A DNA stretch of 64,000 nt from Pseudarthrobacter siccitolerans (GTDB lineage: Bacteria; Actinomycetota; Actinomycetes; Actinomycetales; Micrococcaceae), in NCBI RefSeq assembly GCF_001046895.1, contig NZ_CAQI01000059.1:186001-250000 (forward strand), read 5' to 3'. Below the pieces are notes generated by a model. That model was not told the origin of the DNA and made no database searches. It was given only the letters and a program-made list of their open reading frames with translations. Numbering within the stretch: the stretch's first letter is position 1; each line of letters starts with the position of its first letter. Below are positions 1 through 64,000 of this stretch, piece after piece. The position numbers and the translations under genes were made by a program.

Positions 1-2
1 AC

Positions 3-830
3 CGAAAGCTGGCCGTCCTGGCCATCATCGGTGCCCTGCCCACCCTCGTTGCCGCTGGGCTGGTGATGGGACAGGTAAAGCAGGTTTCATGGCTGGGCGC
101 CGTCACTCCGCTCGAAGCAGTCCGTGAACTTGTGGGCCTGAGCAAAGTGGTCTGGTATGCGCCCGTTGCCGCCGCCGCTTGCGCGGGGTTGGCCTCTTAC
201 AGGCGGATCCGTAAGAATCGTGGAAACAGGCCAGCGGAATTCGTGCTGTTTGTTTCGTGGTGGGCCTGTCCGCCAGTATTCCTATGGGTGGTGTCTGAAC
301 TGGTCACGCCGGTCTACGCGGCCCGTTATGTATTCTGGACCCTTCCGGCGATGGTGTTGCCCGCAGCAGCGCTCATCTCGATGTTGTTTGATCTACCGAA
401 GTTCCGCTTCACTGTCACGGCCGCACTGGCCTCCCTTATTGCCATCACCATACCTGGCCAAGTCAGTGCCCGCGGACCTGATGGCCACCTGTGGGCTCCC
501 CAGGAGTTCGCGGCATTAATTATCGATGACGGCGAGCTTGGTGACGGTTTAGTGGACGCGGACTTCCTGGCACTCACGCTTCAGTACCATCTGCGCGGAC
601 ACGCCATTCCTGAGCCGCTGGTTCTCGGCGCGGCAAACGCGGAAGGAAAATTCACCGATACGCAAGTACCAATCGCATCGCAGCTGGAGAGACTCAAAGA
701 TTATTCGCGGTTATGGGTCCTGGAAGAGACGACCAATGCCAAGCAATTGCCGGTGGGCTTTTGTCCGGAGGAGGTGTGGACGTCGGGATACGGAATCGCC
801 CGGCTGACACTGGCCACGCGTTGCGAATAG
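3..830 (+). CDS. C-terminal part of a multispanning membrane protein, GT39-like (5' end outside window)
   Basis: The frame is open from the first bases of the window, so the start lies upstream. The visible 275 residues hold about five hydrophobic segments followed by a soluble tail of roughly 115 residues. Segments such as VLAIIGALPTLVAAG and YVFWTLPAMVLPAAALI, with the preceding P-V-Y-A-A-R-Y turn, resemble the C-terminal half of GT39/PMT-type polyprenol-phosphate-dependent glycosyltransferases, where a P-Y-x-x-R-Y loop is common. The protein would then move a sugar outside the membrane within the polysaccharide locus that follows. This family call is inferred from topology; the catalytic N-terminal loop is not in the window. 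It converges on the minus-strand glycosyltransferase downstream, leaving a 77 bp gap without a clear hairpin. Confidence 0.6.
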   Translation, partial: RKLAVLAIIGALPTLVAAGLVMGQVKQVSWLGAVTPLEAVRELVGLSKVVWYAPVAAAACAGLASYRRIRKNRGNRPAEFVLFVSWWACPPVFLWVVSELVTPVYAARYVFWTLPAMVLPAAALISMLFDLPKFRFTVTAALASLIAITIPGQVSARGPDGHLWAPQEFAALIIDDGELGDGLVDADFLALTLQYHLRGHAIPEPLVLGAANAEGKFTDTQVPIASQLERLKDYSRLWVLEETTNAKQLPVGFCPEEVWTSGYGIARLTLATRCE

Positions 831-907
831 CGTGGGTTTGAAAGGGATAGATCCAGGGGTGGCTTGGGTTTAATTCGAACGCGACCAGCAAGCCGGGCGT
901 CCCGGGC

Positions 908-1753
908 CTATTGCGGTGCCTTCTGCGCAAGAAGGGAAGCATACAACTCGACGAGGCGGTGCGGCCTTCGAAGAAGGCGGATGAGGATCCGCAACGACCC
1001 CGCCATTTGGTCGGCGAGGATGCTCAGAGCAGTATCACGGGTATCGACGGCACATGGAAAGTAGCGGTTCACCTGTGACCCGGGTACCCGCAGTCCCACG
1101 ATCTCATTCAGTACATTTCCGCCGTGGACGACCTGTAGCCACATGGGATGGGACGTGCGGATATTCAGCACTGGTGCACATTCATCAATTTTGTAGTGGT
1201 GTTCCGCAAATACTGTGAGCGGCGGTTGATGCGTAATGTTCTCGATAAGGCTTGAAAAAGGGTTCCTGGTGTAAGGCCGAAGGTATGTTTTCCCGTTCGA
1301 GTACTGCGCTCCGTTGACCAGATTGACGAATAAAAGTTCCTGATTATCAAAACTGGCCTGGATCTGCTCCACGAAGTCAAAGGCGACTGCATCATCATTG
1401 TCCACCCGCGTGGTGATGACGAAGGGTGTGCTGCAGTGGTGGGCAACCGTGTCACTCAGGAACGTCTTGGTGAACTCGCCAGGCACATAAACAGCATTAA
1501 AGACTCCTTGACTGGCTACCTCCACTTCCTTTCGAAGCCAGTCCGGAGTTTCTGCATCGAAAAATACCAGCCAGGTAAAAGTATTCACCGACTGGCCGGC
1601 AAAGCTCGGCAGGCAGTATCGCCGGAATAGAGCCATCCGCTGTCTCAGCCAATAATCACTGGGTTCGGATTTATGATAAAAGTTTCGAACGTTGAATCGC
1701 GTCAGTACCAGATGCGTAAATTGTTCGCTGCCGGGGATATCATTGACTGCCAT
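908..1753 (-). CDS. Putative rhamnosyltransferase-like glycosyltransferase (PF11316 type)
   Basis: A 281-residue cytosolic protein. The N-terminal HLVLTRFNVR, followed by R-Q-R-M-x-L-F-x-x-Y-C-L-P-S and FTWLVFFDAETPDWLR, is the signature of the putative rhamnosyl transferase family PF11316. TRVDNDDAV supplies the acidic nucleotide-sugar/metal site and HPMWLQVVHGGN is the conserved C-terminal motif. The ATG at 1753 was chosen because an AGGGG lies 7 nt upstream and because the paralogue at 1987-2892 starts at the same place relative to the LTRFN motif; the frame stays open to an ATG at 1870. It lies alone on the minus strand between plus-strand genes. Codon use is less GC-biased than most of the window, suggesting later acquisition. 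The sugar transferred cannot be told from sequence. Confidence 0.75.
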   Translation of the reverse strand: MAVNDIPGSEQFTHLVLTRFNVRNFYHKSEPSDYWLRQRMALFRRYCLPSFAGQSVNTFTWLVFFDAETPDWLRKEVEVASQGVFNAVYVPGEFTKTFLSDTVAHHCSTPFVITTRVDNDDAVAFDFVEQIQASFDNQELLFVNLVNGAQYSNGKTYLRPYTRNPFSSLIENITHQPPLTVFAEHHYKIDECAPVLNIRTSHPMWLQVVHGGNVLNEIVGLRVPGSQVNRYFPCAVDTRDTALSILADQMAGSLRILIRLLRRPHRLVELYASLLAQKAPQ

Positions 1754-1986
1754 ACAAATGCCCCTGGAAATTGGTGGAACCCCCATCGGTTTGGGGCTTA
1801 CTGGCATCCTCCCGCCGCTGTCATCCAATGACAAGACCCTCGAAGCCACACTCTTGATGCGGATTCCCACACGTCAGCTTCTGTAGTCTGGCGTGGCCCC
1901 AATGCCGGACCTAGCGTTGACGGAAAGGCCCCAGTGAAGCAATTGAACATGGACAGTAAAAGGCCGACTGCGAGGGGGCTTGAACA

Positions 1987-2892
1987 ATGCTTGGATCGCC
2001 AGATATCGACCATGTACTGCTGACGCGTTTTAACCTTCCAACCGAAGGTTATGAGACGCTGATTCGTGCCAAGCAAGGATGGCTGCAAGAGCGAATTGAT
2101 CTTTTCGAAAGATATTGTCTTCCCTCCGTGCGGAGCCAGACTGTCCGGCCGTCAAAGTGGATAATATATTTCGACCCCGAAAGTCCCGCGTGGCTTGTTG
2201 ATCGCATCTCAACGATCAACCACGACAAAGTGTTCTCGCCAATATTCCGGACGGCAGTGACACGGGCTGACCTCCTTCATGATCTCGAGATATGTCTGAG
2301 CAGAAGAAATCGGTTCCTGCTTACGACGAATTTGGACAACGATGATGCCCTGGCCTCAAATTTCGTGGAGCAACTTCGTACGGTCGTGCCTTGCGACGGC
2401 AGCCTTGCCATCTACCTGATCAACGGTCTTATCCGGTCCACCAAGGGCGTATACGCACACTCCGACGTGAACAATGCGTTCTGCTCGGTCTTGACGCCCT
2501 GGACAGATCCCACGACGTGTTGGGCGGATTGGCACAACCTTCTTGGACGGACCATGCCTGTTGTCCGTCTGAGCGGCGCACCGGCATGGATGCAAATGGT
2601 TCATGGGAAAAACGTCAGCAACAGGGTGCACGGCCGACAGGTTTCGCCGGCTCTCTACGCGGCCAGCTTTCCGGGTCTTCTTGCGGACGCAGCCCCTCCC
2701 ACCTCGGGGCAACTCATGGCGGATCATGTGTTGCTGGCGCCCGTTCGACAGGTACGGGACGAGGCGCGTGGCATCGCCAAATCAGTTATTCAGTTGGCGC
2801 GCGGCAGGGACGGAACGGACAAGTTCAAAATTTGGATGAGTGCCAAGGCCAAAAATCCATTCATGCGACACGAGAGCGAAAACCGGTACTGA
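1987..2892 (+). CDS. Putative rhamnosyltransferase-like glycosyltransferase (PF11316 type), paralogue
   Basis: A 301-residue paralogue of the 908-1753 protein. It shares DHVLLTRFNLP near the N-terminus, E-R-Y-C-L-P-S-V, KWIIYFDPESPAWL, the acidic TNLDNDDALASNF and PAWMQMVHGKNVS. The two are divergent with about 230 bp between their starts. Base composition is near 50% GC in places (for example 2161-2220), well below the rest of the window. It is followed after 42 bp by the first Wzz-like gene, so it probably begins a plus-strand run ending with the Wzy-like gene at 5729. It is expected to add a deoxyhexose or similar residue to the repeat unit on the cytosolic face; donor and acceptor are unknown. 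Confidence 0.75.
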   Translation: MLGSPDIDHVLLTRFNLPTEGYETLIRAKQGWLQERIDLFERYCLPSVRSQTVRPSKWIIYFDPESPAWLVDRISTINHDKVFSPIFRTAVTRADLLHDLEICLSRRNRFLLTTNLDNDDALASNFVEQLRTVVPCDGSLAIYLINGLIRSTKGVYAHSDVNNAFCSVLTPWTDPTTCWADWHNLLGRTMPVVRLSGAPAWMQMVHGKNVSNRVHGRQVSPALYAASFPGLLADAAPPTSGQLMADHVLLAPVRQVRDEARGIAKSVIQLARGRDGTDKFKIWMSAKAKNPFMRHESENRY

Positions 2893-2934
2893 ATATGGAT
2901 ACAAGTTGTGGATTCGACAGGGAAGCGTGCCGAA

Positions 2935-3684
2935 ATGTGGCTCCGTGACATGTTTTTTGGCCTCGGTCGACGGTGGTATTTCCTTGCTCTTTTCCTGCTT
3001 ATGACCGCTGGTCTTTGCCTCTTGGTGAAGGCCTCCGTTCCGACCATTTACCGGGCTCAGGGAAGTTTGGTCCTGATGCCTCCCACTGCAACTGTCGGCC
3101 CTGAAGGCAATCCCTTCCTGTTTCTTGGCGGAATGGGCCAGGCGCTCGACATCTTGGCTGTCGAGATGGCTTCGGAAGACACGGCCAAGCCCATACGGGA
3201 TGCCCATCCAGGAACTTCTTACTCGGCAGAGCCGGACCGAAGCAGTAGCGGCTCCGTAATCCGTATCACCGTTGAGGGAGACGACCCACTGCGGGTTCAT
3301 GGTGCACTCAAGGATGCCGTCGCAGTTGTTCCCTCGACACTCACGGCCATGCAGGAAACGCAGAATGTTCCGGAGAGTTCGCGGATCCGCTTGATGACCC
3401 TCGTCGTGCAGGACAACGCGAAGGAGGATTCCAAGACGCGGACTTTCATCCTGGTAGGAGCTGCCGGCGCCGGCACAGCGTTCAGCGTGTTACTCACCGG
3501 GTTCATCGACGGACGGCTCCTGGCGCGGACTGATCGGCGAAAGGCTGTCCCAGCCCCGGCCTCGGTGCCCAAGGGCTCGGTCGCGACGGGAAGGGGCTCG
3601 GTGCTCGCCGTACATGCAGCACGGGCTGAGCGGCAGGAGCTGACCACCCGTCGCAGCAGCCGGGCCGCCAGGGTGCGAGGCTAG
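2935..3684 (+). CDS. Wzz-like chain-length/co-polymerase membrane protein, short form 1
   Basis: A 249-residue protein with one membrane helix near the N-terminus (WYFLALFLLMTAGLCLLV, about residues 14-31), a roughly 135-residue extracellular part, and a second helix (about residues 170-193, ILVGAAGAGTAFSVLLTGF). A basic cytosolic tail follows. This two-helix layout with an external domain is that of polysaccharide co-polymerases (Wzz/CapA), which set chain length together with a Wzy polymerase. There is no Walker motif, so any BY-kinase part is absent. The ATG at 2935 follows AGGGAAG by 11 nt; a GTG at 2908 is in frame but has no ribosome binding site. The next gene has the same architecture, so the two may form a hetero-oligomer. 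Confidence 0.6.
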   Translation: MWLRDMFFGLGRRWYFLALFLLMTAGLCLLVKASVPTIYRAQGSLVLMPPTATVGPEGNPFLFLGGMGQALDILAVEMASEDTAKPIRDAHPGTSYSAEPDRSSSGSVIRITVEGDDPLRVHGALKDAVAVVPSTLTAMQETQNVPESSRIRLMTLVVQDNAKEDSKTRTFILVGAAGAGTAFSVLLTGFIDGRLLARTDRRKAVPAPASVPKGSVATGRGSVLAVHAARAERQELTTRRSSRAARVRG

Positions 3685-3726
3685 CACGGTGTTGCCTGTA
3701 GACCTGCCCCCGCGGGTGGCACCGCT

Positions 3727-4401
3727 GTGACGGCCGGACTCTTCTTCCGGATCATGATCCGGCGCTGGGTTTTTGTTGCCGTGGGCGTCGTTTTGACGGC
3801 ATTCGGATGTTCTGCACTGGTCAATGGTGAGCGGACTTATTGGATGTCGACGGACCTCGTCTTTGTCCAGCCGGGCGGAGGTTCCGTCACAAACGTTTCA
3901 GACGCAGTAGTGCCGTCGCTCATTAACTTCGCGGGCCTGGTGCAGCGCCGAGTCCATGAGATCGGCACGCCCGTTGAGCTCCCCTCGTCCAGTGTGACGT
4001 TGTATGGCAGCGGCGTCCGGCGTGGGTACTCGATTACGCTTCCAAACTCCGGAAACCAGTGGGCTGTCAGCTATACCCGGCCCGTCCTCGCAGTTCAGGC
4101 CGTGGGCAGCAGTCCAGAGGAGGTCCGACGGACTTTGAGCGACGTCCTCGCGCTGGTGAAAACAACCGCCAGGGATCTGCAGGCCGCCCAAGGGGTGCCT
4201 GCGGGCGAGTTCATTTCCATGGACAGGTCTCCCGCATTACCGGAAGTTTTTGATCAAGGCAGCACAAAGGCGGGTCGTATCAAGGGACTTCTTGCGTTCG
4301 GATTCCTTGGCGTGATCCTCACGGCGTTTACGGTTATCGTGGTGGACCGCACAGTAGAGGGACGAAAGAACGCTCCCCCAGCGGGCAGGACGTCAGAATG
4401 A
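3727..4401 (+). CDS. Wzz-like chain-length/co-polymerase membrane protein, short form 2
   Basis: A 224-residue protein with a GTG start. Helix 1 is WVFVAVGVVLTAFGCSALV (about residues 13-31) and helix 2 is LLAFGFLGVILTAFTVIVV (about 186-204), with an external domain between and a 20-residue charged cytosolic tail. Architecture matches the preceding gene, but sequence identity looks low, so this is probably an old duplication or a two-subunit co-polymerase. Its stop overlaps the ATG of the Wzy-like gene by 4 bp (ATGA), implying coupled translation of polymerase and chain-length partner. No kinase motif is present. The family call rests on topology and neighbours. Confidence 0.55.
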   Translation: MTAGLFFRIMIRRWVFVAVGVVLTAFGCSALVNGERTYWMSTDLVFVQPGGGSVTNVSDAVVPSLINFAGLVQRRVHEIGTPVELPSSSVTLYGSGVRRGYSITLPNSGNQWAVSYTRPVLAVQAVGSSPEEVRRTLSDVLALVKTTARDLQAAQGVPAGEFISMDRSPALPEVFDQGSTKAGRIKGLLAFGFLGVILTAFTVIVVDRTVEGRKNAPPAGRTSE

Positions 4402-5729
4402 CCGCTCAAGGAACGGGCGGTACTACTATGGATTCTCCGCGTCAAACGGTGAGATGGGATGCGGTGACCGTGCTGACCATTGGCATGGTCCTGGTTTGCG
4501 CGATCCCCTCGTACCTGAGCGTTTCAGCCCTTGGCCCGCTCGGACGGCCCGGTGTCCTGTGGTTCCTCGCGGCCGTCCTTTGGTGGGAGTGGTCCCAGCT
4601 TCAGCGCCCCTTTCCGCTCGTCACGCAGAGCCAACCCGTGCGCCGCCTTCTTTTCCTCTTCCTGGCGGTGGTGGTGGCAAGTTATGCACTGACCAACTTT
4701 GCTGGCCTGCCGCCGGACGAGGGGCGCGCCGCCGACACGGGCGCCATAAGGATCCTCAGCTGGGCCGGAATATTCCTGATTGCCAATGACGGGATAACAG
4801 ACCGTGAAAGGCTCCTGGTTTTGTTGCGCCGGGTGGCAACCGTCGGCGCGCTGATGTCCGCTCTGGGTCTGCTTCAATTCGCCACGGGACAGTCGCTCGT
4901 TTCTGCCATTACCGTCCCCGGATTTACGGCGGGAGCGGACTTCGACAATATCCAGGGTCGATCGGGCTTTCTGCGTGCTGCCGGCACTGCATCGCACCCT
5001 TTGGAATACGGCATTGTCTTGTGCATGTCACTGCCCATCGCCGTCAGCCTTGCATTGAATGACGCAAAAGGCAGATCCATCCTGCGTTGGCTGGCGGTCG
5101 GAGTTATTTTGTGTGCCTCGGCTCTTTCAGTATCGCGGTCAGCCCTTATAGGTATCGGAGTGGCTCTGGCCGTGCTCGTGCCTGGTCTGCCAAGGTTCAT
5201 GCGGCTGCGCATTTTCTTCATTCTGTCAGTAGGAGCCGCAGCCCTGTACTTGTTTGTGCCCGGCATGGTGGGGACTGTCAGGGGACTGTTCACCGGCATT
5301 TCGGAGGACGGCAGCACCCAGTCGAGGACGAGCAGCTATGAGGCGGCCCTGGACTTGGTAGGCCGGAACCCATGGGTGGGGAGGGGGTTCGGAACATTCC
5401 TGCCCGAGTACCGTATCGTCGATAATCAGTACCTGCTGCTGTTGATAGAACTCGGCCTGGCGGGGTTTTTCTTTTTCATAGTGATGCTGGTTCGCGCTGC
5501 CTGCTCGTGTCTCCAGGCGCGACGGGCATTCAAGGACCCTTTCATGAAGCAAATGAGCATTGCGTTGATTTCCTCTCTTTCGGCCGGCAGCGTGATGTTC
5601 GCCTTCTTTGATGCTCTGAGTTTCCCCATGGCGGCTTCATTCATGTTCCTGATACTGGGTTTGGCCGGGGCCGTGTGGCGGGTTGCTCGCAACGAAACCA
5701 ACACCCGGGTGCTTCCGGCGGCCCGTTAG
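4398..5729 (+). CDS. O-antigen ligase/Wzy-like polysaccharide polymerase
   Basis: A 443-residue integral membrane protein with about 11-12 hydrophobic segments. It has the features of the O-antigen ligase/polymerase superfamily (PF04932): a long external loop in the C-terminal half (about residues 295-350, SEDGSTQSRTSSYEAALDLV then NPWVGRGFGTF) just before a helix beginning YLLLLIELGLAGF. The R-x-x-x-Y-x-x-A-L and G-x-G-x-G-T motifs are typical of this loop. It would polymerise undecaprenyl-linked repeat units on the outer face of the membrane. Translation is coupled to the upstream Wzz-like gene by an ATGA overlap. It ends 18 bp from the 3' end of the convergent glycosyltransferase gene, with no obvious hairpin in that gap. 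A separate ligase for attachment is not visible. Confidence 0.75.
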   Translation: MTAQGTGGTTMDSPRQTVRWDAVTVLTIGMVLVCAIPSYLSVSALGPLGRPGVLWFLAAVLWWEWSQLQRPFPLVTQSQPVRRLLFLFLAVVVASYALTNFAGLPPDEGRAADTGAIRILSWAGIFLIANDGITDRERLLVLLRRVATVGALMSALGLLQFATGQSLVSAITVPGFTAGADFDNIQGRSGFLRAAGTASHPLEYGIVLCMSLPIAVSLALNDAKGRSILRWLAVGVILCASALSVSRSALIGIGVALAVLVPGLPRFMRLRIFFILSVGAAALYLFVPGMVGTVRGLFTGISEDGSTQSRTSSYEAALDLVGRNPWVGRGFGTFLPEYRIVDNQYLLLLIELGLAGFFFFIVMLVRAACSCLQARRAFKDPFMKQMSIALISSLSAGSVMFAFFDALSFPMAASFMFLILGLAGAVWRVARNETNTRVLPAAR

Positions 5730-5747
5730 TAGAACAAGCAGCAGTAC

Positions 5748-7022
5748 CTAGTGTGTTTGGGGGCTGGCCGGGCTTGCCATTACCCGTTCGAGGACTGCCT
5801 GGACCGTCTCCGCAGCTGTATCCCAACTTGCGCCGAGAACGGACGCGGATAGCTTCGCCGCGAAGTCATGGCCCCCGTGCATGCCAAATGCGTGATCCAT
5901 GGTTTCTGCAATGCCAACAGGAGAGGGGGGCGTCCACATGACCTTGTCGACGTCCAGAACCACACGGTTGTGTTCTGCATCGTTAACCACCGGCAACATC
6001 CCGCTCGCCAAAAATTCCCAGGGCACGAGCGAGACGTTTGTGAAGGAGAGGCTCAATCCGACTCGGCAACTGTTATAGATCCCGTTCAAGACCTGCGGCG
6101 GTGTCTTCCCGTGGTTAACGAACGGAAATGCCTGCGGCTGCAGGTGTTCTCCAAAGATGTGGATTGTCGCCTCCGGTCGCAGCCGGTGAAAACGGGCCAG
6201 GGCAAGCATCCCGAGTTCGTGGCCGCGCCTGGCAACATTGGGTTTGGTGTAGAAAACGACGCCGTCACGGGTTGTGTTTGCCGTCGGAAAGTAGACGTCG
6301 CAGTCGGCCCCGAATTCAAAGAAGTAACAACGCATCCCGTATTCATGCTCAAGCTTGCCGGCCAACCACCGGCCTGCAGTTATTCCGGTGAAACCGAACC
6401 GATACGTGTCTTCGGCCAAGGAATACATCGATCCCTTGGGATAAAAGTCGGGCTCAAAGTCCTGGACCAGATAAAAACGTGAACCCGAAGCCTCTGGATG
6501 GCTGGCCAGAACATGTGCCGTCTGCCAGGATGTTGCCACCCAACCATCCATGGCCGGCATGCCGGCAGTGACATCATGAACCTGTGCCCGGATCCGGGGC
6601 CGCATTGCGGCGATGGTGGCGGCGTGACGACGGATGTCACCGTGGAAGCGGTCGTAGAGGAACACATGACATTCGTGTCCTGCACGTTCGAGGCCCTCCA
6701 CCAGCCGCAGGAGCGTGGTATGCCCGCCCGAACCAAGGGCAGGGGGTGTCATTATCCATCCAAGCCTCAGCCGGCTTGTATCGGACGGAGGTGCGAACAA
6801 GGGGGGCTTGAGCGCCGTCGAATCGGCTACGTCCCTACCGAATAGCGGAAACGGTTCCTCAACCGGCCCAACAGAATGGATCGCCCGTCTGAGCAGCCGC
6901 CTCCGCAGCCCGTCAAAGCCAGTTTCCTGGACGATTTTCCGCACCTGAGCGTATCGGCTGCGGAGATGGGCCGGACCGCCAAACGGGGTCTCAGTCCCAC
7001 GGGCGGCGCTTCTAGATTCCAT
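5748..7022 (-). CDS. GT4-type glycosyltransferase, WsaF/rhamnan-synthesis-like
   Basis: A 424-residue protein, last gene of the minus-strand polysaccharide operon. It begins its fold with GWIMTPPALGSGGHTTLLRL, continues with VATSWQTAHV and FYLVQDFEPDFYP, and has a C-terminal Rossmann half containing HIFGEHLQP and GLSLSFTNVSLVPWEFLASG. This arrangement is seen in rhamnosyltransferases of the WsaF group that build rhamnan chains. The glycine-rich SGGH loop and the E-F-L-A-S-G site are the sugar-nucleotide-binding elements. The ATG at 7022 was preferred over an upstream ATG at 7226 because it overlaps the previous gene by only 11 bp. The donor (probably a dTDP-deoxyhexose) is inferred from family only; no rml genes are in the window. 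Confidence 0.75.
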   Translation of the reverse strand: MESRSAARGTETPFGGPAHLRSRYAQVRKIVQETGFDGLRRRLLRRAIHSVGPVEEPFPLFGRDVADSTALKPPLFAPPSDTSRLRLGWIMTPPALGSGGHTTLLRLVEGLERAGHECHVFLYDRFHGDIRRHAATIAAMRPRIRAQVHDVTAGMPAMDGWVATSWQTAHVLASHPEASGSRFYLVQDFEPDFYPKGSMYSLAEDTYRFGFTGITAGRWLAGKLEHEYGMRCYFFEFGADCDVYFPTANTTRDGVVFYTKPNVARRGHELGMLALARFHRLRPEATIHIFGEHLQPQAFPFVNHGKTPPQVLNGIYNSCRVGLSLSFTNVSLVPWEFLASGMLPVVNDAEHNRVVLDVDKVMWTPPSPVGIAETMDHAFGMHGGHDFAAKLSASVLGASWDTAAETVQAVLERVMASPASPQTH

Positions 7023-8091
7023 AACGCCGCCAAGTCTGCCAGCGAATCCTATTGCGGATATCGCGATCCAGGGAATCGTAGGTGGTGAACACACTTTCCC
7101 GGAGGTTTGCCGCGCCAACACCCTTGAGGCGTGCCTGATAGCTCCGCCAAACACGTAAGTCGCCGAACTCCTCATAGGAGGACGTGGCGTACTCGACCGC
7201 CGCGGACACATCATCCGCTGAAGCATGCGGGTCTGCCATCTCCCTCAGCGCCCAGTCGAAGGCCTCTTCGCACTGGCGCCGCGTTACGTTCCGCCACAGT
7301 CTTTGCTGATCCCCCGAGGGCAGGTTAGAGGATGCAAGGAAGCTCCTGTACGCCTGTTGACGCTCACGAAGGTCTTTGGCCACTGTTGCGTACCGGGTCC
7401 TCATCATGCTTTCAGGATGGACCCGCCGTAACGCCTGATCTGCACCGTTTACCCGGCCGACATCCGAGACGGCAGCGATTCGGAGCCACATCTCCAGGTC
7501 GCCTGAGTGAGGCAGTTCCGGCCGGTAGTAGCCGACCCGGTGTTGCACCGATGCCCGCACCACCGCTTCGGGGCAGTAGATGATGCTTAAGCCCCTATGG
7601 AACTGGGCACGAATCCAGCTCCGACCGGGCCAAATGGTCCAGCTCAAGGATTTTTCGTGCGCAGCTGGCGGTTCGCCCTGGAATTCAACAGGGTGACCGT
7701 AAACAAGGCCAACCTTAGGGTTTGATTCCATGAGGGACGTGGCACGGTGCAAGGCACCGGGTGCCAACATGTCATCAGCCGAGAGCAGCACCACGTAGTC
7801 AGTGTCAACCAGGGCAAGCCCCTCGTTGTAGGTCGCTATGTGTCCCTGGTTCGAATCATGCCGTGTCAGGGCGATGCGGGCGTCGCCTGCGGCAAGCCGG
7901 GTGGCGATTGCGTGGCTCCGATCCGTGGATGCATCGTCAATGATATGTATCCGGACATCAACCCCGCGCTGGTCAAGGACGCTCCGGACGCAGGCTGGCA
8001 GGAATCGGCCGTAGTTATAGCAAGGTACAACGACAGTCACTGTGGGAACGGGGCCGCCCAATGGACGAAGCCGTGACCATTGGACCCTCAT
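7012..8091 (-). CDS. GT2 family glycosyltransferase
   Basis: A 359-residue GT-A fold enzyme. VTVVVPCYNYGRFL at the start, IIDDASTD, and VVLLSADDMLAP (the D-x-D-like metal site) are diagnostic of GT2. A helical C-terminal region of about 120 residues follows the catalytic domain (which ends near residue 230). It would transfer a nucleotide-activated sugar to the growing lipid-linked repeat unit at the inner membrane face. ATG overlaps the stop of the preceding gene (ATGA at 8091-8088), and its own stop overlaps the next gene by 11 bp. The specific linkage cannot be predicted. Confidence 0.85.
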   Translation of the reverse strand: MRVQWSRLRPLGGPVPTVTVVVPCYNYGRFLPACVRSVLDQRGVDVRIHIIDDASTDRSHAIATRLAAGDARIALTRHDSNQGHIATYNEGLALVDTDYVVLLSADDMLAPGALHRATSLMESNPKVGLVYGHPVEFQGEPPAAHEKSLSWTIWPGRSWIRAQFHRGLSIIYCPEAVVRASVQHRVGYYRPELPHSGDLEMWLRIAAVSDVGRVNGADQALRRVHPESMMRTRYATVAKDLRERQQAYRSFLASSNLPSGDQQRLWRNVTRRQCEEAFDWALREMADPHASADDVSAAVEYATSSYEEFGDLRVWRSYQARLKGVGAANLRESVFTTYDSLDRDIRNRIRWQTWRRYGI

Positions 8092-9347
8092 CGGTTTGCC
8101 GCCAAGACGGCAGCCGGAGTGCTTGCCGGCGGAAACCCCAGCGATGAAAGGACCCGCTGGGCAACATCATGCCACGTTGATTCGCTGGCCCGGCGTCGGG
8201 CTTCGGCGCCCATCGACTCGGCTACTTTCGAATCGCACAACCGCAGCATAGCCAGGGTGAGCGCCTCGGAGTCGTCAGGGTGAACAGCCATGGCAGCCGG
8301 TCCCAGAAGCTCGTCGGCCCCTCCTTCCGTGGTGGCGATGACTGGAAGTCCGGCCGACGCTGCCTCGAGGCAGGCGATGGGCGATGGGTCGAACCGGCTT
8401 GGCAGTACAAAGCATGTGGCACTTTCAAAGAGAGATGCGAGGAGGGTTTGGGAGGCGGGGTCCTCGCGGGGAAGAAATCCGTGATCGCGGACCCCCGGCT
8501 CAGCAGCATACGGATGTTGACCTACCAGATCCAGGGACGCCGCCGGGAACATCCTCCGGACTTCCCTGAAGGATGCCAGAACCGCTTCGCCATTCTTACG
8601 TCTCCAGTCAACGCCCACAAAGAGGAACCGGGGCCGGGCCCAATCACGCTCCGCAGATTTCACGGGATCACGGGGAAGATGTCCCATTCCCACCACATGA
8701 ACCCGCCTGCCATCGATTCCGTAGTCATCAAGGAACGATTTCGCCGCCCACGAGGTGCTCACGCAGCAAACGTCTGCAGCCCGGGACGATGCGGCCTGGC
8801 GCTCAAACCAGCGGCGGAGGTGGTGCTGCGGGACATTGAGCGCGCGGATGTCTGAATCCACATTCCGCCACATCTGCAGAAGGGTTCCGTCATCATAGGT
8901 GGCACAAGGGATTTCGGCGGAAACTACGTTATGAAGGCTATACATCTCTGTTCCCATCGCTATCACAGCGTCGAGGGCGCCGACTTCCTTCATTCGGCGG
9001 GACAGTGCGATGGTTCTTGCTGCCTGTCGTATCGCCATGCGGTCAGCTACGGGCCCGTTCCGTCCCGTACTGCGTGACGCCAGCGATACGGCAGCCTTTG
9101 CTACCCAGGGCAGGTCCACACCTATCGGAACTACCTCAAATCCGGAGGCTTCTATGCCCAGTGCCATCCCGCTCGGTGTGCCTGACCAGTTGCCCGGGAA
9201 TCGCGGATCCCGTTGCGGATACAGCAGTCCGATCCTTGAGCCCGGCTCTGCTGAACGGCCTGCTTGCGGATTCAAACGTTGTGGCCTTGCCGCGTGCCTT
9301 GCACGCGCACGAGGAGACAGGGACATATCTTTTCTGGCTGGGTTCAC
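8088..9347 (-). CDS. GT4 family glycosyltransferase
   Basis: A 419-residue GT-B enzyme. The C-terminal half is typical GT4: FLFVGVDWRRKNG, SLDLVGQHP, then S-R-F-D-P-S-P-I-A-C-L-E-A-A-S-A-G-L-P-V-I with the E-x7-E-like donor site, and GGADELLG. The start is well defined: a GTG at 9347 lies 5 nt after GGAGG (complement of 9353-9357) and forms a GTGA overlap with the flippase stop. The open frame to 9977 is only a shadow of the flippase gene. The N-terminal acceptor domain contains RIGLLYPQRDPRFPGNWS. It probably adds one residue to the repeat unit. Confidence 0.85.
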   Translation of the reverse strand: MNPARKDMSLSPRARARHAARPQRLNPQAGRSAEPGSRIGLLYPQRDPRFPGNWSGTPSGMALGIEASGFEVVPIGVDLPWVAKAAVSLASRSTGRNGPVADRMAIRQAARTIALSRRMKEVGALDAVIAMGTEMYSLHNVVSAEIPCATYDDGTLLQMWRNVDSDIRALNVPQHHLRRWFERQAASSRAADVCCVSTSWAAKSFLDDYGIDGRRVHVVGMGHLPRDPVKSAERDWARPRFLFVGVDWRRKNGEAVLASFREVRRMFPAASLDLVGQHPYAAEPGVRDHGFLPREDPASQTLLASLFESATCFVLPSRFDPSPIACLEAASAGLPVIATTEGGADELLGPAAMAVHPDDSEALTLAMLRLCDSKVAESMGAEARRRASESTWHDVAQRVLSSLGFPPASTPAAVLAANR

Positions 9348-10864
9348 GTGGACCTCCGTCGGATCTTGGCAAAACGGGCGAGCAGTGAGTCGTACGTCGA
9401 AAAATAGGGCGCCAACCGGGTATTTGCTCCGCCCCAAACTTCGCGGGCCAGCGGTAACGCTGTGGCCATGTAGATAAACAGTCCTGTCAGCGCGGCCGCC
9501 GCAATCCGCCACCAAGAGCCGGAAATCGGCAGTATCACGGCGTATGCCGCTCCCGCAGCGGCAATGGCGGCAAGCAAGGGTCCTGCCGCCGCACGGAAGA
9601 GCAAGCCGGGCAGGTCTTCTACCGCAGAACGGAGCATCCACAAGTAAAGGGGCAAGACCAGGCAGGCAATGACGCCTACGTGCACCCAGGCGGCTCCCAG
9701 TACGCCAAACTGCGATACGCCCAGCCACAGCCCGGGAACCAGTGTGGCCAGCCAGCTGGCCTGGACAAGCAGCACCCGCCAGGACTGGCCTCTGGCTACC
9801 AGGAGGTTGGACAGCAGAAGGCTTGTTGTGAACATGGCACCGTAGATTCCCAGAACGGCCAGGACCGGTCCTGCCTCTGCCCATTTCTCGCCATACAGCC
9901 CAACGACGATGTCCGTTGACAGGACGGCGGTCATGGCAGCTATCGGGCAGGCCACGAGGGCCGTCAGGCGGGTCCACCTCGCGAGTCTGTCCCGCAGGTG
10001 CGTTGCTTCGAGTCCGGATTCCGAGAACGCGGTCATTGCCACACTGTTGATCGTCGAGCCAAGGACTGATGACGACCAGGAAGCAATGTTGAAGGCAAGG
10101 ACGTAAATTCCGAGTACCGCGGGCCCCAGAATTCTGCTGATAAAAGCGAAATCGGCATTAAGGAGGGTGTAATTTATCAGGTTGGCACCGGCGAGGGGCA
10201 GTCCGAATTTCAGAATCGGGCGCAATTTGCCGCGATTGATGCGAGGCCAATAAAAGCGCTGCGGTGTAAGGATGATTACCAATCCCACAACCAACTGGCC
10301 AGCGACCCGGGACCACGCGAAGGCTAAGGCGCCGTTACCGTCAAGGGCGAGCAAGATGAGAAGTCCGTTTGCGGGAACGAAGGCAACGAGATTCGCGATA
10401 AACAGGCGGTCCTGCCGGAATTCCCGCGTCATCATGGCACCAGGCACAGCAAAGAATCCGGTGAGGAAGACGCAGATGGAAAGCACCTGGACGGGTCCTT
10501 TGGCATCGGCTGCACCGAAGGCAGCGGCTATCGGTTCCGCAAACCCAAAAACGATCAGTGCGAAAACAGTGCCGGAAATCAACGACACTGCCGCTACCGT
10601 TGGTGCGTGGTCGTCAAGTGAAAGGTCCCGGCGTGCTACGCAGGAAGCGACGCCGAGCTCAGCAAATGACGAGACGATGGTATGCACGATCAGGGCGGCC
10701 GCAAATACACCGAAATCGTGGGGCGAAACAATTCGAACCACAACTATCGTTACTGCTATGCCCGCGAGCTTGGTCATGAGCATATTGATGCCGCTCCACA
10801 CGGCGCCTCGGTGGGCTCTCGAATCCAGCGACTCCGAGTCCGCTATGGAGGCGTCACTTTTCAT
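9344..10864 (-). CDS. Wzx-like oligosaccharide flippase (MOP superfamily)
   Basis: A 506-residue membrane protein with about 14 predicted helices, the usual size for Wzx/polysaccharide transporter proteins (PF13440 type). The N-terminus has R-G-A-V-W-S-G, VVVRIVSPHDFGVFAAAL, and later FRQDRLFIANLVAF and LGPAVLGIYVLAFNI, all characteristic of this family. It flips the undecaprenyl-diphosphate-linked repeat unit across the membrane. That fits the Wzy-like polymerase at 4398-5729 and the two Wzz-like proteins, making a Wzx/Wzy-type pathway. ATG at 10864 overlaps the aminotransferase stop by 11 bp and the stop overlaps the GT4 start by 4 bp. Confidence 0.85.
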   Translation of the reverse strand: MKSDASIADSESLDSRAHRGAVWSGINMLMTKLAGIAVTIVVVRIVSPHDFGVFAAALIVHTIVSSFAELGVASCVARRDLSLDDHAPTVAAVSLISGTVFALIVFGFAEPIAAAFGAADAKGPVQVLSICVFLTGFFAVPGAMMTREFRQDRLFIANLVAFVPANGLLILLALDGNGALAFAWSRVAGQLVVGLVIILTPQRFYWPRINRGKLRPILKFGLPLAGANLINYTLLNADFAFISRILGPAVLGIYVLAFNIASWSSSVLGSTINSVAMTAFSESGLEATHLRDRLARWTRLTALVACPIAAMTAVLSTDIVVGLYGEKWAEAGPVLAVLGIYGAMFTTSLLLSNLLVARGQSWRVLLVQASWLATLVPGLWLGVSQFGVLGAAWVHVGVIACLVLPLYLWMLRSAVEDLPGLLFRAAAGPLLAAIAAAGAAYAVILPISGSWWRIAAAALTGLFIYMATALPLAREVWGGANTRLAPYFSTYDSLLARFAKIRRRST

Positions 10865-12020
10865 CCGTCACCGCCCACCGCATCGGAACCGGGTTGATCG
10901 CGGTTTTGAGCGCCTCGACTACGCGCTCCTGCTGCCCCACAGTGATGTGCGGGTAGAGCGGCAGCGACAGGATGCTGCCGGCCGCATCCTCCGCGACAGG
11001 GAACGAACCAATTCCACGCCCGTCAGCCCAGTAGGCCCCACTCAAGTGCACCGGCACCGGATAGTGGATCCCTGCCTGGATCCCGGCCGAATGAAGAGCT
11101 GTCAGAACGGCGTCACGCTGAGGCACCCGGACCACATACAGGTGCCACACGTCAACGTTTCCGGGCGCCTCACGGGGTACAACAACACCGGGAACATCGG
11201 CAAGCAGTTCTGAATATCGTTCAGCGGCTGCCCGGCGCAGGAGGTTCCAGGACTGCAGCCGGGCAAGCTTCGCTTTGAGAACCACCGCCTGAACCGTATC
11301 GAGCCGCGAGTTGAAGCCGATCGCATCATGCACGTACTTGTGACTGCTCCCGTGCGCGCCCAGCATCCGCACCCGGGCGGCAACGGACGGTTCGTCTGTC
11401 AGCACGGCGCCGGCGTCACCGGCAGCACCAAGGTTTTTCCCCGGGTAGAAACTGGTCCCGGCAGCAATCCCGAGTGTCCCGGCAGAACGCCCAAAGCGGG
11501 TCGCGCCCTGCGACTGCGCGGCGTCTTCGATAATCACAGACCCGCAGGCCTCAGCGATAGGAACCAGCTGTTCAACGAATGCTGTCTGGCCAAAGAGGTG
11601 GACCGGCACAATGGCCTGCGTCCGGGAGGACACAGCGGCGGCGACAGCAGAGGGAGAAATCAGCAAATACTCCGGGTCCACGTCCACGGGAACTGGAACC
11701 GCCCCGATCCGGCTGACGGCCTCCGCCGTAGCAATAAACGTATTGGCGGGAAGAATCACTTCCCCGCCAGGGGCCACGCCGCCGGCCCGCAGGGCCAACT
11801 CCAAGGCGTCAGTCCCGTTGGCAACTCCAATGCAGTGCCGAGCTCCAACGAAGGACGCGTACGCCGCCTCGAACTGCTCGACGGCGGGCCCGCCAATAAA
11901 GGACGCAGAAGTGAAAACCTCTGCCAGTTCCGCCATGACCTCTTCATGGACGTCCGCCTGCTGCGCGGCAAGATCCACCAGCGGCACAGCTTCATCCCGG
12001 ACATCAACTTCGGCACTCAC
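10854..12020 (-). CDS. DegT/DnrJ/EryC1 family sugar aminotransferase (copy 1)
   Basis: A 388-residue PLP enzyme of fold type I. ARHCIGVANGTDALELAL, ILPANTFIATAEA and IIEDAAQSQGA mark the cofactor pocket; the Schiff-base lysine is in SFYPGKNLGAAGDAG. It transfers an amino group, usually from glutamate, to a nucleotide-linked keto-sugar. GTG start, with a 4 bp overlap to the acyltransferase upstream, which fits amination followed by N-acylation of the same sugar. The sequence resembles 3-amino-sugar transaminases (WbpE, FdtB group) more than the copy at 12673-13839, but the substrate is not decided by sequence alone. Confidence 0.85.
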   Translation of the reverse strand: MSAEVDVRDEAVPLVDLAAQQADVHEEVMAELAEVFTSASFIGGPAVEQFEAAYASFVGARHCIGVANGTDALELALRAGGVAPGGEVILPANTFIATAEAVSRIGAVPVPVDVDPEYLLISPSAVAAAVSSRTQAIVPVHLFGQTAFVEQLVPIAEACGSVIIEDAAQSQGATRFGRSAGTLGIAAGTSFYPGKNLGAAGDAGAVLTDEPSVAARVRMLGAHGSSHKYVHDAIGFNSRLDTVQAVVLKAKLARLQSWNLLRRAAAERYSELLADVPGVVVPREAPGNVDVWHLYVVRVPQRDAVLTALHSAGIQAGIHYPVPVHLSGAYWADGRGIGSFPVAEDAAGSILSLPLYPHITVGQQERVVEALKTAINPVPMRWAVTDEK

Positions 12021-12676
12021 CGCACACCCCCGAAATGGAAACTTTCCCGTTCAATCTCGTGCGCCGGCACACCAACCCAGGTCTCGCCGTCGGGCACGTT
12101 GCTGAGTACCGCGGCGCCCATCCCCACGGTCGCGTAGGCACCCACCGATGTCCGCTCGCGGACGCTCGCGTTCATGCCCAGGTAGGCAGCCCGGCCGATC
12201 CGGACTCCGCCGCCCAAGGACACTCCCGCAGCGAACGTGGCAAAGTCCGCCACGTCGTCGTCGTGCGTAAAAGTTACTGACGGCATGGCCACCACATGGG
12301 ACCCCAGGGTGACCGCGGCAGTCATGGTGACGTTGCGCAGCAGGATGCTGCCGCGTCCTATCCGGCACCCCTCGGGGTACTGCACCGTGGGGTCGATCGC
12401 CGTCGCATATCGGGCTTCGCTGAGCCCCATCGCGGTGAGCCGCTCCACCACCGCCTCCCGCGACTTCCCCGAGCCGATGCACACCAGGATCAACGCATGG
12501 GTGTACCTCCCGGCGTCGTCAATGGTCCCCAGCACCGGGGCGCCGTCCACTGTCACCCCGGCCATCTCCTTGTCGTCGTCCAGCAGGCCCACCACGTCGT
12601 ACTGCCCGCTGGCCCGCACCATCGCCAGGACTTCCCGGGCCAGGCCGCTGGCCGCGATCAGGATCAGCTCGCTCAC
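12017..12676 (-). CDS. NeuD/PglD-family sugar O/N-acyltransferase
   Basis: A 219-residue two-domain protein. The N-terminal Rossmann-like domain (ELILIAASGLAREVLAMV, VVGLLDDD, VCIGSGKSREAVV) binds the nucleotide-sugar. It is followed by hexapeptide repeats that form a left-handed beta-helix (IGRGSILLRNVTMTAAVTLG and onward), which binds acyl-CoA. The HDDDVADF segment contains the His expected as general base in PglD. It probably acetylates the amino sugar made by a neighbouring DegT enzyme. GTG start; 4 bp overlaps on both sides. O-acetylation is a less likely alternative. Confidence 0.8.
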   Translation of the reverse strand: MSELILIAASGLAREVLAMVRASGQYDVVGLLDDDKEMAGVTVDGAPVLGTIDDAGRYTHALILVCIGSGKSREAVVERLTAMGLSEARYATAIDPTVQYPEGCRIGRGSILLRNVTMTAAVTLGSHVVAMPSVTFTHDDDVADFATFAAGVSLGGGVRIGRAAYLGMNASVRERTSVGAYATVGMGAAVLSNVPDGETWVGVPAHEIERESFHFGGVR

Positions 12677-13839
12677 GTGGCCGCCCCCGTGGCGGCACTG
12701 CGGACGGTGCTGATGATCCGGCTGAGGCCGTCGTCGTCGAGTTCGTGGAAGACCGGAAGGATCAAGGTCCTGTCGTTGAGCCGTTCAGTATGCTGCAGCA
12801 GCGAACTGCCGGTGTCCCGCCAGCGGTAGGCGGGCTGCCGGTGCGCCGCCATGATGCCCCTCCGGGCCGAGATGCCGGCCTCCGCGAGGCGTTCCAGCAG
12901 GCCTTCGCGGGTAGTGCCGAAGCCAGGCAGAACCTCCAGCCACAGCGATTGGAAATTGGTGGTCCCGTACGGCGGGTCGGACACCAGCCGCAGTCCCCGC
13001 AGGCCCGCGAGCCCGGCAACGTACCGGGCCGCGATATCCCGGCGGCGTGCCACCACCTCGGGCAGCCGTCCCAGTTGCACAATTCCGACGGCGGCCTGCA
13101 GGTCCGTCATCCGGTAGTTGAAGCCCACCTCCAGGTAGACCTCCGGGGCCGCCAGCACCGAGCCGTGCCGGTCCGTGGCGGACACGCTCATGGAGTGCTC
13201 CCGCAGCGTCCTGGCCCGGGCGGCCCAATCGGCCCGGTTGGTGGTGAGCATTCCGCCTTCACCGGTGGTGAGGATCTTGCGCGGATGGAAGGACCACACC
13301 GCCACATCCGCCTGGACACCCACCGGCCGCCCTTTATAGGTGGAGCCGACAGCGCAAGCCGCGTCCTCGATGACGGTGATCTCATGCCGGTCGCACAGTT
13401 CCCGGATCGGATCCATATCCAAAGGCATACCGCCCTGGTCCACCACAATCACGGCCCGGGTATCCAGGGTCAGGGCCGCGTGGATGGTTTCGGCGGTCAT
13501 GTTCCCCGTTGCGGGGTCCACGTCGCAGAAGACGGGGCGGGCCCCAACATAGGTGACCGCATTCGCCGTGGCGATAAAGGACAGCGACGGGACCACCACG
13601 TCGTCGCCCGGGCCGATGCCCGCCACCACCAGCGCCAGGTGCAGCGCGGTAGTGCAGTTGGAGGTTGCGACGGCGTGCCGCACCCCCTGCGCGGCGGCGA
13701 ACGCTGTCTCGAACTCCTTAACCTTCGGGCCCTGGGCCACCCAGCCGGAAGCCACCACTTCCGCCAGGGCCCTGGCTTCTTCTTCCCCGAGCCAGGGCTT
13801 CATGACGTTGATCCGGGCGAGGACTGCTTCCGTACTCAT
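12673..13839 (-). CDS. DegT/DnrJ/EryC1 family sugar aminotransferase (copy 2)
   Basis: A 388-residue PLP enzyme, same length as the copy at 10854-12020 but clearly different in sequence. HAVATSNCTTALHLAL, VVPSLSFIATANAVTYVGA and VIEDAACAVGSTYKG are in the cofactor site. The Schiff-base lysine lies in WSFHPRKILTTGEGGML, the pattern of PglE/PseC-type and perosamine-synthase-type transaminases that act at C4. Two distinct aminotransferases in one operon suggest two amino groups in the repeat unit, on one or two sugars. ATG overlaps the epimerase stop (ATGA at 13839-13836). Confidence 0.85.
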   Translation of the reverse strand: MSTEAVLARINVMKPWLGEEEARALAEVVASGWVAQGPKVKEFETAFAAAQGVRHAVATSNCTTALHLALVVAGIGPGDDVVVPSLSFIATANAVTYVGARPVFCDVDPATGNMTAETIHAALTLDTRAVIVVDQGGMPLDMDPIRELCDRHEITVIEDAACAVGSTYKGRPVGVQADVAVWSFHPRKILTTGEGGMLTTNRADWAARARTLREHSMSVSATDRHGSVLAAPEVYLEVGFNYRMTDLQAAVGIVQLGRLPEVVARRRDIAARYVAGLAGLRGLRLVSDPPYGTTNFQSLWLEVLPGFGTTREGLLERLAEAGISARRGIMAAHRQPAYRWRDTGSSLLQHTERLNDRTLILPVFHELDDDGLSRIISTVRSAATGAAT

Positions 13840-14831
13840 TTGGCACCGGCTTTCCGTGTCGCCGCGATCTCATCCCGGAGCGGCTGCCACCAGGTGACGA
13901 GCTCCCGCAGTCCCTCTTCAAGGTCCACTTCCGCTTTGAATCCCAGGTCGCGGGCGGCAGCGGAGGTATCCGCCAGGCGCCGGACCACACCGTTGACCTG
14001 ACGCGCCGGCCCGTGTTCCACCGCCAGATCCGAGCCCATGACCCGCAGCAGCGCCTCCGCCATCTCCAGGAGGCTGGTCTCCGTTCCGCTGGCGATGTTG
14101 TAGATTCCGTCCGTGACGCCGCTGGCGGCGGCGAGGACATTCGCCCGCGCCACGTCGGCCGTATAAACGAAGTCCATCGTCTGCAGCCCGTCTCCAAAGA
14201 TCAGCGGCGGCCGGCCGTCCATGATCCGCTCCATCCAGCGCACCAGCACCTCGGTGTAGAGGCCGTGGACGTCCATGCGGGGCCCATAAACGTTGAAGTA
14301 CCGCAGCATCACGAAGTCCAGCCCGGTCATCGCGTGGAAGCTGCGGGCCATTCCCTCGTTGAACGATTTCGCGGCCCCGTAAAAGGTGTCGTTGTTGGCG
14401 TGGTGGTGGCTTTCGCGGGTGGGAAATTCCTCCGCCATGCCGTATACCGAGGCACTCGACGCGGCCACCAGTTTGTCCACCTTGTGCTCGGCCGCGGCTT
14501 CGAGGATGTTGAAGGTCCCGTCCACCATGACCTCCAGTGCCAGCCGCGGTTCCTCCGCGCACTGCGTGATCCGGATGGCCGCCTGATGGAACACCAGGTC
14601 CTTGCCCCGCGTCAGGTCGTGGACCAGGTCGCGGTCCCGGATGTCGCCGTGCACCAGCTCCACCTGCCCGCTGCCCTGTGCGCCGGCCAGGTTGTCCAGG
14701 CGGCCGCGGACCAGGTTGTCCAATACGTCCACGCGGTCCACGCCCGCCCGCAGCAGTGCGTCCACCAGGGTGGAACCGACGGTTCCCGCCCCGCCGGTCA
14801 CCAGCACGTTGGCCCCTTCCAGCCGGCTCAC
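13836..14831 (-). CDS. NAD-dependent sugar epimerase/dehydratase (extended SDR)
   Basis: A 331-residue extended short-chain dehydrogenase. NVLVTGGAGTVGSTLVDAL is the NAD-binding G-x-x-G-x-x-G loop, SSASVYG supplies the catalytic Ser, and YGAAK the Y-x3-K pair; MLRYFNVYGPR is typical of GalE-like enzymes. It probably epimerises or modifies a UDP- or dTDP-hexose for the repeat unit. The GTG at 14831 was chosen because GGAGG (complement of 14839-14843) sits 7 nt upstream and GTGA overlaps the oxidoreductase stop. The open frame to 15182 is a shadow of the neighbouring gene. Confidence 0.85.
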   Translation of the reverse strand: MSRLEGANVLVTGGAGTVGSTLVDALLRAGVDRVDVLDNLVRGRLDNLAGAQGSGQVELVHGDIRDRDLVHDLTRGKDLVFHQAAIRITQCAEEPRLALEVMVDGTFNILEAAAEHKVDKLVAASSASVYGMAEEFPTRESHHHANNDTFYGAAKSFNEGMARSFHAMTGLDFVMLRYFNVYGPRMDVHGLYTEVLVRWMERIMDGRPPLIFGDGLQTMDFVYTADVARANVLAAASGVTDGIYNIASGTETSLLEMAEALLRVMGSDLAVEHGPARQVNGVVRRLADTSAAARDLGFKAEVDLEEGLRELVTWWQPLRDEIAATRKAGAK

Positions 14832-15958
14832 CGCACACCCTCCAGTTCGACGCCGGATGCTGCTTCTGCAGCCCCGGTTCCTTCCACCGGGGAGGCCTTG
14901 CCGTCCAGGCTGAGGCTGCGCGTCACCGCTTCGAGGACAGACAGGACCCGAAGGCCCGACTCCCCGCCGGTCCGCGCCTCCTGGCCGTTGCGGATACAGA
15001 AGGCCAGCTCGGCCACCACCTGGCCCAGCGCTTCGCGTTCCGGCAGCGCGGGCGACCACGTGTCCCCGAGCCGGTAGGACACGGCGTTGGAAGCCTTCTC
15101 CCCGGCCGACTTCGGCTGCCGGTCCAGGCTGACGCCCCTGTCGTACACGCTGAGCCGCTGCTGCGGGTTCAGGTCGTCCCACACGAGGGTCCGGAGCGAT
15201 CCGCCGATCACCATTTGGCGGATCTTGGTGGGGCTGAGCCAGTTCACGTGCACGTGGGCGGTGGCATCATTGGGGAGCCGGAAGTTCAGGTGCCCCACGC
15301 AGTCCCGCCCCGTTCCCAGGGGGTCGGCGCCGAAGGCCGAGACTTCCGCGGGGTTCAGCCCGCCGGGGAGGACGAAATCCAGGATGGCCAGATCGTGCGG
15401 CGCCAGGTCCCAGAACACATTCACGTCCGGCTGGACGAGCCCCAGGTTGATGCGGGTGGAATCCACAAAAAGGATCTCGCCCAGGGACCCGGCCTGCACC
15501 AGCTCCTGCATCTTCAGGACGGCAGGTGTGTAGCAATACGTGTGGTCCGCCATCAGCACCAGGCCCCGTGCCTGCGCTTCGGCCACCATCTCCAGTCCAT
15601 GCGCCCGGCTGTCCGCCAGCGGTTTCTCCACCAGGACGTGTTTTCCGGCGCGCAGCGCCGTCATCACCGTGCCGTGGTGGGTGCGGGCCGGTGTCGCAAT
15701 GGCAACGGCGTCCACGTCAAACGTGTCCAGCAGCTCATCCAAGGACTCGACCACCGGGATCTCCCCCAGCGTGGCAGCCAGCTTGCGGGCCCGTTCAATG
15801 TCCAGGTCGCAGATGGCCACCAGGGCCCAGTCCGTGCTCGCCTGGAGGTTGCGGGCCAGGTTGGGGCCCCAGTATCCGGCTCCGACGACGGCGATCTTGA
15901 GTTTGGGGGTCGGCTGCCGGTGGGTGGGGGTGTGGAATGGATTGGGGAATGTCCTCAT
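14828..15958 (-). CDS. Gfo/Idh/MocA family NAD(P)-dependent sugar oxidoreductase
   Basis: A 376-residue protein. KIAVVGAGYWGPNLARNL is the Rossmann G-x-G-x-x-G, DAVAIATPARTHHG and VLVEKPLADS (the E-K-P motif) follow, and the C-terminal half is the Gfo/Idh alpha-beta domain. In polysaccharide loci such enzymes (WbpB, KijD10 groups) oxidise C3 of a UDP-sugar to give the keto group used by a DegT aminotransferase. With the acyltransferase, this suggests a 3-amino or 2,3-diamino sugar. The gene is 24 bp downstream of the priming transferase; the stop overlaps the epimerase start by 4 bp. Confidence 0.85.
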   Translation of the reverse strand: MRTFPNPFHTPTHRQPTPKLKIAVVGAGYWGPNLARNLQASTDWALVAICDLDIERARKLAATLGEIPVVESLDELLDTFDVDAVAIATPARTHHGTVMTALRAGKHVLVEKPLADSRAHGLEMVAEAQARGLVLMADHTYCYTPAVLKMQELVQAGSLGEILFVDSTRINLGLVQPDVNVFWDLAPHDLAILDFVLPGGLNPAEVSAFGADPLGTGRDCVGHLNFRLPNDATAHVHVNWLSPTKIRQMVIGGSLRTLVWDDLNPQQRLSVYDRGVSLDRQPKSAGEKASNAVSYRLGDTWSPALPEREALGQVVAELAFCIRNGQEARTGGESGLRVLSVLEAVTRSLSLDGKASPVEGTGAAEAASGVELEGVR

Positions 15959-15982
15959 GTCACTTTCTTTCCCGAAGGGGTG

Positions 15983-17608
15983 CTAGTAGGCGCCGGACGG
16001 CGAGATGACTGCGCGGAAGGTCCGCCACAGGATCAGGAGGTCGCCGGCGATGGACCAGTTTTCGACGTAGTAGAGATCCAGCCGGACGGCTTCATCCCAG
16101 GCGAGGTCGGAGCGGCCGTTGATCTGCCACAGCCCCGTGATTCCGGGTTTGATCAGCAGCCGGCGGTGGGTGTGGCGCTCGTAGGCACTCACTTCACGGT
16201 CCAGCGGGGGCCGCGGGCCCACCATGCTCATGTGGCCCAGCACTACATTCCAGAGCTGCGGGAGCTCGTCGAGGGAGTACTTGCGCATCCAGCGCCCGCA
16301 CCGCGTCACCCGCGGATCGTCGCGCATCTTGAAGAGGACGCCTGCCCCCTGGTTCTGCGCGTTGAGCGCGGCCAGGCGGGCTTCAGCATCCACCACCATG
16401 GAACGGAACTTGAACATCCCAAAGACGCTGCCGCCCTTGCCGATCCGGTCCTGCCGGAAGAACACGGGTCCGGGGCTGTCCAGGCGGACGATCACGGCAA
16501 GGACCAGCAGCACCGGGGACAGCACCAGCAGGGCGGCCAGGGCCATGGCCACATCCATGACACGCTTCAGGACATGCTTGGCGCCGCTGTACTGCGGGAT
16601 GTCCACGTGCATCAGGGGCAGGCCCTCCACCGGCCGCCAGTGGATGCGCGGTCCGGCCACGTTGGTCAGTGTTGCCGCCAGGACCATCTCGGCGGAACAC
16701 TCTTCGAGCTTCCAGCCCAGTTCGCGGATGAACCGGTTGCCGCCAGGAAGCGGCCCGGCCACGATCACCGAGTCGGCTTCCACCAGGCGGACGGTACGGG
16801 CGATGTCATCCGTGGAGGACAGGACCGGCACCAGGGCGCTGTCCACGCTGAGGCTGGTGCCGCGCCGTGCTCCGGGGAGGCAGACGCCGAGGATGTTGTA
16901 GACGGGTCCGGACTTCCGCGAGACCTGCTGCACAACGTACCGGACGTCTTCCGGGTCACCCACCACAACGGCCCGCGAGAGGTGGCGGCCCTTCGCCTTC
17001 TCAGCCGTGAGCCGCCGTCGGAAGACCCAGCGGTTGGCGGTCAGGAACGCCAGGCCCAGCGGGAGGGACACCGTGACGAAGGCAGCGGCGCCGTGGACGG
17101 AGAACACCACTGCGGCGATGGCCAGCAGCCCGAAGATCCGCAGGCTTGCCGATGCGACGCGCTTGAACTCGTCTGCGCCCACCCCCAGCACCTTTGCGTC
17201 GCGGGTGCGGTAGATCTCCAGGGCAGCGGGCCACAAAAGCGCGACGGCGGCAGCGGTCACCAGGGTGCCGGCGTCGCCGGGCCCCGCGGAAGCCACTCCC
17301 ACGCTGGAGAGCTCGTAGCCGGCAAACACGGCCGCCAGGACCAGGGCGGAGTCGGTGGTGCGGAGGAAGTTGATGTGCCTGGCGAGCCAGGAGGCCGCTG
17401 CCTTGCGTGTGGGGATAAGGGGCACCTGCGGTGCAGGGGCGGGCGTTGCGGGTGCAGTTGCTGGAGCGCCCGTTGGCGGCAGCAGGAACCGGGTTCCTGC
17501 GGTGTCCGCCGCCGCCAACGGCGCTGTTGGCATCCGCTGTGCAGCAGCGGGCGCAACGGGCCAGTCGAAGGCAGTGCCCCGGGTCCTGGCCACTGGTATC
17601 TCTGCCAT
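15983..17608 (-). CDS. Polyprenyl-phosphate sugar-1-phosphate transferase (priming enzyme)
   Basis: A 541-residue membrane protein that starts repeat-unit assembly by moving a sugar-1-phosphate onto undecaprenyl phosphate. It has a Pro/Ala-rich N-terminal stretch, four or so helices, a cytosolic CoA_binding_3-like domain (AVVVGDPEDVRYVV), another helix (VMDVAMALAALLVLSPVLLV), and the C-terminal catalytic bacterial sugar transferase domain (PF02397). That domain holds FFRQDRIGKGG, MFKFRSMVVDAE, K-Y-S-L-D-E-L-P-Q-L-W-N-V, GPRPPLDREV and KPGITGLWQING. The ATG at 17608 follows GAAGGGG by 5 nt; the frame is open to 17701 without better support. First gene of the ten-gene minus-strand operon. Confidence 0.9.
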   Translation of the reverse strand: MAEIPVARTRGTAFDWPVAPAAAQRMPTAPLAAADTAGTRFLLPPTGAPATAPATPAPAPQVPLIPTRKAAASWLARHINFLRTTDSALVLAAVFAGYELSSVGVASAGPGDAGTLVTAAAVALLWPAALEIYRTRDAKVLGVGADEFKRVASASLRIFGLLAIAAVVFSVHGAAAFVTVSLPLGLAFLTANRWVFRRRLTAEKAKGRHLSRAVVVGDPEDVRYVVQQVSRKSGPVYNILGVCLPGARRGTSLSVDSALVPVLSSTDDIARTVRLVEADSVIVAGPLPGGNRFIRELGWKLEECSAEMVLAATLTNVAGPRIHWRPVEGLPLMHVDIPQYSGAKHVLKRVMDVAMALAALLVLSPVLLVLAVIVRLDSPGPVFFRQDRIGKGGSVFGMFKFRSMVVDAEARLAALNAQNQGAGVLFKMRDDPRVTRCGRWMRKYSLDELPQLWNVVLGHMSMVGPRPPLDREVSAYERHTHRRLLIKPGITGLWQINGRSDLAWDEAVRLDLYYVENWSIAGDLLILWRTFRAVISPSGAY

Positions 17609-17761
17609 GGTGTCCCCTTCCCGGCGTATCCGCCTGTGTTCTGGCCGTGAAGCAAAATTAGCTTCGGGAAAGCTGCCGCTGCGGGGAATGGAAGGGCGCA
17701 TGTGGAACTAGCAGCCGGACGATGTGGAAAATGCGGGTACCTGCAGAAGCCGGGAAACGGG

Positions 17762-20455
17762 CTAAAGTACGGGCAGCACGTACGGTTCGCGGGCCGTATT
17801 GTCCTTGCCCGCGGCAAGGGCCGTGAGCTGCGCGCGCGACTCCACGCCGAGCTTGCGGTAGATCGCTGTGAGGCGTACCTCCACGGTCCGGACGGACACG
17901 TAGAGCGTGGCCGCAATCTCCTTATTGCGCATGCCGCGGGCCACCATCTGCGCCAGCGACCGTTCGTGGTCGGCCAGCATCAGCATGGCAGGGTTGCCCT
18001 TGGCCCGTGCGGGTTCCACCCGTTCATCCAGCAGCAGCGAGTCCACGTGCTGGGTCCAGGCGTCGGCTCCCGCCTCATCGAACATCACCTTGGCGCGGAG
18101 CATCGCATCGCGGGCCTCGCGCAGCCGGCCGAAGGCGCCAAGCCGCTCCGCGTAGCAGAGCAGGGTCCGGGCCCGTTCCAGCAGGGAGTCGTGGCCGTTC
18201 CGGCTCTCGAGTGCCTGGCAGAAAAGCTGAAGTGACTGATCGCCGTCGGCGAGCATGGCCCGGCTCCGGGCCACCACTATCATGAGCCACGGGGACCGCA
18301 GCCCCACGGAGCGGCTTTCCAGCTTGTAGAGCGCCTGGCTGGCCTCACGGTGCCGGCCCAGGCGCACCAGGACCTCCACCAGGTCCGCCTCGCACCGGAG
18401 CAACGTGGGGTTGCCGAACTCCAGGCCCAGCTCCGCCGCACGGGACAGTTGGGCCAGCGACTCCGCGAGGTTGCCGCGCATCAGTTCGAAGTGGCCTTGG
18501 ATGGCTGCGAGCTGTGCGGTGATGGACCGGTGGCTTTCCGCGCCGGAGAAATGCTGGGCATCCGCTACATTGACCCGCGCCAGCGCTTCATCCCCGAGGG
18601 CATGCGCCCGCCACACCCGGAAGACATACCGCATCCCGCGGTGGTATTTCATCTCCGGTTCGCGGAGCTCCAGGTCTTCAATGAGCTTCACCGCGGTCCG
18701 GACATTGCCGGCCCGGATCTCATTGTCCACAGCAAGGTAGGCGGCGGTCTCCCGCCAGTTGGCATGGCTGGGCTCCGCGGAGTTCCGCACCATCGCGAAG
18801 GCTTCCTGGGCAAGGCCATGATGCTCCGCGTAGCTCAGGGCGCGGCCGTGCACCAGCAGCCCGGCCACCCAGGCGCTTCCGGCCTGATCGTTCTTGCGCT
18901 TGAGGTTCTCGGAATTCCCGCTGATCCCTTCCACCAGCAGCTTGGCCTTGCCCACCACTGCCAGGCACTCAGGGGACGCTGAGCCCTGGAACTCTTCGGC
19001 GTAGCGGAGCAGGGCAGCGGCGTCCTTCAGTTCCCAGCGTTCGGCGAAGTACAGCGAACCGACGGCCAGCAGCTTCGCCGAATACGCAGGATCATGCTGC
19101 CCGAATTCCTTGACCAGGCGCAGCACCATGCTGGCCCGCACCGCAGCACCCTGGAGGAACTCGATCTCGAATGACAGGCCTGTCAGCCGGAGAATGAGCG
19201 CAGGGTTCCGCGTCACCCGCCTGGCCCAATCCAGGTAGCGCCTCGCGTAAACGAATTCACCGCGGTTGAACAGCAGCTCCGCGACTGTGGTCAGGCGCGC
19301 GGCTGTTTCAGCCTCCCACGGGTTGATGGTGAGGGCCCGCTCGATGTATTCAACGGCGAAGGCCACTTCCCCCTCCCGGATGAGCTCAACAGCAAACCGG
19401 AGGAGTCCAAACGGCGTTTGCCGCTCCAGCGCCGTGAAGCTCAAATGCCATCTGCGGGCGTACGGGTCCGAGTCGCTGGCCGCCTCGGCCAGGGCCCGGT
19501 GGCTTGCGGTCCGCACAGCCGGTGTCATCGCTGAGAAGACGTAGCCGCGGAGCAGCTGGTCCCGGATCCCCAGATAGGGACCTGAACGGCTGACCATGCC
19601 GGCGGCCAGGAGTTCATCCACCCCGGTCCAGACCTCGCTGTGGATCTTCTCCAGGGTGGTGATGCCGCTCCGGAAGGAGAGCGACAACAGGTCAAGGGTC
19701 TTCCGCGCTGCCGGTGTAAGCCCGCCCAGCGTGGCCGCAAATTCGGCTTCGAAGCTGCCCCTGGCGGGCAGCGGAACGGGGAGGGCGTACTTCCCCTCCG
19801 CCTGGCGTTCCAGCAGGGCGTTGTAAAGTTCGACGGCGGCCAGCGGATTTCCCTGCGACGCTGCGGCAACTGCATGTACTGCCGCCGTCGCTGCCTGGCG
19901 CGCGGGGATGGCCTCCAGCATGCGGACAGTGTCGTTATAGCCCAGCGCGCCCAGCTGCAGTACGGGCAGGCTCGAGAAAGGGCTGTCCGTTGAGTCTTCG
20001 CGGACGCTGGCGAAGACCGCGAGGTCCGTTCCCGCCAGGCGCCTGGCAAGGTAGCCGATGATGGCCTGGCTGCTCGGGTCCAGTTGGTCGGCGTCGTCAA
20101 TCACCACAAGGGTGCGGGACGATGACCGCTGATGCAGCCCGCTGAGCAGCATGGTGGAGACTGCGGCCACGTCCAAGGCTCCCGAAGTATCACGACGAAG
20201 TTCATCAGCGATCCGGTTGAGGACCGGGTCATCCATACCGTTCAGGAGTGCCGTAAGCCCGGACAACGGCCAGTCCGATTCGGAGACGCTGGCGCGCAGG
20301 AACACCGTCCGGTAGTCCGAAAGCCGGGGGATCTCGCTGAGCAGTGCGGATTTTCCCAGCCCGCGGGAACCCGTCACGGCGAGGGCCGCTTCCTTGGGGC
20401 CCCTGATCACGGACAGGATCCGGTCAAGTTCCCTGCTTCTGCCAATTAGCGACAT
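17762..20455 (-). CDS. Large ATP-binding LuxR-family transcriptional regulator (LAL type)
   Basis: An 897-residue regulator. The N-terminal AAA/STAND ATPase has Walker A VTGSRGLGKSALL and Walker B RTLVVIDDADQL. A long helical repeat region follows (about residues 330-800), and a C-terminal LuxR helix-turn-helix (DHERSLAQMVARGMRNKEI, then TLYVSVRTVEVRLTAIYRKL) binds DNA. Such proteins are usually activators triggered by a small ligand. The ATG at 20455 puts the start just before the G-R-S-R-E-L motif typical of the family; an open frame reaches 20656 but that extension contains a TTA codon and weaker codon bias. It ends 153 bp upstream of the priming transferase in the same direction, so it may control the polysaccharide operon. 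Confidence 0.85.
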   Translation of the reverse strand: MSLIGRSRELDRILSVIRGPKEAALAVTGSRGLGKSALLSEIPRLSDYRTVFLRASVSESDWPLSGLTALLNGMDDPVLNRIADELRRDTSGALDVAAVSTMLLSGLHQRSSSRTLVVIDDADQLDPSSQAIIGYLARRLAGTDLAVFASVREDSTDSPFSSLPVLQLGALGYNDTVRMLEAIPARQAATAAVHAVAAASQGNPLAAVELYNALLERQAEGKYALPVPLPARGSFEAEFAATLGGLTPAARKTLDLLSLSFRSGITTLEKIHSEVWTGVDELLAAGMVSRSGPYLGIRDQLLRGYVFSAMTPAVRTASHRALAEAASDSDPYARRWHLSFTALERQTPFGLLRFAVELIREGEVAFAVEYIERALTINPWEAETAARLTTVAELLFNRGEFVYARRYLDWARRVTRNPALILRLTGLSFEIEFLQGAAVRASMVLRLVKEFGQHDPAYSAKLLAVGSLYFAERWELKDAAALLRYAEEFQGSASPECLAVVGKAKLLVEGISGNSENLKRKNDQAGSAWVAGLLVHGRALSYAEHHGLAQEAFAMVRNSAEPSHANWRETAAYLAVDNEIRAGNVRTAVKLIEDLELREPEMKYHRGMRYVFRVWRAHALGDEALARVNVADAQHFSGAESHRSITAQLAAIQGHFELMRGNLAESLAQLSRAAELGLEFGNPTLLRCEADLVEVLVRLGRHREASQALYKLESRSVGLRSPWLMIVVARSRAMLADGDQSLQLFCQALESRNGHDSLLERARTLLCYAERLGAFGRLREARDAMLRAKVMFDEAGADAWTQHVDSLLLDERVEPARAKGNPAMLMLADHERSLAQMVARGMRNKEIAATLYVSVRTVEVRLTAIYRKLGVESRAQLTALAAGKDNTAREPYVLPVL

Positions 20456-20897
20456 GGGGTCCCATCCATAGAAGAAGGAGACCAGTTTTCCTGCGGTGTC
20501 CAGCATTTTGTCGCACTGCACCATCCGGTCGACGTGCATAACCATAGGTCCAGCAAGGCCGGCCGCTTGGAGCGCCCAGCCCGGTTCCCAGCCGTGGAGC
20601 CAATATAGCCCCACGTCAAAAAGGGGCACCACCGTTAAGGCGCTGGATTTCATCAAGATTTCTCAAGTGCCCGTGAGGAATCAGGCGGTGCACATGAGGT
20701 GCTCCAAGTGGAAGGATGCCCGGTTTGGATCACGGCTTTTTGTGCCGATGCACAGCCTTTCGTGCTCCGCGGGGCGTCTAGGGTGGGAGGAACGTGTGAT
20801 CAAACGCACTGGATGGCGGCCCCTCCGGCGCGCGGGCCACCGCCCGCCGCCGGCCCCAGGCCATCCATTTCCCAGAGAACCAAAGGACGGCGCACCC
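20456..20897. other. Divergent intergenic region between the LuxR regulator and the permease
   Basis: About 440 bp. No convincing gene is seen on either strand; the open frames that run into it are extensions of the flanking genes with poor codon bias. A TATATT element (complement of 20602-20607) could be a -10 for the regulator, but no good -35 lies 16-18 nt away. AAAGGA at 20882-20887 is the likely ribosome binding site for the permease. Confidence 0.4.
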
Positions 20898-22310
20898 ATG
20901 CCCGCTGACCAGCAATTATCGAAGTCGCTCAAACCGCGGCACCTGTCCATGATCGCCATCGCCGGTGTTATCGGCGCCGGGTTGTTCGTGGGCTCTGGTG
21001 CGGCCATCCAGCAGGCGGGCCCCGGAATCCTGCTGGCCTACATGGCTGCCGGAGTGGTGGTCATCCTCGTGATGCGGATGCTCGGGGAAATGGCCGCCGC
21101 GAACCCTGAGACGGGCTCCTTCTCCACCTACGCGGACAAGGCGCTGGGCAGGTGGGCCGGTTTCAGCATCGGGTGGCTTTATGCCTGGTTCTGGATCATT
21201 GTGCTCGGCATTGAAGCCACCGCCGGCGCCGCGATCATGCACCGTTGGGTTCCCGGCATCGACCAGTGGGTCTGGGCCCTTGTCCTGATGGTCCTGCTGA
21301 CCCTGACCAACCTGGGCTCCGTGAAGTCCTACGGCGAGTTCGAATTCTGGTTCGCCTCCATCAAGGTCGCGGCGATTGTGCTGTTCCTGCTCTTTGGCGT
21401 GGCCGCCATCCTGGGACTCGTTCCCGGCGTCCCGGCGCCCGGATTAACCAACCTCATGGACAACGGCGGATTCCTGCCCAACGGCCCCGGGGCTGTGCTG
21501 GCCGGCATCCTGGTGGTGGTCTTCTCGTTCTTCGGCGCCGAAATCGCCACCATCGCGGCCGGCGAATCCGAGAACCCCGTTGACGCCGTCAAGAAGGCCG
21601 TGAAGTCAACCGTTTGGCGCATCCTTGTCTTCTACATCGGTTCCATCGCCATCGTTGTCACCCTGCTGCCTTGGAACGACGCGAGTGTTGCCAAGAGCCC
21701 CTACGTGGCGGTGATTGAGCTCTTCGGAATCCCCGGCGCCGGAACCATCATGGACATCGTGGTCCTGACCTCCGTGCTGTCCTGCCTCAACTCCGGCCTC
21801 TACACCGCCAGCCGGATGCTCTTCTCCCTCTCCCGGCGCGGGGACGCCCCCGCTGCGTGGACAAGAATCTCCCGGCGGGGAGTGCCGGCAGCGGCAGTAC
21901 TCGCCTCCACAGTGGTGGGTTTCATCACCGTCGGCCTTAACTACATTGCCCCGGACACCGTCTTCCTGTTCCTGGTCAACACCTCCGGCGCCATCGCGTT
22001 GTTCGTATGGCTTGTCATCGCCTCTTCCCAGCTGGTCCTCCGCAAGCGGATGGGAGCCGCCGCCAAGGACCTGGCGCTGAAGATGTGGTTCTTCCCCTAT
22101 TTGACCTGGGTGGCAATTATCAGCATTGTGGCCCTGCTGATCGGCATGGTCATCCTGGAGTCCACCCGCGAGTCCCTGTTCCTCTCGCTGGGCCTGGCCG
22201 CCGTGGTGGTGGGCATCGGCGTGTGGCGGTACCGCCGCCGGGGTCCCGGGGCGGCAGCGGAGGACACCGGCACCCGGAATGTACCGGTAGCTGCCGAACC
22301 GTCGGCCTGA
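20898..22310 (+). CDS. APC-family amino acid permease (GabP/AnsP-like)
   Basis: A 470-residue, 12-helix transporter. KSLKPRHLSMIAIAGVIGAG is the classic N-terminal start of the amino-acid transporter (AAT) branch of the APC family, followed by G-L-F-V-G-S-G and GPGILLAYMAAG. GEMAAANPETGSF in helix 3 and the NLGSVKSYGEFEFWFA consensus also match. It imports an amino acid or GABA with a proton. ATG at 20898 is preceded by AAAGGA; the frame is open to 20496, but the extension has no homology-like features. It stands alone between the LuxR regulator and the rpsF operon, so the substrate stays open; GABA is a reasonable guess from the best-known relatives. Confidence 0.85.
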   Translation: MPADQQLSKSLKPRHLSMIAIAGVIGAGLFVGSGAAIQQAGPGILLAYMAAGVVVILVMRMLGEMAAANPETGSFSTYADKALGRWAGFSIGWLYAWFWIIVLGIEATAGAAIMHRWVPGIDQWVWALVLMVLLTLTNLGSVKSYGEFEFWFASIKVAAIVLFLLFGVAAILGLVPGVPAPGLTNLMDNGGFLPNGPGAVLAGILVVVFSFFGAEIATIAAGESENPVDAVKKAVKSTVWRILVFYIGSIAIVVTLLPWNDASVAKSPYVAVIELFGIPGAGTIMDIVVLTSVLSCLNSGLYTASRMLFSLSRRGDAPAAWTRISRRGVPAAAVLASTVVGFITVGLNYIAPDTVFLFLVNTSGAIALFVWLVIASSQLVLRKRMGAAAKDLALKMWFFPYLTWVAIISIVALLIGMVILESTRESLFLSLGLAAVVVGIGVWRYRRRGPGAAAEDTGTRNVPVAAEPSA

Positions 22311-22472
22311 TACTCAAGCAGCGGTTTTCCACATAGCCGGATTCATTCCGCCGCCCGGACCACCACGGGCATAGCCTTGGAGTCAAGCGCGAATCGCCTA
22401 TCCGGTCCAAATGCACTAAGATATTGAAGTCTGTGCTGCGTCCTGCTTCCGTTCCTGGAGGTAAGGCATTGC

Positions 22473-22562
22473 ATGGCATCGCAAATGAACCTCCTGTTAC
22501 GGAAATGCCGTAACCGCTTAGCCCAAAGGAGGTGGGTTCACATATGCGTCCTTACGAATTGA
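22473..22562 (+). CDS. Possible 29-codon leader ORF upstream of and overlapping rpsF
   Basis: An ATG at 22473, 10 nt after a GGAGGT (22457-22462), opens a 29-codon basic peptide (about seven Arg/Lys) that ends at TGA 22560-22562, inside rpsF. It contains two TTA leucine codons, rare in this GC-rich genome. It spans the whole hairpin that can hide the rpsF ribosome binding site, so ribosomes on it would melt that hairpin. Whether it is translated is unknown; it could be chance, since only the start signal supports it. Confidence 0.3.
22489..22533 (+). promoter_or_regulatory. rpsF leader hairpin that can sequester the ribosome binding site
   Basis: ACCTCC at 22489-22494 is complementary to GGAGGT at 22528-22533, the rpsF ribosome binding site. 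Between them GTTACGG (22496-22502) pairs perfectly with CCGTAAC (22508-22514) around a 5-nt loop. Ribosomal S6:S18 complexes are known to repress their own operons by binding a leader near rpsF with a CCG element; CCG occurs here twice. The binding itself is inferred. Confidence 0.5.
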
Positions 22563-22849
22563 TGGTAATCATCGACCCCGAGGTCGAAGAGCGTACCGTT
22601 GAGCCGTCGCTTCAGAAGTTCCTGAACGTCATCACCAACGATGGTGGAACCATCGAAAAGGTTGACATCTGGGGCCGTCGCCGTCTGGCTTACGACATCA
22701 AGAAGAAGTCCGAAGGTATCTACGCCGTGGTGAACTTCACCGCCAAGCCGGAAACCGCCAAGGAACTTGACCGCCAGCTGTCTCTTAACGAGACCATCAT
22801 GCGCACCAAGATCACCCGCCCCGAAGAGCAGAAGGTTGTTGCTGAGTAA
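22544..22849 (+). CDS. rpsF: 30S ribosomal protein S6
   Basis: A 101-residue protein with the full bS6 fold: [12 protein letters not shown] at the N-terminus and [20 protein letters not shown] in the middle. bS6 sits in the platform of the small subunit and binds S18. The ATG at 22544 is 10 nt after AAGGAGGT; a GTG at 22532 overlaps that site and is not credible. It heads the conserved operon rpsF-ssb-rpsR-rplI. Length and motifs are normal. Confidence 0.98.
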
Positions 22850-22922
22850 TTTCGGCACCAGTTTTCATTCTTTACCCGCAGGAAACGCACTCTTCACCCA
22901 GGATCGAACAAGGAGGCAGTAG

Positions 22923-23498
22923 ATGGCAGGCGAGACCACCATTACGGTCATCGGTAACCTCACCAATGACCCGGAATTGCGGTTCACACCGTCCGGTTCG
23001 GCAGTAGCGAACTTCACCATCGCTTCCACCCCCCGCACCTTTGACCGCCAGTCCAACGAGTGGAAGGACGGGGAAACCCTGTTCCTCCGCGCCGCTGTAT
23101 GGCGTGAAGCGGCCGAGAACGTCGCCGAGTCCCTCACCAAGGGCATGCGCGTGATCGTTACCGGGCGCCTGAAGAGCCGTTCCTACGAAACCAAAGAAGG
23201 CGAAAAGCGCACCGTTATCGAGCTTGAGGTCGATGAAATCGGCCCGAGCCTGCGCTACGCCAACGCCAAAGTCAACCGCACCCAGCGCTCCGGCGCCGGC
23301 GGGCAGGGTGGCTTCGGCGGCGGCAACAGCGGCGGTGGCTTCGGCGGCGGCAACTCTGGTGGAAACCAGGGCGGCAACTCCGGCGGAGGCTGGGGCGGCG
23401 GCAACCAGCAGGCTGCACAGGACGATCCCTGGGCTACGCCCGGCGTCTCCAACGCAGGCGGCTGGGGCAACGGCCCCGATTCCGAACCTCCCTTCTAA
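22923..23498 (+). CDS. ssb: Single-stranded DNA-binding protein
   Basis: A 191-residue SSB. Residues 1-110 form the OB fold ([46 protein letters not shown]). A Gly/Asn-rich linker follows (about residues 118-165, imperfect G-G-N-S-G-G repeats). The acidic tip ends D-S-E-P-P-F, the site that recruits partner proteins. AGGAGG lies 6 nt before the ATG. It binds single strands in replication and repair. Placement between rpsF and rpsR is the common bacterial order. Confidence 0.97.
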
Positions 23499-23578
23499 CA
23501 ACCAATAAAGGCCCGACGCCGGGACCGCCCAAGCGCCGCAAGGCACCAGGGCGGAAGCCGCCGTCGGACCACCACCAT

Positions 23579-23600
23579 CCCGTGGATCAATATCCACGGG
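23579..23600 (+). other. Intercistronic mRNA hairpin before rpsR
   Basis: CCCGTGGAT (23579-23587) pairs perfectly with ATCCACGGG (23592-23600) around a CAAT loop. It lies in the 125 bp gap between ssb and rpsR, 11 nt before the rpsR AGGAG, and has no T-tract, so it is more likely a processing or translation-control element than a terminator. Confidence 0.45.
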
Positions 23601-23623
23601 CTCCCTAGAATAGGAGCTCCACG

Positions 23624-23863
23624 ATGGCTAAGGCTGAACTCCGTAAGCCCAAACCAAAGTCCAACCCCTTGAAGGCCGCTGACATCACTGTCATCGACTA
23701 CAAGGACGTAGCATTGCTGCGCAAGTTCATCTCCGACCGCGGAAAGATCCGCGCCCGTCGCGTCACTGGCGTCACGGTGCAGGAACAGCGCAAAATCGCA
23801 CAGGCAATCAAGAACGCCCGCGAAGTTGCCCTGCTGCCTTACTCCGGCGCTGGCCGCGGCTAA
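23624..23863 (+). CDS. rpsR: 30S ribosomal protein S18
   Basis: A 79-residue bS18 protein: [20 protein letters not shown], then [18 protein letters not shown] and the C-terminal [11 protein letters not shown] are fully typical. It binds S6 on the platform of the 30S subunit. AGGAG is 7 nt before the ATG. No Cys ligands are present, so this is the zinc-free form. It lies in the rpsF operon, 17 bp ahead of rplI. Confidence 0.97.
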
Positions 23864-23880
23864 GGAAGGGATTAACTAAC

Positions 23881-24333
23881 ATGGCAAAGCTCATTCTGAC
23901 CCACGAAGTAACCGGTCTCGGTGCTGCTGGCGACGTTGTTGAGGTCAAGGACGGTTACGCACGTAACTACCTGCTGCCCCGCAACTTCGCCCTGACCTGG
24001 TCGAAGGGTGGCGAGAAGCAGGTTGAGTCCATCAAGGCTGCCCGCGCCGCCCGCGAGCACGCTTCCCTGGAAGACGCTCAGAAGCAGGCTGCTGCACTCT
24101 CCGCCAAGCCGGTCAAGCTCGTTGTCAAGGCTGGCGAGACCGGACGCCTGTTCGGCACCGTCAAGCAGGGCGACGTTGCTGACGCTGTTGAGGCCGCTGG
24201 CCTTGGCCGCATCGACAAGCGCAAGGTTGAACTGCCGGCACACATCAAGTCGGTCGGTTCCTACCAGGCCAACGTCCGTCTGCACGACGACGTTGCTGCT
24301 GTGATCGAACTCGACGTAGTGGCTGGTAAGTAG
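23881..24333 (+). CDS. rplI: 50S ribosomal protein L9
   Basis: A 150-residue bL9 protein. The N-terminal domain has [36 protein letters not shown], then a long charged connecting helix and the C-terminal domain starting near [17 protein letters not shown]. It binds 23S rRNA at the base of the L1 stalk. AAGGAAGGG precedes the ATG. It is the last gene of the operon, closed 15 bp later by a strong terminator hairpin. Confidence 0.97.
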
Positions 24334-24347
24334 TTTCTTACTGCGTG

Positions 24348-24386
24348 AAGACCCCCGTCGCCGGAATCCGGCGGCGGGGGTCTTTT
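24348..24386 (+). terminator. Rho-independent terminator of the rpsF-rplI operon
   Basis: A 17 bp stem (24348-24364 with 24368-24384; one G-T wobble) and a 3-nt loop, with the stem ending in a TCTTTT run. It begins 15 nt after the rplI stop. The A-rich left edge could also serve the converging DUF1801 gene. Confidence 0.9.
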
Positions 24387-24398
24387 GCTTGCGGGAGG

Positions 24399-24821
24399 TC
24401 AGGGGCTGTGAAGTTCCGCCATGACGTGCTGGTAACCGGTCCGGACCATCTCGGCGAGTACCGCCCGGTCCACGTCCTGGAGCCTGTTGATGTACAGGCA
24501 CGCAGCCCCGGTCTTGTGCTTGCCCAGCGAGGCCAGCAGCCGGTCCGCGTCCGGGCCGTAGGTGAGTCCGTACAGGGCAAGGTTCGCCTTGCGTGGTGAA
24601 AATCCGACGGCGGCCGAGTCACCCTCCCGGCCGGTCCCGTAGCGGTAGTGGTAGCTGCCGAAGCCAACTATAGTGGGGCCCCACATCACCGCCTTTTGGC
24701 CCGTGATGCCGTGCATGAGTTCAAGCAACTCGAATGCGTCCGCGCGCCTGGCGGGATGCTCCACCGACGCCAGGAATTCCTCAACAGACCTTGTGGTGGG
24801 CTGGGTCTTGTTCGCTGCCAT
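24399..24821 (-). CDS. DUF1801 domain protein
   Basis: A 140-residue cytosolic protein. SVEEFLASVEHPARRADAFE, then MWGPTIVGFGSYHY and ESDSAAVGFSPRKANLALY-like sequence match the DUF1801 (YdhG-type) family, a small alpha/beta fold of unknown biochemical role. ATG at 24821 lies just before the family start; a TTG-like extension to 24860 adds 13 residues without support. No clear ribosome binding site is seen. It is divergent from the PhzF-like gene (57 bp between starts). Confidence 0.8.
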   Translation of the reverse strand: MAANKTQPTTRSVEEFLASVEHPARRADAFELLELMHGITGQKAVMWGPTIVGFGSYHYRYGTGREGDSAAVGFSPRKANLALYGLTYGPDADRLLASLGKHKTGAACLYINRLQDVDRAVLAEMVRTGYQHVMAELHSP

Positions 24822-24878
24822 GGACGTAGTGTCGCAGAACCGCCTGGCGGCTGCCAGCACCGGTGATAGCCTGCAGCG

Positions 24879-25745
24879 GTGACTTCACCATCCCCGCATC
24901 CGGAATCGCTCCGCAGCCGCCCCTTCCATCAGGTCGACGTCTTCTCGCGCGGGCCCTACCGCGGCAACCCGCTCGCCGTCGTGCTCGACGCCGCGGGCAT
25001 GGCAGCGGGCCAGATGCAGCAGTTTGCCAACTGGACCAACCTGTCAGAGACAACCTTCCTGCTCCCGCCGACGGACCCCCGCGCCGACTACCGGGTGCGG
25101 ATCTTCACGGGAAGCGAGGAGTTCCCGTTTGCCGGGCACCCGACGCTCGGCTCGGCCCACGCGTGGCTGGAATCCGGGGGAGTGCCGAAGTCCGGCGGGT
25201 TCGTCGTCCAGGAGTGCGCCGCCGGCTTGGTCAAAGTGAAGCACGACGGCGGGCGGCTGGCTTTCGCCGCCCCGCCGCTGACCCGCTTCGGGCCGGTTGC
25301 GCCCGCCGTCAGGCACCAGCTGGCGGCAGGGCTGCGGGTGCCCGAAGCCGGCATCGTGGATGCTTCCTGGCTGGTGAACGGCCCTGAATGGATTGGTGTG
25401 CTGCTGGAATCCGCGGAGCAGGTGCTGGCCATCGAGCCCGACTTCGCGGCATTGGGCGGGCTCAAGGTGGGGGTCATCGGTCCGCACGGACCAGGCGGGG
25501 ACGCTGACTTCGAAGTACGCACCTTCATCCCCGGTGACGCCATGACGGAGGACCCGGTGACCGGCAGTTTCAACGCCGGAGCGGCGCAGTGGCTGATCGG
25601 CAGCAACCGGGCCCCCGCGGAGTATGTGGCAGCCCAGGGAACCGTCCTGGGCCGGGCGGGCCGCATCCACGTCGCGGCTGAAGACGGCGACATCTGGGTA
25701 GGCGGACACTCCACCACCTGTATCCGCGGCACGGTCCTGCTGTAG
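24879..25745 (+). CDS. PhzF-family isomerase/epimerase-like protein
   Basis: A 288-residue protein with the two-fold PhzF/DapF-like barrel. FHQVDVFSRGPYRGNPLAVV, NWTNLSETTFLLPP (the catalytic Glu of PhzF), FPFAGHPTLGSAHAW, and DPVTGSFNAGAAQWL near the C-terminus are all diagnostic. PhzF isomerises trans-2,3-dihydro-3-hydroxyanthranilate; most relatives outside phenazine clusters have unknown substrates. No phenazine genes are nearby, so it is a general PhzF-like enzyme. GTG start at 24879. Transcription probably starts in the short gap shared with the DUF1801 gene. Confidence 0.85.
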   Translation: MTSPSPHPESLRSRPFHQVDVFSRGPYRGNPLAVVLDAAGMAAGQMQQFANWTNLSETTFLLPPTDPRADYRVRIFTGSEEFPFAGHPTLGSAHAWLESGGVPKSGGFVVQECAAGLVKVKHDGGRLAFAAPPLTRFGPVAPAVRHQLAAGLRVPEAGIVDASWLVNGPEWIGVLLESAEQVLAIEPDFAALGGLKVGVIGPHGPGGDADFEVRTFIPGDAMTEDPVTGSFNAGAAQWLIGSNRAPAEYVAAQGTVLGRAGRIHVAAEDGDIWVGGHSTTCIRGTVLL

Positions 25746-25789
25746 GAAGAGGCACGGGAATACTCCGGCAACTTGCCCCGTTCACAAGA

Positions 25790-25807
25790 TAGATGCAAAT
25801 GCATATA
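25790..25807. promoter_or_regulatory. Candidate operator overlapping the promoter of the FMN reductase
   Basis: TAGATGCA and TGCATATA are inverted arms around AA with one mismatch. TATGAT at 25806-25811 could be a -10, with TTCACA (25781-25786) as a -35 at 19 nt. A repressor bound here would block the promoter. MarR-type regulators often use such A/T-rich palindromes; no regulator gene adjoins it. Confidence 0.35.
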
Positions 25808-25838
25808 TGATGAGTGAACGAGCAACAGGAGAAATGCC

Positions 25839-26465
25839 ATGGAATCCCGCCGCATCACAGTCCTTTCCGCCGGACTCGGCGTACCGTCGTCGAGCCGCCT
25901 GCTGGCCGACCAGCTGGCGGCGTCAGCCGAGCGCCAGCTCGGTGCGGCTGGCTATGCCGTGACTGTGGACATCGTCGAGCTCCGGGACCTGGCCGTAGAC
26001 ATCGCCAACAACTTTGTGACCGGCTACGCGGCCCCCCGCCTGGCGGAGGTCATTGCCGGCGTGGAGGCCTCGGACGGCATCATCGCCGTGACACCCGTCT
26101 TCAGCGCCTCCTACAGCGGGCTGTTCAAGTCCTTCATCGACGTCCTCGACCCCAAGTCGCTGGACGGCAAGGCGGTCCTCCTGGGCGCCACCGGCGGAAC
26201 CGACAGGCACCAGATGGTCCTGGACTACGCCCTGCGCCCGCTGTTCAGCTACCTTCGCACCCGGATGGCCGCTACCGGCGTCTTCGCCGGCCCCCAGGAC
26301 TGGGGAACGTCGGACGACGGCAGTTCCACCCTTGCCGAGCGCATTAACCGGGCCGCGGGCGAATTAACCCGGCTGCTGGAAGGGCCCCAGCCGGGACGGA
26401 AGCCCGCCCAGATGGAGTCCCTGCCCTTTGAACAGCTGCTTGCCGGCATCTCCGGCGCCCGCTGA
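25839..26465 (+). CDS. NADPH-dependent FMN reductase (CE1759-like)
   Basis: A 208-residue flavodoxin-fold protein. TVLSAGLGVPSSSRLLADQL is the phosphate-binding loop, AVTPVFSASYSGLFKSFIDV binds the flavin ring, and KAVLLGATGGTDRHQM and the closing W-G region fit the CE1759-type FMN reductases. These usually supply reduced FMN to a luciferase-like monooxygenase coded next door. No such gene adjoins here; the nearest luciferase-like gene is 26 kb away (52137-53165). The ATG at 25839 follows AGGAG. A palindromic candidate operator lies just upstream. Confidence 0.8.
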   Translation: MESRRITVLSAGLGVPSSSRLLADQLAASAERQLGAAGYAVTVDIVELRDLAVDIANNFVTGYAAPRLAEVIAGVEASDGIIAVTPVFSASYSGLFKSFIDVLDPKSLDGKAVLLGATGGTDRHQMVLDYALRPLFSYLRTRMAATGVFAGPQDWGTSDDGSSTLAERINRAAGELTRLLEGPQPGRKPAQMESLPFEQLLAGISGAR

Positions 26466-26517
26466 CGGCGCGGGCTCGGCAGCGAACTTTCGGAGTGCGC
26501 CGCTCGTTGTGCCGAAC

Positions 26518-26871
26518 ATGAAATGTCCTGTGGATTCCGTGGAACTGATGATGACAGAGCGCAGCGGCGTGGAGATCGACTACTGCCCGCAGTGCCGGGG
26601 CGTATGGCTGGACCGCGGAGAGCTGGACAAGATCCTGGACCGCGCGGCAGGCAACATGCCGGGCCAGCCGGCTGCCAGCCCCGCCCCGGCTCCCGGTCTC
26701 GCGCCCCCGCCGCTCTACCCCAACTTCGAACCCCGCCCCAACCCGGAACAGCGCAGGGACCAGCGCGGCTACGATGACCGCCGGTACGGCAAGAGGGACC
26801 ACGACCGGGACTTTGACGGCCGCCGGCACAAAAAGAAGGAAGGCTGGCTCGGGGAGCTTTTCGACTTCTAG
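26518..26871 (+). CDS. Small zinc-ribbon (TFIIB-type) protein
   Basis: A 117-residue protein. The N-terminal 40 residues form a zf-TFIIB (PF13453) domain: K-C-P-V-D, then DYCPQCRGVWLDRGELDKIL. The first knuckle has C-P-V-D where C-P-x-C is usual, so zinc binding may use only three Cys or another ligand. A Pro-rich linker and a very charged tail rich in Arg/Asp/Lys (about residues 75-110) end in L-G-E-L-F-D-F. Function in this family is not established. ATG at 26518 was chosen because it begins the domain; no strong ribosome binding site is visible. It begins 53 bp after the FMN reductase. Confidence 0.75.
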   Translation: MKCPVDSVELMMTERSGVEIDYCPQCRGVWLDRGELDKILDRAAGNMPGQPAASPAPAPGLAPPPLYPNFEPRPNPEQRRDQRGYDDRRYGKRDHDRDFDGRRHKKKEGWLGELFDF

Positions 26872-26877
26872 GGGAAC

Positions 26878-27450
26878 TCAGTCTTCCAGCAGCTCGATGA
26901 ATTCCCGGGCCTGCTTGAGGGTGATGTCTGAGTGCCGTGTCAATGCCGTGGCGGCAGCCTCGGTGTCCCCGCTGCGGGCGAGCGTGCGGATCCGGCCGTA
27001 GATTTCGTCATTAAGCATGTTGCTGCTGACTTCACGGGTCACGTCGCCTTTGCTGGCGATGGCACGGTACCGGTAGGGGAAGCGCTGCGGCTCGTCGTCG
27101 TCGTCGTCCTCAGCGGCCGCCGGGGCCGCCTCAGGGCTGCGATAGGGCTGGGGATGCGCCGCCAGCGCCCCCACCGCGTCCCGGGACGCCCGCAGGCCTT
27201 CCCCGGTTGCCTCATAGTAGAGCTTGATGGCTGCCATCGCCTGCCCCTGCGCAATCAGGGCGTAAAGCCTGCGGTGTTGCTCTTCCGAGAGTTTGGCTGC
27301 GGCGCTCCGGGCCAGTTCTGCCGCGGTGGGGGCAGGACCGGCCGGTTCCGCGCTGCGGGCGGCCTTCCGCCTGCCAATCATGCGGACGGCCAGTGTTACT
27401 CCGGCAACCACTGCCAGGAGGATGAGGACCGGGGCCACAAGCGATTCCAT
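26878..27450 (-). CDS. Membrane-anchored protein with an L7/L12-C-terminal-like motif
   Basis: A 190-residue protein with one N-terminal helix (LVAPVLILLAVVAGVTLAV, residues 4-22), then a soluble part inside the cell. The segment AMAAIKLYYEATGEGLRASRDAV (split here as AMAAIKLYYEATGEG and LRASRDAV) resembles the C-terminal domain of ribosomal L7/L12, where I-K-x-x-R-x-x-T-G-L-G-L-x-E-A-K-x-x-V is conserved. A poly-Asp stretch follows, then a second helical module ending FIELLED. Function unknown. Two bases separate it from the next small membrane-protein gene, so they form an operon. Confidence 0.65.
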   Translation of the reverse strand: MESLVAPVLILLAVVAGVTLAVRMIGRRKAARSAEPAGPAPTAAELARSAAAKLSEEQHRRLYALIAQGQAMAAIKLYYEATGEGLRASRDAVGALAAHPQPYRSPEAAPAAAEDDDDDEPQRFPYRYRAIASKGDVTREVSSNMLNDEIYGRIRTLARSGDTEAAATALTRHSDITLKQAREFIELLED

Positions 27451-27452
27451 GT

Positions 27453-27725
27453 CTAACGCCGTTCTATGTGCTTCCTGGCAGCAGCCAGGTCCGATGATGC
27501 CTGGGCGTTCTGGCTTGGCCTGGTGATCCGATCGAGCTGGGCGCGGGCAGCGGTGGCAGCCTGGACCTGGGCCGCATAGTGCTGCGCGGAACGCTCGGCC
27601 AGGTCACGCTGGTATTTTTCCGCGTCAGACATTCCGGAGTCGCGCGGGCTCAGGGCCGTAAAAAGACCCCAGATGAGCGCCACCAATACGATCGCAGGCA
27701 ACAGGACCAGCAGTAGTTCGCCCAT
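27453..27725 (-). CDS. Small single-span membrane protein of unknown function
   Basis: A 90-residue protein with one N-terminal helix (LLLVLLPAIVLVALIWGLF, residues 4-22) and a charged, Ala/Gln-rich helical tail (AERSAQHYAAQVQAATAARA) that may form a coiled coil. No known family was recognised. It is the first gene of a two-gene operon with the L7/L12-like membrane protein, suggesting they act together. Upstream lies the DnaA-box-rich stretch. Confidence 0.6.
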   Translation of the reverse strand: MGELLLVLLPAIVLVALIWGLFTALSPRDSGMSDAEKYQRDLAERSAQHYAAQVQAATAARAQLDRITRPSQNAQASSDLAAARKHIERR

Positions 27726-28391
27726 GAATAGAGCTTATGCCAGATCCGGGTTATCCACAGCAATATTCGTCTTGCTGCATAAAGGCCGGCTTGAATCACA
27801 GGCTGCCCTTCCCAAGGGAATATGAGGCTGGCCACGCAACGCCGGCCACACCTGCCGTGACCTCCAACGGGCAATTCACCGGCCGCTCCGGGCGACACGC
27901 GCTGTGGATGAAATTCCACAGAAGAAATATTTACTCCACACGCTTGGATCAGCGTTTCTGCAGGTCAGAGCGCTGGAGGTGCTAAAAGTTTTTTTGTTTC
28001 CACAGGTTTCCCCACAGGCTGTGCACAAGCTATGCCGCGTACTGCACAGGTTATCCACAACCCGTGAAGCATGCTGGCTTTGAGGCGGGACTGCTGGCGG
28101 CTAGCGTAGCGGGGTACCTGTTCTTCGGCATCCCGGACAGTTTCCAGGCAGGCATTTGGCACGGCTGGGGAGAACCACTCATCCCGCAGTAACGGCCCGA
28201 TGTGGAAAACCTGTGGATAGTGGGGATAACTCCTTCCGGCGGCCTGTGTGGTGGCTGGCGGCGCAGGGATTGTCAGAGCCCGCCGGTATACCTGGACAGG
28301 TGGCGGAGCGCGGCTTTTCCACGCAATGCATCAGCAGGACGTTTAGTCACCGGGCACCTCGGTTCCCGGTACACAATGGAGGACGGCAGCT
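27726..28391. promoter_or_regulatory. Gene-free stretch with a cluster of DnaA boxes upstream of dnaB
   Basis: About 665 bp without a credible gene. Perfect DnaA boxes TTATCCACA lie at 27751-27759 and 28051-28059, and TTTTCCACA (fits T-T-W-T-N-C-A-C-A) at 28201-28209 on the complement. One-mismatch boxes lie at 27903-27911, 27996-28004, 28020-28028, 28212-28220, 28221-28229 and 28315-28323. An A/T-rich run (27983-28001) sits inside. GGAGG at 28378-28382 serves dnaB. Confidence 0.65.
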
Positions 28392-29774
28392 TTGTCTATA
28401 GCGCATCTGGACCCGGTCGAGGCCACCCGAGGATCGGACGCGAGCCGGAAGCCTCCCCAGGACATTGCCGCGGAGCAGTCTGTCCTCGGCGGCATGATGT
28501 TGTCCAAGGACGCCATCGCGGACGTCGTGGAGATCCTCCGCGGCCAGGACTTCTACCGCCCGGCCCACGAGACCATCTACGAGGCCATCATCGACCTCTA
28601 CGGGCGCGGGGAACCCGCCGATGCCGTCACGGTCTCGGACGAGCTCACCAAGCGTGCCGAGATCAACAGGATCGGCGGCCCGGCCTACCTGCATGAGCTG
28701 ATCCAGACCGTTCCCACCGCAGCCAACGCGGGCTATTACGCCGAGATTGTGGCCGAGCGCGCCGTCCTCCGCCGGCTCGTCAACGCCGGCACCAAGATCG
28801 TCCAGCTGGGCTACGGCTCGGACGGCGAAGTGGAGGACCTGGTCAACCAGGCCCAGGCCGAGGTCTATGCCGTGGCCGAGCGGCGCACCGCCGAGGATTA
28901 CGTGGTGCTCAAGGACGTCATGGAATCCACCGTGGACGAGATCGAGGCGTCCGGCCACCGCGGTGAAGGCATGACTGGAGTGCCCACCGGCTTTTTTGAA
29001 CTCGACGAGCTCACCCACGGGCTGCACCCCGGCCAGATGATCGTTATCGCCGCCCGCCCGGCCGTGGGTAAGTCAACCTTCGCCCTGGACTTCGCCCGGT
29101 CCGCGGCGATCAAGAACAACCTGTCCACCGTGATGTTCTCGCTCGAAATGGGCCGGAACGAGATTGCCATGCGCCTGCTCTCCGCCGAGGCAACCATCGG
29201 CCTGCAGGACCTCCGCAAGGGCACCATCAAGGACGAGCAGTGGTCCAAGATCGCCACCACGATGGGCCGGATGAATGATGCTCCGCTGTTCATCGACGAC
29301 AGCCCCAACATGTCCCTGATGGAAATCCGGGCCAAGTGCCGCCGGCTCAAGCAGCAGCACGATCTCAAGCTGGTGATCCTGGACTACCTGCAGCTGATGA
29401 GCTCCGGCAAGAAAGTGGAGTCGCGCCAGCAGGAAGTCTCCGAGTTCTCCCGTGCCTTGAAGCTGCTGGCCAAAGAGCTCCAGGTCCCGGTCATCGCGCT
29501 GTCCCAGCTGAACCGTGGTTCCGAGCAGCGCTCGGACAAGCGGCCCATGGTGTCGGACCTTCGTGAATCCGGGTCCATCGAGCAGGACGCCGACATGGTG
29601 ATCCTGCTCCACCGCGAGGACGTCTACGACAAAGAATCACCCCGTGCGGGTGAAGCGGACATCCTGGTGGCCAAGCACCGTAACGGTCCCACCAAGGACA
29701 TCGTGGTGGCCTTCCAGGGCCACTACTCCCGCTTTGCCAACATGGCGGCCGACACCGGCGGAGGCGGCTTCTAG
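28392..29774 (+). CDS. dnaB: Replicative DNA helicase DnaB
   Basis: A 460-residue hexameric 5'-3' helicase that unwinds DNA at the replication fork. The N-terminal domain begins PPQDIAAEQSVLGGMML (primase-binding part). The RecA-like C-terminal domain has Walker A A-R-P-A-V-G-K-S-T (near residue 225), VMFSLEMGRNEIAMRLL, Walker B LVILDYLQLM and SDLRESGSIEQDADMV. The start is a TTG at 28392, 9 nt after GGAGG; no upstream ATG is credible. No intein is inserted. It is 4 kb from rplI, separated by unrelated small genes, and lies behind the DnaA-box cluster. Confidence 0.97.
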   Translation: MSIAHLDPVEATRGSDASRKPPQDIAAEQSVLGGMMLSKDAIADVVEILRGQDFYRPAHETIYEAIIDLYGRGEPADAVTVSDELTKRAEINRIGGPAYLHELIQTVPTAANAGYYAEIVAERAVLRRLVNAGTKIVQLGYGSDGEVEDLVNQAQAEVYAVAERRTAEDYVVLKDVMESTVDEIEASGHRGEGMTGVPTGFFELDELTHGLHPGQMIVIAARPAVGKSTFALDFARSAAIKNNLSTVMFSLEMGRNEIAMRLLSAEATIGLQDLRKGTIKDEQWSKIATTMGRMNDAPLFIDDSPNMSLMEIRAKCRRLKQQHDLKLVILDYLQLMSSGKKVESRQQEVSEFSRALKLLAKELQVPVIALSQLNRGSEQRSDKRPMVSDLRESGSIEQDADMVILLHREDVYDKESPRAGEADILVAKHRNGPTKDIVVAFQGHYSRFANMAADTGGGGF

Positions 29775-29829
29775 GCTGCCCTGGTCCGGCGGGGGCGGCC
29801 CAGCCTCGGGCGGCTCGCGGCCTTGGCCG

Positions 29830-30801
29830 TCAGCCCCGGGCCAAGAGGTGGTTGGGCAGCCGGTTCCCCGGCGCCTTTCCCCTGATTTCCAGCAGCTCCC
29901 GCGCGTGCGCGTGGAGCCTCCTGTCCTCATCGCTGGCCGGCACCCAAGCGGGGACCGGCACTGAATTGCCCTCGGCGTCGCGCGCCACCATCACGGTGAG
30001 GCAGTAGGTGGTGAGGTTCATGTCCTGGCTCTTGGGGTCGCCGGAGCGGACGTGGACTGCGATGTGCATCCCTTTGGTGCCGGTGTAGACCAGGCGGGCC
30101 TCAACCTCCACCACATGCCCGATCAGCAGCGGACGGTAGAAGCGGACGCCGCCGGAGAACACCGCCACGGTGTCCATCCCGCAGTAGCGGGAAGCGCAGA
30201 CGTACGCGGCCTCGTCGATCCACTTCATCACGATCCCGCCGTGGACCTTGCCGCCCCAGTTCACATCGGTGGGAGCGGCCATAAAACGCAGGGTGACCCG
30301 CTCCGCTGTGCCCGCGTCCGTATATTCCTGCCGGTTCATAGCTTCGACGATCTGCTCGCGGATCTTGATGCGGGCCAGGGCATGGTCGCGCTGCTCGATC
30401 TCCTCGGCGGTGACGGGCTCGAATTGCTTGACCGGGATGGGTTTTCCATCCGGACCGACAGCAACAAAGATCACCATGCACTGGCTCCGCATGGTGGCCG
30501 GGCCGCCCTTGGGGTCCCCGGAGGATACAACGGTGCGGATATGCATGGATGACCGCCCGGTGTAGACGATGGTGGCTTCCACCTCCACCATGTCGCCGCT
30601 ATTGACCGGGTCAGCGAAGTGGATGTTTCCCACGTAGGCCGTGACGCAGTAGGACTTGGCCCAGCCCACCGCAGCGGCGTAGGCCGCCTTGTCCACCCAC
30701 TCCAGGACGGTCCCGGCATCAACGGAGCCGCTGTGGCCCACGTCCGTGGGAGCAGCCAGGAAGCGCAGGGTCACGGAATTGGAGGCACCGGTCTCAGTCA
30801 T
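29830..30801 (-). CDS. Acyl-CoA thioesterase with two hotdog domains
   Basis: A 323-residue protein made of two hotdog domains. The second (about residues 165-290) has the canonical TDVNWGGKVHGGIVMKWIDE helix. The first has TDVGHSGSVDAGTVLEWVDK, where several conserved Gly/His positions differ, so it may be structural. Both contain V-E-V-E-A-x-x-V-Y-T-G and the M-H-I-x-x-x-V-x-S-G-D-P-K strand. Double-hotdog enzymes of the BFIT/ACOT type hydrolyse long-chain acyl-CoA. The ATG at 30801 begins right before the first domain. It converges on dnaB with a 55 bp gap. Confidence 0.85.
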   Translation of the reverse strand: MTETGASNSVTLRFLAAPTDVGHSGSVDAGTVLEWVDKAAYAAAVGWAKSYCVTAYVGNIHFADPVNSGDMVEVEATIVYTGRSSMHIRTVVSSGDPKGGPATMRSQCMVIFVAVGPDGKPIPVKQFEPVTAEEIEQRDHALARIKIREQIVEAMNRQEYTDAGTAERVTLRFMAAPTDVNWGGKVHGGIVMKWIDEAAYVCASRYCGMDTVAVFSGGVRFYRPLLIGHVVEVEARLVYTGTKGMHIAVHVRSGDPKSQDMNLTTYCLTVMVARDAEGNSVPVPAWVPASDEDRRLHAHARELLEIRGKAPGNRLPNHLLARG

Positions 30802-30927
30802 GCTGCGATCATACTGACGCAGCCGGTTACCGGCCGGTTGGAACGGCAAGGCGGGCACCAGCAACAGCGTTAAACACAGCTGGCCCGTCCGCGGATAGGC
30901 GGGCGGGCCAGCTGATGGAGGCAAAGG

Positions 30928-33900
30928 CTACCCGGCGCGGGTGTACACGATGTCCGGCTGGGCAGGAAGCTCCATGCCCTCCCCGATGTAGAAGCCGGGG
31001 TGTGGCGGCTGGTTGTACGCGATGTTCTCGCGGGCAACCGAGAGCCGGTACGCCGGATCGTGCATCAGGGTCCGGAGCCGGACGTCAGTCGAAGCGGCGG
31101 TGGTGTAAATCCGCAACTCTGTGCTGTCGGCCGACGGCCAAACAAGTTCTTCCCGCCAGTCACCGAGGAGGTCGGCCTGGATGGCCGGGGTACCCTTGGT
31201 GCTGTTGTTGGACTTGGCACTGGTGGCAGTGAGCAGCCGGTCGCTGGATTCGGTCTCCCAGTTCCACTTGGCGATGCTGGGCGTCCCCGTGCTGGTGGCG
31301 GCGTTCCAGTCATGGTCCACGATCTCGCGAAGCAGGTCGCCGTCCCACCAGGCCAGGAAGTTGGCCGCCGGAATGTTGTTGGCAATCAGCTCCCCCTTGG
31401 CCGAGCGCAGCTCACCTACGGGCGAGTTCCAGGCTGCATCGCCGCCGATGGCCCAGCCTTCGGCGCCGGCGTAGCGCGGGTCGATGTCACCGGCGGCCGC
31501 CCGTCCGGTGTCCTTGGTGGCGGGGATGCTCCACAGCACCTCGCCCGTCCGCGAGTCGCGGAACGTGGCGCCCCTGTTGCCGCTTGAGCCCATGTCCTCA
31601 TGGGCGGCAAACGTCTCAAGTCCCGGCCGGGACGGGTCGAGGTCGCTGGTGTGGATCGCGTCGCCGTGGCCGAGGCCCGTGGTGTAGAGGGGCTTGCCGT
31701 TGTCATCGATGGTCATGGAACCGAAGACAAACTCGTCCTTGCCGTCAGCGTCCACATCCACCACGGACAGGTTGTGGTTGCCCTGGCTCCGGTACTGCGC
31801 GCCGCTGATATCCGAATCGAAGACCCAGCGCTTGATGATCTTGCCGCCCACAAGGTCGTAGGTGGCCAGCACGGTGCGGGTGTAATAGCCGCGGCTGAAC
31901 ATCATGGACGGGTGTTCGCCGTCGAGGTAGGCCACGGCACCGAGGAACCGGTCCACCCGGTTCCCGTAGGTGTCACCCCAGGCCCCCACGTCACCGCGCG
32001 GCGGATCGTAGGCCACGGTGTCCATGATGGTGCCGCTGGCGCCGTGGAACACCGTCAGGTATTCCGGCCCGGTGAGAACGTATCCGCTGCTGTTGCGGTA
32101 GTCGGCGCCCGGGTTGCCGATGACGGTGCCCGCCGCGTCACGCGTGCCGTCCGCCGTCTTCATCGCAACTTCGGCCTTGCCGTCGCCGTCGAAGTCGTAA
32201 GCGAGCAGCTGGGTGTAATGGGCGCCGGCACGGATGTTCGGGCCCATGTTGATGCGCCAGAGCTTGGTGCCGTCCATCCTGTAGGCGTCCACATAAACGG
32301 TGCCGGTGTAGCCTGCCTGGGAGTTGTCCTTGGAGTTGGACGGGGACCACATCTGCAGGACTTCGTACGTGCCGTCACCGTCCAGGTCAGCCACGCTCGA
32401 GTCGCCGGCGGAGTAGCTGTAGGGCTGGCCGTCCTTGGTGTAGTCGTCGGCAGGCTTGTCCAGTTTGATGGCAAGGTAGTCCTGGGCCAGCGGCGTGAAC
32501 TCCGCGGTGAGCTGGTCCCCGCCGTTGCCCACGGATTTGATGACGTACCTGGAGGACGCCGTTCCGGACGGATCGAGGAACGTGGTGCTGTTGCGGAGCG
32601 GCTCGTCGGTGAGCTGGACGCCGTCGCGGATCACATGGAAGCCGATCTGCTCCGGGTCAAGGCCCAGCATGCGCCAGCCCACGCGGACGCCTTCGCCGGT
32701 CAGCAGTGCAACCGGGGCGCGGTCCAGGGTCTCCATCTGCCGGTTCACCACGGTGACTTTTTCTGTTCCCGCTACCGGGGACGGCGCAGATTCGCCGCCC
32801 TTGTTCACGGTGGTGACGCGGTAGTAGTACTTGATGGTGGTCAGCACGGTGTAGTCCGTGTAATTCACCTCGGTGGCGCGGCCCACGTACTCAAAGGGGC
32901 CGTCCGGGGAGGTAGACCGGTAGACCTGGTAGGCGGCGGCGCCGGATACCTTCTGCCACTTGAGCGTGACACTGGTCTTCTCCACTGCCTTAATGTCCAC
33001 CTTGGCGGTGGCCGCCGGGACGGGAGTGTTCGGGTCCACCAGGGCGGTATCCACCGTGTTGGAGGGGACCGATTCCAGCCCGGTACTGTCTACCGCGGTG
33101 ACGAAGTAGTTGTACTTCAGGCCTGCGAACGCGGTGGTGTCCTGGAAGGCGGCCGCGGTGACGTTCTCAGCGATCAGCCGGGGTTCAGCTTCGAACGAGG
33201 CCTTGCGGAAGACCTTGTAGCTGGCCGCGTCTGCCACTGCGTCCCAGGCGAGGTCAACGGTGGGTGGTTCCGACGCTGCGTTGACCGCCGTGGTGTGCAG
33301 GTTGGTGGGTCCCACCAGCAGCGGGGTGATTTCCAGGCCGTTGAGGCGCTGTCCCGAGCCGCTGATGGCGACGTTCAGCTGCCCGTCGGAAACCAGCACC
33401 TGGTTGATGATCTTTGTTGCTGATGATGCCCTGCCGGAGGACACCTGGCCGAACGGGGTTCCTTCGGCGGCGACGTCCGTGCGGGTGGAGCCGATCCAGT
33501 CGCTGTGGTACGTCTTCAGGGCGTAGGTGCCGTTGGGCACGTCGAGCTGGAATTCGAAGCTGGAGCCGCTCAGGACGAAGTCGCGCAGCAGGTTGCTGGT
33601 CACGGCGCCGCGGTCCCGGTCGCTGAGCACCGAGATGTCCTTGAAGCCGAAGCCGCGCTCTGCCGTATAGGCCATGGTCCGGTTTACCTCGGTGTAGCCG
33701 GCCTCGACCGGCGCTCCCACGGGCCCGAAATCGAACTTGTACTTTGCCTGTTTGGTAGTCAGGCTGAGGGTGTCGCTGGGCTCGGAGAGGCCCTTACCGT
33801 TCATCGCGGCCACCCGGACGTTGTAGGCCGTCCCTTCGGCCATGCCCGAGAGGTTCACGGTGGGGACGGTGGAGGTGGTGGTGAGCTTGTAGGCGCTGTC

Positions 33901-35319
33901 CGGTTCGGAGGCCAGTTTGCGGTACACCTTGTAGATGTCCGCGCCGTCCACCGGCTGCCACTTGAGGAGCGCCCCGGCGTTGGAGACGCTGCCTGCCACC
34001 AGGCCTTGGGGCTTGGCGGGAATGGACGACGGCGGAGCGATTTCCTTGACGCGTGCGGCGAGCGGAACGCTGAGCTGCTTCACTCCGCCGGCTACGAGGC
34101 GGGCAATCTGGATGGCGCCGTATTCCTGGAAGTGGGTGTTGTCCACCGTGCCGGTGGGCCGGTTGGGATAGACGCCGGCATCGACGTGGAGGAACACGGA
34201 CTTGGTGTCCTCGGGGCCGATGGCATCGTAGTAGGCGCGGCTTGAGGCGGAGAGGTCCACCAGGGCCACACCCTCCTCGGTGGCCAGTTCCTGCATCTTC
34301 GCCACGTATTCAGGGAAGCTGACATTGAATTTGCCGGTGGCTTCGTCGTAGTCCCGGCGACCCACGGGGGTGACCAGGATGGGCGTTGCGCCACGCTGGC
34401 GCGCGCCGTTGACGTACGTGCGCAGGTATTCCTTGTAGTCCGCGGGGGAGGCGTAGCGGTCGTCGACGCCGATAGTGGCGTCGTTGTGCCCGAACTGGAC
34501 CATCAGGTAATCGCCGGGGTTGATGACCCTCAGGATCTCGTCCAGCCGGCCCTGGGTGATGAAGTTCTTGGAGCTGCGGCCGCCGATGGCGTGGTTCTTG
34601 AAAGAAATCTTCTCGTCGAAGTAGCGGTCGATCATCTGGCCCCACCCGGCCTGAGGAACGAAACCGGGATCGTAGGTCTGCACTGTTGAGTCGCCGGCGA
34701 GGTAGACGCCGGGATCCGTGGTGGCCGTGCGGGGAGCGCGGGCGGAGATGACCAGGGAATTGATCTTGGCCGCGGTGCCGCTGAAGTCGAGGTTGAGCTG
34801 GCCGTCCACCAGCGAGACGGGGAATTCCATTTCCAGGTACTGCCCGGCGGGTTTGTCCGTGGCCTGGACCTTCGCCATGGTTTCTGCCGTGATGGCGATG
34901 TTTGTGGCCTCGGTGGCGTCGCCCGCGATGAGCTTGACGGTGTAGTCGCCGTTGGGCAGGTCCACCAGGAACGTGCTGCCCTGGGCTTGGACGAAGTCCG
35001 AACGCAGCGGATCGCCCGTGCCGCGGTCCGCGCCGGAGGTGACAGCGGTGTCGGTGAAGCCGAACCTCGTGGCGGCGGAGTACTGGGTGCCTGCGGCTAC
35101 GGCCGTGTAGCCGTCCGCTGTGGCGCCGGGGCCGAAATCGAACTTGAACCCGCTCCCCACCGGCGGCAGGGCGGTATCTGCCTGGACCGCAGGGAGTCCG
35201 GTGAAGGCGATGGCGGCTGACGCCACCGCGGCTGTCACGGCCTTCGCGCCGGCAGGGATCCCGCGCTGGCGGGGCGGTGGTTGCTTAGGTTGGAGGGCTG
35301 CTTGCGGGGATTTGTTCAC
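30928..35319 (-). CDS. Secreted rhamnogalacturonan acetylesterase fused to PL11 rhamnogalacturonan lyase
   Basis: A 1463-residue secreted pectin enzyme. Order: signal peptide (about residues 1-50, ending L-P-A-V-Q-A); a galactose-binding-like domain (F-K-F-D-F-G-P-G); an SGNH acetylesterase (YLAGDSTVQTYDPG, Ser near 210; VQFGHND; D-N-T-H-F, about 393); FnIII; a second binding domain (KYKFDFGPVGAP); two FnIII; then a PL11 beta-propeller lyase from about residue 860 (YSAGDSSVADLDGDGTYEVL, NMGPNIRAGAHYTQLLAYDF, GNHNLSVVDVDADGKDEFVF). Together they would deacetylate and cleave the rhamnogalacturonan I backbone. The start is GTG 35319: AAGGAG is 6 nt before it, while the ATG two codons upstream directly abuts that site. 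A candidate LacI-type operator lies upstream. Confidence 0.9.
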   Translation of the reverse strand: MNKSPQAALQPKQPPPRQRGIPAGAKAVTAAVASAAIAFTGLPAVQADTALPPVGSGFKFDFGPGATADGYTAVAAGTQYSAATRFGFTDTAVTSGADRGTGDPLRSDFVQAQGSTFLVDLPNGDYTVKLIAGDATEATNIAITAETMAKVQATDKPAGQYLEMEFPVSLVDGQLNLDFSGTAAKINSLVISARAPRTATTDPGVYLAGDSTVQTYDPGFVPQAGWGQMIDRYFDEKISFKNHAIGGRSSKNFITQGRLDEILRVINPGDYLMVQFGHNDATIGVDDRYASPADYKEYLRTYVNGARQRGATPILVTPVGRRDYDEATGKFNVSFPEYVAKMQELATEEGVALVDLSASSRAYYDAIGPEDTKSVFLHVDAGVYPNRPTGTVDNTHFQEYGAIQIARLVAGGVKQLSVPLAARVKEIAPPSSIPAKPQGLVAGSVSNAGALLKWQPVDGADIYKVYRKLASEPDSAYKLTTTSTVPTVNLSGMAEGTAYNVRVAAMNGKGLSEPSDTLSLTTKQAKYKFDFGPVGAPVEAGYTEVNRTMAYTAERGFGFKDISVLSDRDRGAVTSNLLRDFVLSGSSFEFQLDVPNGTYALKTYHSDWIGSTRTDVAAEGTPFGQVSSGRASSATKIINQVLVSDGQLNVAISGSGQRLNGLEITPLLVGPTNLHTTAVNAASEPPTVDLAWDAVADAASYKVFRKASFEAEPRLIAENVTAAAFQDTTAFAGLKYNYFVTAVDSTGLESVPSNTVDTALVDPNTPVPAATAKVDIKAVEKTSVTLKWQKVSGAAAYQVYRSTSPDGPFEYVGRATEVNYTDYTVLTTIKYYYRVTTVNKGGESAPSPVAGTEKVTVVNRQMETLDRAPVALLTGEGVRVGWRMLGLDPEQIGFHVIRDGVQLTDEPLRNSTTFLDPSGTASSRYVIKSVGNGGDQLTAEFTPLAQDYLAIKLDKPADDYTKDGQPYSYSAGDSSVADLDGDGTYEVLQMWSPSNSKDNSQAGYTGTVYVDAYRMDGTKLWRINMGPNIRAGAHYTQLLAYDFDGDGKAEVAMKTADGTRDAAGTVIGNPGADYRNSSGYVLTGPEYLTVFHGASGTIMDTVAYDPPRGDVGAWGDTYGNRVDRFLGAVAYLDGEHPSMMFSRGYYTRTVLATYDLVGGKIIKRWVFDSDISGAQYRSQGNHNLSVVDVDADGKDEFVFGSMTIDDNGKPLYTTGLGHGDAIHTSDLDPSRPGLETFAAHEDMGSSGNRGATFRDSRTGEVLWSIPATKDTGRAAAGDIDPRYAGAEGWAIGGDAAWNSPVGELRSAKGELIANNIPAANFLAWWDGDLLREIVDHDWNAATSTGTPSIAKWNWETESSDRLLTATSAKSNNSTKGTPAIQADLLGDWREELVWPSADSTELRIYTTAASTDVRLRTLMHDPAYRLSVARENIAYNQPPHPGFYIGEGMELPAQPDIVYTRAG

Positions 35320-35487
35320 GGACATCTCCTTCGATGAGCGGTGGCAAAGAGGTACCCAGGAAGGTTGGAACGATTCAAAAATGCACGGACCCCGACGGTG
35401 GCACCTTGCGGTTTTGAGGGTTCCGGGTGATGGTTCGAGTAGCTGAGACCTGGGAGAGTGATGCAGCTCGCACTGCAGCACTCATTG

Positions 35488-35527
35488 GTTTATCAGGCTC
35501 CGGCGACTGGTGGCAAGCGTTTTCCCA
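35488..35527 (-). promoter_or_regulatory. Candidate promoter and LacI-type operator of the pectin enzyme gene
   Basis: On the complement, TTGCCA (35516-35511) and TGATAA/ATAAAC (35495-35488) can act as -35 and -10 with 15-17 nt spacing. An imperfect palindrome GGCAAGCGTTTTCC (35512-35525) with the central A-A-x-C-G-x-T-T of LacI-family operators overlaps the -35. It lies about 190 bp before the start codon. Binding is inferred. Confidence 0.4.
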
Positions 35528-35612
35528 TCTTTCCCTGAGTTTTTCTGGGACTACTTGTTAGGAAGTGTTCCCTGCTCCCGCGCGGGCGGGCACTGACGGG
35601 GGAGACGGCCCC

Positions 35613-35688
35613 CTGCCCAAATCGCCGGAAAGCGCCCCGCTCGCCGTTCCGGAACGGCGACTTCGCACGCTTCCGGCGAATTGGGCAG
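35613..35688. repeat. Nested inverted repeat (large hairpin with inner palindrome)
   Basis: Outer arms 35613-35634 and 35668-35688 pair over 21 bp with one mismatch and one bulged A. Inside, 35641-35660 is a perfect 20-bp palindrome. No T-tract follows on either strand. It lies between the pectin enzyme promoter and the 3' end of the DoxX gene, and could be a mobile mini-repeat or an RNA structure. Confidence 0.6.
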
Positions 35689-35729
35689 GTGAAGTGGTGG
35701 CGCCGGGGCGGGGGATGGGCGTTAAATGC

Positions 35730-35767
35730 CGACGGCGGATGCGCACCGAAGTGCCCATCCGCCGTCG
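35730..35767 (-). terminator. Hairpin after the DoxX gene, probable terminator
   Basis: A perfect 12 bp stem (35730-35741 with 35756-35767), one mismatch, then 4 more pairs closed by a CGAA loop. It begins 31 nt after the DoxX stop. Only a short T-run (GCATTT) follows on the minus strand, as is common for actinobacterial terminators. Confidence 0.55.
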
Positions 35768-35798
35768 TGCGGTTGCCGGTTGCCGGCCCGGGAAAAGG

Positions 35799-36239
35799 TC
35801 AGGCCAGGACGGCCAGCTTCGAGTTGCTGCGGCCAAAAAGGGCGCGGTCCACGGAAAGGCGGCCCGCGCCGGTGAGTGCCAGGGCGAACGCGGCCGCGGC
35901 CAGGAGCAGGACCAGTTCATAGCCCCCGTTGGCGGCGAAAACACCGGCGGCAGCATGCACCATAAACAGGGCGCCGAGCATGTCCAGGACCAGGAGTGCT
36001 GCAACCACGCGGGTGAGGATGCCCAGGATCAGGGCGATGCCGCCGGCCAGTTCGAGCACGGCTATGGCGGGTGCCGCTACTTCTGCCGCGGGGACGCCCA
36101 TTTTGGCGAAGGAAGCCTGTGTGCCCGCAATGGTCCACTCGTTGAACTTCTGCCAACCGTGCGCTGCGAAGAGGAAGCCCAGGATAATGCGGAGGGCGGT
36201 AATGGCGGTGGTGGTGAGTCGTGACTGGTTCATGGGCAT
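35799..36239 (-). CDS. DoxX family membrane protein
   Basis: A 146-residue protein with four helices. TALRIILGFLFAAHGWQKF, the G-x-x-F-A-K-M-G-V-P loop and LELAGGIALILGILTRVVAA are standard DoxX (PF07681) features. Family members are linked to redox/thiol stress defence in actinobacteria, though the biochemical role is unclear. The ATG at 36239 follows AGGGAGAG closely; an ATG two codons further in (36233) is possible. A near-palindrome just upstream may bind a MarR-like repressor. Confidence 0.85.
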   Translation of the reverse strand: MPMNQSRLTTTAITALRIILGFLFAAHGWQKFNEWTIAGTQASFAKMGVPAAEVAAPAIAVLELAGGIALILGILTRVVAALLVLDMLGALFMVHAAAGVFAANGGYELVLLLAAAAFALALTGAGRLSVDRALFGRSNSKLAVLA

Positions 36240-36253
36240 TAACTCTCCCTGCA

Positions 36254-36275
36254 AATACTTGAAGAGTCAACTAAT
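36254..36275. promoter_or_regulatory. Candidate operator upstream of the DoxX gene
   Basis: AATACTTGA (36254-36262) and TCAACTAAT (36267-36275) are inverted with 7 of 9 pairs around AGAG. ACTTGA-type half-sites are used by some MarR/HxlR family repressors that respond to electrophiles. It is 15 nt from the proposed ATG. No regulator gene adjoins. Confidence 0.3.
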
Positions 36276-36341
36276 AGCGTCATAATGTGGGCTTTGTCAT
36301 GCCGGCGCGGACACCAGCGGACGCCCGATTAGGCTGGCACG

Positions 36342-37694
36342 GTGTCCCACTTACCTGCCCCGGCGCCGTCTGCCCCGACGAAAGGGCATGCCCGCGAGAT
36401 CCTTCGGCTGGCTGTACCCGCCTTTGGCGCCCTCGTCGCTGAACCGCTCTTCCTGCTCGCGGATTCGGCAATTGTTGGCCACCTCGGCGTAGCGCAGCTG
36501 GCCGGCGTCGGACTGGCCACGGCAGCGCTGCACACCGCCGTCGGTCTGATGGTCTTCCTGGCCTACTCCACCACTCCCGCGGTGGCGCGCGCCATGGGGG
36601 ACGGGCAGCCGGGCAAAGCCCTGGCGGCCGGGCGCGACGGCGTGTGGCTGGCCCTGCTGCTGGGCACCGTTCTGGCCGCGGCCGGATTCCTGGCCGCCGA
36701 CCCTTTGATGGGGCTGCTGGGTGCAGAAGGCGAGGTGCGCGCGTTCGCCGTCGACTACCTCCGCTGGTCCATGCCCGGCCTGGTGGCCATGCTGCTCATC
36801 TTTGCAGGCACCGGCCTCCTTCGTGGCCTCCAGGACACCCGGACACCCCTGGTGGTGGCAACGGCGGGTTTTGGCCTGAACATCGTCCTGAACTTGTGGC
36901 TGGTCTACGGGCTGGGCTGGTCCGTCACCGGCTCCGCCGTGGGTACCAGCGTGGCCCAATGGGCCATGGCCGCGGTCTACCTGGCGATGGTGAAGCGCAA
37001 CGCCGCGGCGCACGGCGTGAGCCTGCTGCCCAGCTGGAGCGGTATCAGGAGCATGACCCGGGTTGGTTCGTGGCTGATGCTGCGCACGCTCAGCCTGCGC
37101 ATTGCCATCCTGGCCACCGTTGTTGTGGTCACCGCGCAGGGGGCCGTGAACCTGGCGGCCCACCAGCTGGCCATGACCATCTTCTCCTTCCTCGCCTTCG
37201 CCCTGGACGCCCTCGCCATTGCCGCCCAGGCGCTGATCGGCAAGGAGTTGGGGGCCTCCAACCCCCGCACGGCCCGGCTGCTGACTGCCACCATGACCCG
37301 TTGGGGACTGGGTTTCGGCGTGGTCACCGGTGTACTCCTGGCAGTTGCCGCACCTTGGGCGGGCGCCCTTTTTACGTCAGATCCTCAGGTTCAATCCGTC
37401 CTGGCCGTCGCCTTGTGGGTCCTCGCCGCGGGCCAGCCTATTGCGGGATACGTGTTTGTGCTTGACGGGGTGCTGATCGGTGCCGGGGATGCCAAATACC
37501 TGGCGCTGGCCGGCGTGGTGAACCTGGCCGTGTACGTGCCGCTGCTGGTTGCGGTGGGACTCTCGCATGCTGCGGGCGCGCCGGGACTTGGCTGGCTGTG
37601 GGCCGCCTTCGCATTGGGTTACATGGCCGCCCGTGCCATCACGCTTGGCCTCCGTGCCCGTTCGGACCGCTGGATGGTGCTGGGTTCGCCCTAG
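36342..37694 (+). CDS. MATE family efflux transporter (DinF-like)
   Basis: A 450-residue, 12-helix cation-coupled exporter. AREILRLAVPAFGALVAEPLFLLAD, SAIVGHLGVAQLAGVGLA, TGLLRGLQDTRTPLVV and LGLNI-like FGLNIVLNLWLVYGLG are typical of the DinF branch; the second bundle repeats the pattern (AAHQLAMTIFSFLAFALDAL). It may export drugs or metabolites using a H+ or Na+ gradient. GTG start at 36342, about 100 bp from the divergent DoxX start. Two small membrane-protein genes follow in the same direction. Confidence 0.9.
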   Translation: MSHLPAPAPSAPTKGHAREILRLAVPAFGALVAEPLFLLADSAIVGHLGVAQLAGVGLATAALHTAVGLMVFLAYSTTPAVARAMGDGQPGKALAAGRDGVWLALLLGTVLAAAGFLAADPLMGLLGAEGEVRAFAVDYLRWSMPGLVAMLLIFAGTGLLRGLQDTRTPLVVATAGFGLNIVLNLWLVYGLGWSVTGSAVGTSVAQWAMAAVYLAMVKRNAAAHGVSLLPSWSGIRSMTRVGSWLMLRTLSLRIAILATVVVVTAQGAVNLAAHQLAMTIFSFLAFALDALAIAAQALIGKELGASNPRTARLLTATMTRWGLGFGVVTGVLLAVAAPWAGALFTSDPQVQSVLAVALWVLAAGQPIAGYVFVLDGVLIGAGDAKYLALAGVVNLAVYVPLLVAVGLSHAAGAPGLGWLWAAFALGYMAARAITLGLRARSDRWMVLGSP

Positions 37695-37719
37695 CCCGGA
37701 CCGCCACTAAACTGGACCG

Positions 37720-38310
37720 GTGACGCAACCGAGAACCCCCGCAGGCACTGCTCCCGGAACGGCTCCCAGGGCTGACCTGTGGCGGCCGGTCCTCCTCCGT
37801 TCCGCAGCTGCACTGGTGTTCGGCGCTGTCACCATCTTCTGGGCGGCGCCGTCCGTGGAGGTCATGGGGTGGTCCGGCGGGCTCTACCTGCTGGCCACCG
37901 GCCTCCTCCTGGTCTGGGGGATCCGGGCGTCGGGGTTCCAGCGGGAGAGTGCACCTGACAAGATGCTTTCCGCTGCCGGATCCGTGCTTGCCGGCGCGGG
38001 CGTCGCGCTGCTCCTGCTGCACGGGGATCTGCTGTTTGGCGTCATCGCTGCGCTGGGCCTGGCCGTAGCCGGAGCCCTCGAGCTGTTCTGCGGGCTGAAA
38101 TTCCGCGGCAGGCACGTGCTGGCCCGCGACTGGATCGCCTCCGGAATCATCGCCCTGGGTACGGCCGCCATCCTGCCCTTCTTCATCAGCCTGGGCGCCC
38201 ATGCCCTGCTGGGCGTGGCGGGCGGCGGCGCCATCATTTCCGGTGTGCTCTGGGCCCTTGCCGGGCTGACCATCAGGCACGATGCCCGCAGCGCAGCAGG
38301 AACGCCGTAA
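37720..38310 (+). CDS. HdeD-like membrane protein of unknown function
   Basis: A 196-residue protein with six predicted helices after a Pro/Thr-rich N-terminal 20 residues. The three helix pairs (for example VLLRSAAALVFGAVTIFWA and GIIALGTAAILPFF) resemble the HdeD/DUF308 repeat. GTG start at 37720, 25 bp after the MATE gene, so probably cotranscribed. No role can be assigned. Confidence 0.7.
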   Translation: MTQPRTPAGTAPGTAPRADLWRPVLLRSAAALVFGAVTIFWAAPSVEVMGWSGGLYLLATGLLLVWGIRASGFQRESAPDKMLSAAGSVLAGAGVALLLLHGDLLFGVIAALGLAVAGALELFCGLKFRGRHVLARDWIASGIIALGTAAILPFFISLGAHALLGVAGGGAIISGVLWALAGLTIRHDARSAAGTP

Positions 38311-38416
38311 ACTAGGAAGTGTCCGGTTCTACTGCTCGTAGAAAATTGATCCGGACGCACCACCGCACTACGCAAAACCAGGCCGGCCGGCGCGCCGCCT
38401 GCAGGGAGGAACCACC

Positions 38417-38773
38417 GTGGCAGACCAGCAACCAGGACATCCGCGCAAGATGCGGACCTCGGTGAAGGGCCCGCTGATGTTCTCCGCGTTTTGGGCCATC
38501 GTTGCCTTTGTGGCCGTGGTGATCTTCGCCTCCGGGGGCAGCGCACGCGCCCCCCGTTTCGACCTGGCGTTCACCGCTGCCGGCATCGCCTTCATCGTCA
38601 CTTTGGTGATCGCGGCCATGCTCTCCATGAGCCACAAGGAGAACGCCGAGCACCTGGGCAAGGGATCCGGCGTAAACCTCAGTTCAGCCCCCAAGCCGTC
38701 CCATGGCTTCGGTGCTCCGGGTTCCCAGGACCCCGCCGCCCCTGACGACCTGGACAACCCCGGCAGCCGCTGA
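38417..38773 (+). CDS. Small two-helix membrane protein of unknown function
   Basis: A 118-residue protein with two helices (LMFSAFWAIVAFVAVVIFAS, about 20-39; FTAAGIAFIVTLVIAAML, about 52-69) and a Pro/Ser-rich cytosolic tail ending D-D-L-D-N-P-G-S-R. GGAGG lies 8 nt before the ATG. The layout is common in actinobacteria but no family function is known. 106 bp separates it from the HdeD-like gene, so it may have its own promoter. Confidence 0.7.
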   Translation: MADQQPGHPRKMRTSVKGPLMFSAFWAIVAFVAVVIFASGGSARAPRFDLAFTAAGIAFIVTLVIAAMLSMSHKENAEHLGKGSGVNLSSAPKPSHGFGAPGSQDPAAPDDLDNPGSR

Positions 38774-38810
38774 CCATCCCCCGGCAGGCGCTACCTCCAG
38801 CCGGGTGCGC

Positions 38811-39356
38811 CTAGGCTGACGCCGCCTGCCTGGCCCGGTAAGCTGCCACGTGCGCCCGGTTAGCGCAGTTTCCTGTATCGCAGTACCGCTTCGAGCGGTT
38901 CCTGCTGAGGTCCAGTACCGCGGCATCGCAGTCCTCAGCCTCGCAGGTGCGCATCCGGTCCATTTCTTTGCCGCGGATCACGTCCGCCAGTGCCATGGCA
39001 GCTTCAGTGCTCATCCTGTCCACGAGCGGGGCCTCAGGGGTGGTGGCGTGAAGGTGCCAGTCCCAGTCGTCGTGTTTGACCAGCTGCGGCAGCGCGCTGG
39101 CGTCCCGCAGCAGGCGGTTCACGGTCTCCACTGCTGCGCCTTCATCCGCCGTCCACAACTCCGCCAGCTGGTGACGCAGCTGGCGCACGCTGGCGAGCTC
39201 GTCCTGGTCCCGGGTGCGTGACCCGCTAAATCCCTCGGCCGCCAGGAACCGGTCCAAGTCCGCAGCGGAGCCCAGCCCCTCAGTTCCGTTCGCCGCAGAG
39301 TTGATCAGATTCACCACCGTGCGAAGGGCCACCTCAGTGTCAGGGGCAAAAACCAT
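38811..39356 (-). CDS. CGNR zinc-finger (ABATE domain) putative transcription regulator
   Basis: A 181-residue protein. The N-terminal ABATE domain (ALRTVVNLINSAANG, then R-x-L-R-x-x-L-A-E-L) is followed by a C-terminal zinc-finger: R-T-C-E-A-E-D-C, then S-R-N-R-S-K-R-Y-C-D-T-G-N-C-A-N-R, ending HVAAYRARQ. The usual C-G-N-R reads C-A-N-R here; all four Cys are kept. Such proteins are thought to be regulators, often next to transporters. It is divergent from an EamA exporter (71 bp between starts), which it probably controls. ACAG-TG-CTGT (39368-39377) and GTCATGAC in that gap could be operators. Confidence 0.8.
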   Translation of the reverse strand: MVFAPDTEVALRTVVNLINSAANGTEGLGSAADLDRFLAAEGFSGSRTRDQDELASVRQLRHQLAELWTADEGAAVETVNRLLRDASALPQLVKHDDWDWHLHATTPEAPLVDRMSTEAAMALADVIRGKEMDRMRTCEAEDCDAAVLDLSRNRSKRYCDTGNCANRAHVAAYRARQAASA

Positions 39357-39427
39357 CTTGACTCCTTACAGTGCTGTCCCGTACTGTCATGACCATTACC
39401 CCACTTTACTCCTGACAGGAGGCGACG

Positions 39428-40471
39428 ATGTCTGCCGCTCCCCACCGCACTCCCAATCCAGGGGCGCAGGTCACCAAGCGCAGCTTCCTCGCCTCCGGCC
39501 TGGGGATTGCGCTGTTCTCCTCCGCCGTTTTCGGTACCTCCGGATCCTTCGCCAAGGCCTTGCTGGAAACCGGATGGTCCCCGGGCGCGGCGGTAACAGC
39601 CCGGCTCACCGGCGCTGCCCTGATCCTCGCCGTGCCGGCGGTTTTCGCCCTCCGCGGCCGCTGGCACCAGCTCCGGAACAACTGGGTGACCATTGTGCTC
39701 TTCGGCCTGATCGGCGTTGCGGCCTGCCAGCTGTTCTACTTCAACGCCGTGGCAAGGCTCTCGGTGGGGGTTGCCTTGCTGCTGGAATACCTGGCACCGG
39801 TGATCATTGTGCTGTGGCTTTGGGCGGCCAGCAGGAAGCGCCCGCGGGTGCTGACCTTCGGAGGAACCCTGCTCTCGCTCGCCGGCCTGGTCCTGGTCCT
39901 TGATCTCACCGGTGCGGTGAAGGTCGACGTTGTGGGTGTTCTTTGGGGCGTCGCGGCAGCGGTCTGCCTGGCCATCTACTTCTTTATCACCGCGAAGGAG
40001 AACGACTCGCTTCCGCCCATCGTCCTGGCCTCGGGCGGGCTGCTGGTGGGCGCCGCCGTGATGTGGCTCTCGGCAGCTACGGGCCTGCTGCCCATGGCCT
40101 TCAGTACCGCGGACACCACCCTTGGCCCCTGGGTAACGCCGTGGTGGGTATCGCTGTCCGGGCTGATCATCCTGGCCACCGTGCTGGCCTACGTTTCCGG
40201 GATTATAGCTGCGCGGGCACTGGGCTCCAAGGTGGCGTCCTTCGTATCGCTCACCGAAGTCCTTTTCGCCGTGATCTGGGCATGGCTGCTGCTGGGCGAA
40301 CTTCCCGCACCGATCCAACTCCTGGGCGGCGCACTGATCGTGGGCGGCGTCATCCTGGTCCGGCTCGACGAACTGCGGGCTCCCGTGGCCGAGCCGGCAG
40401 CAGGGGAGGTGGGGGCACCCAAGGCGGCGTCCCCGCTGGAACACGCGAACGACGTCGAGCCCGTCCCCTAA
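39428..40471 (+). CDS. EamA family (DMT superfamily) transporter
   Basis: A 347-residue protein with ten helices in two EamA repeats (SAVFGTSGSFAKALLETGW and ALGSKVASFVSLTEVLFAVI are the repeat starts; LLLEYLAPVIIVLW and WLLLGELPAPIQLLGGALI are their ends). EamA proteins export amino acids or small metabolites. The Pro/Ala-rich tail is cytosolic. AGGAGG is 5 nt before the ATG. The divergent CGNR gene is its likely regulator. A perfect long hairpin closes the gene. Confidence 0.88.
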   Translation: MSAAPHRTPNPGAQVTKRSFLASGLGIALFSSAVFGTSGSFAKALLETGWSPGAAVTARLTGAALILAVPAVFALRGRWHQLRNNWVTIVLFGLIGVAACQLFYFNAVARLSVGVALLLEYLAPVIIVLWLWAASRKRPRVLTFGGTLLSLAGLVLVLDLTGAVKVDVVGVLWGVAAAVCLAIYFFITAKENDSLPPIVLASGGLLVGAAVMWLSAATGLLPMAFSTADTTLGPWVTPWWVSLSGLIILATVLAYVSGIIAARALGSKVASFVSLTEVLFAVIWAWLLLGELPAPIQLLGGALIVGGVILVRLDELRAPVAEPAAGEVGAPKAASPLEHANDVEPVP

Positions 40472-40517
40472 CGGAGACCCGTCCCGCACGATGAACGGTG
40501 CTCTGCGGGTAAGCCTT

Positions 40518-40571
40518 GCGAACAACGGGAGGGCCGGACACCTTACGGTGTCCGGCCCTCCCGTTGCTCGC
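40518..40571. terminator. Bidirectional terminator-like hairpin between EamA and WXG100 genes
   Basis: A perfect 20 bp stem (40523-40542 with 40547-40566), TTAC loop, extended by four more pairs past one A-C mismatch. It lies between two convergent genes, 46 nt after one stop and 11 nt before the other. There is no T-run, as in many actinobacterial terminators. Confidence 0.8.
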
Positions 40572-40581
40572 AACCTGAAAG

Positions 40582-40854
40582 CTAGATGCCAGCGTGCGAA
40601 GCGTTCGACTGTTCCTCGGCATTCCGCTTGGCCTTCTGGCTGGCATCCCTGAGTGCTTCAGACACCTTGTTCAGCATCGAGGTGTGCTCGCCGGTCCACT
40701 GCTCGCGGAACTTGTCCGCGTCAGGTCCCTTCCAGTCGGTGGAGTTCAAAGCGCTCGTAAGGGAGCTCCGCTGCGACTCGATCAACGTCGCGCCTTCCTG
40801 AAGCTTGCTGCCGAGCTGGCGAAGCTGGTCAACGTCTGCACCCCAAATAGCCAT
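40582..40854 (-). CDS. WXG100 family type VII secretion target
   Basis: A 90-residue helical hairpin protein. The turn is STDWKGPDADKFREQW, with W-K-G as the W-x-G motif near residue 41; helices lie on both sides (DQLRQLGSKLQEGATLIESQ and TSMLNKVSEALRDASQKAKR). Such proteins are exported by ESX/type VII systems as dimers. The C-terminal export signal Y-x-x-x-D/E is not obvious. No eccC, eccD or partner gene is visible, so the machinery must be elsewhere. AAGGAG lies 8 nt before the ATG at 40854. Confidence 0.85.
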   Translation of the reverse strand: MAIWGADVDQLRQLGSKLQEGATLIESQRSSLTSALNSTDWKGPDADKFREQWTGEHTSMLNKVSEALRDASQKAKRNAEEQSNASHAGI

Positions 40855-41067
40855 GAGTTTTCTCCTTGTAAATCGTGGATCCGAACCAGGTCGGCGTCCC
40901 CAGCGGCCCCCCGGCTTCTCCGGAAGATCCAATGCCTCAAACCTATCCCGGCCCGCAAAACAGTGTCGATGGGCACCACTGCCCATGCCGTGCTCCCCAT
41001 GGACAAGGAAGCCCTAAACCTTCGCGGAGGGGTCGATCCTTGGCGATCCAGAGCCTAGCATGGCGGT

Positions 41068-41340
41068 ATGTGCCGGAATATCCGAACCCTCCACAACTTT
41101 GAACCGCACGCCACTTCCGAGGAGGTGCACGCCGCCGCCCTGCAATACGTGCGGAAGGTCAGCGGCAGCACCAAGCCCTCCAAGGCCAACCAGGAAGCCT
41201 TTGAGGAGGCGGTCCACGAGATCGCCCACATCACCCAGCACCTCCTGGATTCCCTGGTCTCCCAGGCGCCGCCCAAGGACCGGGATGCCGAGGCCGCGAA
41301 GGCAAAGGCCCGTGCGGCCGTGCGCTACGGCGCCGCCTGA
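41068..41340 (+). CDS. DUF2277 family protein
   Basis: A 90-residue protein matching the DUF2277 family over its length: M-C-R-N-I-R-T-L-H-N-F-E-P-H-A-T, AALQYVRKVSGSTKPSKANQ and H-I-T-Q-H-L-L-D-S-L. Its role is unknown. The start Met is fixed by the family's M-C-R-N-I beginning. It converges on copA with 3 bp between the stops, so copA transcription may run into it from the other side. Confidence 0.88.
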   Translation: MCRNIRTLHNFEPHATSEEVHAAALQYVRKVSGSTKPSKANQEAFEEAVHEIAHITQHLLDSLVSQAPPKDRDAEAAKAKARAAVRYGAA

Positions 41341-41343
41341 GTT

Positions 41344-43620
41344 CTAGGCTTTCCTGCCAAAGTTGCGCAGCCGCAGCGAGTTGGCAACCACCAGGACCGA
41401 GCTGGCTGCCATCGCAGCGCCGGCGATCATCGGATTCAACAGCCCCAGGGCGGCCACCGGGATGCCCACGGCGTTGTAGAAGAACGCCCAGAACAGGTTG
41501 GTTTTGATGGTGGCCAACGTCCTGCGGGAGAGTTCAATGGCCTGCACCACCTGCGACAGGTCGTTGCCCATCACTGTCAGGTCCGCGGCCTCGATGGCAA
41601 CGTCGGTGCCGGATCCCATGGCGATGCCAAGATCGGCCTGCGCCAGTGCCGCGGCATCGTTCACGCCATCGCCGGCCATGGCGACGGTTGCGCCGCCGGC
41701 CTGCAGGGTTTTCACCACGTCAACCTTGCCTTCGGGCAGGACCCCGGCGTAGACGTCCGCTGGCGGAATCCCGACGGCGGCAGCCACCTGGGCGGCCACG
41801 GCGGCGTTGTCTCCCGTGAGCAGGATGGGCCGCAGGCCGAGGGCTTTCATCCGTTCGATGGCGGCGGCTGAGCCGGGCTTGATGGTGTCGCGAAGGCTGA
41901 TGATGCCGGCAGCCGTGCCGTCTACGGCCACCCAGATAACGGTGGCGCCGGCGGCTTCCGCCGCTGCCTGCGCCTGGAGTTGGTTTGAGGTGATGGCGAT
42001 GCCGTTGTTCTCAAGCCAGCCGGTGCGCCCGGCGGTGATCTGCCTTCCCCCAACGGTTCCCGTGACGCCGCCTCCCGGCGCCGACCGGAAGTCCTGTACC
42101 GCTGGCAGGTGACCGGCGTCGTGCATTGCCGGGCGATCCCCGCCCGCCTCCTGGGCGGCAGCAGCGGCGGCAGCGGCGGCAACGGCGCGGGCCACCGGAT
42201 GCTCCGATGCCGCCTCGACGGCACCGGCCAGCAGCAGGACTTCGCGCTCCGCAAACCCTTCGAAAGCGAGGGTGGAATCCACTGCCAGAGCGCCGGTGGT
42301 GACGGTGCCGGTCTTGTCCAGCAGGATGGTGTCCACTGTGCGCGTGTCTTCAAGCACCTGCGGGCCCTTGATCAGGATGCCCAGCTGCGCGCCCCGGCCG
42401 GTCCCGGTCAGGAGTCCAACGGGAGTGGCAAGGCCCAGGGCGCACGGGCAGGCGATCACCAGGACGGCGACGGCGGCTGTAAAAGCAGAACGCAGGCCCT
42501 CGGTGGCCCCGGGGCCGGCAACGAGGAGCCAGAGGATAAAGGTGAGGGCGGCGACAGCCAGGACCACGGGAACAAATACCGCGCTGATGCGGTCCGCGAG
42601 GCGGGCGATGGGAGCCTTGCCTGTCTGGGCCTGGGACACCAGGCGCGCCATTTGCGCCAGCGTAGTTTCCGACCCGACGCGGGTGGCCCTGACCAGAAGC
42701 CGGCCGGAGGTGTTAATGGTGGCACCGGTGACCCGGCTGTCCGGTCCCACCTCCACCGGCACCGACTCGCCGGTCACCAGCGAGGCGTCCACGGCAGAGG
42801 ATCCGTCGATGACAACGCCGTCGGTGGCGATTTTTTCGCCGGGACGGACCACCAGGACGTCGCCCGCCTGGAGCTGTTCCGCCGGAACCCTCAGCTCCCG
42901 CCCGTCCTTGAGGACGGTGGCATCCTTCGCGCCCAGGCTCAGGAGGGCATGCAGGGCGTCGCCCGCCTTTTGCTTGGCGTTGGCCTCAAGGTAGCGGCCC
43001 AGGAGCAGGAACGTGGTGACCACGGCGGCCACCTCAAAATACAGGCCGCCCGGCCCCATTCCCTCCATGCCGGGATGCTGGGTCAGCAGGGGATCGGAGA
43101 ACAGCTGCCAGGCTGAGAACAGGTAGGCGGCGGCCACGCCGAGGGACACCAGCGTGTCCATGGTTGACGCGAAATGGCGGGCGTTGATGGCGGCCGCACG
43201 GTGGAACGGCCAGGCGGCCCACGTGACCACCGGCAGGGCCAGTGCGCCGGCCACCCATCCCCACTGGGGGAACTGGAACGCAGGGACCATGGAGATCAGG
43301 AACACGGGCACCGTGAGGAAGGCGGCCAGGACCAGGCGGGGACGCAGGGTCCCGGGCACGGCCTCCGGTGCCGGGGCGGGTAGACGGACTTTGGCTTTGT
43401 AACCTGCGGCGTTGACCGTGTCCACCAGCTGTTCGTCACTGATGCCCGCGGGAACGGTGACGTGCGCGGATTCCAGGGGAAGGTTGACCAGGGCCTGCAC
43501 GCCTTCGAGCTTGCCGAGCTTCTTTTCCACGCGGTTGACGCAGGAGGCGCAGGTCATGCCCTCGATGTCGAGTTCCACCACCCGGCTTCCGGGCTGGTGG
43601 AGGAGATCCTGATTACTCAT
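41344..43620 (-). CDS. copA: Copper-exporting P1B-type ATPase
   Basis: A 758-residue copper pump. One N-terminal HMA domain (DIEGMTCASCVNRVEKKLG), eight helices with the metal site C-P-C (ACPCALGLATPVG, near residue 393), actuator motif VTGESVPVEV, phosphorylation site LLDKTGTVTTG (near 431), the E-H-P-V-A-R loop and MAGDGVNDAAAL (near 646). It exports Cu(I) using ATP. An Ala/Gly-rich insert lies in the N-domain. Last gene of the csoR-copZ-copA operon, 38 bp after copZ, controlled by CsoR. Confidence 0.95.
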   Translation of the reverse strand: MSNQDLLHQPGSRVVELDIEGMTCASCVNRVEKKLGKLEGVQALVNLPLESAHVTVPAGISDEQLVDTVNAAGYKAKVRLPAPAPEAVPGTLRPRLVLAAFLTVPVFLISMVPAFQFPQWGWVAGALALPVVTWAAWPFHRAAAINARHFASTMDTLVSLGVAAAYLFSAWQLFSDPLLTQHPGMEGMGPGGLYFEVAAVVTTFLLLGRYLEANAKQKAGDALHALLSLGAKDATVLKDGRELRVPAEQLQAGDVLVVRPGEKIATDGVVIDGSSAVDASLVTGESVPVEVGPDSRVTGATINTSGRLLVRATRVGSETTLAQMARLVSQAQTGKAPIARLADRISAVFVPVVLAVAALTFILWLLVAGPGATEGLRSAFTAAVAVLVIACPCALGLATPVGLLTGTGRGAQLGILIKGPQVLEDTRTVDTILLDKTGTVTTGALAVDSTLAFEGFAEREVLLLAGAVEAASEHPVARAVAAAAAAAAAQEAGGDRPAMHDAGHLPAVQDFRSAPGGGVTGTVGGRQITAGRTGWLENNGIAITSNQLQAQAAAEAAGATVIWVAVDGTAAGIISLRDTIKPGSAAAIERMKALGLRPILLTGDNAAVAAQVAAAVGIPPADVYAGVLPEGKVDVVKTLQAGGATVAMAGDGVNDAAALAQADLGIAMGSGTDVAIEAADLTVMGNDLSQVVQAIELSRRTLATIKTNLFWAFFYNAVGIPVAALGLLNPMIAGAAMAASSVLVVANSLRLRNFGRKA

Positions 43621-43658
43621 GTAATCCCTTATGTCCCTGCTGGTCTCAGTGCTGGTGG

Positions 43659-43898
43659 TCAGGCTTCGTTGGCGACGACCAGGTAGCCAGCCTCCGCCAC
43701 TGCCTCGCCGATTTCGGACGGCGACAGGTCCTGGCTGGACGTGATGGTCACGGTGGAGATGCCGCCCGCATTAAGTTCCACGTCCACTGCTTCTACGCCT
43801 GCAAGGGCCTCAAGTTCTTCGCTGACGGCCGAGATGCAATGGCCACACGTCATTCCGGAGACGCTGACCGTGGTGGTGGTAGGGGAAGTGGTGCTCAT
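43659..43898 (-). CDS. copZ: Copper chaperone (HMA domain)
   Basis: A 79-residue single HMA-domain protein. V-S-G-M-T-C-G-H-C-I (Cys 18 and 21) is the Cu(I) site with the H between the Cys typical of actinobacterial CopZ; the rest is the beta-alpha-beta-beta-alpha-beta fold, ending V-A-E-A-G-Y-L-V-V. It passes Cu(I) to CopA and perhaps CsoR. An AAGGAG-like site lies before the ATG. It sits between csoR (86 bp) and copA (38 bp). Confidence 0.92.
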   Translation of the reverse strand: MSTTSPTTTTVSVSGMTCGHCISAVSEELEALAGVEAVDVELNAGGISTVTITSSQDLSPSEIGEAVAEAGYLVVANEA

Positions 43899-43984
43899 GG
43901 CTGCTCCTTGTTGGTTGGCCGGCCTTCTGGGCCGGTGTTCGACGCGAACGGCGTAAGCCGCGCTGGATGAATTGGAGTGTGCGG

Positions 43985-44344
43985 TTACCGGAGTAGCCGG
44001 CCGATGGCATCGGCGGCTTCCTTGACCTTGGCATCGATGGCTTCTGCGCGCAGGGCGGGGTCCGGCTCGGAGGCGGCCCCCACTACGCAGTGGCCGATGT
44101 GTTCTTCCACGAGGCCCAGGCTGACAGCGTGCAGGGCCTTGGTGACGGCGGAGACCTGGGTGAGGATATCGATGCAGTACTTGTCCTCATCCACCATGCG
44201 GGCAATCCCCCGGACCTGGCCTTCTATGCGTTTGAGGCGGCGCAGGTAGGCGTCCTTGTTTCCTGTGTAGCCGTGCTCCGGCCCCTCCTGGTCCACGCCA
44301 GCTTCGATGGCTTCACCCGCGACTGCTTGTTCCGTTGCGCTCAT
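43985..44344 (-). CDS. csoR: Copper-sensing repressor CsoR
   Basis: A 119-residue all-helical repressor. YLRRLKRIEGQVRGIARMVD is the conserved start of the DUF156 domain; C57, H82 and C86 (KYCIDIL and EHIGHC) form the Cu(I) site found in CsoR. Cu(I) binding releases the DNA. Two typical palindromic operators lie just upstream, one over its own -10, so it represses csoR-copZ-copA. A nickel or formaldehyde sensor of the same fold is unlikely because of the C-H-C set and the operon. Confidence 0.93.
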   Translation of the reverse strand: MSATEQAVAGEAIEAGVDQEGPEHGYTGNKDAYLRRLKRIEGQVRGIARMVDEDKYCIDILTQVSAVTKALHAVSLGLVEEHIGHCVVGAASEPDPALRAEAIDAKVKEAADAIGRLLR

Positions 44345-44354
44345 AGTTCAACGG

Positions 44355-44373
44355 TATACCCCTGAGGGGTATA
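44355..44373. promoter_or_regulatory. CsoR operator 1, over the csoR promoter
   Basis: TATACCCC-TGA-GGGGTATA is a perfect inverted repeat of the known CsoR type. On the complement TTGAAA (44380-44375) and TATACC (44358-44353) form a -35/-10 with 16 nt spacing, so the operator covers the spacer and -10. Confidence 0.88.
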
Positions 44374-44381
44374 GTTTCAAG

Positions 44382-44396
44382 TACCCCCAGGGGGTA
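44382..44396. promoter_or_regulatory. CsoR operator 2
   Basis: TACCCCC-A-GGGGGTA is a perfect inverted repeat just upstream of the -35. Together with operator 1 it allows two repressor tetramers to bind side by side, 8 bp apart. Confidence 0.75.
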
Positions 44397-44452
44397 TGGA
44401 GCGGATTTTGGCCGCTAACCCGATTTAGGAGTGGTGGGGGAATCAGGGCAAC

Positions 44453-44497
44453 AAAAAAGCTCCGGAGTGCGTTATTGGGGGATACGCACTCCGGAGC
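44453..44497 (-). terminator. Rho-independent terminator for the universal stress protein gene
   Basis: A perfect 13 bp stem (44459-44471 with 44485-44497) followed on the minus strand by six T (44458-44453). It lies about 150 bp after the stop. The stretch between (44498-44649) is A/T-rich and holds no gene; one frame lacks any start codon. Confidence 0.88.
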
Positions 44498-44649
44498 AGT
44501 CTTTGGGCAAATCCGGCGTCCACCTGCGTGGAACCGGCCTGCTTGAATCAGCTTACTGGCTGGTAGTCATCACCGCCAGCACATCGAATAACTACTTTCG
44601 CTTTACTTTCTTTGCTCTTAATTCGGCTTAAGCAACATGGTGCCGAAGG

Positions 44650-45168
44650 TCACAACCGGTCCTCGTGGGCCGGCATCCGGTAGGGAACCACGAGCACGGG
44701 GCGGCTCTGGTGGTGCGTCAGCCACGCGCCAACGGATCCGTTCAGGGCCTCCGTCAGGCGATGGGCAAAACCCCGTTCCGACGTTCCGACGATGATCATT
44801 GGAGCATCGCTTTCGGCAGCGAGCCTTGCCAGCCCGCGGGCGGGATCTCCGGCAAGGGTGCGGAGAGTCCATTCCGTGCGCCCCGCACCTGCAGGAACTT
44901 TGGCCACTGCCGCTTCTATGGCCGCTCGGAGCTCTGACGCCACGGCGCGGATATCCTCGTCGTCCGCGTCCGGGTGGAGGGAGAGCCGGTGGGCAGCCCG
45001 TGCGGGATCCCATTCCACCAAATAGCTGGCCTCGTCCACGTAGGCGCAGAGCAACGGCCTTCCCAGGCGGGCGGCGAGGATGGCTGCGGTCTGCAGGACC
45101 TCAGGGTGCTGCTTGGGCGCGACGCCTACCAGCAGGGGCGACGTACCGCTGAACGGATCTGATGTCAT
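44650..45168 (-). CDS. Universal stress protein (UspA fold)
   Basis: A 172-residue single-domain protein. LLVGVAPKQHPEVLQTAAIL starts the fold. IIVGTSERGFAHRLTEALNG is the ATP-binding G-x-x-x-x-G-x9-G-S motif, followed by PVLVVPYRMP. Asp replaced at the usual first-strand V-D position (here V-A-P) is common in actinobacterial variants. It probably binds ATP and acts in stress survival. It is monocistronic, with its own terminator. Confidence 0.88.
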   Translation of the reverse strand: MTSDPFSGTSPLLVGVAPKQHPEVLQTAAILAARLGRPLLCAYVDEASYLVEWDPARAAHRLSLHPDADDEDIRAVASELRAAIEAAVAKVPAGAGRTEWTLRTLAGDPARGLARLAAESDAPMIIVGTSERGFAHRLTEALNGSVGAWLTHHQSRPVLVVPYRMPAHEDRL

Positions 45169-45221
45169 AGCTTATTCTCGGACTCCCGAACGCACTTGAA
45201 CAGGGCATTTGCTGCTTCCCT

Positions 45222-45983
45222 TTACGGGGCGGGCGATGCGGTGACAACCACATTCTTGCCCCAGGGGTCCTCCGTAAAGCAGCTGATCAGGACCAGCCGG
45301 TTGGGCACGATGCTCCAGATGGGACTGTCCTTGAGGCTGGACTTCAAATAGGTGGCCACGTTGTCCACCTTGTAAGGGATGGTGCCGGTTGCGGTGTCCA
45401 CCTCAAACCTGTCGCCCACAGTTGCCGCTGAACTCAGGTGGTTGAAGGGTGCGTCCGCACCTTCCCAGCTGTGTCCGATCACGTACGTGGTGTTTGCCGA
45501 CCCCTGTCCTGGAGTTCCGAAGGGCGTCAGCCAGTAGCCGTCTTTCGTGGCCGGCGGCTCAAGAGTCTGGCTGGCCTGCGCGGCAGCGTCCACATCAAGT
45601 GAATGGACAGGAACATCGAAGGCCGCGGCGGCATAGCGGATCCGCACCGGTTTAGCCGCTGCCGGGAGGGCGGGGGCGGGCGGCTGTACATCCGGACCGG
45701 CGGGGGCGGGCTGCTGCCCTTCAGCTGCCACCTCCGTTCCACGTGTTTTCGGTGTCTCCGCGACATTGGGTGCCGGCTGCCGGGACGTGGCACCGGATGC
45801 CGAAGTTCCCGCCACGGCACTGTTTCCGCTGGCGGAGACCTGCACCTGGTGGAAGAGGGGCGCACCGAAGGTCATGGACAGAAAGGCCAACACCCCGCAC
45901 AGGAGGATGGCCAGGTCTCCCCGGTTCCAGCGCCGCTTCGTGCCCTCCTTGCGGGCCGCGTGCCGGCTGCGTTCCTTCAACAT
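45222..45983 (-). CDS. Class F sortase
   Basis: A 253-residue membrane-anchored transpeptidase. It has a basic N-terminus, one helix (LAILLCGVLAFLSMTFGAPLF), a Pro/Ala-rich linker (about 60-105) and the sortase barrel. Catalytic His lies in TYVIGHSWEG (near 168) and Cys in LVLISCFTEDPWGKNVVV (near 233). The usual catalytic Arg after the Cys is replaced by Lys at W-G-K-N. It anchors a surface protein to peptidoglycan or pilus; the gene directly upstream codes a probable substrate. AGGAG is 6 nt before the ATG at 45983. Confidence 0.88.
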   Translation of the reverse strand: MLKERSRHAARKEGTKRRWNRGDLAILLCGVLAFLSMTFGAPLFHQVQVSASGNSAVAGTSASGATSRQPAPNVAETPKTRGTEVAAEGQQPAPAGPDVQPPAPALPAAAKPVRIRYAAAAFDVPVHSLDVDAAAQASQTLEPPATKDGYWLTPFGTPGQGSANTTYVIGHSWEGADAPFNHLSSAATVGDRFEVDTATGTIPYKVDNVATYLKSSLKDSPIWSIVPNRLVLISCFTEDPWGKNVVVTASPAP

Positions 45984-46013
45984 GGTGCTCCTGTGCACTT
46001 GCAATGAAAGAGG

Positions 46014-46052
46014 AGGAAGGCGCCCCGCCGGGCACTGGCGGGACGCCCTCCT
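46014..46052 (-). terminator. Hairpin between substrate and sortase genes (attenuator or partial terminator)
   Basis: On the minus strand a 15-16 bp stem (46052-46037 with 46029-46014) forms with two G-U wobbles and a 7-nt loop. It lies 33 bp after the substrate gene and before the sortase ribosome binding site, with CTCTTTC following. It would lower sortase output relative to its substrate. Confidence 0.5.
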
Positions 46053-46084
46053 GTCATCGGGCTGCTGGTTGCAGCCTGGCCGTG

Positions 46085-46792
46085 TCAGTCAGCCAAGGGG
46101 TGGGTACGGCGGCTGCGGCGGAGCGCAACTGCTGCGCCTGCGACCGCCAGGGCGCCAAGGCCTGCCAGCCAGGACGGGCTGTTGGAGCCGCCCACGGACG
46201 TCTGGGCGTTGTACCCCTGATTGGTGCCCAGACCGGTCGTAGCCACGGCGCCAGCGGCGGCCGGCTGCCGGGGTACGACGACGGGCGCTGCTGCCGGCGG
46301 GACAGTCACCGGCGGCACCACCACGGGCTGCTGCACGGGTGGAGCGGCAACAGGAGCAACTACAACCGTCTCCACGGGGGTTTCGACAACAGGCGTCTGA
46401 GTGACGGGCTGTTCCACGACCGGCGTCTCGACGACGGGCGTCTCAACCACAGGTTGTTCCACCGGTGGGACCACCACCACTGGCGGGACCACGACGGGCG
46501 GAGTCTCCGGGTCAACTGTCTCGCCCGGCGGCAGGGCCGCGCAGTTGGCTATGTAGGTGAGCTTGCCGGCGTTCGTCCAGTTCTGGCCTGCTGGCGCCTT
46601 CGGTGTCGGCGGAATGATGTCGGTGGGATGCTCGTCGTGGCCGCCGATACCGTTGACATTGAATTCCAGCGGCGACCAGGAGGAACCGTCGGCATGGCAG
46701 ACCGTAACGCGGTCGGACGCTGCAATGGCTGGTGCCGTGAGGGTGAGCAGCCCCAGCCCCACCACCCCCAGAGTGGCAAAGGTGCGTTTCAT
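46085..46792 (-). CDS. Probable sortase substrate: secreted Pro/Val-repeat cell wall protein
   Basis: A 235-residue surface protein. Signal peptide (residues 1-25, ends A-I-A-A), a small domain with two Cys (VTVCHADGSSWSPLEF and A-N-C-A-A-L), then about 90 residues of P-V-V-E-T-P and V-V-V-P-P repeats that would span the wall. The C-terminus has the sorting-signal layout: motif, helix (WLAGLGALAVAGAAVAL), then R-R-S-R-R. The motif position reads N-A-Q-T-S instead of L-P-x-T-G. It sits directly upstream of the class F sortase gene. GGGGAGAAA precedes the ATG at 46792. Confidence 0.78.
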   Translation of the reverse strand: MKRTFATLGVVGLGLLTLTAPAIAASDRVTVCHADGSSWSPLEFNVNGIGGHDEHPTDIIPPTPKAPAGQNWTNAGKLTYIANCAALPPGETVDPETPPVVVPPVVVVPPVEQPVVETPVVETPVVEQPVTQTPVVETPVETVVVAPVAAPPVQQPVVVPPVTVPPAAAPVVVPRQPAAAGAVATTGLGTNQGYNAQTSVGGSNSPSWLAGLGALAVAGAAVALRRSRRTHPLAD

Positions 46793-47071
46793 GATTTTCT
46801 CCCCAGTGTTTGTGAAACGGACCATGATGCAGAGCCGGTAGCGGTTGCGCCCGATGCCCCAGCAGCACGGTCAGCTTGCTTGAGTTTTCAGGCTAGGTTT
46901 GCGCCCGCAGCCAGTCGCCAGTAGGGGGTACTCGTCTTTCAGGCACCGCCGCTTGCCCGGTTACTTGCGGGTACCCGAAAATCCCGCGGCGCTACTTGCC
47001 CGCACCGCGGGTGTCTTGTAGCCCGACCTGTCCGCGCCTAACGTTGGATTCGACGAAAGGGGCATGAGGGC

Positions 47072-47272
47072 ATGGAGATTTTCATGTGGTGGCTGGACCT
47101 GGATCTTGCGAGCAAGGAATGGCTGCGGGAGAACCTGCGCGCCGGGGAACTTCCGCTTCCGGTCCTCCAGGGGATCGCCGAGGCCGGTGGACCCCATCCG
47201 GACAACCCGGCGGCAGTGTTAACGGCGGCGGACTGGGACTTCATCGAGACGCAGTCGGAGTTTGTGGACTAA
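47072..47272 (+). CDS. Small conserved-looking protein of unknown function
   Basis: A 66-residue soluble protein, acidic, with MWWLDLDLASKEWLRENL at the start and TAADWDFIETQSEFVD at the end. No family recognised. ATG at 47072 follows GAGGG; an ATG four codons in (47084) with GGAG upstream is equally possible. Codon bias fits a real gene. The 279 bp upstream of it (46793-47071) holds no other feature that could be supported. Confidence 0.55.
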   Translation: MEIFMWWLDLDLASKEWLRENLRAGELPLPVLQGIAEAGGPHPDNPAAVLTAADWDFIETQSEFVD

Positions 47273-47341
47273 CCCCCACTCCACGCCCCCTTTCAGCCGG
47301 AAACCATTGCAGGCTGCCCGGGGCGGTGGTTGCATGGGGGC

Positions 47342-48439
47342 ATGGCAACCCAAGGAAGTTTTGTCTTAGCGATCGGGACTAAAAAGGGCCTGTGGCTGGC
47401 CACCAGCGCGGACAGGCATGATTGGTCCTTCACCGGTCCGCATTTCCTGATGAGTGAGATTCCCAGCATCGGGATCGACACCAGGGAAGGCCGCACCCGG
47501 ATCATGGTGGGAGTCCGGAACGAGCACTGGGGACCCACGGTGGCCCACTCGGACGATCTTGGCGCCACCTGGTCCGAACCTGAGCAGGGTGCCATCAGGT
47601 TCCCCGAGGATACCGGCGCGGCCCTGGAACGGATCTGGCAGATTTATCCGGACGCCGGCGCGCGGCCGGGAGTGGTGTGGGCGGGGGCCGAGCCCATCTC
47701 CGTGTGGAAGTCCACCGACGGCGGCGAACACTTCGAGCTGAACAGGGGCCTTTGGGACCATCCGCACCGCAGCGACTGGGGTGCCGGCTACGGCGGCGCC
47801 GCGGCCCATTCGATCGTGGTCCACCCGGAAGGTGAAACCGTCCACGTGGCCATGAGCACGGGCGGCGTTTACCGCTCGCTCGACGGCGGCACCTCCTGGG
47901 AGGCACGCAACAAGGGAATTTCGGCCTATTTCATGCCGGACCCGAATCCGGAGTTCGGACAGTGCGTGCACAAGATTGCTGCGGATGCCGCCGTCGACGG
48001 CCGGCTCTATGCGCAGAACCACCACGGCGTGTACCGCACGGATGACAACGCGGAGAGCTGGACCTCCATTGCGGAGGGCCTGCCGGCCGACTTCGGCTTT
48101 GTCATGCTGACCCATCCGCGGCGTGAAGGTACAGCCTGGGTTGTGCCGCTCAAAGCCGACGGCGAGCGTATCCCGCCCAACGGCGAACTGGCCGTCCACC
48201 GCACGGATGATGCCGGCGGCAGCTGGAAGAGGCTCAGCAACGGATTACCCACGGGCGAGTACAACAGCGTCCTGCGGGACGCCGCCTCCGTGGACACTGC
48301 GGAGCCGGCGGGCGTCTACTTCGGCACGCGCGGAGGCACCGTGTATGCCAGCGCAGACGAAGGGGAGACGTTCGCGGAAGTGGCGGCCCACCTGCCCGAT
48401 GTCCTGTGCGTCCGCGCGGCAGTGGTGGCCGGTGCCTGA
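47342..48439 (+). CDS. BNR/Asp-box beta-propeller protein (sialidase-like fold)
   Basis: A 365-residue soluble propeller. At least five Asp-boxes (STDGGEHF, SLDGGTSW, TDDNAESW, TDDAGGSW, SADEGETF) mark the blades; other motifs are AIGTKKGLWLAT and GNH-like VGVRNEHWGPTVAHSDDLG. The R-I-P and catalytic Tyr/Glu of true sialidases are not evident, and no signal peptide is present, so it acts inside the cell, perhaps as a binding platform or unknown hydrolase. It overlaps the MoaD/ThiS-like gene by 8 bp. An in-frame TTG at 47330 is less likely. Confidence 0.78.
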   Translation: MATQGSFVLAIGTKKGLWLATSADRHDWSFTGPHFLMSEIPSIGIDTREGRTRIMVGVRNEHWGPTVAHSDDLGATWSEPEQGAIRFPEDTGAALERIWQIYPDAGARPGVVWAGAEPISVWKSTDGGEHFELNRGLWDHPHRSDWGAGYGGAAAHSIVVHPEGETVHVAMSTGGVYRSLDGGTSWEARNKGISAYFMPDPNPEFGQCVHKIAADAAVDGRLYAQNHHGVYRTDDNAESWTSIAEGLPADFGFVMLTHPRREGTAWVVPLKADGERIPPNGELAVHRTDDAGGSWKRLSNGLPTGEYNSVLRDAASVDTAEPAGVYFGTRGGTVYASADEGETFAEVAAHLPDVLCVRAAVVAGA

Positions 48440-48719
48440 GATCTCGGTGGTGCTGCCCAGCATCCTGCAGCCGCTGGCCGGCGGGCAGTCCGTCCTGACT
48501 GCGCCCGCCGACGGGCCGGTGACCGTGGCAAAACTGCTGGATTCCGTCACCGCCGACTTCGCCGTGCTGGCCAGGCGGCTTCGGGATGAGACGGGAGCCC
48601 TGCGGCGGTTCGTGAATGTTTACGTGGATGGCGACGAGGTGCGGCGGTTGCAGGGCCTCGATACGGAGGTGGCACCCGGCCAGGAGGTGCTGGTCATCCA
48701 GTCAGTGGCCGGCGGGTGA
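48432..48719 (+). CDS. MoaD/ThiS-like (ubiquitin-fold) sulfur carrier protein
   Basis: A 95-residue beta-grasp protein: ISVVLPSILQPLAGGQSVL, V-A-K-L-L-D-S-V, FVNVYVDGDEVRRL, and the C-terminal E-V-L-V-I-Q-S-V-A-G-G. The free Gly-Gly end is what an E1-like enzyme adenylates and thiolates. The GTG at 48432 overlaps the propeller gene by 8 bp, so the two are translated together. No E1 (MoeB/ThiF) or moa/thi gene is in view. Its partner reaction is unknown; general MoaD for cofactor synthesis is possible but does not explain the pairing. Confidence 0.8.
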   Translation: MPEISVVLPSILQPLAGGQSVLTAPADGPVTVAKLLDSVTADFAVLARRLRDETGALRRFVNVYVDGDEVRRLQGLDTEVAPGQEVLVIQSVAGG

Positions 48720-48815
48720 GAACACAGGAGCCGGCAGGACGGGCTTCGGAGGCGGCGGGCAGTCCTTACTGACTACACCCGCTGCCGCGGCCTGCCATTT
48801 CAGCCGGCGCCCGGT

Positions 48816-49052
48816 TCAGGCCACCCGCCACACGCTGCATTCGTCCGTATTGATTGCTTTGCGCAGGCCCGTGATCCGGTCCAGGATCCACACCACGCCG
48901 ATTCCCGGCGCTGTCTCCTGCACGCTGCCCCGGCGGATCACTACGTCGTCGTAGGACGGGCCTACCGAGAGCCGGGCTTCGATCTCGTCGCCGCGGCGAA
49001 GCTGGTCCAGTGTCCGGACGCGGGTTACATGGGCTGCTGCTTTCTTCAACAT
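48816..49052 (-). CDS. Small protein of unknown function
   Basis: A 78-residue protein with a beta-rich pattern (GDEIEARLSVGPSYDDVVIR, IGVVWILDRITGLRKAI, ending E-C-S-V-W-R-V-A). No family recognised. The ATG at 49052 is 5 nt after AGGAGG, which decides the start. It converges on the MoaD-like gene across about 95 bp without a clear hairpin and is followed on the other side by a 134 bp gap. Confidence 0.65.
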   Translation of the reverse strand: MLKKAAAHVTRVRTLDQLRRGDEIEARLSVGPSYDDVVIRRGSVQETAPGIGVVWILDRITGLRKAINTDECSVWRVA

Positions 49053-49186
49053 TGGGGCCTCCTGGCTGGAGCTGGTGCCGGCTCTTGCCTGCACTACCAG
49101 TGTGGAGTGGCAATGTTGCGCCCTGGTTTCCTGATGGTTAGGCGCGGGTTAGTTCTTTGAGCCGGAGCTGTTTCCCCGCAATCGTG

Positions 49187-50413
49187 CTAAGCCGCCTCGC
49201 GGTTGCGGTAGGCGGCGAGGAAGGTCGAGATCCTGCGGACTGCTTCCTCGATGTCCAGGACCGACGGGAGGATCACAAAGCGGAAGTGGTCCGGTGTGGG
49301 CCAGTTGAAGGCCGAACCGTGGGACACCAGGATCTTCTGGTCCTTCAGCAGGTCCAGGACGAACTGCTCGTCGCTGGCGATCGGATAAAGTTCCGGGTCC
49401 AGCCGCGGGAACAGGTACATGGCCCCCTCGGCCGGGACGCAGGTGATGCCCGGAATGGCGGTCAGCAGCTTGTGCGCGAGGTCCCGTTGTTCCCGGAGCC
49501 GGCCGCCGGGCCGCACCAGCGCCTCAATGCTCTGGTAGCCGCCCAAACAGGTCTGGATCGCGTGCTGGGCAGGAACGTTGGGGCACAACCTCAGGGATGC
49601 CAGCAGTTCGAGCCCTTCGCGGTAGGCGGCGGTGGCGGCCAGCGGCCCGGTAACGGCCACCCACCCGGCGCGGTAGCCGGGCATCCGGTAGGCCTTGGAC
49701 AGGCCGCTGAAGGTCAGGCAGCAGACGTCCTCGGCAACTGCGGCGGTGTGGAGGTGTACGGCATCCCCGTAAAGCACCTTCTCGTAGATCTCGTCCGAGA
49801 AGAGGACCAGGTTGTGTTTCCGGGCCAGCCCGGCGAACTGTTCCAGGATGTGGCGGGGGTAGACGGCGCCGGTGGGATTGTTCGGGTTGATGATCACGAT
49901 GCCCTTGGTCCGGCTCGTGATCTTTGCCTCGACGTCGGCCATGTCCGGCCACCAGTTCTCCGCCTCGTCGCACAGGTAATGGACAGGGGTGCCGCCGGTC
50001 AGGGTCACAGCCGCCGTCCACAGCGGGTAATCCGGTGCCGGGACCAGGATTTCGTCGCCGTTTTCCATAAAGGCCTGCAGGCACATGGAGATCAGTTCGC
50101 TGACACCGTTGCCGATGAAAATGTCCTCCACCCCGATCTGCATGAGCCCGCGGGTCTGGTAGTACTGCGAGATGGCCGTGCGGGCCGAAAAGATTCCCTT
50201 GGAGTCGCTGTAGCCCTGCGCGCCCCGCAGGTGGTGGATCATGTCCACCACCACGGATTCAGGGGTTTCCAGGCCGAACGGTGCGGTATCGCCCAGGTTC
50301 ATCTTCAGGATCCGGTGGCCCTCGGCCTCCATGTTCTTGGCCGCCTGGAGGATCGGGCCGCGGAGTTCGTACCGGACGTTCTGGAGTTTGCTGGAATGTT
50401 GCATGGCGCGCAT
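49187..50413 (-). CDS. AlaA-like pyridoxal-phosphate aminotransferase
   Basis: A 408-residue class I/II aminotransferase. VRYELRGPILQAAKNMEAEG is the family start, IGNGVSELISMCLQAF binds PLP phosphate, IINPNNPTGAVYP and FSDEIYEKVLYG are substrate/cofactor motifs, and the Schiff-base lysine is in SGLSKAYRMPGYRAGW. AlaA makes alanine from pyruvate and glutamate. ATG at 50413; an in-frame start at 50428 and one at 50404 exist. It lies 32 bp downstream of the GH13 gene in the same direction, but without functional link. Confidence 0.9.
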   Translation of the reverse strand: MRAMQHSSKLQNVRYELRGPILQAAKNMEAEGHRILKMNLGDTAPFGLETPESVVVDMIHHLRGAQGYSDSKGIFSARTAISQYYQTRGLMQIGVEDIFIGNGVSELISMCLQAFMENGDEILVPAPDYPLWTAAVTLTGGTPVHYLCDEAENWWPDMADVEAKITSRTKGIVIINPNNPTGAVYPRHILEQFAGLARKHNLVLFSDEIYEKVLYGDAVHLHTAAVAEDVCCLTFSGLSKAYRMPGYRAGWVAVTGPLAATAAYREGLELLASLRLCPNVPAQHAIQTCLGGYQSIEALVRPGGRLREQRDLAHKLLTAIPGITCVPAEGAMYLFPRLDPELYPIASDEQFVLDLLKDQKILVSHGSAFNWPTPDHFRFVILPSVLDIEEAVRRISTFLAAYRNREAA

Positions 50414-50445
50414 GGTTGATCTTTTCACAAAGGTTGGCGGCCCGG

Positions 50446-52140
50446 TTACGGCGCCAGCCGGTCACCCTTCCTCTGCACCCGGAGCCAGCGGTAGCCGTAA
50501 CGGCCCAGCTCCACCGTGAAGCCGCCGTCGGGCTGCAAAGGCACGCTCCCGCCGTCGAACACGTCCAGCAGGGCGGCGTCCTTGAAAGCCTGCGCGGGTC
50601 CATCCTCAGGCCCGGCTTTCGCACTGACCTTCACCGGATCTTCACCCAGGTTGTGCAGCAGCACCAGCAGGCCGCCGTCCGAGCTGCAGGTGTGCGCAAA
50701 GACCGCCGGCTCCGGCTGGTCGATGAGGGCGAAGCTGCCCCACCCCAGCTCCGCGTTCTCCCGGTACCGCAGGATCAGGGTGGCCATGAAGTTGAACAGC
50801 GAATCCGGGTCGCGCCTGGCGGCAGCCGCGTTGACGTGCTCCGGCCCGTACTCCCCCCGTGCCAGCGGAACGGCCAGGTCCGCCGCCTTTGCCGTGGAGA
50901 AGCCGCCGTTTTTCCCCTCGCTCCACTGCATGGGCGTGCGCACCGCGGCCCTGCTCTTGAGCCGGAGGTCCTCACCCATGCCGATCTCCTCGCCGTAAAA
51001 CAACACCGGCGTGCCGGGGAGGGAGAACATCAGCGAGTACACCATCCGCAGGCGTTCGGGGTCGCCGTCGAGCATCGGGGGAAGCCGGCGGCGCAGGCCG
51101 CGCCCGTAAATCTGCATGTTCTTTGCAGGCCCGAAGGCGGCGAAGACCTCGCCGCGCTCGCCGTCCGTGAGCTTGTCCAGGGTGAGTTCGTCATGGTTGC
51201 GCACAAACATGGCCCACTGGTTGTCCGGGTGCAGGGCCGGGCGGCTTTTGAGCGTTTCGGCCAGCGGCCGGGCATCGCGGCGGGCAAGCGAGAGGTAGAG
51301 GTGCTGCATGGACATAAAGTCGAACTGCATGTTCAGTTCGTTGCCGTCGGGGCCGCCGAAGTACTCCAGCTGTTCCTTGTAGGGCAGGTTCACCTCACCC
51401 AGCAGCACCGCGCTGCCGTTGCGGCGGTTCACGAAGCTCCGCAACGCCGAGAGGTAATCGTGCGGATCCCGGTTGGCGGCCTCATCCTTGGGCTGGCCCC
51501 GGGTTTCGAGGAAGAAGGGCACCGCGTCCAGGCGGAAACCGTCCAGCCCGAGCTCCAGCCACAGGCCCATCGCCTTGGCAATCTCGTTCCGCACGCCGGG
51601 GTTGGTGACGTTCAGGTCCGGCTGGTGCCCGGCGAACATATGCAGGTACCACTCGCCGGTGGCGTCATCCTGGGTCCACAGCGATGTCTCCTCGCCGGGG
51701 AACACCACTTCGCCGGATGTGTCCGGAGGAGTGTCGCTCCGCCACACGTAGTAGTCCCGGTACCGGTTGTCAGTTGACTTCCGGGCCTCGACGAACCAGG
51801 GGTGCTGGTCCGAGGTGTGGTTGACCACGAAGTCCGCGATGACCCGCATGCCCCGGTCCCTGGCGGCACGCACGAATTCCACCAGGTCCCCCATGGTGCC
51901 CAGCCGGGGATCAACCGTAAAGAAGTCGGTCACGTCGTAGCCGTCGTCCCGGTCCGGAGAGGGATAGAACGGCATCAGCCAGATGCAGGTCACGCCGAGG
52001 GCGGCCAGGTAGTCCACCCGCTGGGTGAGGCCGGCGAAGTCGCCGCAGCCGTCGCCGTCGTCGTCAAAAAACGTCTCGACGTCCAGGCAGTAGATCACCG
52101 CATTCTTCCACCAGAGGTCGGAGGTTTCGGCGAGCCTCAT
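50446..52140 (-). CDS. GH13 alpha-glucosidase/trehalose synthase-like enzyme
   Basis: A 564-residue alpha-amylase superfamily enzyme. It begins VIYCLDVETFFDDDGDGCGD, has DFVVNHTSDQHPWF (region I), DGFRLDAVPF with the nucleophile Asp (region II), VLLGEVN with the acid Glu (region III) and FVRNHDELTL (region IV), then a C-terminal beta-sandwich. The sequence is closest to trehalose synthase (TreS)-type enzymes but is shorter and its activity is not certain. The ATG at 52140 overlaps the oxidoreductase stop (ATGA). Confidence 0.88.
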   Translation of the reverse strand: MRLAETSDLWWKNAVIYCLDVETFFDDDGDGCGDFAGLTQRVDYLAALGVTCIWLMPFYPSPDRDDGYDVTDFFTVDPRLGTMGDLVEFVRAARDRGMRVIADFVVNHTSDQHPWFVEARKSTDNRYRDYYVWRSDTPPDTSGEVVFPGEETSLWTQDDATGEWYLHMFAGHQPDLNVTNPGVRNEIAKAMGLWLELGLDGFRLDAVPFFLETRGQPKDEAANRDPHDYLSALRSFVNRRNGSAVLLGEVNLPYKEQLEYFGGPDGNELNMQFDFMSMQHLYLSLARRDARPLAETLKSRPALHPDNQWAMFVRNHDELTLDKLTDGERGEVFAAFGPAKNMQIYGRGLRRRLPPMLDGDPERLRMVYSLMFSLPGTPVLFYGEEIGMGEDLRLKSRAAVRTPMQWSEGKNGGFSTAKAADLAVPLARGEYGPEHVNAAAARRDPDSLFNFMATLILRYRENAELGWGSFALIDQPEPAVFAHTCSSDGGLLVLLHNLGEDPVKVSAKAGPEDGPAQAFKDAALLDVFDGGSVPLQPDGGFTVELGRYGYRWLRVQRKGDRLAP

Positions 52141-53165
52141 GCTGAAGCGTCCGACGCCGGTTCGGCACCTGCCGCCGCAAGCTGCGGGACCGCCGGTGTA
52201 CTGCCGGGGGTGCGGAGCTGCGGCAGTACCTCCGCGGCGAAGGTGTCGATGAACGCCGCCTGCTCCTGGCCGACAAAGTGCAGGTAGAGCTCGTCGAAGC
52301 CGAGGTCCGCGTACCTGCCCAGCCACTCCACGTGCCGGTCCAGGCTCGCCGAGACGTTCACCGTTGTACGCACCTGTTCTGCTGTCACGTGTTCACCCAC
52401 CAGGTCGAAATGTCCCGCCGTGGGAAGGTCCCAGGGGATGGGCGGCTGGTAGGTGTTGGTGCGCCACTGGTCCAAGGCAACGGCAACCGCCTCGTCCTCG
52501 GATCCGGCCCAGGACAAGTGGACCTGCAAAACAGCTTTGCCCTTGCCTCCGTTGTCCCGGTAGGCGGCCAGCATGTCCCGGAGTTTGGGCGCGGGCTGGT
52601 TGACGGTGACCAGGCCGTCCGCCCAGGCGGCGGCCCTGCGGGCCGTGTCCACGCTGACGGCCGGCGCGATCAGGGGCGGCGGGGTTTCCGGGACGTCCCA
52701 GATCCGCGCCTGTTCCACCGTGACCAGGCCCCGGTGGGTGACTTCGCCGCCGCGGTGCAGCCGCCGGATCACGTCCACGCACTCCTCGAGGCGGCGCTGG
52801 CGGACGTCCTTGGCCGGCCAGCCGTCACCGGTGATGTGCTCGTTCATGTTCTCGCCGCTGCCGGGGGCGAACCAGAACCTGCCGGGAAACATGGAAGCCA
52901 GCGTGGCGGAGGCCTGGGCGATGATGGCCGGGTGGTACCGCTGGCCGGGCGCGGTGACCACACCGAACCGGAGGTCGGTGGTGGCCAATGCCGCACCCAG
53001 CCAGGACCAGGCGAAGCCGGAGTGTCCTTGCCGGGCCGACCACGGCTCGAAGTGGTCCGAGCACATGGCGGCGTCAAAGCCCGCCCGCTCAGCGTGCTGG
53101 ACGTCCCGAAGGAGCTGGCCGGGGCTGATCTGTTCGTGGGAAGCGTGGAAGCCGACAGTAACCAT
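52137..53165 (-). CDS. LLM-class flavin-dependent oxidoreductase (TIGR03885-like, FMN-type)
   Basis: A 342-residue luciferase-like TIM-barrel protein. VGFHASHEQISPGQLLRDVQ, AGFDAAMCSDHFEPW, LRFGVVTAPGQRYHPAIIAQ and FWFAPGSGENMNEHITGDGWP are typical of this group, described as having moved from F420 to FMN use. A Pro/Ala-rich tail of about 25 residues ends it. It reads straight into the GH13 gene with a 4 bp overlap, so the two products are made together. Substrate unknown. Confidence 0.85.
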   Translation of the reverse strand: MVTVGFHASHEQISPGQLLRDVQHAERAGFDAAMCSDHFEPWSARQGHSGFAWSWLGAALATTDLRFGVVTAPGQRYHPAIIAQASATLASMFPGRFWFAPGSGENMNEHITGDGWPAKDVRQRRLEECVDVIRRLHRGGEVTHRGLVTVEQARIWDVPETPPPLIAPAVSVDTARRAAAWADGLVTVNQPAPKLRDMLAAYRDNGGKGKAVLQVHLSWAGSEDEAVAVALDQWRTNTYQPPIPWDLPTAGHFDLVGEHVTAEQVRTTVNVSASLDRHVEWLGRYADLGFDELYLHFVGQEQAAFIDTFAAEVLPQLRTPGSTPAVPQLAAAGAEPASDASA

Positions 53166-53332
53166 CGTTAACCTCTACCCGTCTGGTGTGGGCTGTGTCG
53201 AGGGTTTCCGCCGGGAAGGAGCTCCAAAGCGGCAGCGTACAACCGGTCCGCCACTTGTCAGATAAGTTTGTAACTTGTAACACTGCGCTCGCTGTCATCC
53301 TGCGCAGGCGGACGCGGAAGGAAGTACCTCTT

Positions 53333-54256
53333 GTGGGCGGTGTGCTGATCGGGTTGGCGGTGATCGGCGTCGTCATTGCGGTGGGTTACGTGGCCGCGCG
53401 GTGCGGGCTGGGCGGGGAACCAACCGTTTCGGCACTGACGCGGACCGCCTTCTTCATCACCAACCCGGTGCTGCTTTTTACGGTGGTGCTCGAATCCGAT
53501 ATCTCAGTGGTGTTCTCCGCCTACGTGCCGCTGGCCCTGCTGACGGCCGCAGTCACGGCACTGCTGTACGTCACCGCGAGCCGGCTCTGGTTCCGCCGTC
53601 CGATGGCCGAAACAGCCGTGGGCGCCATGGCCAGTTCCTACGTCAACGCCAACAACATCGGCATCCCCATCACCCTTTACGCGCTCGGCGATGCCACACC
53701 GGTGGCACCGGTCCTGCTGGTCCAGCTGCTCCTGCTCGCTCCGCTGGTCCTCACCCTGCTGGACCTTTCCGCGGCCGGCCGGTTCTCACCACGGCTGATG
53801 CTCACCCAGCCCTTCCGGAACCCCATGATCATCGCCAGCCTGCTGGGCGTTGTCCTGGCGGCGTTCCACGTCAAGCTTCCCGATCCCGTGATGGCCCCGC
53901 TGGAACTCCTGGGCGGGGCGGCTGTCCCGGTGGTGCTGCTGGCCTTCGGCATGTCCCTGCACGGGGCACGGATGCTGCAAAGCGGCGGCCACCGGGCGGA
54001 GATCCTTACTGCCACCGTGCTGAAGTCCGCCGTGATGCCGGCGGTGGCGTTCGCCGTCGGGCGCTTCCTGTTCAACCTGGACCACCACATGCTGCTGGGC
54101 GTGGTGCTCATGGCGGCGCTGCCGTCCGCGCAGAACGTGTTCCTGTTTGCCAGCAAATACGGCCGCGGAGTCGCGGTGGCGCGGGAAACCATCCTGATGT
54201 CGACGGCGGCTGCCGCCCCGGTCCTGGTCCTGATCGTCTGGCTGCTGGCCGGCTGA
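53333..54256 (+). CDS. AEC family (auxin efflux carrier-like) transporter
   Basis: A 307-residue, ten-helix protein. GVLIGLAVIGVVIAVGYVAA starts helix 1, FFITNPVLLFTVVLESD holds the N-P of the first crossing, SYVNANNIGIPITLYALGDA is the conserved N-x-x-N-x-G-x-P motif, and ALPSAQNVFLFASKYGRG is the matching C-terminal motif. Such proteins move organic acids or similar compounds. The GTG at 53333 follows GGAAGGAAG; the open frame to 53186 has no membrane-family sequence. Divergent from the LLM gene. Confidence 0.87.
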   Translation: MGGVLIGLAVIGVVIAVGYVAARCGLGGEPTVSALTRTAFFITNPVLLFTVVLESDISVVFSAYVPLALLTAAVTALLYVTASRLWFRRPMAETAVGAMASSYVNANNIGIPITLYALGDATPVAPVLLVQLLLLAPLVLTLLDLSAAGRFSPRLMLTQPFRNPMIIASLLGVVLAAFHVKLPDPVMAPLELLGGAAVPVVLLAFGMSLHGARMLQSGGHRAEILTATVLKSAVMPAVAFAVGRFLFNLDHHMLLGVVLMAALPSAQNVFLFASKYGRGVAVARETILMSTAAAAPVLVLIVWLLAG

Positions 54257-54310
54257 GCCCTGGCCTTCTACCGGCGGCAGTCTTCCGCCAGGGGCATTGG
54301 CCGGGCAAGA

Positions 54311-55396
54311 ATGGGCAGCATGGAACTTCCCGTGCTGCCGCCAGTCCCGCCCATGCTCGCCAAGGCCGTTAGCGGCATTCCGGAAGGAGACCTCAGCTAT
54401 GAGCCCAAGTGGGACGGGTTCCGGTCCATCATTTTCCGGGACGGCGACGAACTGGAGATCGGAAGCCGCAACGAAAAGCCCATGACCCGCTACTTTCCCG
54501 AGCTCGTGGCGGCCCTGAAGGAAAACCTGCCGCCGCGGTGCGTGGTGGACGGTGAGATCATCCTGATCGGCCCGTCCGGCGACCGGCTGGACTTCGACGC
54601 CCTCCAGCAGCGCATCCATCCCGCGGCCAGCCGGGTGAAGCTGCTGGCCGCCCAGACGCCCGCCTCGTTCGTGGCGTTTGACCTGCTGGCCCTGGGAGAG
54701 GACGACTACACGGGCCGGCCCTTCACGGAACGGCGGGCGGCACTCGAGAAGGCGCTCGCGGCCAGCGAGGCTCCCGTCCACCTCACCGCGGCCACCACGG
54801 ACAAGGACACCGCCACCCGGTGGTTCGAGCAGTTTGAGGGCGCCGGACTGGACGGGGTGGTGGCCAAACGCCTGGACGGGCGGTACGAGCCGGACAAACG
54901 GGTGATGTTCAAGACCAAGCACGAGCGCACGGCCGACTGCGTGGTGGCCGGATACCGGCTGCACAAGAGCGGGCCGGATGCCATCGGCTCGCTGCTGCTG
55001 GGGCTGTACAAGGACGACGGCGGCCTGGCCAGCGTGGGCGTGATCGGCGCCTTCCCGATGAAGCGCCGCCAGGAGCTGTTCGAACAGCTGCAGCCGCTGG
55101 TCACCGATTTTGATCACCACCCCTGGGCGTGGGCGAAGCAGGAGGAAGGCGAGCGGACGCCGCGGAACGCCGAGGGCAGCCGCTGGAGTGCCGGCAAGGA
55201 TCTGTCCTTCGTGCCGCTGCGCCCGGAGCTGGTGGTGGAGGTCCGGTACGACCACATGGAAGGCGACAGGTTCCGGCACACTGCCCAGTTCAACCGCTGG
55301 CGCCCGGACCGGGAACCGGAATCATGCACCTATGCGCAGCTGGAGGAACCGGTCAGCTTTGACCTGGCCTCGGTGCTGGAGACCGGGCGGCCGTAG
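54311..55396 (+). CDS. ligC: ATP-dependent DNA ligase, LigC type
   Basis: A 361-residue ligase with the nucleotidyltransferase domain and OB fold only. Motif I is EPKWDGFRSI with nucleophile Lys33; motif III VVDGEIILIG and FVAFDLLALG, motif IV LDGVVAKRLDG, motif V MFKTKHERTADCVV follow. LigC of mycobacteria is a backup ligase in repair. No Ku or polymerase/primase gene adjoins. Its last 44 bp overlap the 3' end of the convergent ABC ATPase gene. Confidence 0.93.
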   Translation: MGSMELPVLPPVPPMLAKAVSGIPEGDLSYEPKWDGFRSIIFRDGDELEIGSRNEKPMTRYFPELVAALKENLPPRCVVDGEIILIGPSGDRLDFDALQQRIHPAASRVKLLAAQTPASFVAFDLLALGEDDYTGRPFTERRAALEKALAASEAPVHLTAATTDKDTATRWFEQFEGAGLDGVVAKRLDGRYEPDKRVMFKTKHERTADCVVAGYRLHKSGPDAIGSLLLGLYKDDGGLASVGVIGAFPMKRRQELFEQLQPLVTDFDHHPWAWAKQEEGERTPRNAEGSRWSAGKDLSFVPLRPELVVEVRYDHMEGDRFRHTAQFNRWRPDREPESCTYAQLEEPVSFDLASVLETGRP

Positions 55397-57002
55397 CATC
55401 CAGCAGGCTCCAGAGCCCGTCCGCGCGGCACGGGATCGAGGCCTCCACCAGGGCCTGGCTGTGCGGGTGCCGGGGCGCGGCGAAGAAGTCCCTGGTCTCG
55501 GCCACTTCCACCACCCGGCCCTCCAGCAGGACAGCCACCCTGTCGCACATGTACCGCACCACATCCATGTCATGTGAGATGACGATGAGGGACAGGTTGT
55601 GTTCGCGCTGCAGCCGCAGGAGCAGTTTCAGGATGGTGCGCTGGGTCAGTGCGTCCAGGGCTGAGGTGGCCTCGTCGCAGATCAGGACCTGGGGTTCCAG
55701 CAGCAGGGCACGGGCAATGGTGGCCCGCTGCAGCTGCCCGCCGGAGCACTGGCCCGGCCGCTTGTCCAGGAGCGCCGCGTCCAGTTCCACCTCGGCCATC
55801 GCGGCGGCGATCCGCTCATCGCGCTCTTCTTGCGACAGATCGCGGCGCGGGCGCAGCGGTGCCTGCAGGCTGGTGCGCAGGGTCATCCGCGGGTCAAAAG
55901 CGCCGTGCGGTTCCTGGAACACCAGTTGGACGGCGGTAGCCTGCCGCGCGTCGCTTGGGTCCAGGTGCCGGGTGATGGATCCAGTGCTGGCGGGTTCCAG
56001 GCCGACGATGGCTTTGGCCAGGGTGCTTTTGCCCGAGCCCGACTGGCCCAGCACGCCCAGGATCTCCCCGCGCCGCAGGGTCAGCGAGACGTCCTGCAGC
56101 GCGGTATGCTCCCGTTTCCGCCGCGGCCCGAAATGCTTGCCCACGCTCTCCAGCACCAGGACGTCCCGTTCGGTAGAGGGCGGACGGCGGCGGGACTCCG
56201 GCGCCAGGCGCGCGGCGGCCAGCAGCTCGCGGGTGTAGGAAGTCTGCGGCCGGGTGAGCAGGTCACCGGCAGGACCGGCCTCCACGATGGTCCCGGCCTT
56301 CATCACCAGCACCTTGTCGGCGAAGGCGGCCACGGACGCGATGTTGTGCGTGATGTACAGGATGCCCAGCCCGCGTTCCCGGCGTTCGCGCTCCAGCAGC
56401 TGCAGGATCTGGCGCTCGAGCACCTTGTCCAGCGCCGACGTCGGCTCGTCCGCCAGCAGCATTCCGGGCTGGCCCGCCAGCGCCAGGGCTGTCATGGCGC
56501 GCTGCGCCATGCCTCCGGAGAGCTGGTGCGGGTAGGCACGGAGGCCCTTGGCGGGATCGGCGAAGCCCACCTCGTCCAGCAGTTCCAGCGCCTTGCCGCG
56601 AGCCTTGGCCCCGCGGAGCCCGGCATGCTGGCGGAGGGGCTCTTTGAGGTGCTGCCCGACGGTCCGGTTCGGGTTGAACATCCGTTTGGGCTGCTGGAAC
56701 AGCATGCCCAGCCTCCCGCCGCGCACGGAGTTGAGTTCCTGTTCCGACGCGCAGGTCAGGTCCAGGCCGCCGAGCCGGATGGACCCGCCCGTGATCCGCA
56801 GGCTGGGCGGCAGGAGCCGCAGGCAGGACATCGCGGTCAGGGTCTTGCCGGAACCGGAACTGCCCACCAGCGCCACGAATTCACCGGGATCCACGGACAG
56901 GGACACATCGGAGAGCAGGGGCCTGGCGGAAGTCCCGCCGTCGGACTCCTGCTGGCTCACCTGCAGCCCGTCGAGGAGCAGCCCGGAGTCCAGGGGGCTC
57001 AT
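55353..57002 (-). CDS. ABC transporter, two fused ATPase domains (DppD-DppF-like)
   Basis: A 549-residue protein with two ATPase units. Unit 1: Walker A V-G-S-S-G-S-G-K-T (about 47-54), signature LSGGMAQR, Walker B LLADEPTSALD. Unit 2 (from about 285): Walker A LGQSGSGKST, signature CSGGQLQR, Walker B LICDEATSALD. Separate DppD and DppF genes are fused here. It powers the two permeases upstream. The ATG at 57002 overlaps the permease stop (ATGA). The 3' end overlaps ligC by 44 bp on the other strand. Confidence 0.92.
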   Translation of the reverse strand: MSPLDSGLLLDGLQVSQQESDGGTSARPLLSDVSLSVDPGEFVALVGSSGSGKTLTAMSCLRLLPPSLRITGGSIRLGGLDLTCASEQELNSVRGGRLGMLFQQPKRMFNPNRTVGQHLKEPLRQHAGLRGAKARGKALELLDEVGFADPAKGLRAYPHQLSGGMAQRAMTALALAGQPGMLLADEPTSALDKVLERQILQLLERERRERGLGILYITHNIASVAAFADKVLVMKAGTIVEAGPAGDLLTRPQTSYTRELLAAARLAPESRRRPPSTERDVLVLESVGKHFGPRRKREHTALQDVSLTLRRGEILGVLGQSGSGKSTLAKAIVGLEPASTGSITRHLDPSDARQATAVQLVFQEPHGAFDPRMTLRTSLQAPLRPRRDLSQEERDERIAAAMAEVELDAALLDKRPGQCSGGQLQRATIARALLLEPQVLICDEATSALDALTQRTILKLLLRLQREHNLSLIVISHDMDVVRYMCDRVAVLLEGRVVEVAETRDFFAAPRHPHSQALVEASIPCRADGLWSLLDATAARSPAPRPGQS

Positions 57003-57829
57003 TTTTCCGCCGCCAGGGGGAGCAGCAACGGTGCCGCGGCCATGTGCGCTGCGCGCTGGCCGATCAGGGTGACACAGAGCGCCACGAGGAAAATGGCCAG
57101 GCCCGGTGCGAGGATCCCCATCGGTGCGCGGTCCGCGAAGGGCTGCGCTGCTGCCAGCATGGAACCCCAGTCCGACTGCGGCGGCTGGACGCCCAGGCCC
57201 AGGTAGGAGAGGGCGCCCACGCTGATGAGCAGGTGCCCGAATCGCAGGGTTGCCTGGCCCAGGATCGGTGCCGCGAGGTGGGGCAGCACGTGCCGGAAGA
57301 TAATGAACGACGGCGGGCAGCCCACCACGCGGGCGGCCTCCACGAAGCCGCGGGCCGAGACGTCGTAGGCCAGGGTCCGGGCCAGGCGGGCGAAGGGAGT
57401 CCACCCCGTAACCGTCAGGGCGAGCAGCAGCGGCCCGAAGCCCGTGCCCAGCGCCGCCACGATGAACAGGGCGACCACCATTTCCGGCAGGGCAAGCAGG
57501 ACGTCGTTGGTGCGGGTCAGGAATTCATCCACCCAGCCCCTGCGGCGTGCGCTCAGGATCCCGATGGCTACTCCGAGCAGGCACGTCAGCACCGTGGCAA
57601 GCGCCGCCACGGACATGGAAAACCGGCCGCCTTCGAGGACCCGGCTGAGGGTGTCCCGGCCCAGGTTGTCGGTGCCCAGCCAGTGTTCGGCCGAGGGCGC
57701 GGCCAGGCGCTCGGCCAGGTTCTGCTCCGCGGGCGGATAGGGCGAAATCCAGGGCGCCAGCAGCACTGCCAGCACAATGGCGGCAAGCACGGCGGCTGCC
57801 ACGGTGGACACGGTAAGCCGGCTACGCAA
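56999..57829 (-). CDS. ABC transporter permease (DppC-like)
   Basis: A 276-residue permease with six helices. The N-terminal helix and LAPWISPYPPAEQNLAERLA, then HWLGTDNLGRDTLSRVLEGG are standard for the DppC/OppC group; the cytosolic EAA loop reads EAARVVGCPPSFIIFRHVLPH. It forms the channel with the DppB-like partner. It overlaps that gene by 8 bp and the ATPase by 4 bp. Confidence 0.92.
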   Translation of the reverse strand: MRSRLTVSTVAAAVLAAIVLAVLLAPWISPYPPAEQNLAERLAAPSAEHWLGTDNLGRDTLSRVLEGGRFSMSVAALATVLTCLLGVAIGILSARRRGWVDEFLTRTNDVLLALPEMVVALFIVAALGTGFGPLLLALTVTGWTPFARLARTLAYDVSARGFVEAARVVGCPPSFIIFRHVLPHLAAPILGQATLRFGHLLISVGALSYLGLGVQPPQSDWGSMLAAAQPFADRAPMGILAPGLAIFLVALCVTLIGQRAAHMAAAPLLLPLAAEK

Positions 57830-58763
57830 GGGTTCCTCCCACCGTGCGGCTGAGGAACCGGTGGACGAAGTCCGCCAGGGTGGTCACGCCGACGGCGAGT
57901 GCCACCACAACCACCACTCCACCCTGGGCGAGCGGGATATCGCTGTTCACCACGGCATCGAAAAGCAGCCTGCCCATGCCCGGTACGGCGAAAATGACCT
58001 CCACGATCACCGACCCGCCCAGCAGGCCGGCGAACCACACGGCGAACAGGGTGGACAGCGGCACCAGGCCGTTCGGCACCACGTGGCGGAGGATCGCCTG
58101 GCCCTGGCTCAGCCCGCGGGCACGGGCCGCCGGCACGTGCTCTGCCGCTGCTGCATCGATGATCCCGGCGCGGACCGCCGAGGTGAAGAAGCTGATGGGC
58201 CGCAGCGCAAGGGTCAGGGCCGGCAGTACGGCGGAGGAGAGGTCATTCCAGCCGGCCGTGGGCAGGAGCGACAGTTTCAGGGCGAAGACCAGGACCAGCA
58301 CGGGAGCCACCCAGTACTCGGGCATGGCTATCAGGGCCTGGGTCACTGCCGTAATGGCCTTGTCCGCAACGCTTCCGGGGCGCAGCCCCGAAAGAATCCC
58401 CAGGGGGAGTGCTACGGCCGCGGCCAGGACCAGCGACATGGTGACCAGGCTGAGCGTCACGGACAGCGCCGGCAGCACCTGTTCCGCCACCGGGGTGCGG
58501 CTGACGAAGGACAGGCCCATGTCGCCGCTGAAGAAATCCCCGAGCCAACGGAAGTATTGGACGGCCAGGGGATCGTTCAGGCCGAGGCTTTCGCTGAGGC
58601 CCTGCACCGCAGAGTCGTCGACGGCGTCGCCCGCCACGCGTGAGCGGATGATCTTCCGTACCGGGTCCCCGGGCGTGAAGTACGGGATCAGGAAGACCGC
58701 AAACGAGGACACCACAACGGCGGCCACCAGGGTGGCCGTCCGTTTGGTGATGAACTGCAGCAT
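57822..58763 (-). CDS. ABC transporter permease (DppB-like)
   Basis: A 313-residue permease with six helices. TLVAAVVVSSFAVFLIPYFT, PGDPVRKI, LGLNDPLAVQYFRWLGDFFSG-type sequence and the EAA loop AAAAEHVPAARARGLSQ are typical of DppB/OppB. The ATG at 58763 begins directly before helix 1; upstream frame to 58847 overlaps the binding-protein gene. 22 bp follows the binding-protein stop, so it belongs to the same operon. Confidence 0.92.
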   Translation of the reverse strand: MLQFITKRTATLVAAVVVSSFAVFLIPYFTPGDPVRKIIRSRVAGDAVDDSAVQGLSESLGLNDPLAVQYFRWLGDFFSGDMGLSFVSRTPVAEQVLPALSVTLSLVTMSLVLAAAVALPLGILSGLRPGSVADKAITAVTQALIAMPEYWVAPVLVLVFALKLSLLPTAGWNDLSSAVLPALTLALRPISFFTSAVRAGIIDAAAAEHVPAARARGLSQGQAILRHVVPNGLVPLSTLFAVWFAGLLGGSVIVEVIFAVPGMGRLLFDAVVNSDIPLAQGGVVVVVALAVGVTTLADFVHRFLSRTVGGTLA

Positions 58764-58785
58764 TTTGCGGTGTGAGTCTGGGGAA

Positions 58786-60342
58786 CTAGGACGCGGCCTT
58801 GGCCGTCTTCGCGGTGGGGACGTAGCGGGACAGCGGGTCCTGGACATAGTTCAGGACGTTGGTCCGGGTGGCGTCGGTGGCCTGCTCATTGACCAGCCAG
58901 GCGTTGACGGCCTTGTCCTGCAGGATCCGGCCTGCCTCCGCGTACAGCTTGTAGCGCTCGGTGGTGTCCACTGTGGTGGCGGCTTCGGCGATGATCCGGT
59001 CGTATTCTGCGTCGCAGAAGTGGCTCAGGTTGTAGGTGCCTTTGCAGGTGTAGTCGGCGGTGAGGAAGCCGATGGGGTCGGCGATGTCGATCAGCCGGTT
59101 CCGCTGGCTGAGCAGCATGTCGTAGTTGCCGGCCAGGACGTCCGGCTCCGCGGAGGCGTATTCCTTGGAGGTGATGGCCACGGGGATGCCGATGTTCTTC
59201 AGGTTCTCCTGCACAACGGCGGCGACGTCCGCAAATTCGGCGCGCTCCACGATGGCGATGATTTCCAGGGGGCGGTCGGCGGTGTAGCCGGCCTTGGCGA
59301 GCAGCTTGCGGGCTTCCTCGAGGTCCTGCTGCTGCTTGTCCTGCTTCCCGCCGGCCCAGGGCTCGGACGGGGCAAACGGTCCGGTGGCCGGAAGCGCTGC
59401 GCCTTCGTAGACGCTGGCGGCCAGCGCATCAAGGTCCAGTGCCTCGCGGATCGCCGTGCGGACGTCAACATTGTCCAGCGGGGCACGGCCGTTGTTCATG
59501 TACATCGTGGCAGTGCGCGGCGAATCGGCGCCCAGGACGGAGACGCCCTTGTCCGCCTTCAGCGCCGCGAGGCTGGCGACGGGGATGGACAGCGAGATAT
59601 CCGCTTCGCCCGTCTGCACCTGGGCGGCACGAGTGGGGCCGTTGGTGATGAAGCGGACCTCGGCGCCGGCAAGCTGTACGTCGCCGCCCCAGTAGTTCTC
59701 GTTGCGGTCCAGGGTGAGGGACTGCTTTGCCTTCTCCGAGACGGGAGTGAAAGGCCCGGTGCAGTGCCCGAACGGGTCCAGGCCTTCAGCCTTGTAGGCG
59801 GCCGGCGCCAGGATGCCGGTGTTGACGCTGGCCAGCCGGTAGGGCACCAGCGGGTTTTCGGCCGGGGTGCTGACCCGGACCGTCTGGCCGTCCACTGCGG
59901 TGACACTGCCGATCATGGTGCGGTTGAAGGCCCGCGCCGGAACCTTCGCGTCCAGGACGTGGTTGAGTGCCGACGCCACGGACCCGGCGGTGAGGTCGGT
60001 GCCGTCCTGGAACTTGACGCCCTGGCGGATGCTGAAGTCCCAGTCCAGCGGTGAGGACTGCTTCCACTCGGTGGCAAGCGACGGCAGGACCTTGCCCTCG
60101 GCCTGGTTGTAGGTGGTCAGGGTCTCCAGGCAGCCGGAGAGGGAGAGGATGTACGCGGCATCCGATTCCACGGCCCAGTTGGCCACCGGTGCGCGGAAGT
60201 TGTCCACCACAATCCGCTGGCTGGTGTCCGCCGCAGCGCTGGGCTGGGTGGACTGGGTCTGGGTGCCGCTGAAACCGCAGCCCGTCAAGGTGAGGGCAGC
60301 GGCCGCGGCCAGGAGGACGCGGGGACGGAGGGAGGAGCGCAC
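58786..60342 (-). CDS. ABC transporter substrate-binding lipoprotein (family 5)
   Basis: A 518-residue extracytoplasmic lipoprotein. Signal peptide with lipobox L-T-G-C (Cys22). The SBP_bac_5 fold has LSGCLETLTTYNQAEGKVLP, DFSIRQGVKFQDGTDLTAGS, and DVRTAIREALDLDALAASVY. Family 5 proteins bind peptides, nickel, opine-type metallophores or heme. The gene is the first of the operon SBP-DppB-DppC-ATPase and has a DtxR/IdeR-like box 58 bp upstream, pointing to an iron-related ligand. Extra Cys residues (for example YTCKGTYNLSHFCDAEYD) may form a disulfide. Confidence 0.9.
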   Translation of the reverse strand: MRSSLRPRVLLAAAAALTLTGCGFSGTQTQSTQPSAAADTSQRIVVDNFRAPVANWAVESDAAYILSLSGCLETLTTYNQAEGKVLPSLATEWKQSSPLDWDFSIRQGVKFQDGTDLTAGSVASALNHVLDAKVPARAFNRTMIGSVTAVDGQTVRVSTPAENPLVPYRLASVNTGILAPAAYKAEGLDPFGHCTGPFTPVSEKAKQSLTLDRNENYWGGDVQLAGAEVRFITNGPTRAAQVQTGEADISLSIPVASLAALKADKGVSVLGADSPRTATMYMNNGRAPLDNVDVRTAIREALDLDALAASVYEGAALPATGPFAPSEPWAGGKQDKQQQDLEEARKLLAKAGYTADRPLEIIAIVERAEFADVAAVVQENLKNIGIPVAITSKEYASAEPDVLAGNYDMLLSQRNRLIDIADPIGFLTADYTCKGTYNLSHFCDAEYDRIIAEAATTVDTTERYKLYAEAGRILQDKAVNAWLVNEQATDATRTNVLNYVQDPLSRYVPTAKTAKAAS

Positions 60343-60399
60343 AGGAAACCGCCTAGCAGGGCTGCCGTGGGGAAGGGCAGGGATAAAAAGGGGACTGAC

Positions 60400-60418
60400 T
60401 TAGGGTAGCCTTCCCTTC
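60400..60418. promoter_or_regulatory. DtxR/IdeR-like iron box upstream of the ABC importer
   Basis: The 19 bp at this site match the actinobacterial iron-box consensus at 14 positions, including the left T-T-A-G-G, the central T-A-G-C-C-T and the right C-C-T. TACCCT (complement of 60410-60401 region) may be the -10, so binding would block transcription under high iron. Confidence 0.55.
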
Positions 60419-60500
60419 CGCAAAGACGTGAATTGATGAAGTTGATGCTCAGCCGCAGGGATGGAGCATGCGCGTGCCGGAACAGCCCGCTTTATACAAA

Positions 60501-60536
60501 GGAAAGCCCGCCATTTGGGGGAATGGCGGGCTTTCC
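60501..60536 (-). terminator. Terminator of the MHS transporter gene
   Basis: A perfect 15 bp stem (60501-60515 with 60522-60536) and 6-nt loop, followed on the minus strand by TTTGTAT. It starts 44 nt after the transporter stop and separates it from the ABC importer promoter. Confidence 0.85.
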
Positions 60537-60580
60537 GGTCTGAAAACCGGGCTGGAATGGCGTCCGGTGGGGCAGAAAGG

Positions 60581-61900
60581 CTACTTCAGGCCGAGCTGCT
60601 TGGTGGGGATTTTGTAGGACTCCTTGGCCGTCAGCGCGGAGATGGCTGCCACTGTGCAGATGACGGCGGTGAAGATGCTGATCTGGACCCAGCCGCCGGG
60701 CTTGATGCCGCCCATGGCTGCCACGATTGCGGGGGCGAATCCTGCCATCAGGAAGCCCAGCTGGGTGCCGATGGCCAGGCCGGAGAAGCGGACCTTGGTG
60801 CTGAACATCTCGGCGTAGAAGGACGGCCAGACGGCGTTGGAGGCAGCGTAGCCGCAGGAGAAGAAACCGATGGCGGCCAGGAACATCAGCGGCACGCTGC
60901 CGGATTCGAGGCTGAGCAGGAAAACGGGCGTGAGCGCGGCGCTGGCGAGGGCGCCGTAGATGAAGACGGGCTTGCGGCCGATCTTGTCCGCCAGCATGCC
61001 GAACAGCGACTGGGTGCCCAGCGCCACGAGGTTGGCGCCGACCACGAGCCACAGGGTGGTGGTGCCGTCCACGCCGGCGACGGTCTTGGCGTAGCTGATG
61101 GCGAGGGTTCCGAACACTGTGGACACGGCGGCGATGAAGGCGCAGCAGATCACGCGCAGGACGTCGCGCCAGTGGCCCTTCAGCAGGTCGGCTACGGGGA
61201 GCTTGGAGATCTGGGCCGTCTTCTGGGCTTCTTCGAAAGCCGGCGGCTCGTGCAGGGTGCGTCGGATGAAGAACGCAACGATCACCACGACGGCGCTCAG
61301 CCAGAACGGAATGCGCCAGCCGATGCCGTACTTGAGCTCGTCCGGGAGGGCCAGGACGGGGATGAAGACGAGGGCGGCGAGGATCTGGCCGCCCTGGGTG
61401 CCGGTGAGGGTCCAGGAGGTGAAGAAGGAGCGGCGGTTGTCCGGTGCGTGTTCCAGTGTCATGGAGGAGGCGCCGGCCTGCTCGCCTGCGGCGGAGAGGC
61501 CCTGGCAGAGCCGGGCGAGGACCAGCAGGGCCGGGGCCCACCAGCCAACGGTGTTGAAGTCCGGCAGGCAGCCGATCAGGAAAGTGGAGGCGCCCATGAG
61601 GAGGAGGGTGAACATCAGGACCTTCCGCCGGCCCACCCTGTCGCCGAAGTGGCCCAGGATGACGGCACCGACGGGCCGTGCCACGTAGGCGAAGCCGAAG
61701 GTGGCGAAGGACATGATCGCTGCGTTGGCGTCAGCATCCGGGAAGAAGACCGTGGGAAAGATCAGGGCAGCGGCGGAACCGAAGATGAAGAAGTCGTAGT
61801 ATTCGACGGCGCTGCCCAGGAAGCTTGCGAGGGCTGCCTTCTTCGGCGTCCCGGCCGGGGCAGCGATGCCTGGCTCAGCGGACGGAAGTATCTGGCTCAT
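60581..61900 (-). CDS. MFS transporter, metabolite:H+ symporter (MHS) family
   Basis: A 439-residue, 12-helix transporter. FLGSAVEYYDFFIFGSAAAL is the MHS-specific start, GHFGDRVGRRKVLMFTLLLM is MFS motif A, and RLCQGLSAAGEQAGASSMTL lies in helix 4. MHS members import shikimate, citrate, proline betaine or aromatic acids. Beside an IclR regulator and a quinate/shikimate dehydrogenase, uptake of shikimate or quinate is the best guess. Terminated by the hairpin at 60501-60536. A 20 bp candidate operator lies upstream (62013-62032). Confidence 0.9.
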   Translation of the reverse strand: MSQILPSAEPGIAAPAGTPKKAALASFLGSAVEYYDFFIFGSAAALIFPTVFFPDADANAAIMSFATFGFAYVARPVGAVILGHFGDRVGRRKVLMFTLLLMGASTFLIGCLPDFNTVGWWAPALLVLARLCQGLSAAGEQAGASSMTLEHAPDNRRSFFTSWTLTGTQGGQILAALVFIPVLALPDELKYGIGWRIPFWLSAVVVIVAFFIRRTLHEPPAFEEAQKTAQISKLPVADLLKGHWRDVLRVICCAFIAAVSTVFGTLAISYAKTVAGVDGTTTLWLVVGANLVALGTQSLFGMLADKIGRKPVFIYGALASAALTPVFLLSLESGSVPLMFLAAIGFFSCGYAASNAVWPSFYAEMFSTKVRFSGLAIGTQLGFLMAGFAPAIVAAMGGIKPGGWVQISIFTAVICTVAAISALTAKESYKIPTKQLGLK

Positions 61901-62012
61901 GGAGTTCCTTTGATGTGACGACTTTGTCGCGGATGGATCGGGGGGCTGCAGCCGGCGCGGCCCAGGTGTTGCCTTCGGGGAGCGCGGCTGCAGTGCGGGA
62001 GAACCCGGACAG

Positions 62013-62032
62013 TAGCCACATGGTGGGAGCTA
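62013..62032 (-). promoter_or_regulatory. Candidate IclR-family operator, copy facing the MHS gene
   Basis: On the minus strand this 20-mer reads TAGCTCCCACCATGTGGCTA and matches the copy at 62101-62120 at 17 of 20 positions, in opposite orientation. It lies 113 bp before the transporter start. Confidence 0.5.
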
Positions 62033-62100
62033 CTTGTGCGATACAGCAATGATGGCTGTGAGGGCAGTCACTTGTCAACAAAATAATCATTCAGTAGCAA

Positions 62101-62120
62101 TAGCTCTCACAATGTGGCAA
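62101..62120 (+). promoter_or_regulatory. Candidate IclR-family operator, copy facing the IclR gene
   Basis: The plus-strand 20-mer matches the complement of 62013-62032 (consensus TAGCTCYCACMATGTGGCWA). TTGTCA (62072-62077) and TAGCAA (62095-62100) could be the -35/-10 of the regulator gene, so this site would sit over the transcription start and give autoregulation. Confidence 0.5.
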
Positions 62121-62129
62121 CATCGAGGT

Positions 62130-62957
62130 ATGAGTGTGAACCAAGCCACAGCCCCCGATGATGTTGCCGCTGACGAAAACCCGCCCAAAGCAGGGCGGTC
62201 CGCCGACCGGACCGACATGGTGGGCAAGGCCCTGGGCCTTCTGGTCCTCCTGGGTGACGAGCCCCGCGGCGCCAGTGCGGCGGAAATCTCCCGCCGCGCC
62301 CAGCTGCCCTTCAGTACCACATACCGGCTCCTTGGCTCCCTGACGCGGGACGGCTTTGTGGACTACGAGCCCGATGGCCGCCGCTACCACCTCGGCCTGC
62401 GGATCTTCCAGCTGGGCCAGCGGGTCTCCAACCACCATGGCTTCGCCGGAACGGCCCTGCCCGTCCTGCGCCGCGTGACCGAGCAGACCGGTGAGGCTAC
62501 CATCCTCAGTGTCCGCGACGGCCACCATCACCTCACGGTGAACAAGGTGGACGGGCCGCAGATGTTCCGGGTAACCAGCGATCCTGGCCACCTGGGCTCC
62601 CTGTCCACCACCGCCGTCGGAAAAGCCCTGGTGGCGTTCGCCGAGGATGCGGAGCGCGAAAAGCTCCTGGCGGAGCTTCCGCTCGAGCCGCTGACGGAGA
62701 AATCCATTACCGACAGGGATGCCTTCCGTGCCGAAATCGAGCTGGTCCGCCGCCGCGGATTCGCCGTGATGGATGAGGAAAACGAGCTCGGGATGCGCGC
62801 CGTGGCGGTTCCGCTGCTCAACCACCAGGGCCACGCGTTCGCTTCGCTGGCCACGGCGGTTCCGGTTTTCCGCCTCGGCCTGGAGGGCCTGGAGGCGCAC
62901 GTCCCGCTGCTTCAGGAAGCGGCGGCCGAGCTCGCCGCACGCCTGCCGCAGCGGTAG
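62130..62957 (+). CDS. IclR family transcriptional regulator
   Basis: A 275-residue regulator. The winged helix covers GASAAEISRRAQLPFSTTYRL then L-G-S-L-T-R-D-G-F-V; the effector domain has YHLGLRIFQLGQRV, L-R-R-V-T-E-Q-T-G-E, HLGSLSTTAVGKALVAF and FAVMDEENELGMRAVAVPL. IclR proteins commonly control aromatic and quinate/shikimate catabolism. Divergent from the MHS transporter and followed by the dehydrogenase. ATG 62130 directly follows GAGGT; a GTG two codons in (62136) has better spacing. Confidence 0.9.
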   Translation: MSVNQATAPDDVAADENPPKAGRSADRTDMVGKALGLLVLLGDEPRGASAAEISRRAQLPFSTTYRLLGSLTRDGFVDYEPDGRRYHLGLRIFQLGQRVSNHHGFAGTALPVLRRVTEQTGEATILSVRDGHHHLTVNKVDGPQMFRVTSDPGHLGSLSTTAVGKALVAFAEDAEREKLLAELPLEPLTEKSITDRDAFRAEIELVRRRGFAVMDEENELGMRAVAVPLLNHQGHAFASLATAVPVFRLGLEGLEAHVPLLQEAAAELAARLPQR

Positions 62958-62986
62958 TAGCTGAGCCCGCAGAAGCGTCAGATTGC

Positions 62987-63020
62987 CGCACTTTGTTCGT
63001 ATCTAGAACAAGCGTGCGGA
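62987..63020. promoter_or_regulatory. Nested palindrome upstream of the quinate/shikimate dehydrogenase
   Basis: TTGTTC (62994-62999) and GAACAA (63007-63012) are perfect inverted arms; outside them CCGCAC (62987-62992) and GTGCGG (63015-63020) are again perfect. No T-run follows. It lies 94 bp before the start codon, so an operator is more likely than a terminator of the IclR gene. Confidence 0.5.
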
Positions 63021-63113
63021 AAGTGAACAAATGATGTACCGTAATTTCCATCACCCGGCAGTGCACCCTCCGCAAGGAAGCTGCCAAGGTGCCGTATCAA
63101 AGGAGCTGCACGG

Positions 63114-63995
63114 ATGAGTAATCGAACTGAGTCCTACCTGGTGGGACTGGTCGGCGATGGCGTGATGCCGTCACTCACCCCGCCCATGCATGAACGCGAA
63201 GGGGACGTGCAGGGCCTGCGCTACCTGTACCGCCCCATCGACCTGCTGCAGCTCGGCCTTCCCGGCGAGTCCGTGGGACAGCTGCTGCAGAGCGCCCGCA
63301 GCCTCGGATTCAACGGCCTGAACATCACCCACCCCTGCAAACAGCTGGTCCTGCAGCATCTGGATGAAGTGTCCCCGGACGCGCTGCGGCTGGGAGCGGT
63401 CAACACCGTGGTGATCGAGGACGGCCGCTTCATCGGCCACAACACCGACTTCTCCGGCTTCGCTGCAGCCCTCGCCGCCGGACTCCCCGGCGCCAAGCTG
63501 GACCGCGTGGTGCAGTTGGGTGCCGGCGGCGCCGGCTCCGCCGTGGCCTACGCCCTGCTCACCGCCGGCGTCCGCCGCCTGCACCTGGTGGACATGGACG
63601 CCGCCCGCGGCGCTGCCCGGGCCGCCGAGCTCGCAGGCTTCTTCCCGGACAGCACCGTCACGGCACATACGACGGCGGAGCTGCCGCAGCTGATGCCCCT
63701 GGCCGGCGGGCTGGTGCACTGCACCCCCGTGGGCATGGCCGCCCACCCCGGGCTCCCGCTGGACCTGGACCTGGTGGAGTCACGCCACTGGGTGGCGGAC
63801 ATCGTCTACCGCCCCATCGAGACCGAACTGGTCCGCGGCGCCCGCGCCAAGGGCTGCGAGGTGCTGGACGGCGGCCGGATGGCCGTGGGCCAGGCCGCGG
63901 ACGCCTTCCGTATCTTCACCGGCCTCGAACCCGACCCGGACCGGATGCGCAGCCACTTCCTGGAGCTTGTGGCCGCCGAAGAGGTGGCCGCCTGA
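63114..63995 (+). CDS. Quinate/shikimate dehydrogenase (AroE family, catabolic type)
   Basis: A 293-residue AroE-fold enzyme. The substrate site has P-S-L-T-P-P-M-H-E near residue 20: the second Ser of biosynthetic AroE (S-x-S) is Thr, as in the catabolic QsuD-type quinate/shikimate dehydrogenases of corynebacteria. NGLNITHPCKQLV holds the catalytic Lys and G-H-N-T-D-F-S-G-F the Asp; QLGAGGAGSAVAYALL binds NAD(P). It would oxidise quinate or shikimate to the 3-dehydro acid. The stop overlaps ATGCGC at 63995, the probable start of the next, unseen gene. Confidence 0.9.
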   Translation: MSNRTESYLVGLVGDGVMPSLTPPMHEREGDVQGLRYLYRPIDLLQLGLPGESVGQLLQSARSLGFNGLNITHPCKQLVLQHLDEVSPDALRLGAVNTVVIEDGRFIGHNTDFSGFAAALAAGLPGAKLDRVVQLGAGGAGSAVAYALLTAGVRRLHLVDMDAARGAARAAELAGFFPDSTVTAHTTAELPQLMPLAGGLVHCTPVGMAAHPGLPLDLDLVESRHWVADIVYRPIETELVRGARAKGCEVLDGGRMAVGQAADAFRIFTGLEPDPDRMRSHFLELVAAEEVAA

Positions 63996-64000
63996 TGCGC

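Follow-up and report, generated by a model that had tools for sequence, protein, structure and literature searches.

An iron-box-preceded family-5 ABC importer in Pseudarthrobacter siccitolerans that may take up iron on azetidine-containing plant metallophores

Results

The 64,000-nucleotide stretch of Pseudarthrobacter siccitolerans DNA analyzed here (the window) carries four adjacent importer genes on the minus strand, whose start codons were refined, preceded by an iron-box-like element:

55353 to 57002, minus strand: fused ATPase of the DppD-DppF type, 549 aa; oligo_HPY and both ABC_tran stretches share a single frame
56999 to 57829, minus strand: permease C, DppC/NikC type, 276 aa, TTG start; BPD_transp_1 (107.3 bits) and OppC_N
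57822 to 58763, minus strand: permease B, DppB/NikB type, 313 aa, refined start; BPD_transp_1 (115.8 bits) and BPD_transp_1_N
58786 to 60342, minus strand: family-5 substrate-binding lipoprotein gene, 518 aa, GTG start; SBP_bac_5 257.1 bits (cut-off 32.4)
60349 to 60354, minus strand: ribosome-binding-site-like AGGCGG before the binding-protein GTG, read from the sequence
60400 to 60418, minus strand: DtxR/IdeR-like iron box GAAGGGAAGGCTACCCTAA, matching the consensus at 14 of 19 positions, 57 nt before the binding-protein GTG

Pfam searches identified SBP_bac_5, two BPD_transp_1 permeases and two ABC ATPases, all above their cut-offs. These domains, together with the adjacency of the genes on one strand, confirm a sequence-only reading of these four genes as a family-5 ABC importer in which the two ATPases are fused. 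The ATG of the fused ATPase, at 57002, overlaps the stop codon of permease C. The lipobox cysteine is residue 22 of the binding protein and is invariant in 17 aligned relatives, and the AGG-GG columns of the ribosome-binding-site-like stretch are kept in an alignment of 18 upstream regions. No riboswitch was detected between 55000 and 64000 (Rfam, E 0.1).

To place the operon among named importers, we compared it with curated models and solved structures. The sequence-only reading saw no siderophore synthesis gene in the window; the curated-model library covered the products of eight genes from the 54311-63995 region. The nickel models for the ATPases passed (NikD, 405.1 bits against a cut-off of 318.7; NikE, 367.1 against 332.55), whereas those for the binding protein and permeases failed (NikA, 133/393; NikB, 217.1/447; NikC, 246.3/358.45). 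Among the staphylopine models, CntD (376.1/380) and CntF (379.1/385) fell just under their cut-offs and CntA (91.7/800) and CntC (176.1/440) far under them. The operon thus matches neither the NikABCDE equivalogs nor the CntABCDF profiles as a set. It resembles NikABCDE (NikA, SaNikA) as a family-5 importer of the kind that handles small metal chelates, and nickel-binding proteins are the solved chains nearest to its binding protein, but it has an iron box in place of nickel control and fused ATPases. With CntABCDF, a family-5 importer of a nicotianamine-like metallophore, it shares a fold (5yhe), but no synthesis genes were found alongside it. A structure model of the binding protein (mean pLDDT 74.5) matched many family-5 proteins about equally: when Z values within 1 were counted as ties, nickel-, signal- and dipeptide-binding proteins tied at Z 32-33, and SapA with heme (7ofw) was also among the neighbors, at Z 28.9. 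The modeled fold singles out no ligand, and structure was dropped as a guide to it because of these ties.

The iron box was scored against a DtxR/IdeR consensus of 19 positions; read on the plus strand, the same site agrees at 13 of 19. It is aligned and kept in all 18 orthologs at 71% identity or above, where the flanking sequence diverges and the box stays. A wider scan took in 50 loci with identities of at least 62% and up to 350 bp before the binding-protein match; it found a box in 49, with scores across both scans of 14-17/19; the single exception, L072, reached 12/19. When these 50 stretches were randomized with a first-order Markov model, a score of 14 was attained in only 12 of 5000 cases, and no score above 11/19 occurred in 13 loci at 41-52% identity or in 15 unrelated family-5 loci. 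The DtxR/IdeR-like box is therefore real by the measure of its conservation, and chance was rejected as its origin. The clade that carries it spans at least eight named genera, judged by locus titles, and many of its members have no catabolic genes nearby. A strict consensus search allowing three mismatches found one site in the whole genome and none in the window, whose own box it missed.

The genome also encodes a DtxR equivalog (304.2 bits, cut-off 290). A degenerate box pattern, searched with one mismatch, gave seven genomic sites compared with four for a reversed control pattern; because the pattern was drawn up after the window box had been seen, recovering that box is circular, which leaves six sites as evidence. 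Four of these lie at uptake genes whose products are binding proteins (one SBP_bac_6 and three Peripla_BP_2, of which one is next to FecCD), and the remaining two (L053 and L055) have no obvious iron-uptake gene. By eye, L053 is trehalose-phosphatase/glucosidase-like and L055 AMP-ligase-like, and a CopC-domain gene is also present at L055; on reading, the stretch adjoining L055 contained no evident siderophore cluster. Because the box is conserved, a DtxR equivalog is present and other uptake genes have similar boxes, the iron control proposed in the sequence-only reading is well supported at the level of prediction. The locus shares box, repressor and iron-uptake targets with the DtxR/IdeR regulons of Actinobacteria but differs in that the target is a family-5 importer, for which we found no precedent among the matches listed by a search of open-access text.

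The 13 loci at 41-52% identity (the sister loci) provide catabolic context. In five of them (L103, L108, L110, L120 and L121, from Actinopolymorpha, Streptomyces, Rhodococcus and two Nonomuraea), an operon lying on one strand runs from the binding protein through a hydrolase, an oxidase and two permeases to a GntR regulator, two ATPases and an aldehyde dehydrogenase. Three enzymes are associated with the binding-protein family: an aldehyde dehydrogenase, an FAD amine oxidase and a hydrolase resembling L-azetidine-2-carboxylate hydrolase. Some loci add a tartrate/D-malate-type dehydrogenase and an aspartase. Of 50 iron-box loci, 11 have the hydrolase in the fetched flank, as do 9 of the 13 sister loci but none of 15 unrelated family-5 loci, and GntR accompanies the catabolic genes in 9 of the 13 sister loci. 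Given the identity of only 41-52%, the ligand of the sister proteins may have shifted. The sequence-only reading had called the ATPase fusion less common, but by itself the fusion is unremarkable, as the fused pairs YejF and GsiA have curated models of their own; where both halves were found, a single open frame encodes them in 42 of 48 iron-box loci versus 1 of 11 sister loci.

Among solved structures, the linked hydrolase matches L-azetidine-2-carboxylate hydrolase best, two of its members scoring 99.7 and 86.1 bits, but it is only about 33% identical over the azetidine hydrolase segment. The Asp and Lys of the Pseudomonas sp. A2C enzyme (3smv, 8ywo, 9v14) are shared and invariant in the linked hydrolase, and both positions are replaced in related solved chains. 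Nearly as high a score goes to chain 8hp5, whose name says no more than haloacid dehalogenase; outside the azetidine hydrolases and 8hp5-8hp7, the best named haloacid dehalogenases reach at most 47 bits. The L041 member also passes the haloacid dehalogenase type II model (TIGR01428, 140.9 against 125.4). By its best solved match and the invariant Asp and Lys, the linked hydrolase is a candidate azetidine ring-opening enzyme, differing from the Pseudomonas sp. A2C enzyme in that it accompanies a metallophore-type importer. According to the available part of one report, the product of the bacterial azetidine hydrolase is 2-hydroxy-4-aminobutyrate (PMC8016842). For the partner island, a role in phosphonate catabolism was rejected, since all phosphonate-type models scored far under their cut-offs. 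None of the 12 hydrolase islands examined has an iron box (best 11/19). One island, L168, carries its own family-3 ABC importer and so could serve free azetidine-2-carboxylate.

Importer and hydrolase also co-occur across genomes. Of 206 genomes from the genus to which the window belongs, 65 have the importer, 48 the hydrolase and 39 both, against 15.1 expected (odds ratio 22, Fisher p 2e-16, with kinship ignored); the hydrolase is missing from 26 of the 65 importer genomes, and the importer from 9 of the 48 hydrolase genomes. A class-wide scan, in which few candidates were scored per genome, found the binding protein in only 4 of 394 genomes and was left unused. Neither the hydrolase nor the FAD oxidase was found in the window's own genome, so only the import half seems to be present in this strain.

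Discussion

To our knowledge, the iron chelators that carry an azetidine ring are nicotianamine and the mugineic-acid phytosiderophores. Because the binding-protein family is associated with an azetidine-hydrolase-like enzyme, we give about even credence to the idea that the operon is a DtxR-repressed importer of iron bound to such a plant metallophore, a ligand that, in contrast to staphylopine, would be plant-made rather than cell-made. The opine-type metallophore suggested in the sequence-only reading was therefore near the mark without being the compound favored here, and its other suggestions, heme or a peptide siderophore, fit the evidence less well. At low iron, DtxR would leave the box and the operon would be expressed; the lipoprotein would bind the iron complex, the ABC pump would import it, and iron would be released inside. 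In strains that bear the island, the hydrolase would leave a 2-hydroxy-4-amino acid end by opening the azetidine ring, the FAD oxidase would cleave C-N bonds to yield C4 semialdehydes, and the aldehyde dehydrogenase would convert these to malate or aspartate, which the tartrate/D-malate-type dehydrogenase and aspartase would pass to central metabolism.

Other ligands have to be weighed against this proposal. The importer could carry, under the same iron control, another aminopolycarboxylate or opine-type metallophore (staphylopine-like, EDDS-like, bacterial or fungal), with the hydrolase acting on a different 2-substituted acid. That nickel and staphylopine importers are the nearest named families, with NikD and NikE passing and CntF and CntD just short, would fit, as would the actinobacterial opine-metallophore clusters, some with dipeptide-type importers, described in the available part of one paper (PMC7438024). 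We nevertheless consider this unlikely, though a serious candidate: the CntA and NikA models clearly fail, the linked hydrolase is suggestive of an azetidine ring, and the opine dehydrogenase CntM had no match in the window's genome, although the control genomes were equally silent. A rather improbable reading is that the operon imports an azetidine or amino-acid source of carbon or nitrogen, with iron control added secondarily in Micrococcaceae. The boxless sister clade, with its GntR and catabolic genes, favors it, but the box in 49 of 50 iron-clade loci, many of them without such genes nearby, makes iron, not carbon, the constant feature, and we infer that an amino-acid importer would suit free azetidine-2-carboxylate better than family 5 does.

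Import of heme or a peptide siderophore under iron control seems very improbable. A heme-binding family-5 protein does stand among the structural neighbors, but the neighbors that were annotated (a subset of the called genes) included none for heme degradation or siderophores, and the recurrent neighbors are amino-acid-type catabolic enzymes. That this is an ordinary nickel or peptide importer with a fortuitous box is hardly credible: a score of 14/19 would by itself be indecisive, and the strict search misses the site, but conservation in 18 of 18 orthologs and 49 of 50 loci, with diverging flanks, stands against the 12 of 5000 in the null.

Returning to azetidine-containing plant metallophores, Arthrobacter and its relatives may practice widespread piracy of plant iron, importing whole Fe-phytosiderophore or Fe-nicotianamine while an optional island opens the azetidine ring and uses the chelator as food; we hold this tentatively, at somewhat less than even confidence. 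Partial texts of three reports state that soil microbes readily degrade mugineic acids and that an analog with proline in place of azetidine is more stable (PMC7946895, PMC12364333, PMC12723747). The increase in Actinobacteria after loss of the maize phytosiderophore exporter, as given in the available part of another (PMC8163885), is neutral, neither supporting nor excluding plant-iron use. Eight nicotianamine synthase genes were raised in the roots of salt-stressed wheat after inoculation with Arthrobacter nitroguajacolicus, according to the accessible portion of that study (PMC6370872). Both operon and island occur in this species (L082), but in a different strain, so the link is only suggestive.

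Phytosiderophores are the grasses' route to iron. The new part of the present reading is the importer's likely azetidine-type plant ligand. As far as the available part of a 2021 paper goes, the taxa and genes of phytosiderophore metabolism were called unknown (PMC7786132). If the proposal is true, the operon and partner island would be candidate genes for bacterial phytosiderophore use, and azetidine opening would be a named enzyme step, with the prediction that the proline analog is spared. This would give a genetic basis for the fast loss of phytosiderophores in soil and explain the longer life of the fertilizer analog with proline in place of azetidine. For plant nutrition and rhizosphere ecology, the candidate genes, enzyme step and prediction would make an old question directly testable.

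The iron box and probable membership of the DtxR regulon

The window is G000:C59:186001-250000 of a 4.77-Mb source genome, and its minus strand carries the importer operon, in the order binding lipoprotein, two permeases and fused ATPase:

60400-60418, DtxR/IdeR-like box GAAGGGAAGGCTACCCTAA, 57 nt 5' of the binding-protein GTG, matching the consensus at 14/19 positions
58786-60342, minus strand, family-5 binding lipoprotein, GTG start
57822-58763, minus strand, permease
56999-57829, minus strand, permease
55353-57002, minus strand, fused ATPase of 549 residues

The sequence-only reading had placed an iron-box-controlled family-5 importer with fused ATPases at 55353-60418, with a box of 14/19; both the coordinates and the count are correct. 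The box was scored against what we take to be the DtxR/IdeR consensus. Among named relatives, the one closest to the binding protein comes from Arthrobacter sp. Alg241-R88 (95% identity). The fused ATPase gene converges with one for an ATP-dependent DNA ligase (54311-55396), and the 3' ends of the two share 44 bases (55353-55396). Upstream of the operon, genes for an MFS metabolite/H+ symporter, an IclR-type regulator and a shikimate dehydrogenase-family protein (60581-63995) perhaps form a shikimate/quinate cluster: the nearest equivalog model to the symporter is a shikimate transporter, with a score below cut-off, the dehydrogenase-family protein is above its subfamily cut-off, and clusters of the same three gene kinds recur at L032 and L034.

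In a first survey of 99 genomes, the binding protein was present at 71% identity or more in 18, including the window's own, and all 18 had, on one or other strand, a box of 14-17/19 located -76 to -104 from where the match begins, in flanking DNA that diverges among them. Of the 78 loci kept from a scan of named genomes, 50 show identity of at least 62% (Arthrobacter, Pseudarthrobacter, Paenarthrobacter, Glutamicibacter, Kocuria, Sinomonas, Zafaria, Citricoccus and Nesterenkonia), 13 fall at 41-52% and another 15 at 24-32%. Upstream distance was taken from the beginning of the tblastn match, which does not coincide with the start codon in every case. Within 350 bp, the best box scored 14-17/19 in 49 of the 50 closest loci (12 in the exception, L072) and at most 11/19 in the 13 and the 15 more distant ones. 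Only 12 of 5000 Markov versions of the 50 upstream stretches reached 14/19. Because the box is kept in both surveys while its flanks diverge, and Markov versions rarely reach its score, we regard it as real on sequence grounds. One binding-protein gene (G602:C1:799356-800894) contains a single in-frame TGA.

The source genome encodes two DtxR-family proteins, of which L185 is above the actinobacterial DtxR model cut-off (304.2 of 290) and L184 is nearer MntR. A degenerate box search allowing one mismatch returned seven sites, the window's and six more, against four for the reversed control pattern. Four of the six are sited at binding-protein genes, one of them encoding an SBP_bac_6 protein (L056) and three encoding Peripla_BP_2 proteins (L054, which has FecCD as a neighbour, L057 and L058). 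A box-like site in the same genome (L055:1501-1515) stands shortly before a large AMP-ligase-like gene and itself adjoins a CopC-domain gene. Since the box is conserved, a DtxR protein is present and similar boxes occur at uptake genes, the operon very probably belongs to the strain's DtxR iron regulon. We infer that DtxR represses it, and consider iron regulation of the importer highly likely.

Genes that accompany the importer

The proteins nearest to the window's binding protein are nickel-binding, and it falls below the cut-offs of the curated NikA, CntA and DppA models. Fold comparison adds nothing further on its ligand, about which we judge its genomic company to be more informative. The sister clade (the 41-52% loci) has no iron box and is far in sequence from the iron clade (62% or more, with box). 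Five of its loci, from Actinopolymorpha (L103), Streptomyces (L108), Rhodococcus (L110) and Nonomuraea (L120 and L121), share a gene order with no change of strand: the binding protein comes first, then a HAD-type hydrolase, a DAO-family FAD oxidase, two permeases, a GntR regulator, two ATPases and an aldehyde dehydrogenase. At identity thresholds of 40-50%, 9 of the 13 sister loci have the hydrolase, 8 the oxidase, 10 the aldehyde dehydrogenase, 5 a tartrate-dehydrogenase-type enzyme and 9 the GntR gene; the same five gene kinds were found in 0 of the 15 unrelated family-5 loci.

The hydrolase, at 67-100% identity to reference hydrolases, also lies within the fetched flank of 11 of the 50 iron-box loci, six of which have the oxidase, aldehyde dehydrogenase and tartrate-type dehydrogenase as well. 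At L076, L078, L084 and L102, hydrolase and D-2-hydroxyacid dehydrogenase genes are immediately upstream on the same strand. Two binding proteins with iron boxes occur in a single Paenarthrobacter nitroguajacolicus genome, each on its own scaffold (L082 and L100), with a hydrolase island near the former only.

Hydrolase genes fetched away from the importer were followed by the oxidase in 8 of 14 stretches, and in L166, L167, L168 and L171 hydrolase, oxidase, aldehyde dehydrogenase, tartrate-type dehydrogenase and 2-hydroxyacid dehydrogenase are consecutive; in the remainder the hydrolase is alone or the contig ends. None of 12 hydrolase islands examined has an iron box, and these islands may be fed by a different importer. 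The L168 island includes an aspartase above cut-off (690.9 of 681.2) and adjoins (L168:2960-9651) a family-3 ABC importer, which may supply it with a smaller amino acid, together with a second amine oxidase above its cut-off and a class III aminotransferase and semialdehyde dehydrogenase below theirs. Another genome, G049, has seven hydrolase matches (E up to 1e-30) on several contigs; the oxidase accompanies some of these, and others stand alone.

Among a first set of 61 genus genomes (hydrolase E up to 1e-30), all 12 with the hydrolase had the binding protein (11 iron clade, 1 sister clade), and the hydrolase was found in 0 of the 42 genomes without the binding protein. In a larger set of 206 (E up to 1e-70 for hydrolase, 1e-100 for binding protein), 65 had the importer, 48 the hydrolase, 39 both (15.1 expected) and 132 neither, an odds ratio of 22 (Fisher p 2e-16) that ignores kinship. 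With two sister-clade genomes removed, the importer was present in 37 of 46 hydrolase genomes (odds ratio 20.9, kinship again ignored). The two genes were within 20 kb in at least 16 genomes, two of them sister-clade. Nine genomes had the hydrolase without the importer.

A candidate ligand and its proposed use

The top solved match of the hydrolase is the deposited L-azetidine-2-carboxylate hydrolase (3smv, 8ywo, 9v14; L041 scores 99.7 bits, L048 86.1), with 8hp5, named only (S)-2-haloacid dehalogenase, narrowly second (98.4 and 84.0); all solved sequences outside these were below 47 bits. A catalytic-type Asp and a Lys, replaced in 8yvw/8hp6 and 8hp7, are invariant in the alignment. The tartrate-type dehydrogenase is above the TIGR02089 cut-off (506.5 of 470.4), with 3flk nearest, and D-malate enzymes presumably fall within this group.

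The product of the bacterial azetidine hydrolase is described as 2-hydroxy-4-aminobutyrate (PMC8016842), nicotianamine as an azetidine ring plus two aminobutyrate units (PMC10341464), and mugineic acids as derivatives of nicotianamine (PMC7786132). Based on gene association, we judge the chances about even that an azetidine plant metallophore is the importer's ligand. The ring would be opened with inversion at C2, and amine oxidation would then give D-malate semialdehyde and from it D-malate, which is probably why the island has a tartrate/D-malate-type enzyme. From the aminobutyrate units, aspartate semialdehyde and aspartate would form, which could explain the aspartase, and L-malate would come from the hydroxybutyrate unit present in mugineic acids.

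A proline analogue is reported to have persisted longer in soil (PMC7946895), and replacing azetidine with proline to reduce microbial degradation (PMC12364333; PMC12723747), as would be expected were enzymatic opening of the azetidine the decisive step. According to a 2021 paper, neither the taxa nor the genes responsible for phytosiderophore metabolism are known (PMC7786132). In the open-access literature we found no reported bacterial gene for phytosiderophore or nicotianamine uptake; print may hold one.

At low iron, DtxR would leave the box and the importer would be made; the lipoprotein would capture the Fe-chelate, which would be pumped in and its iron freed. Strains with the island would digest the imported chelator too. 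The window's strain has no detected hydrolase (E up to 0.001) or FAD oxidase (E up to 1e-10), and its importer would therefore serve as an iron pirate only. Because 26 of the 65 importer genomes likewise have no hydrolase, iron acquisition appears to be the role common to the whole iron clade, with catabolism optional.
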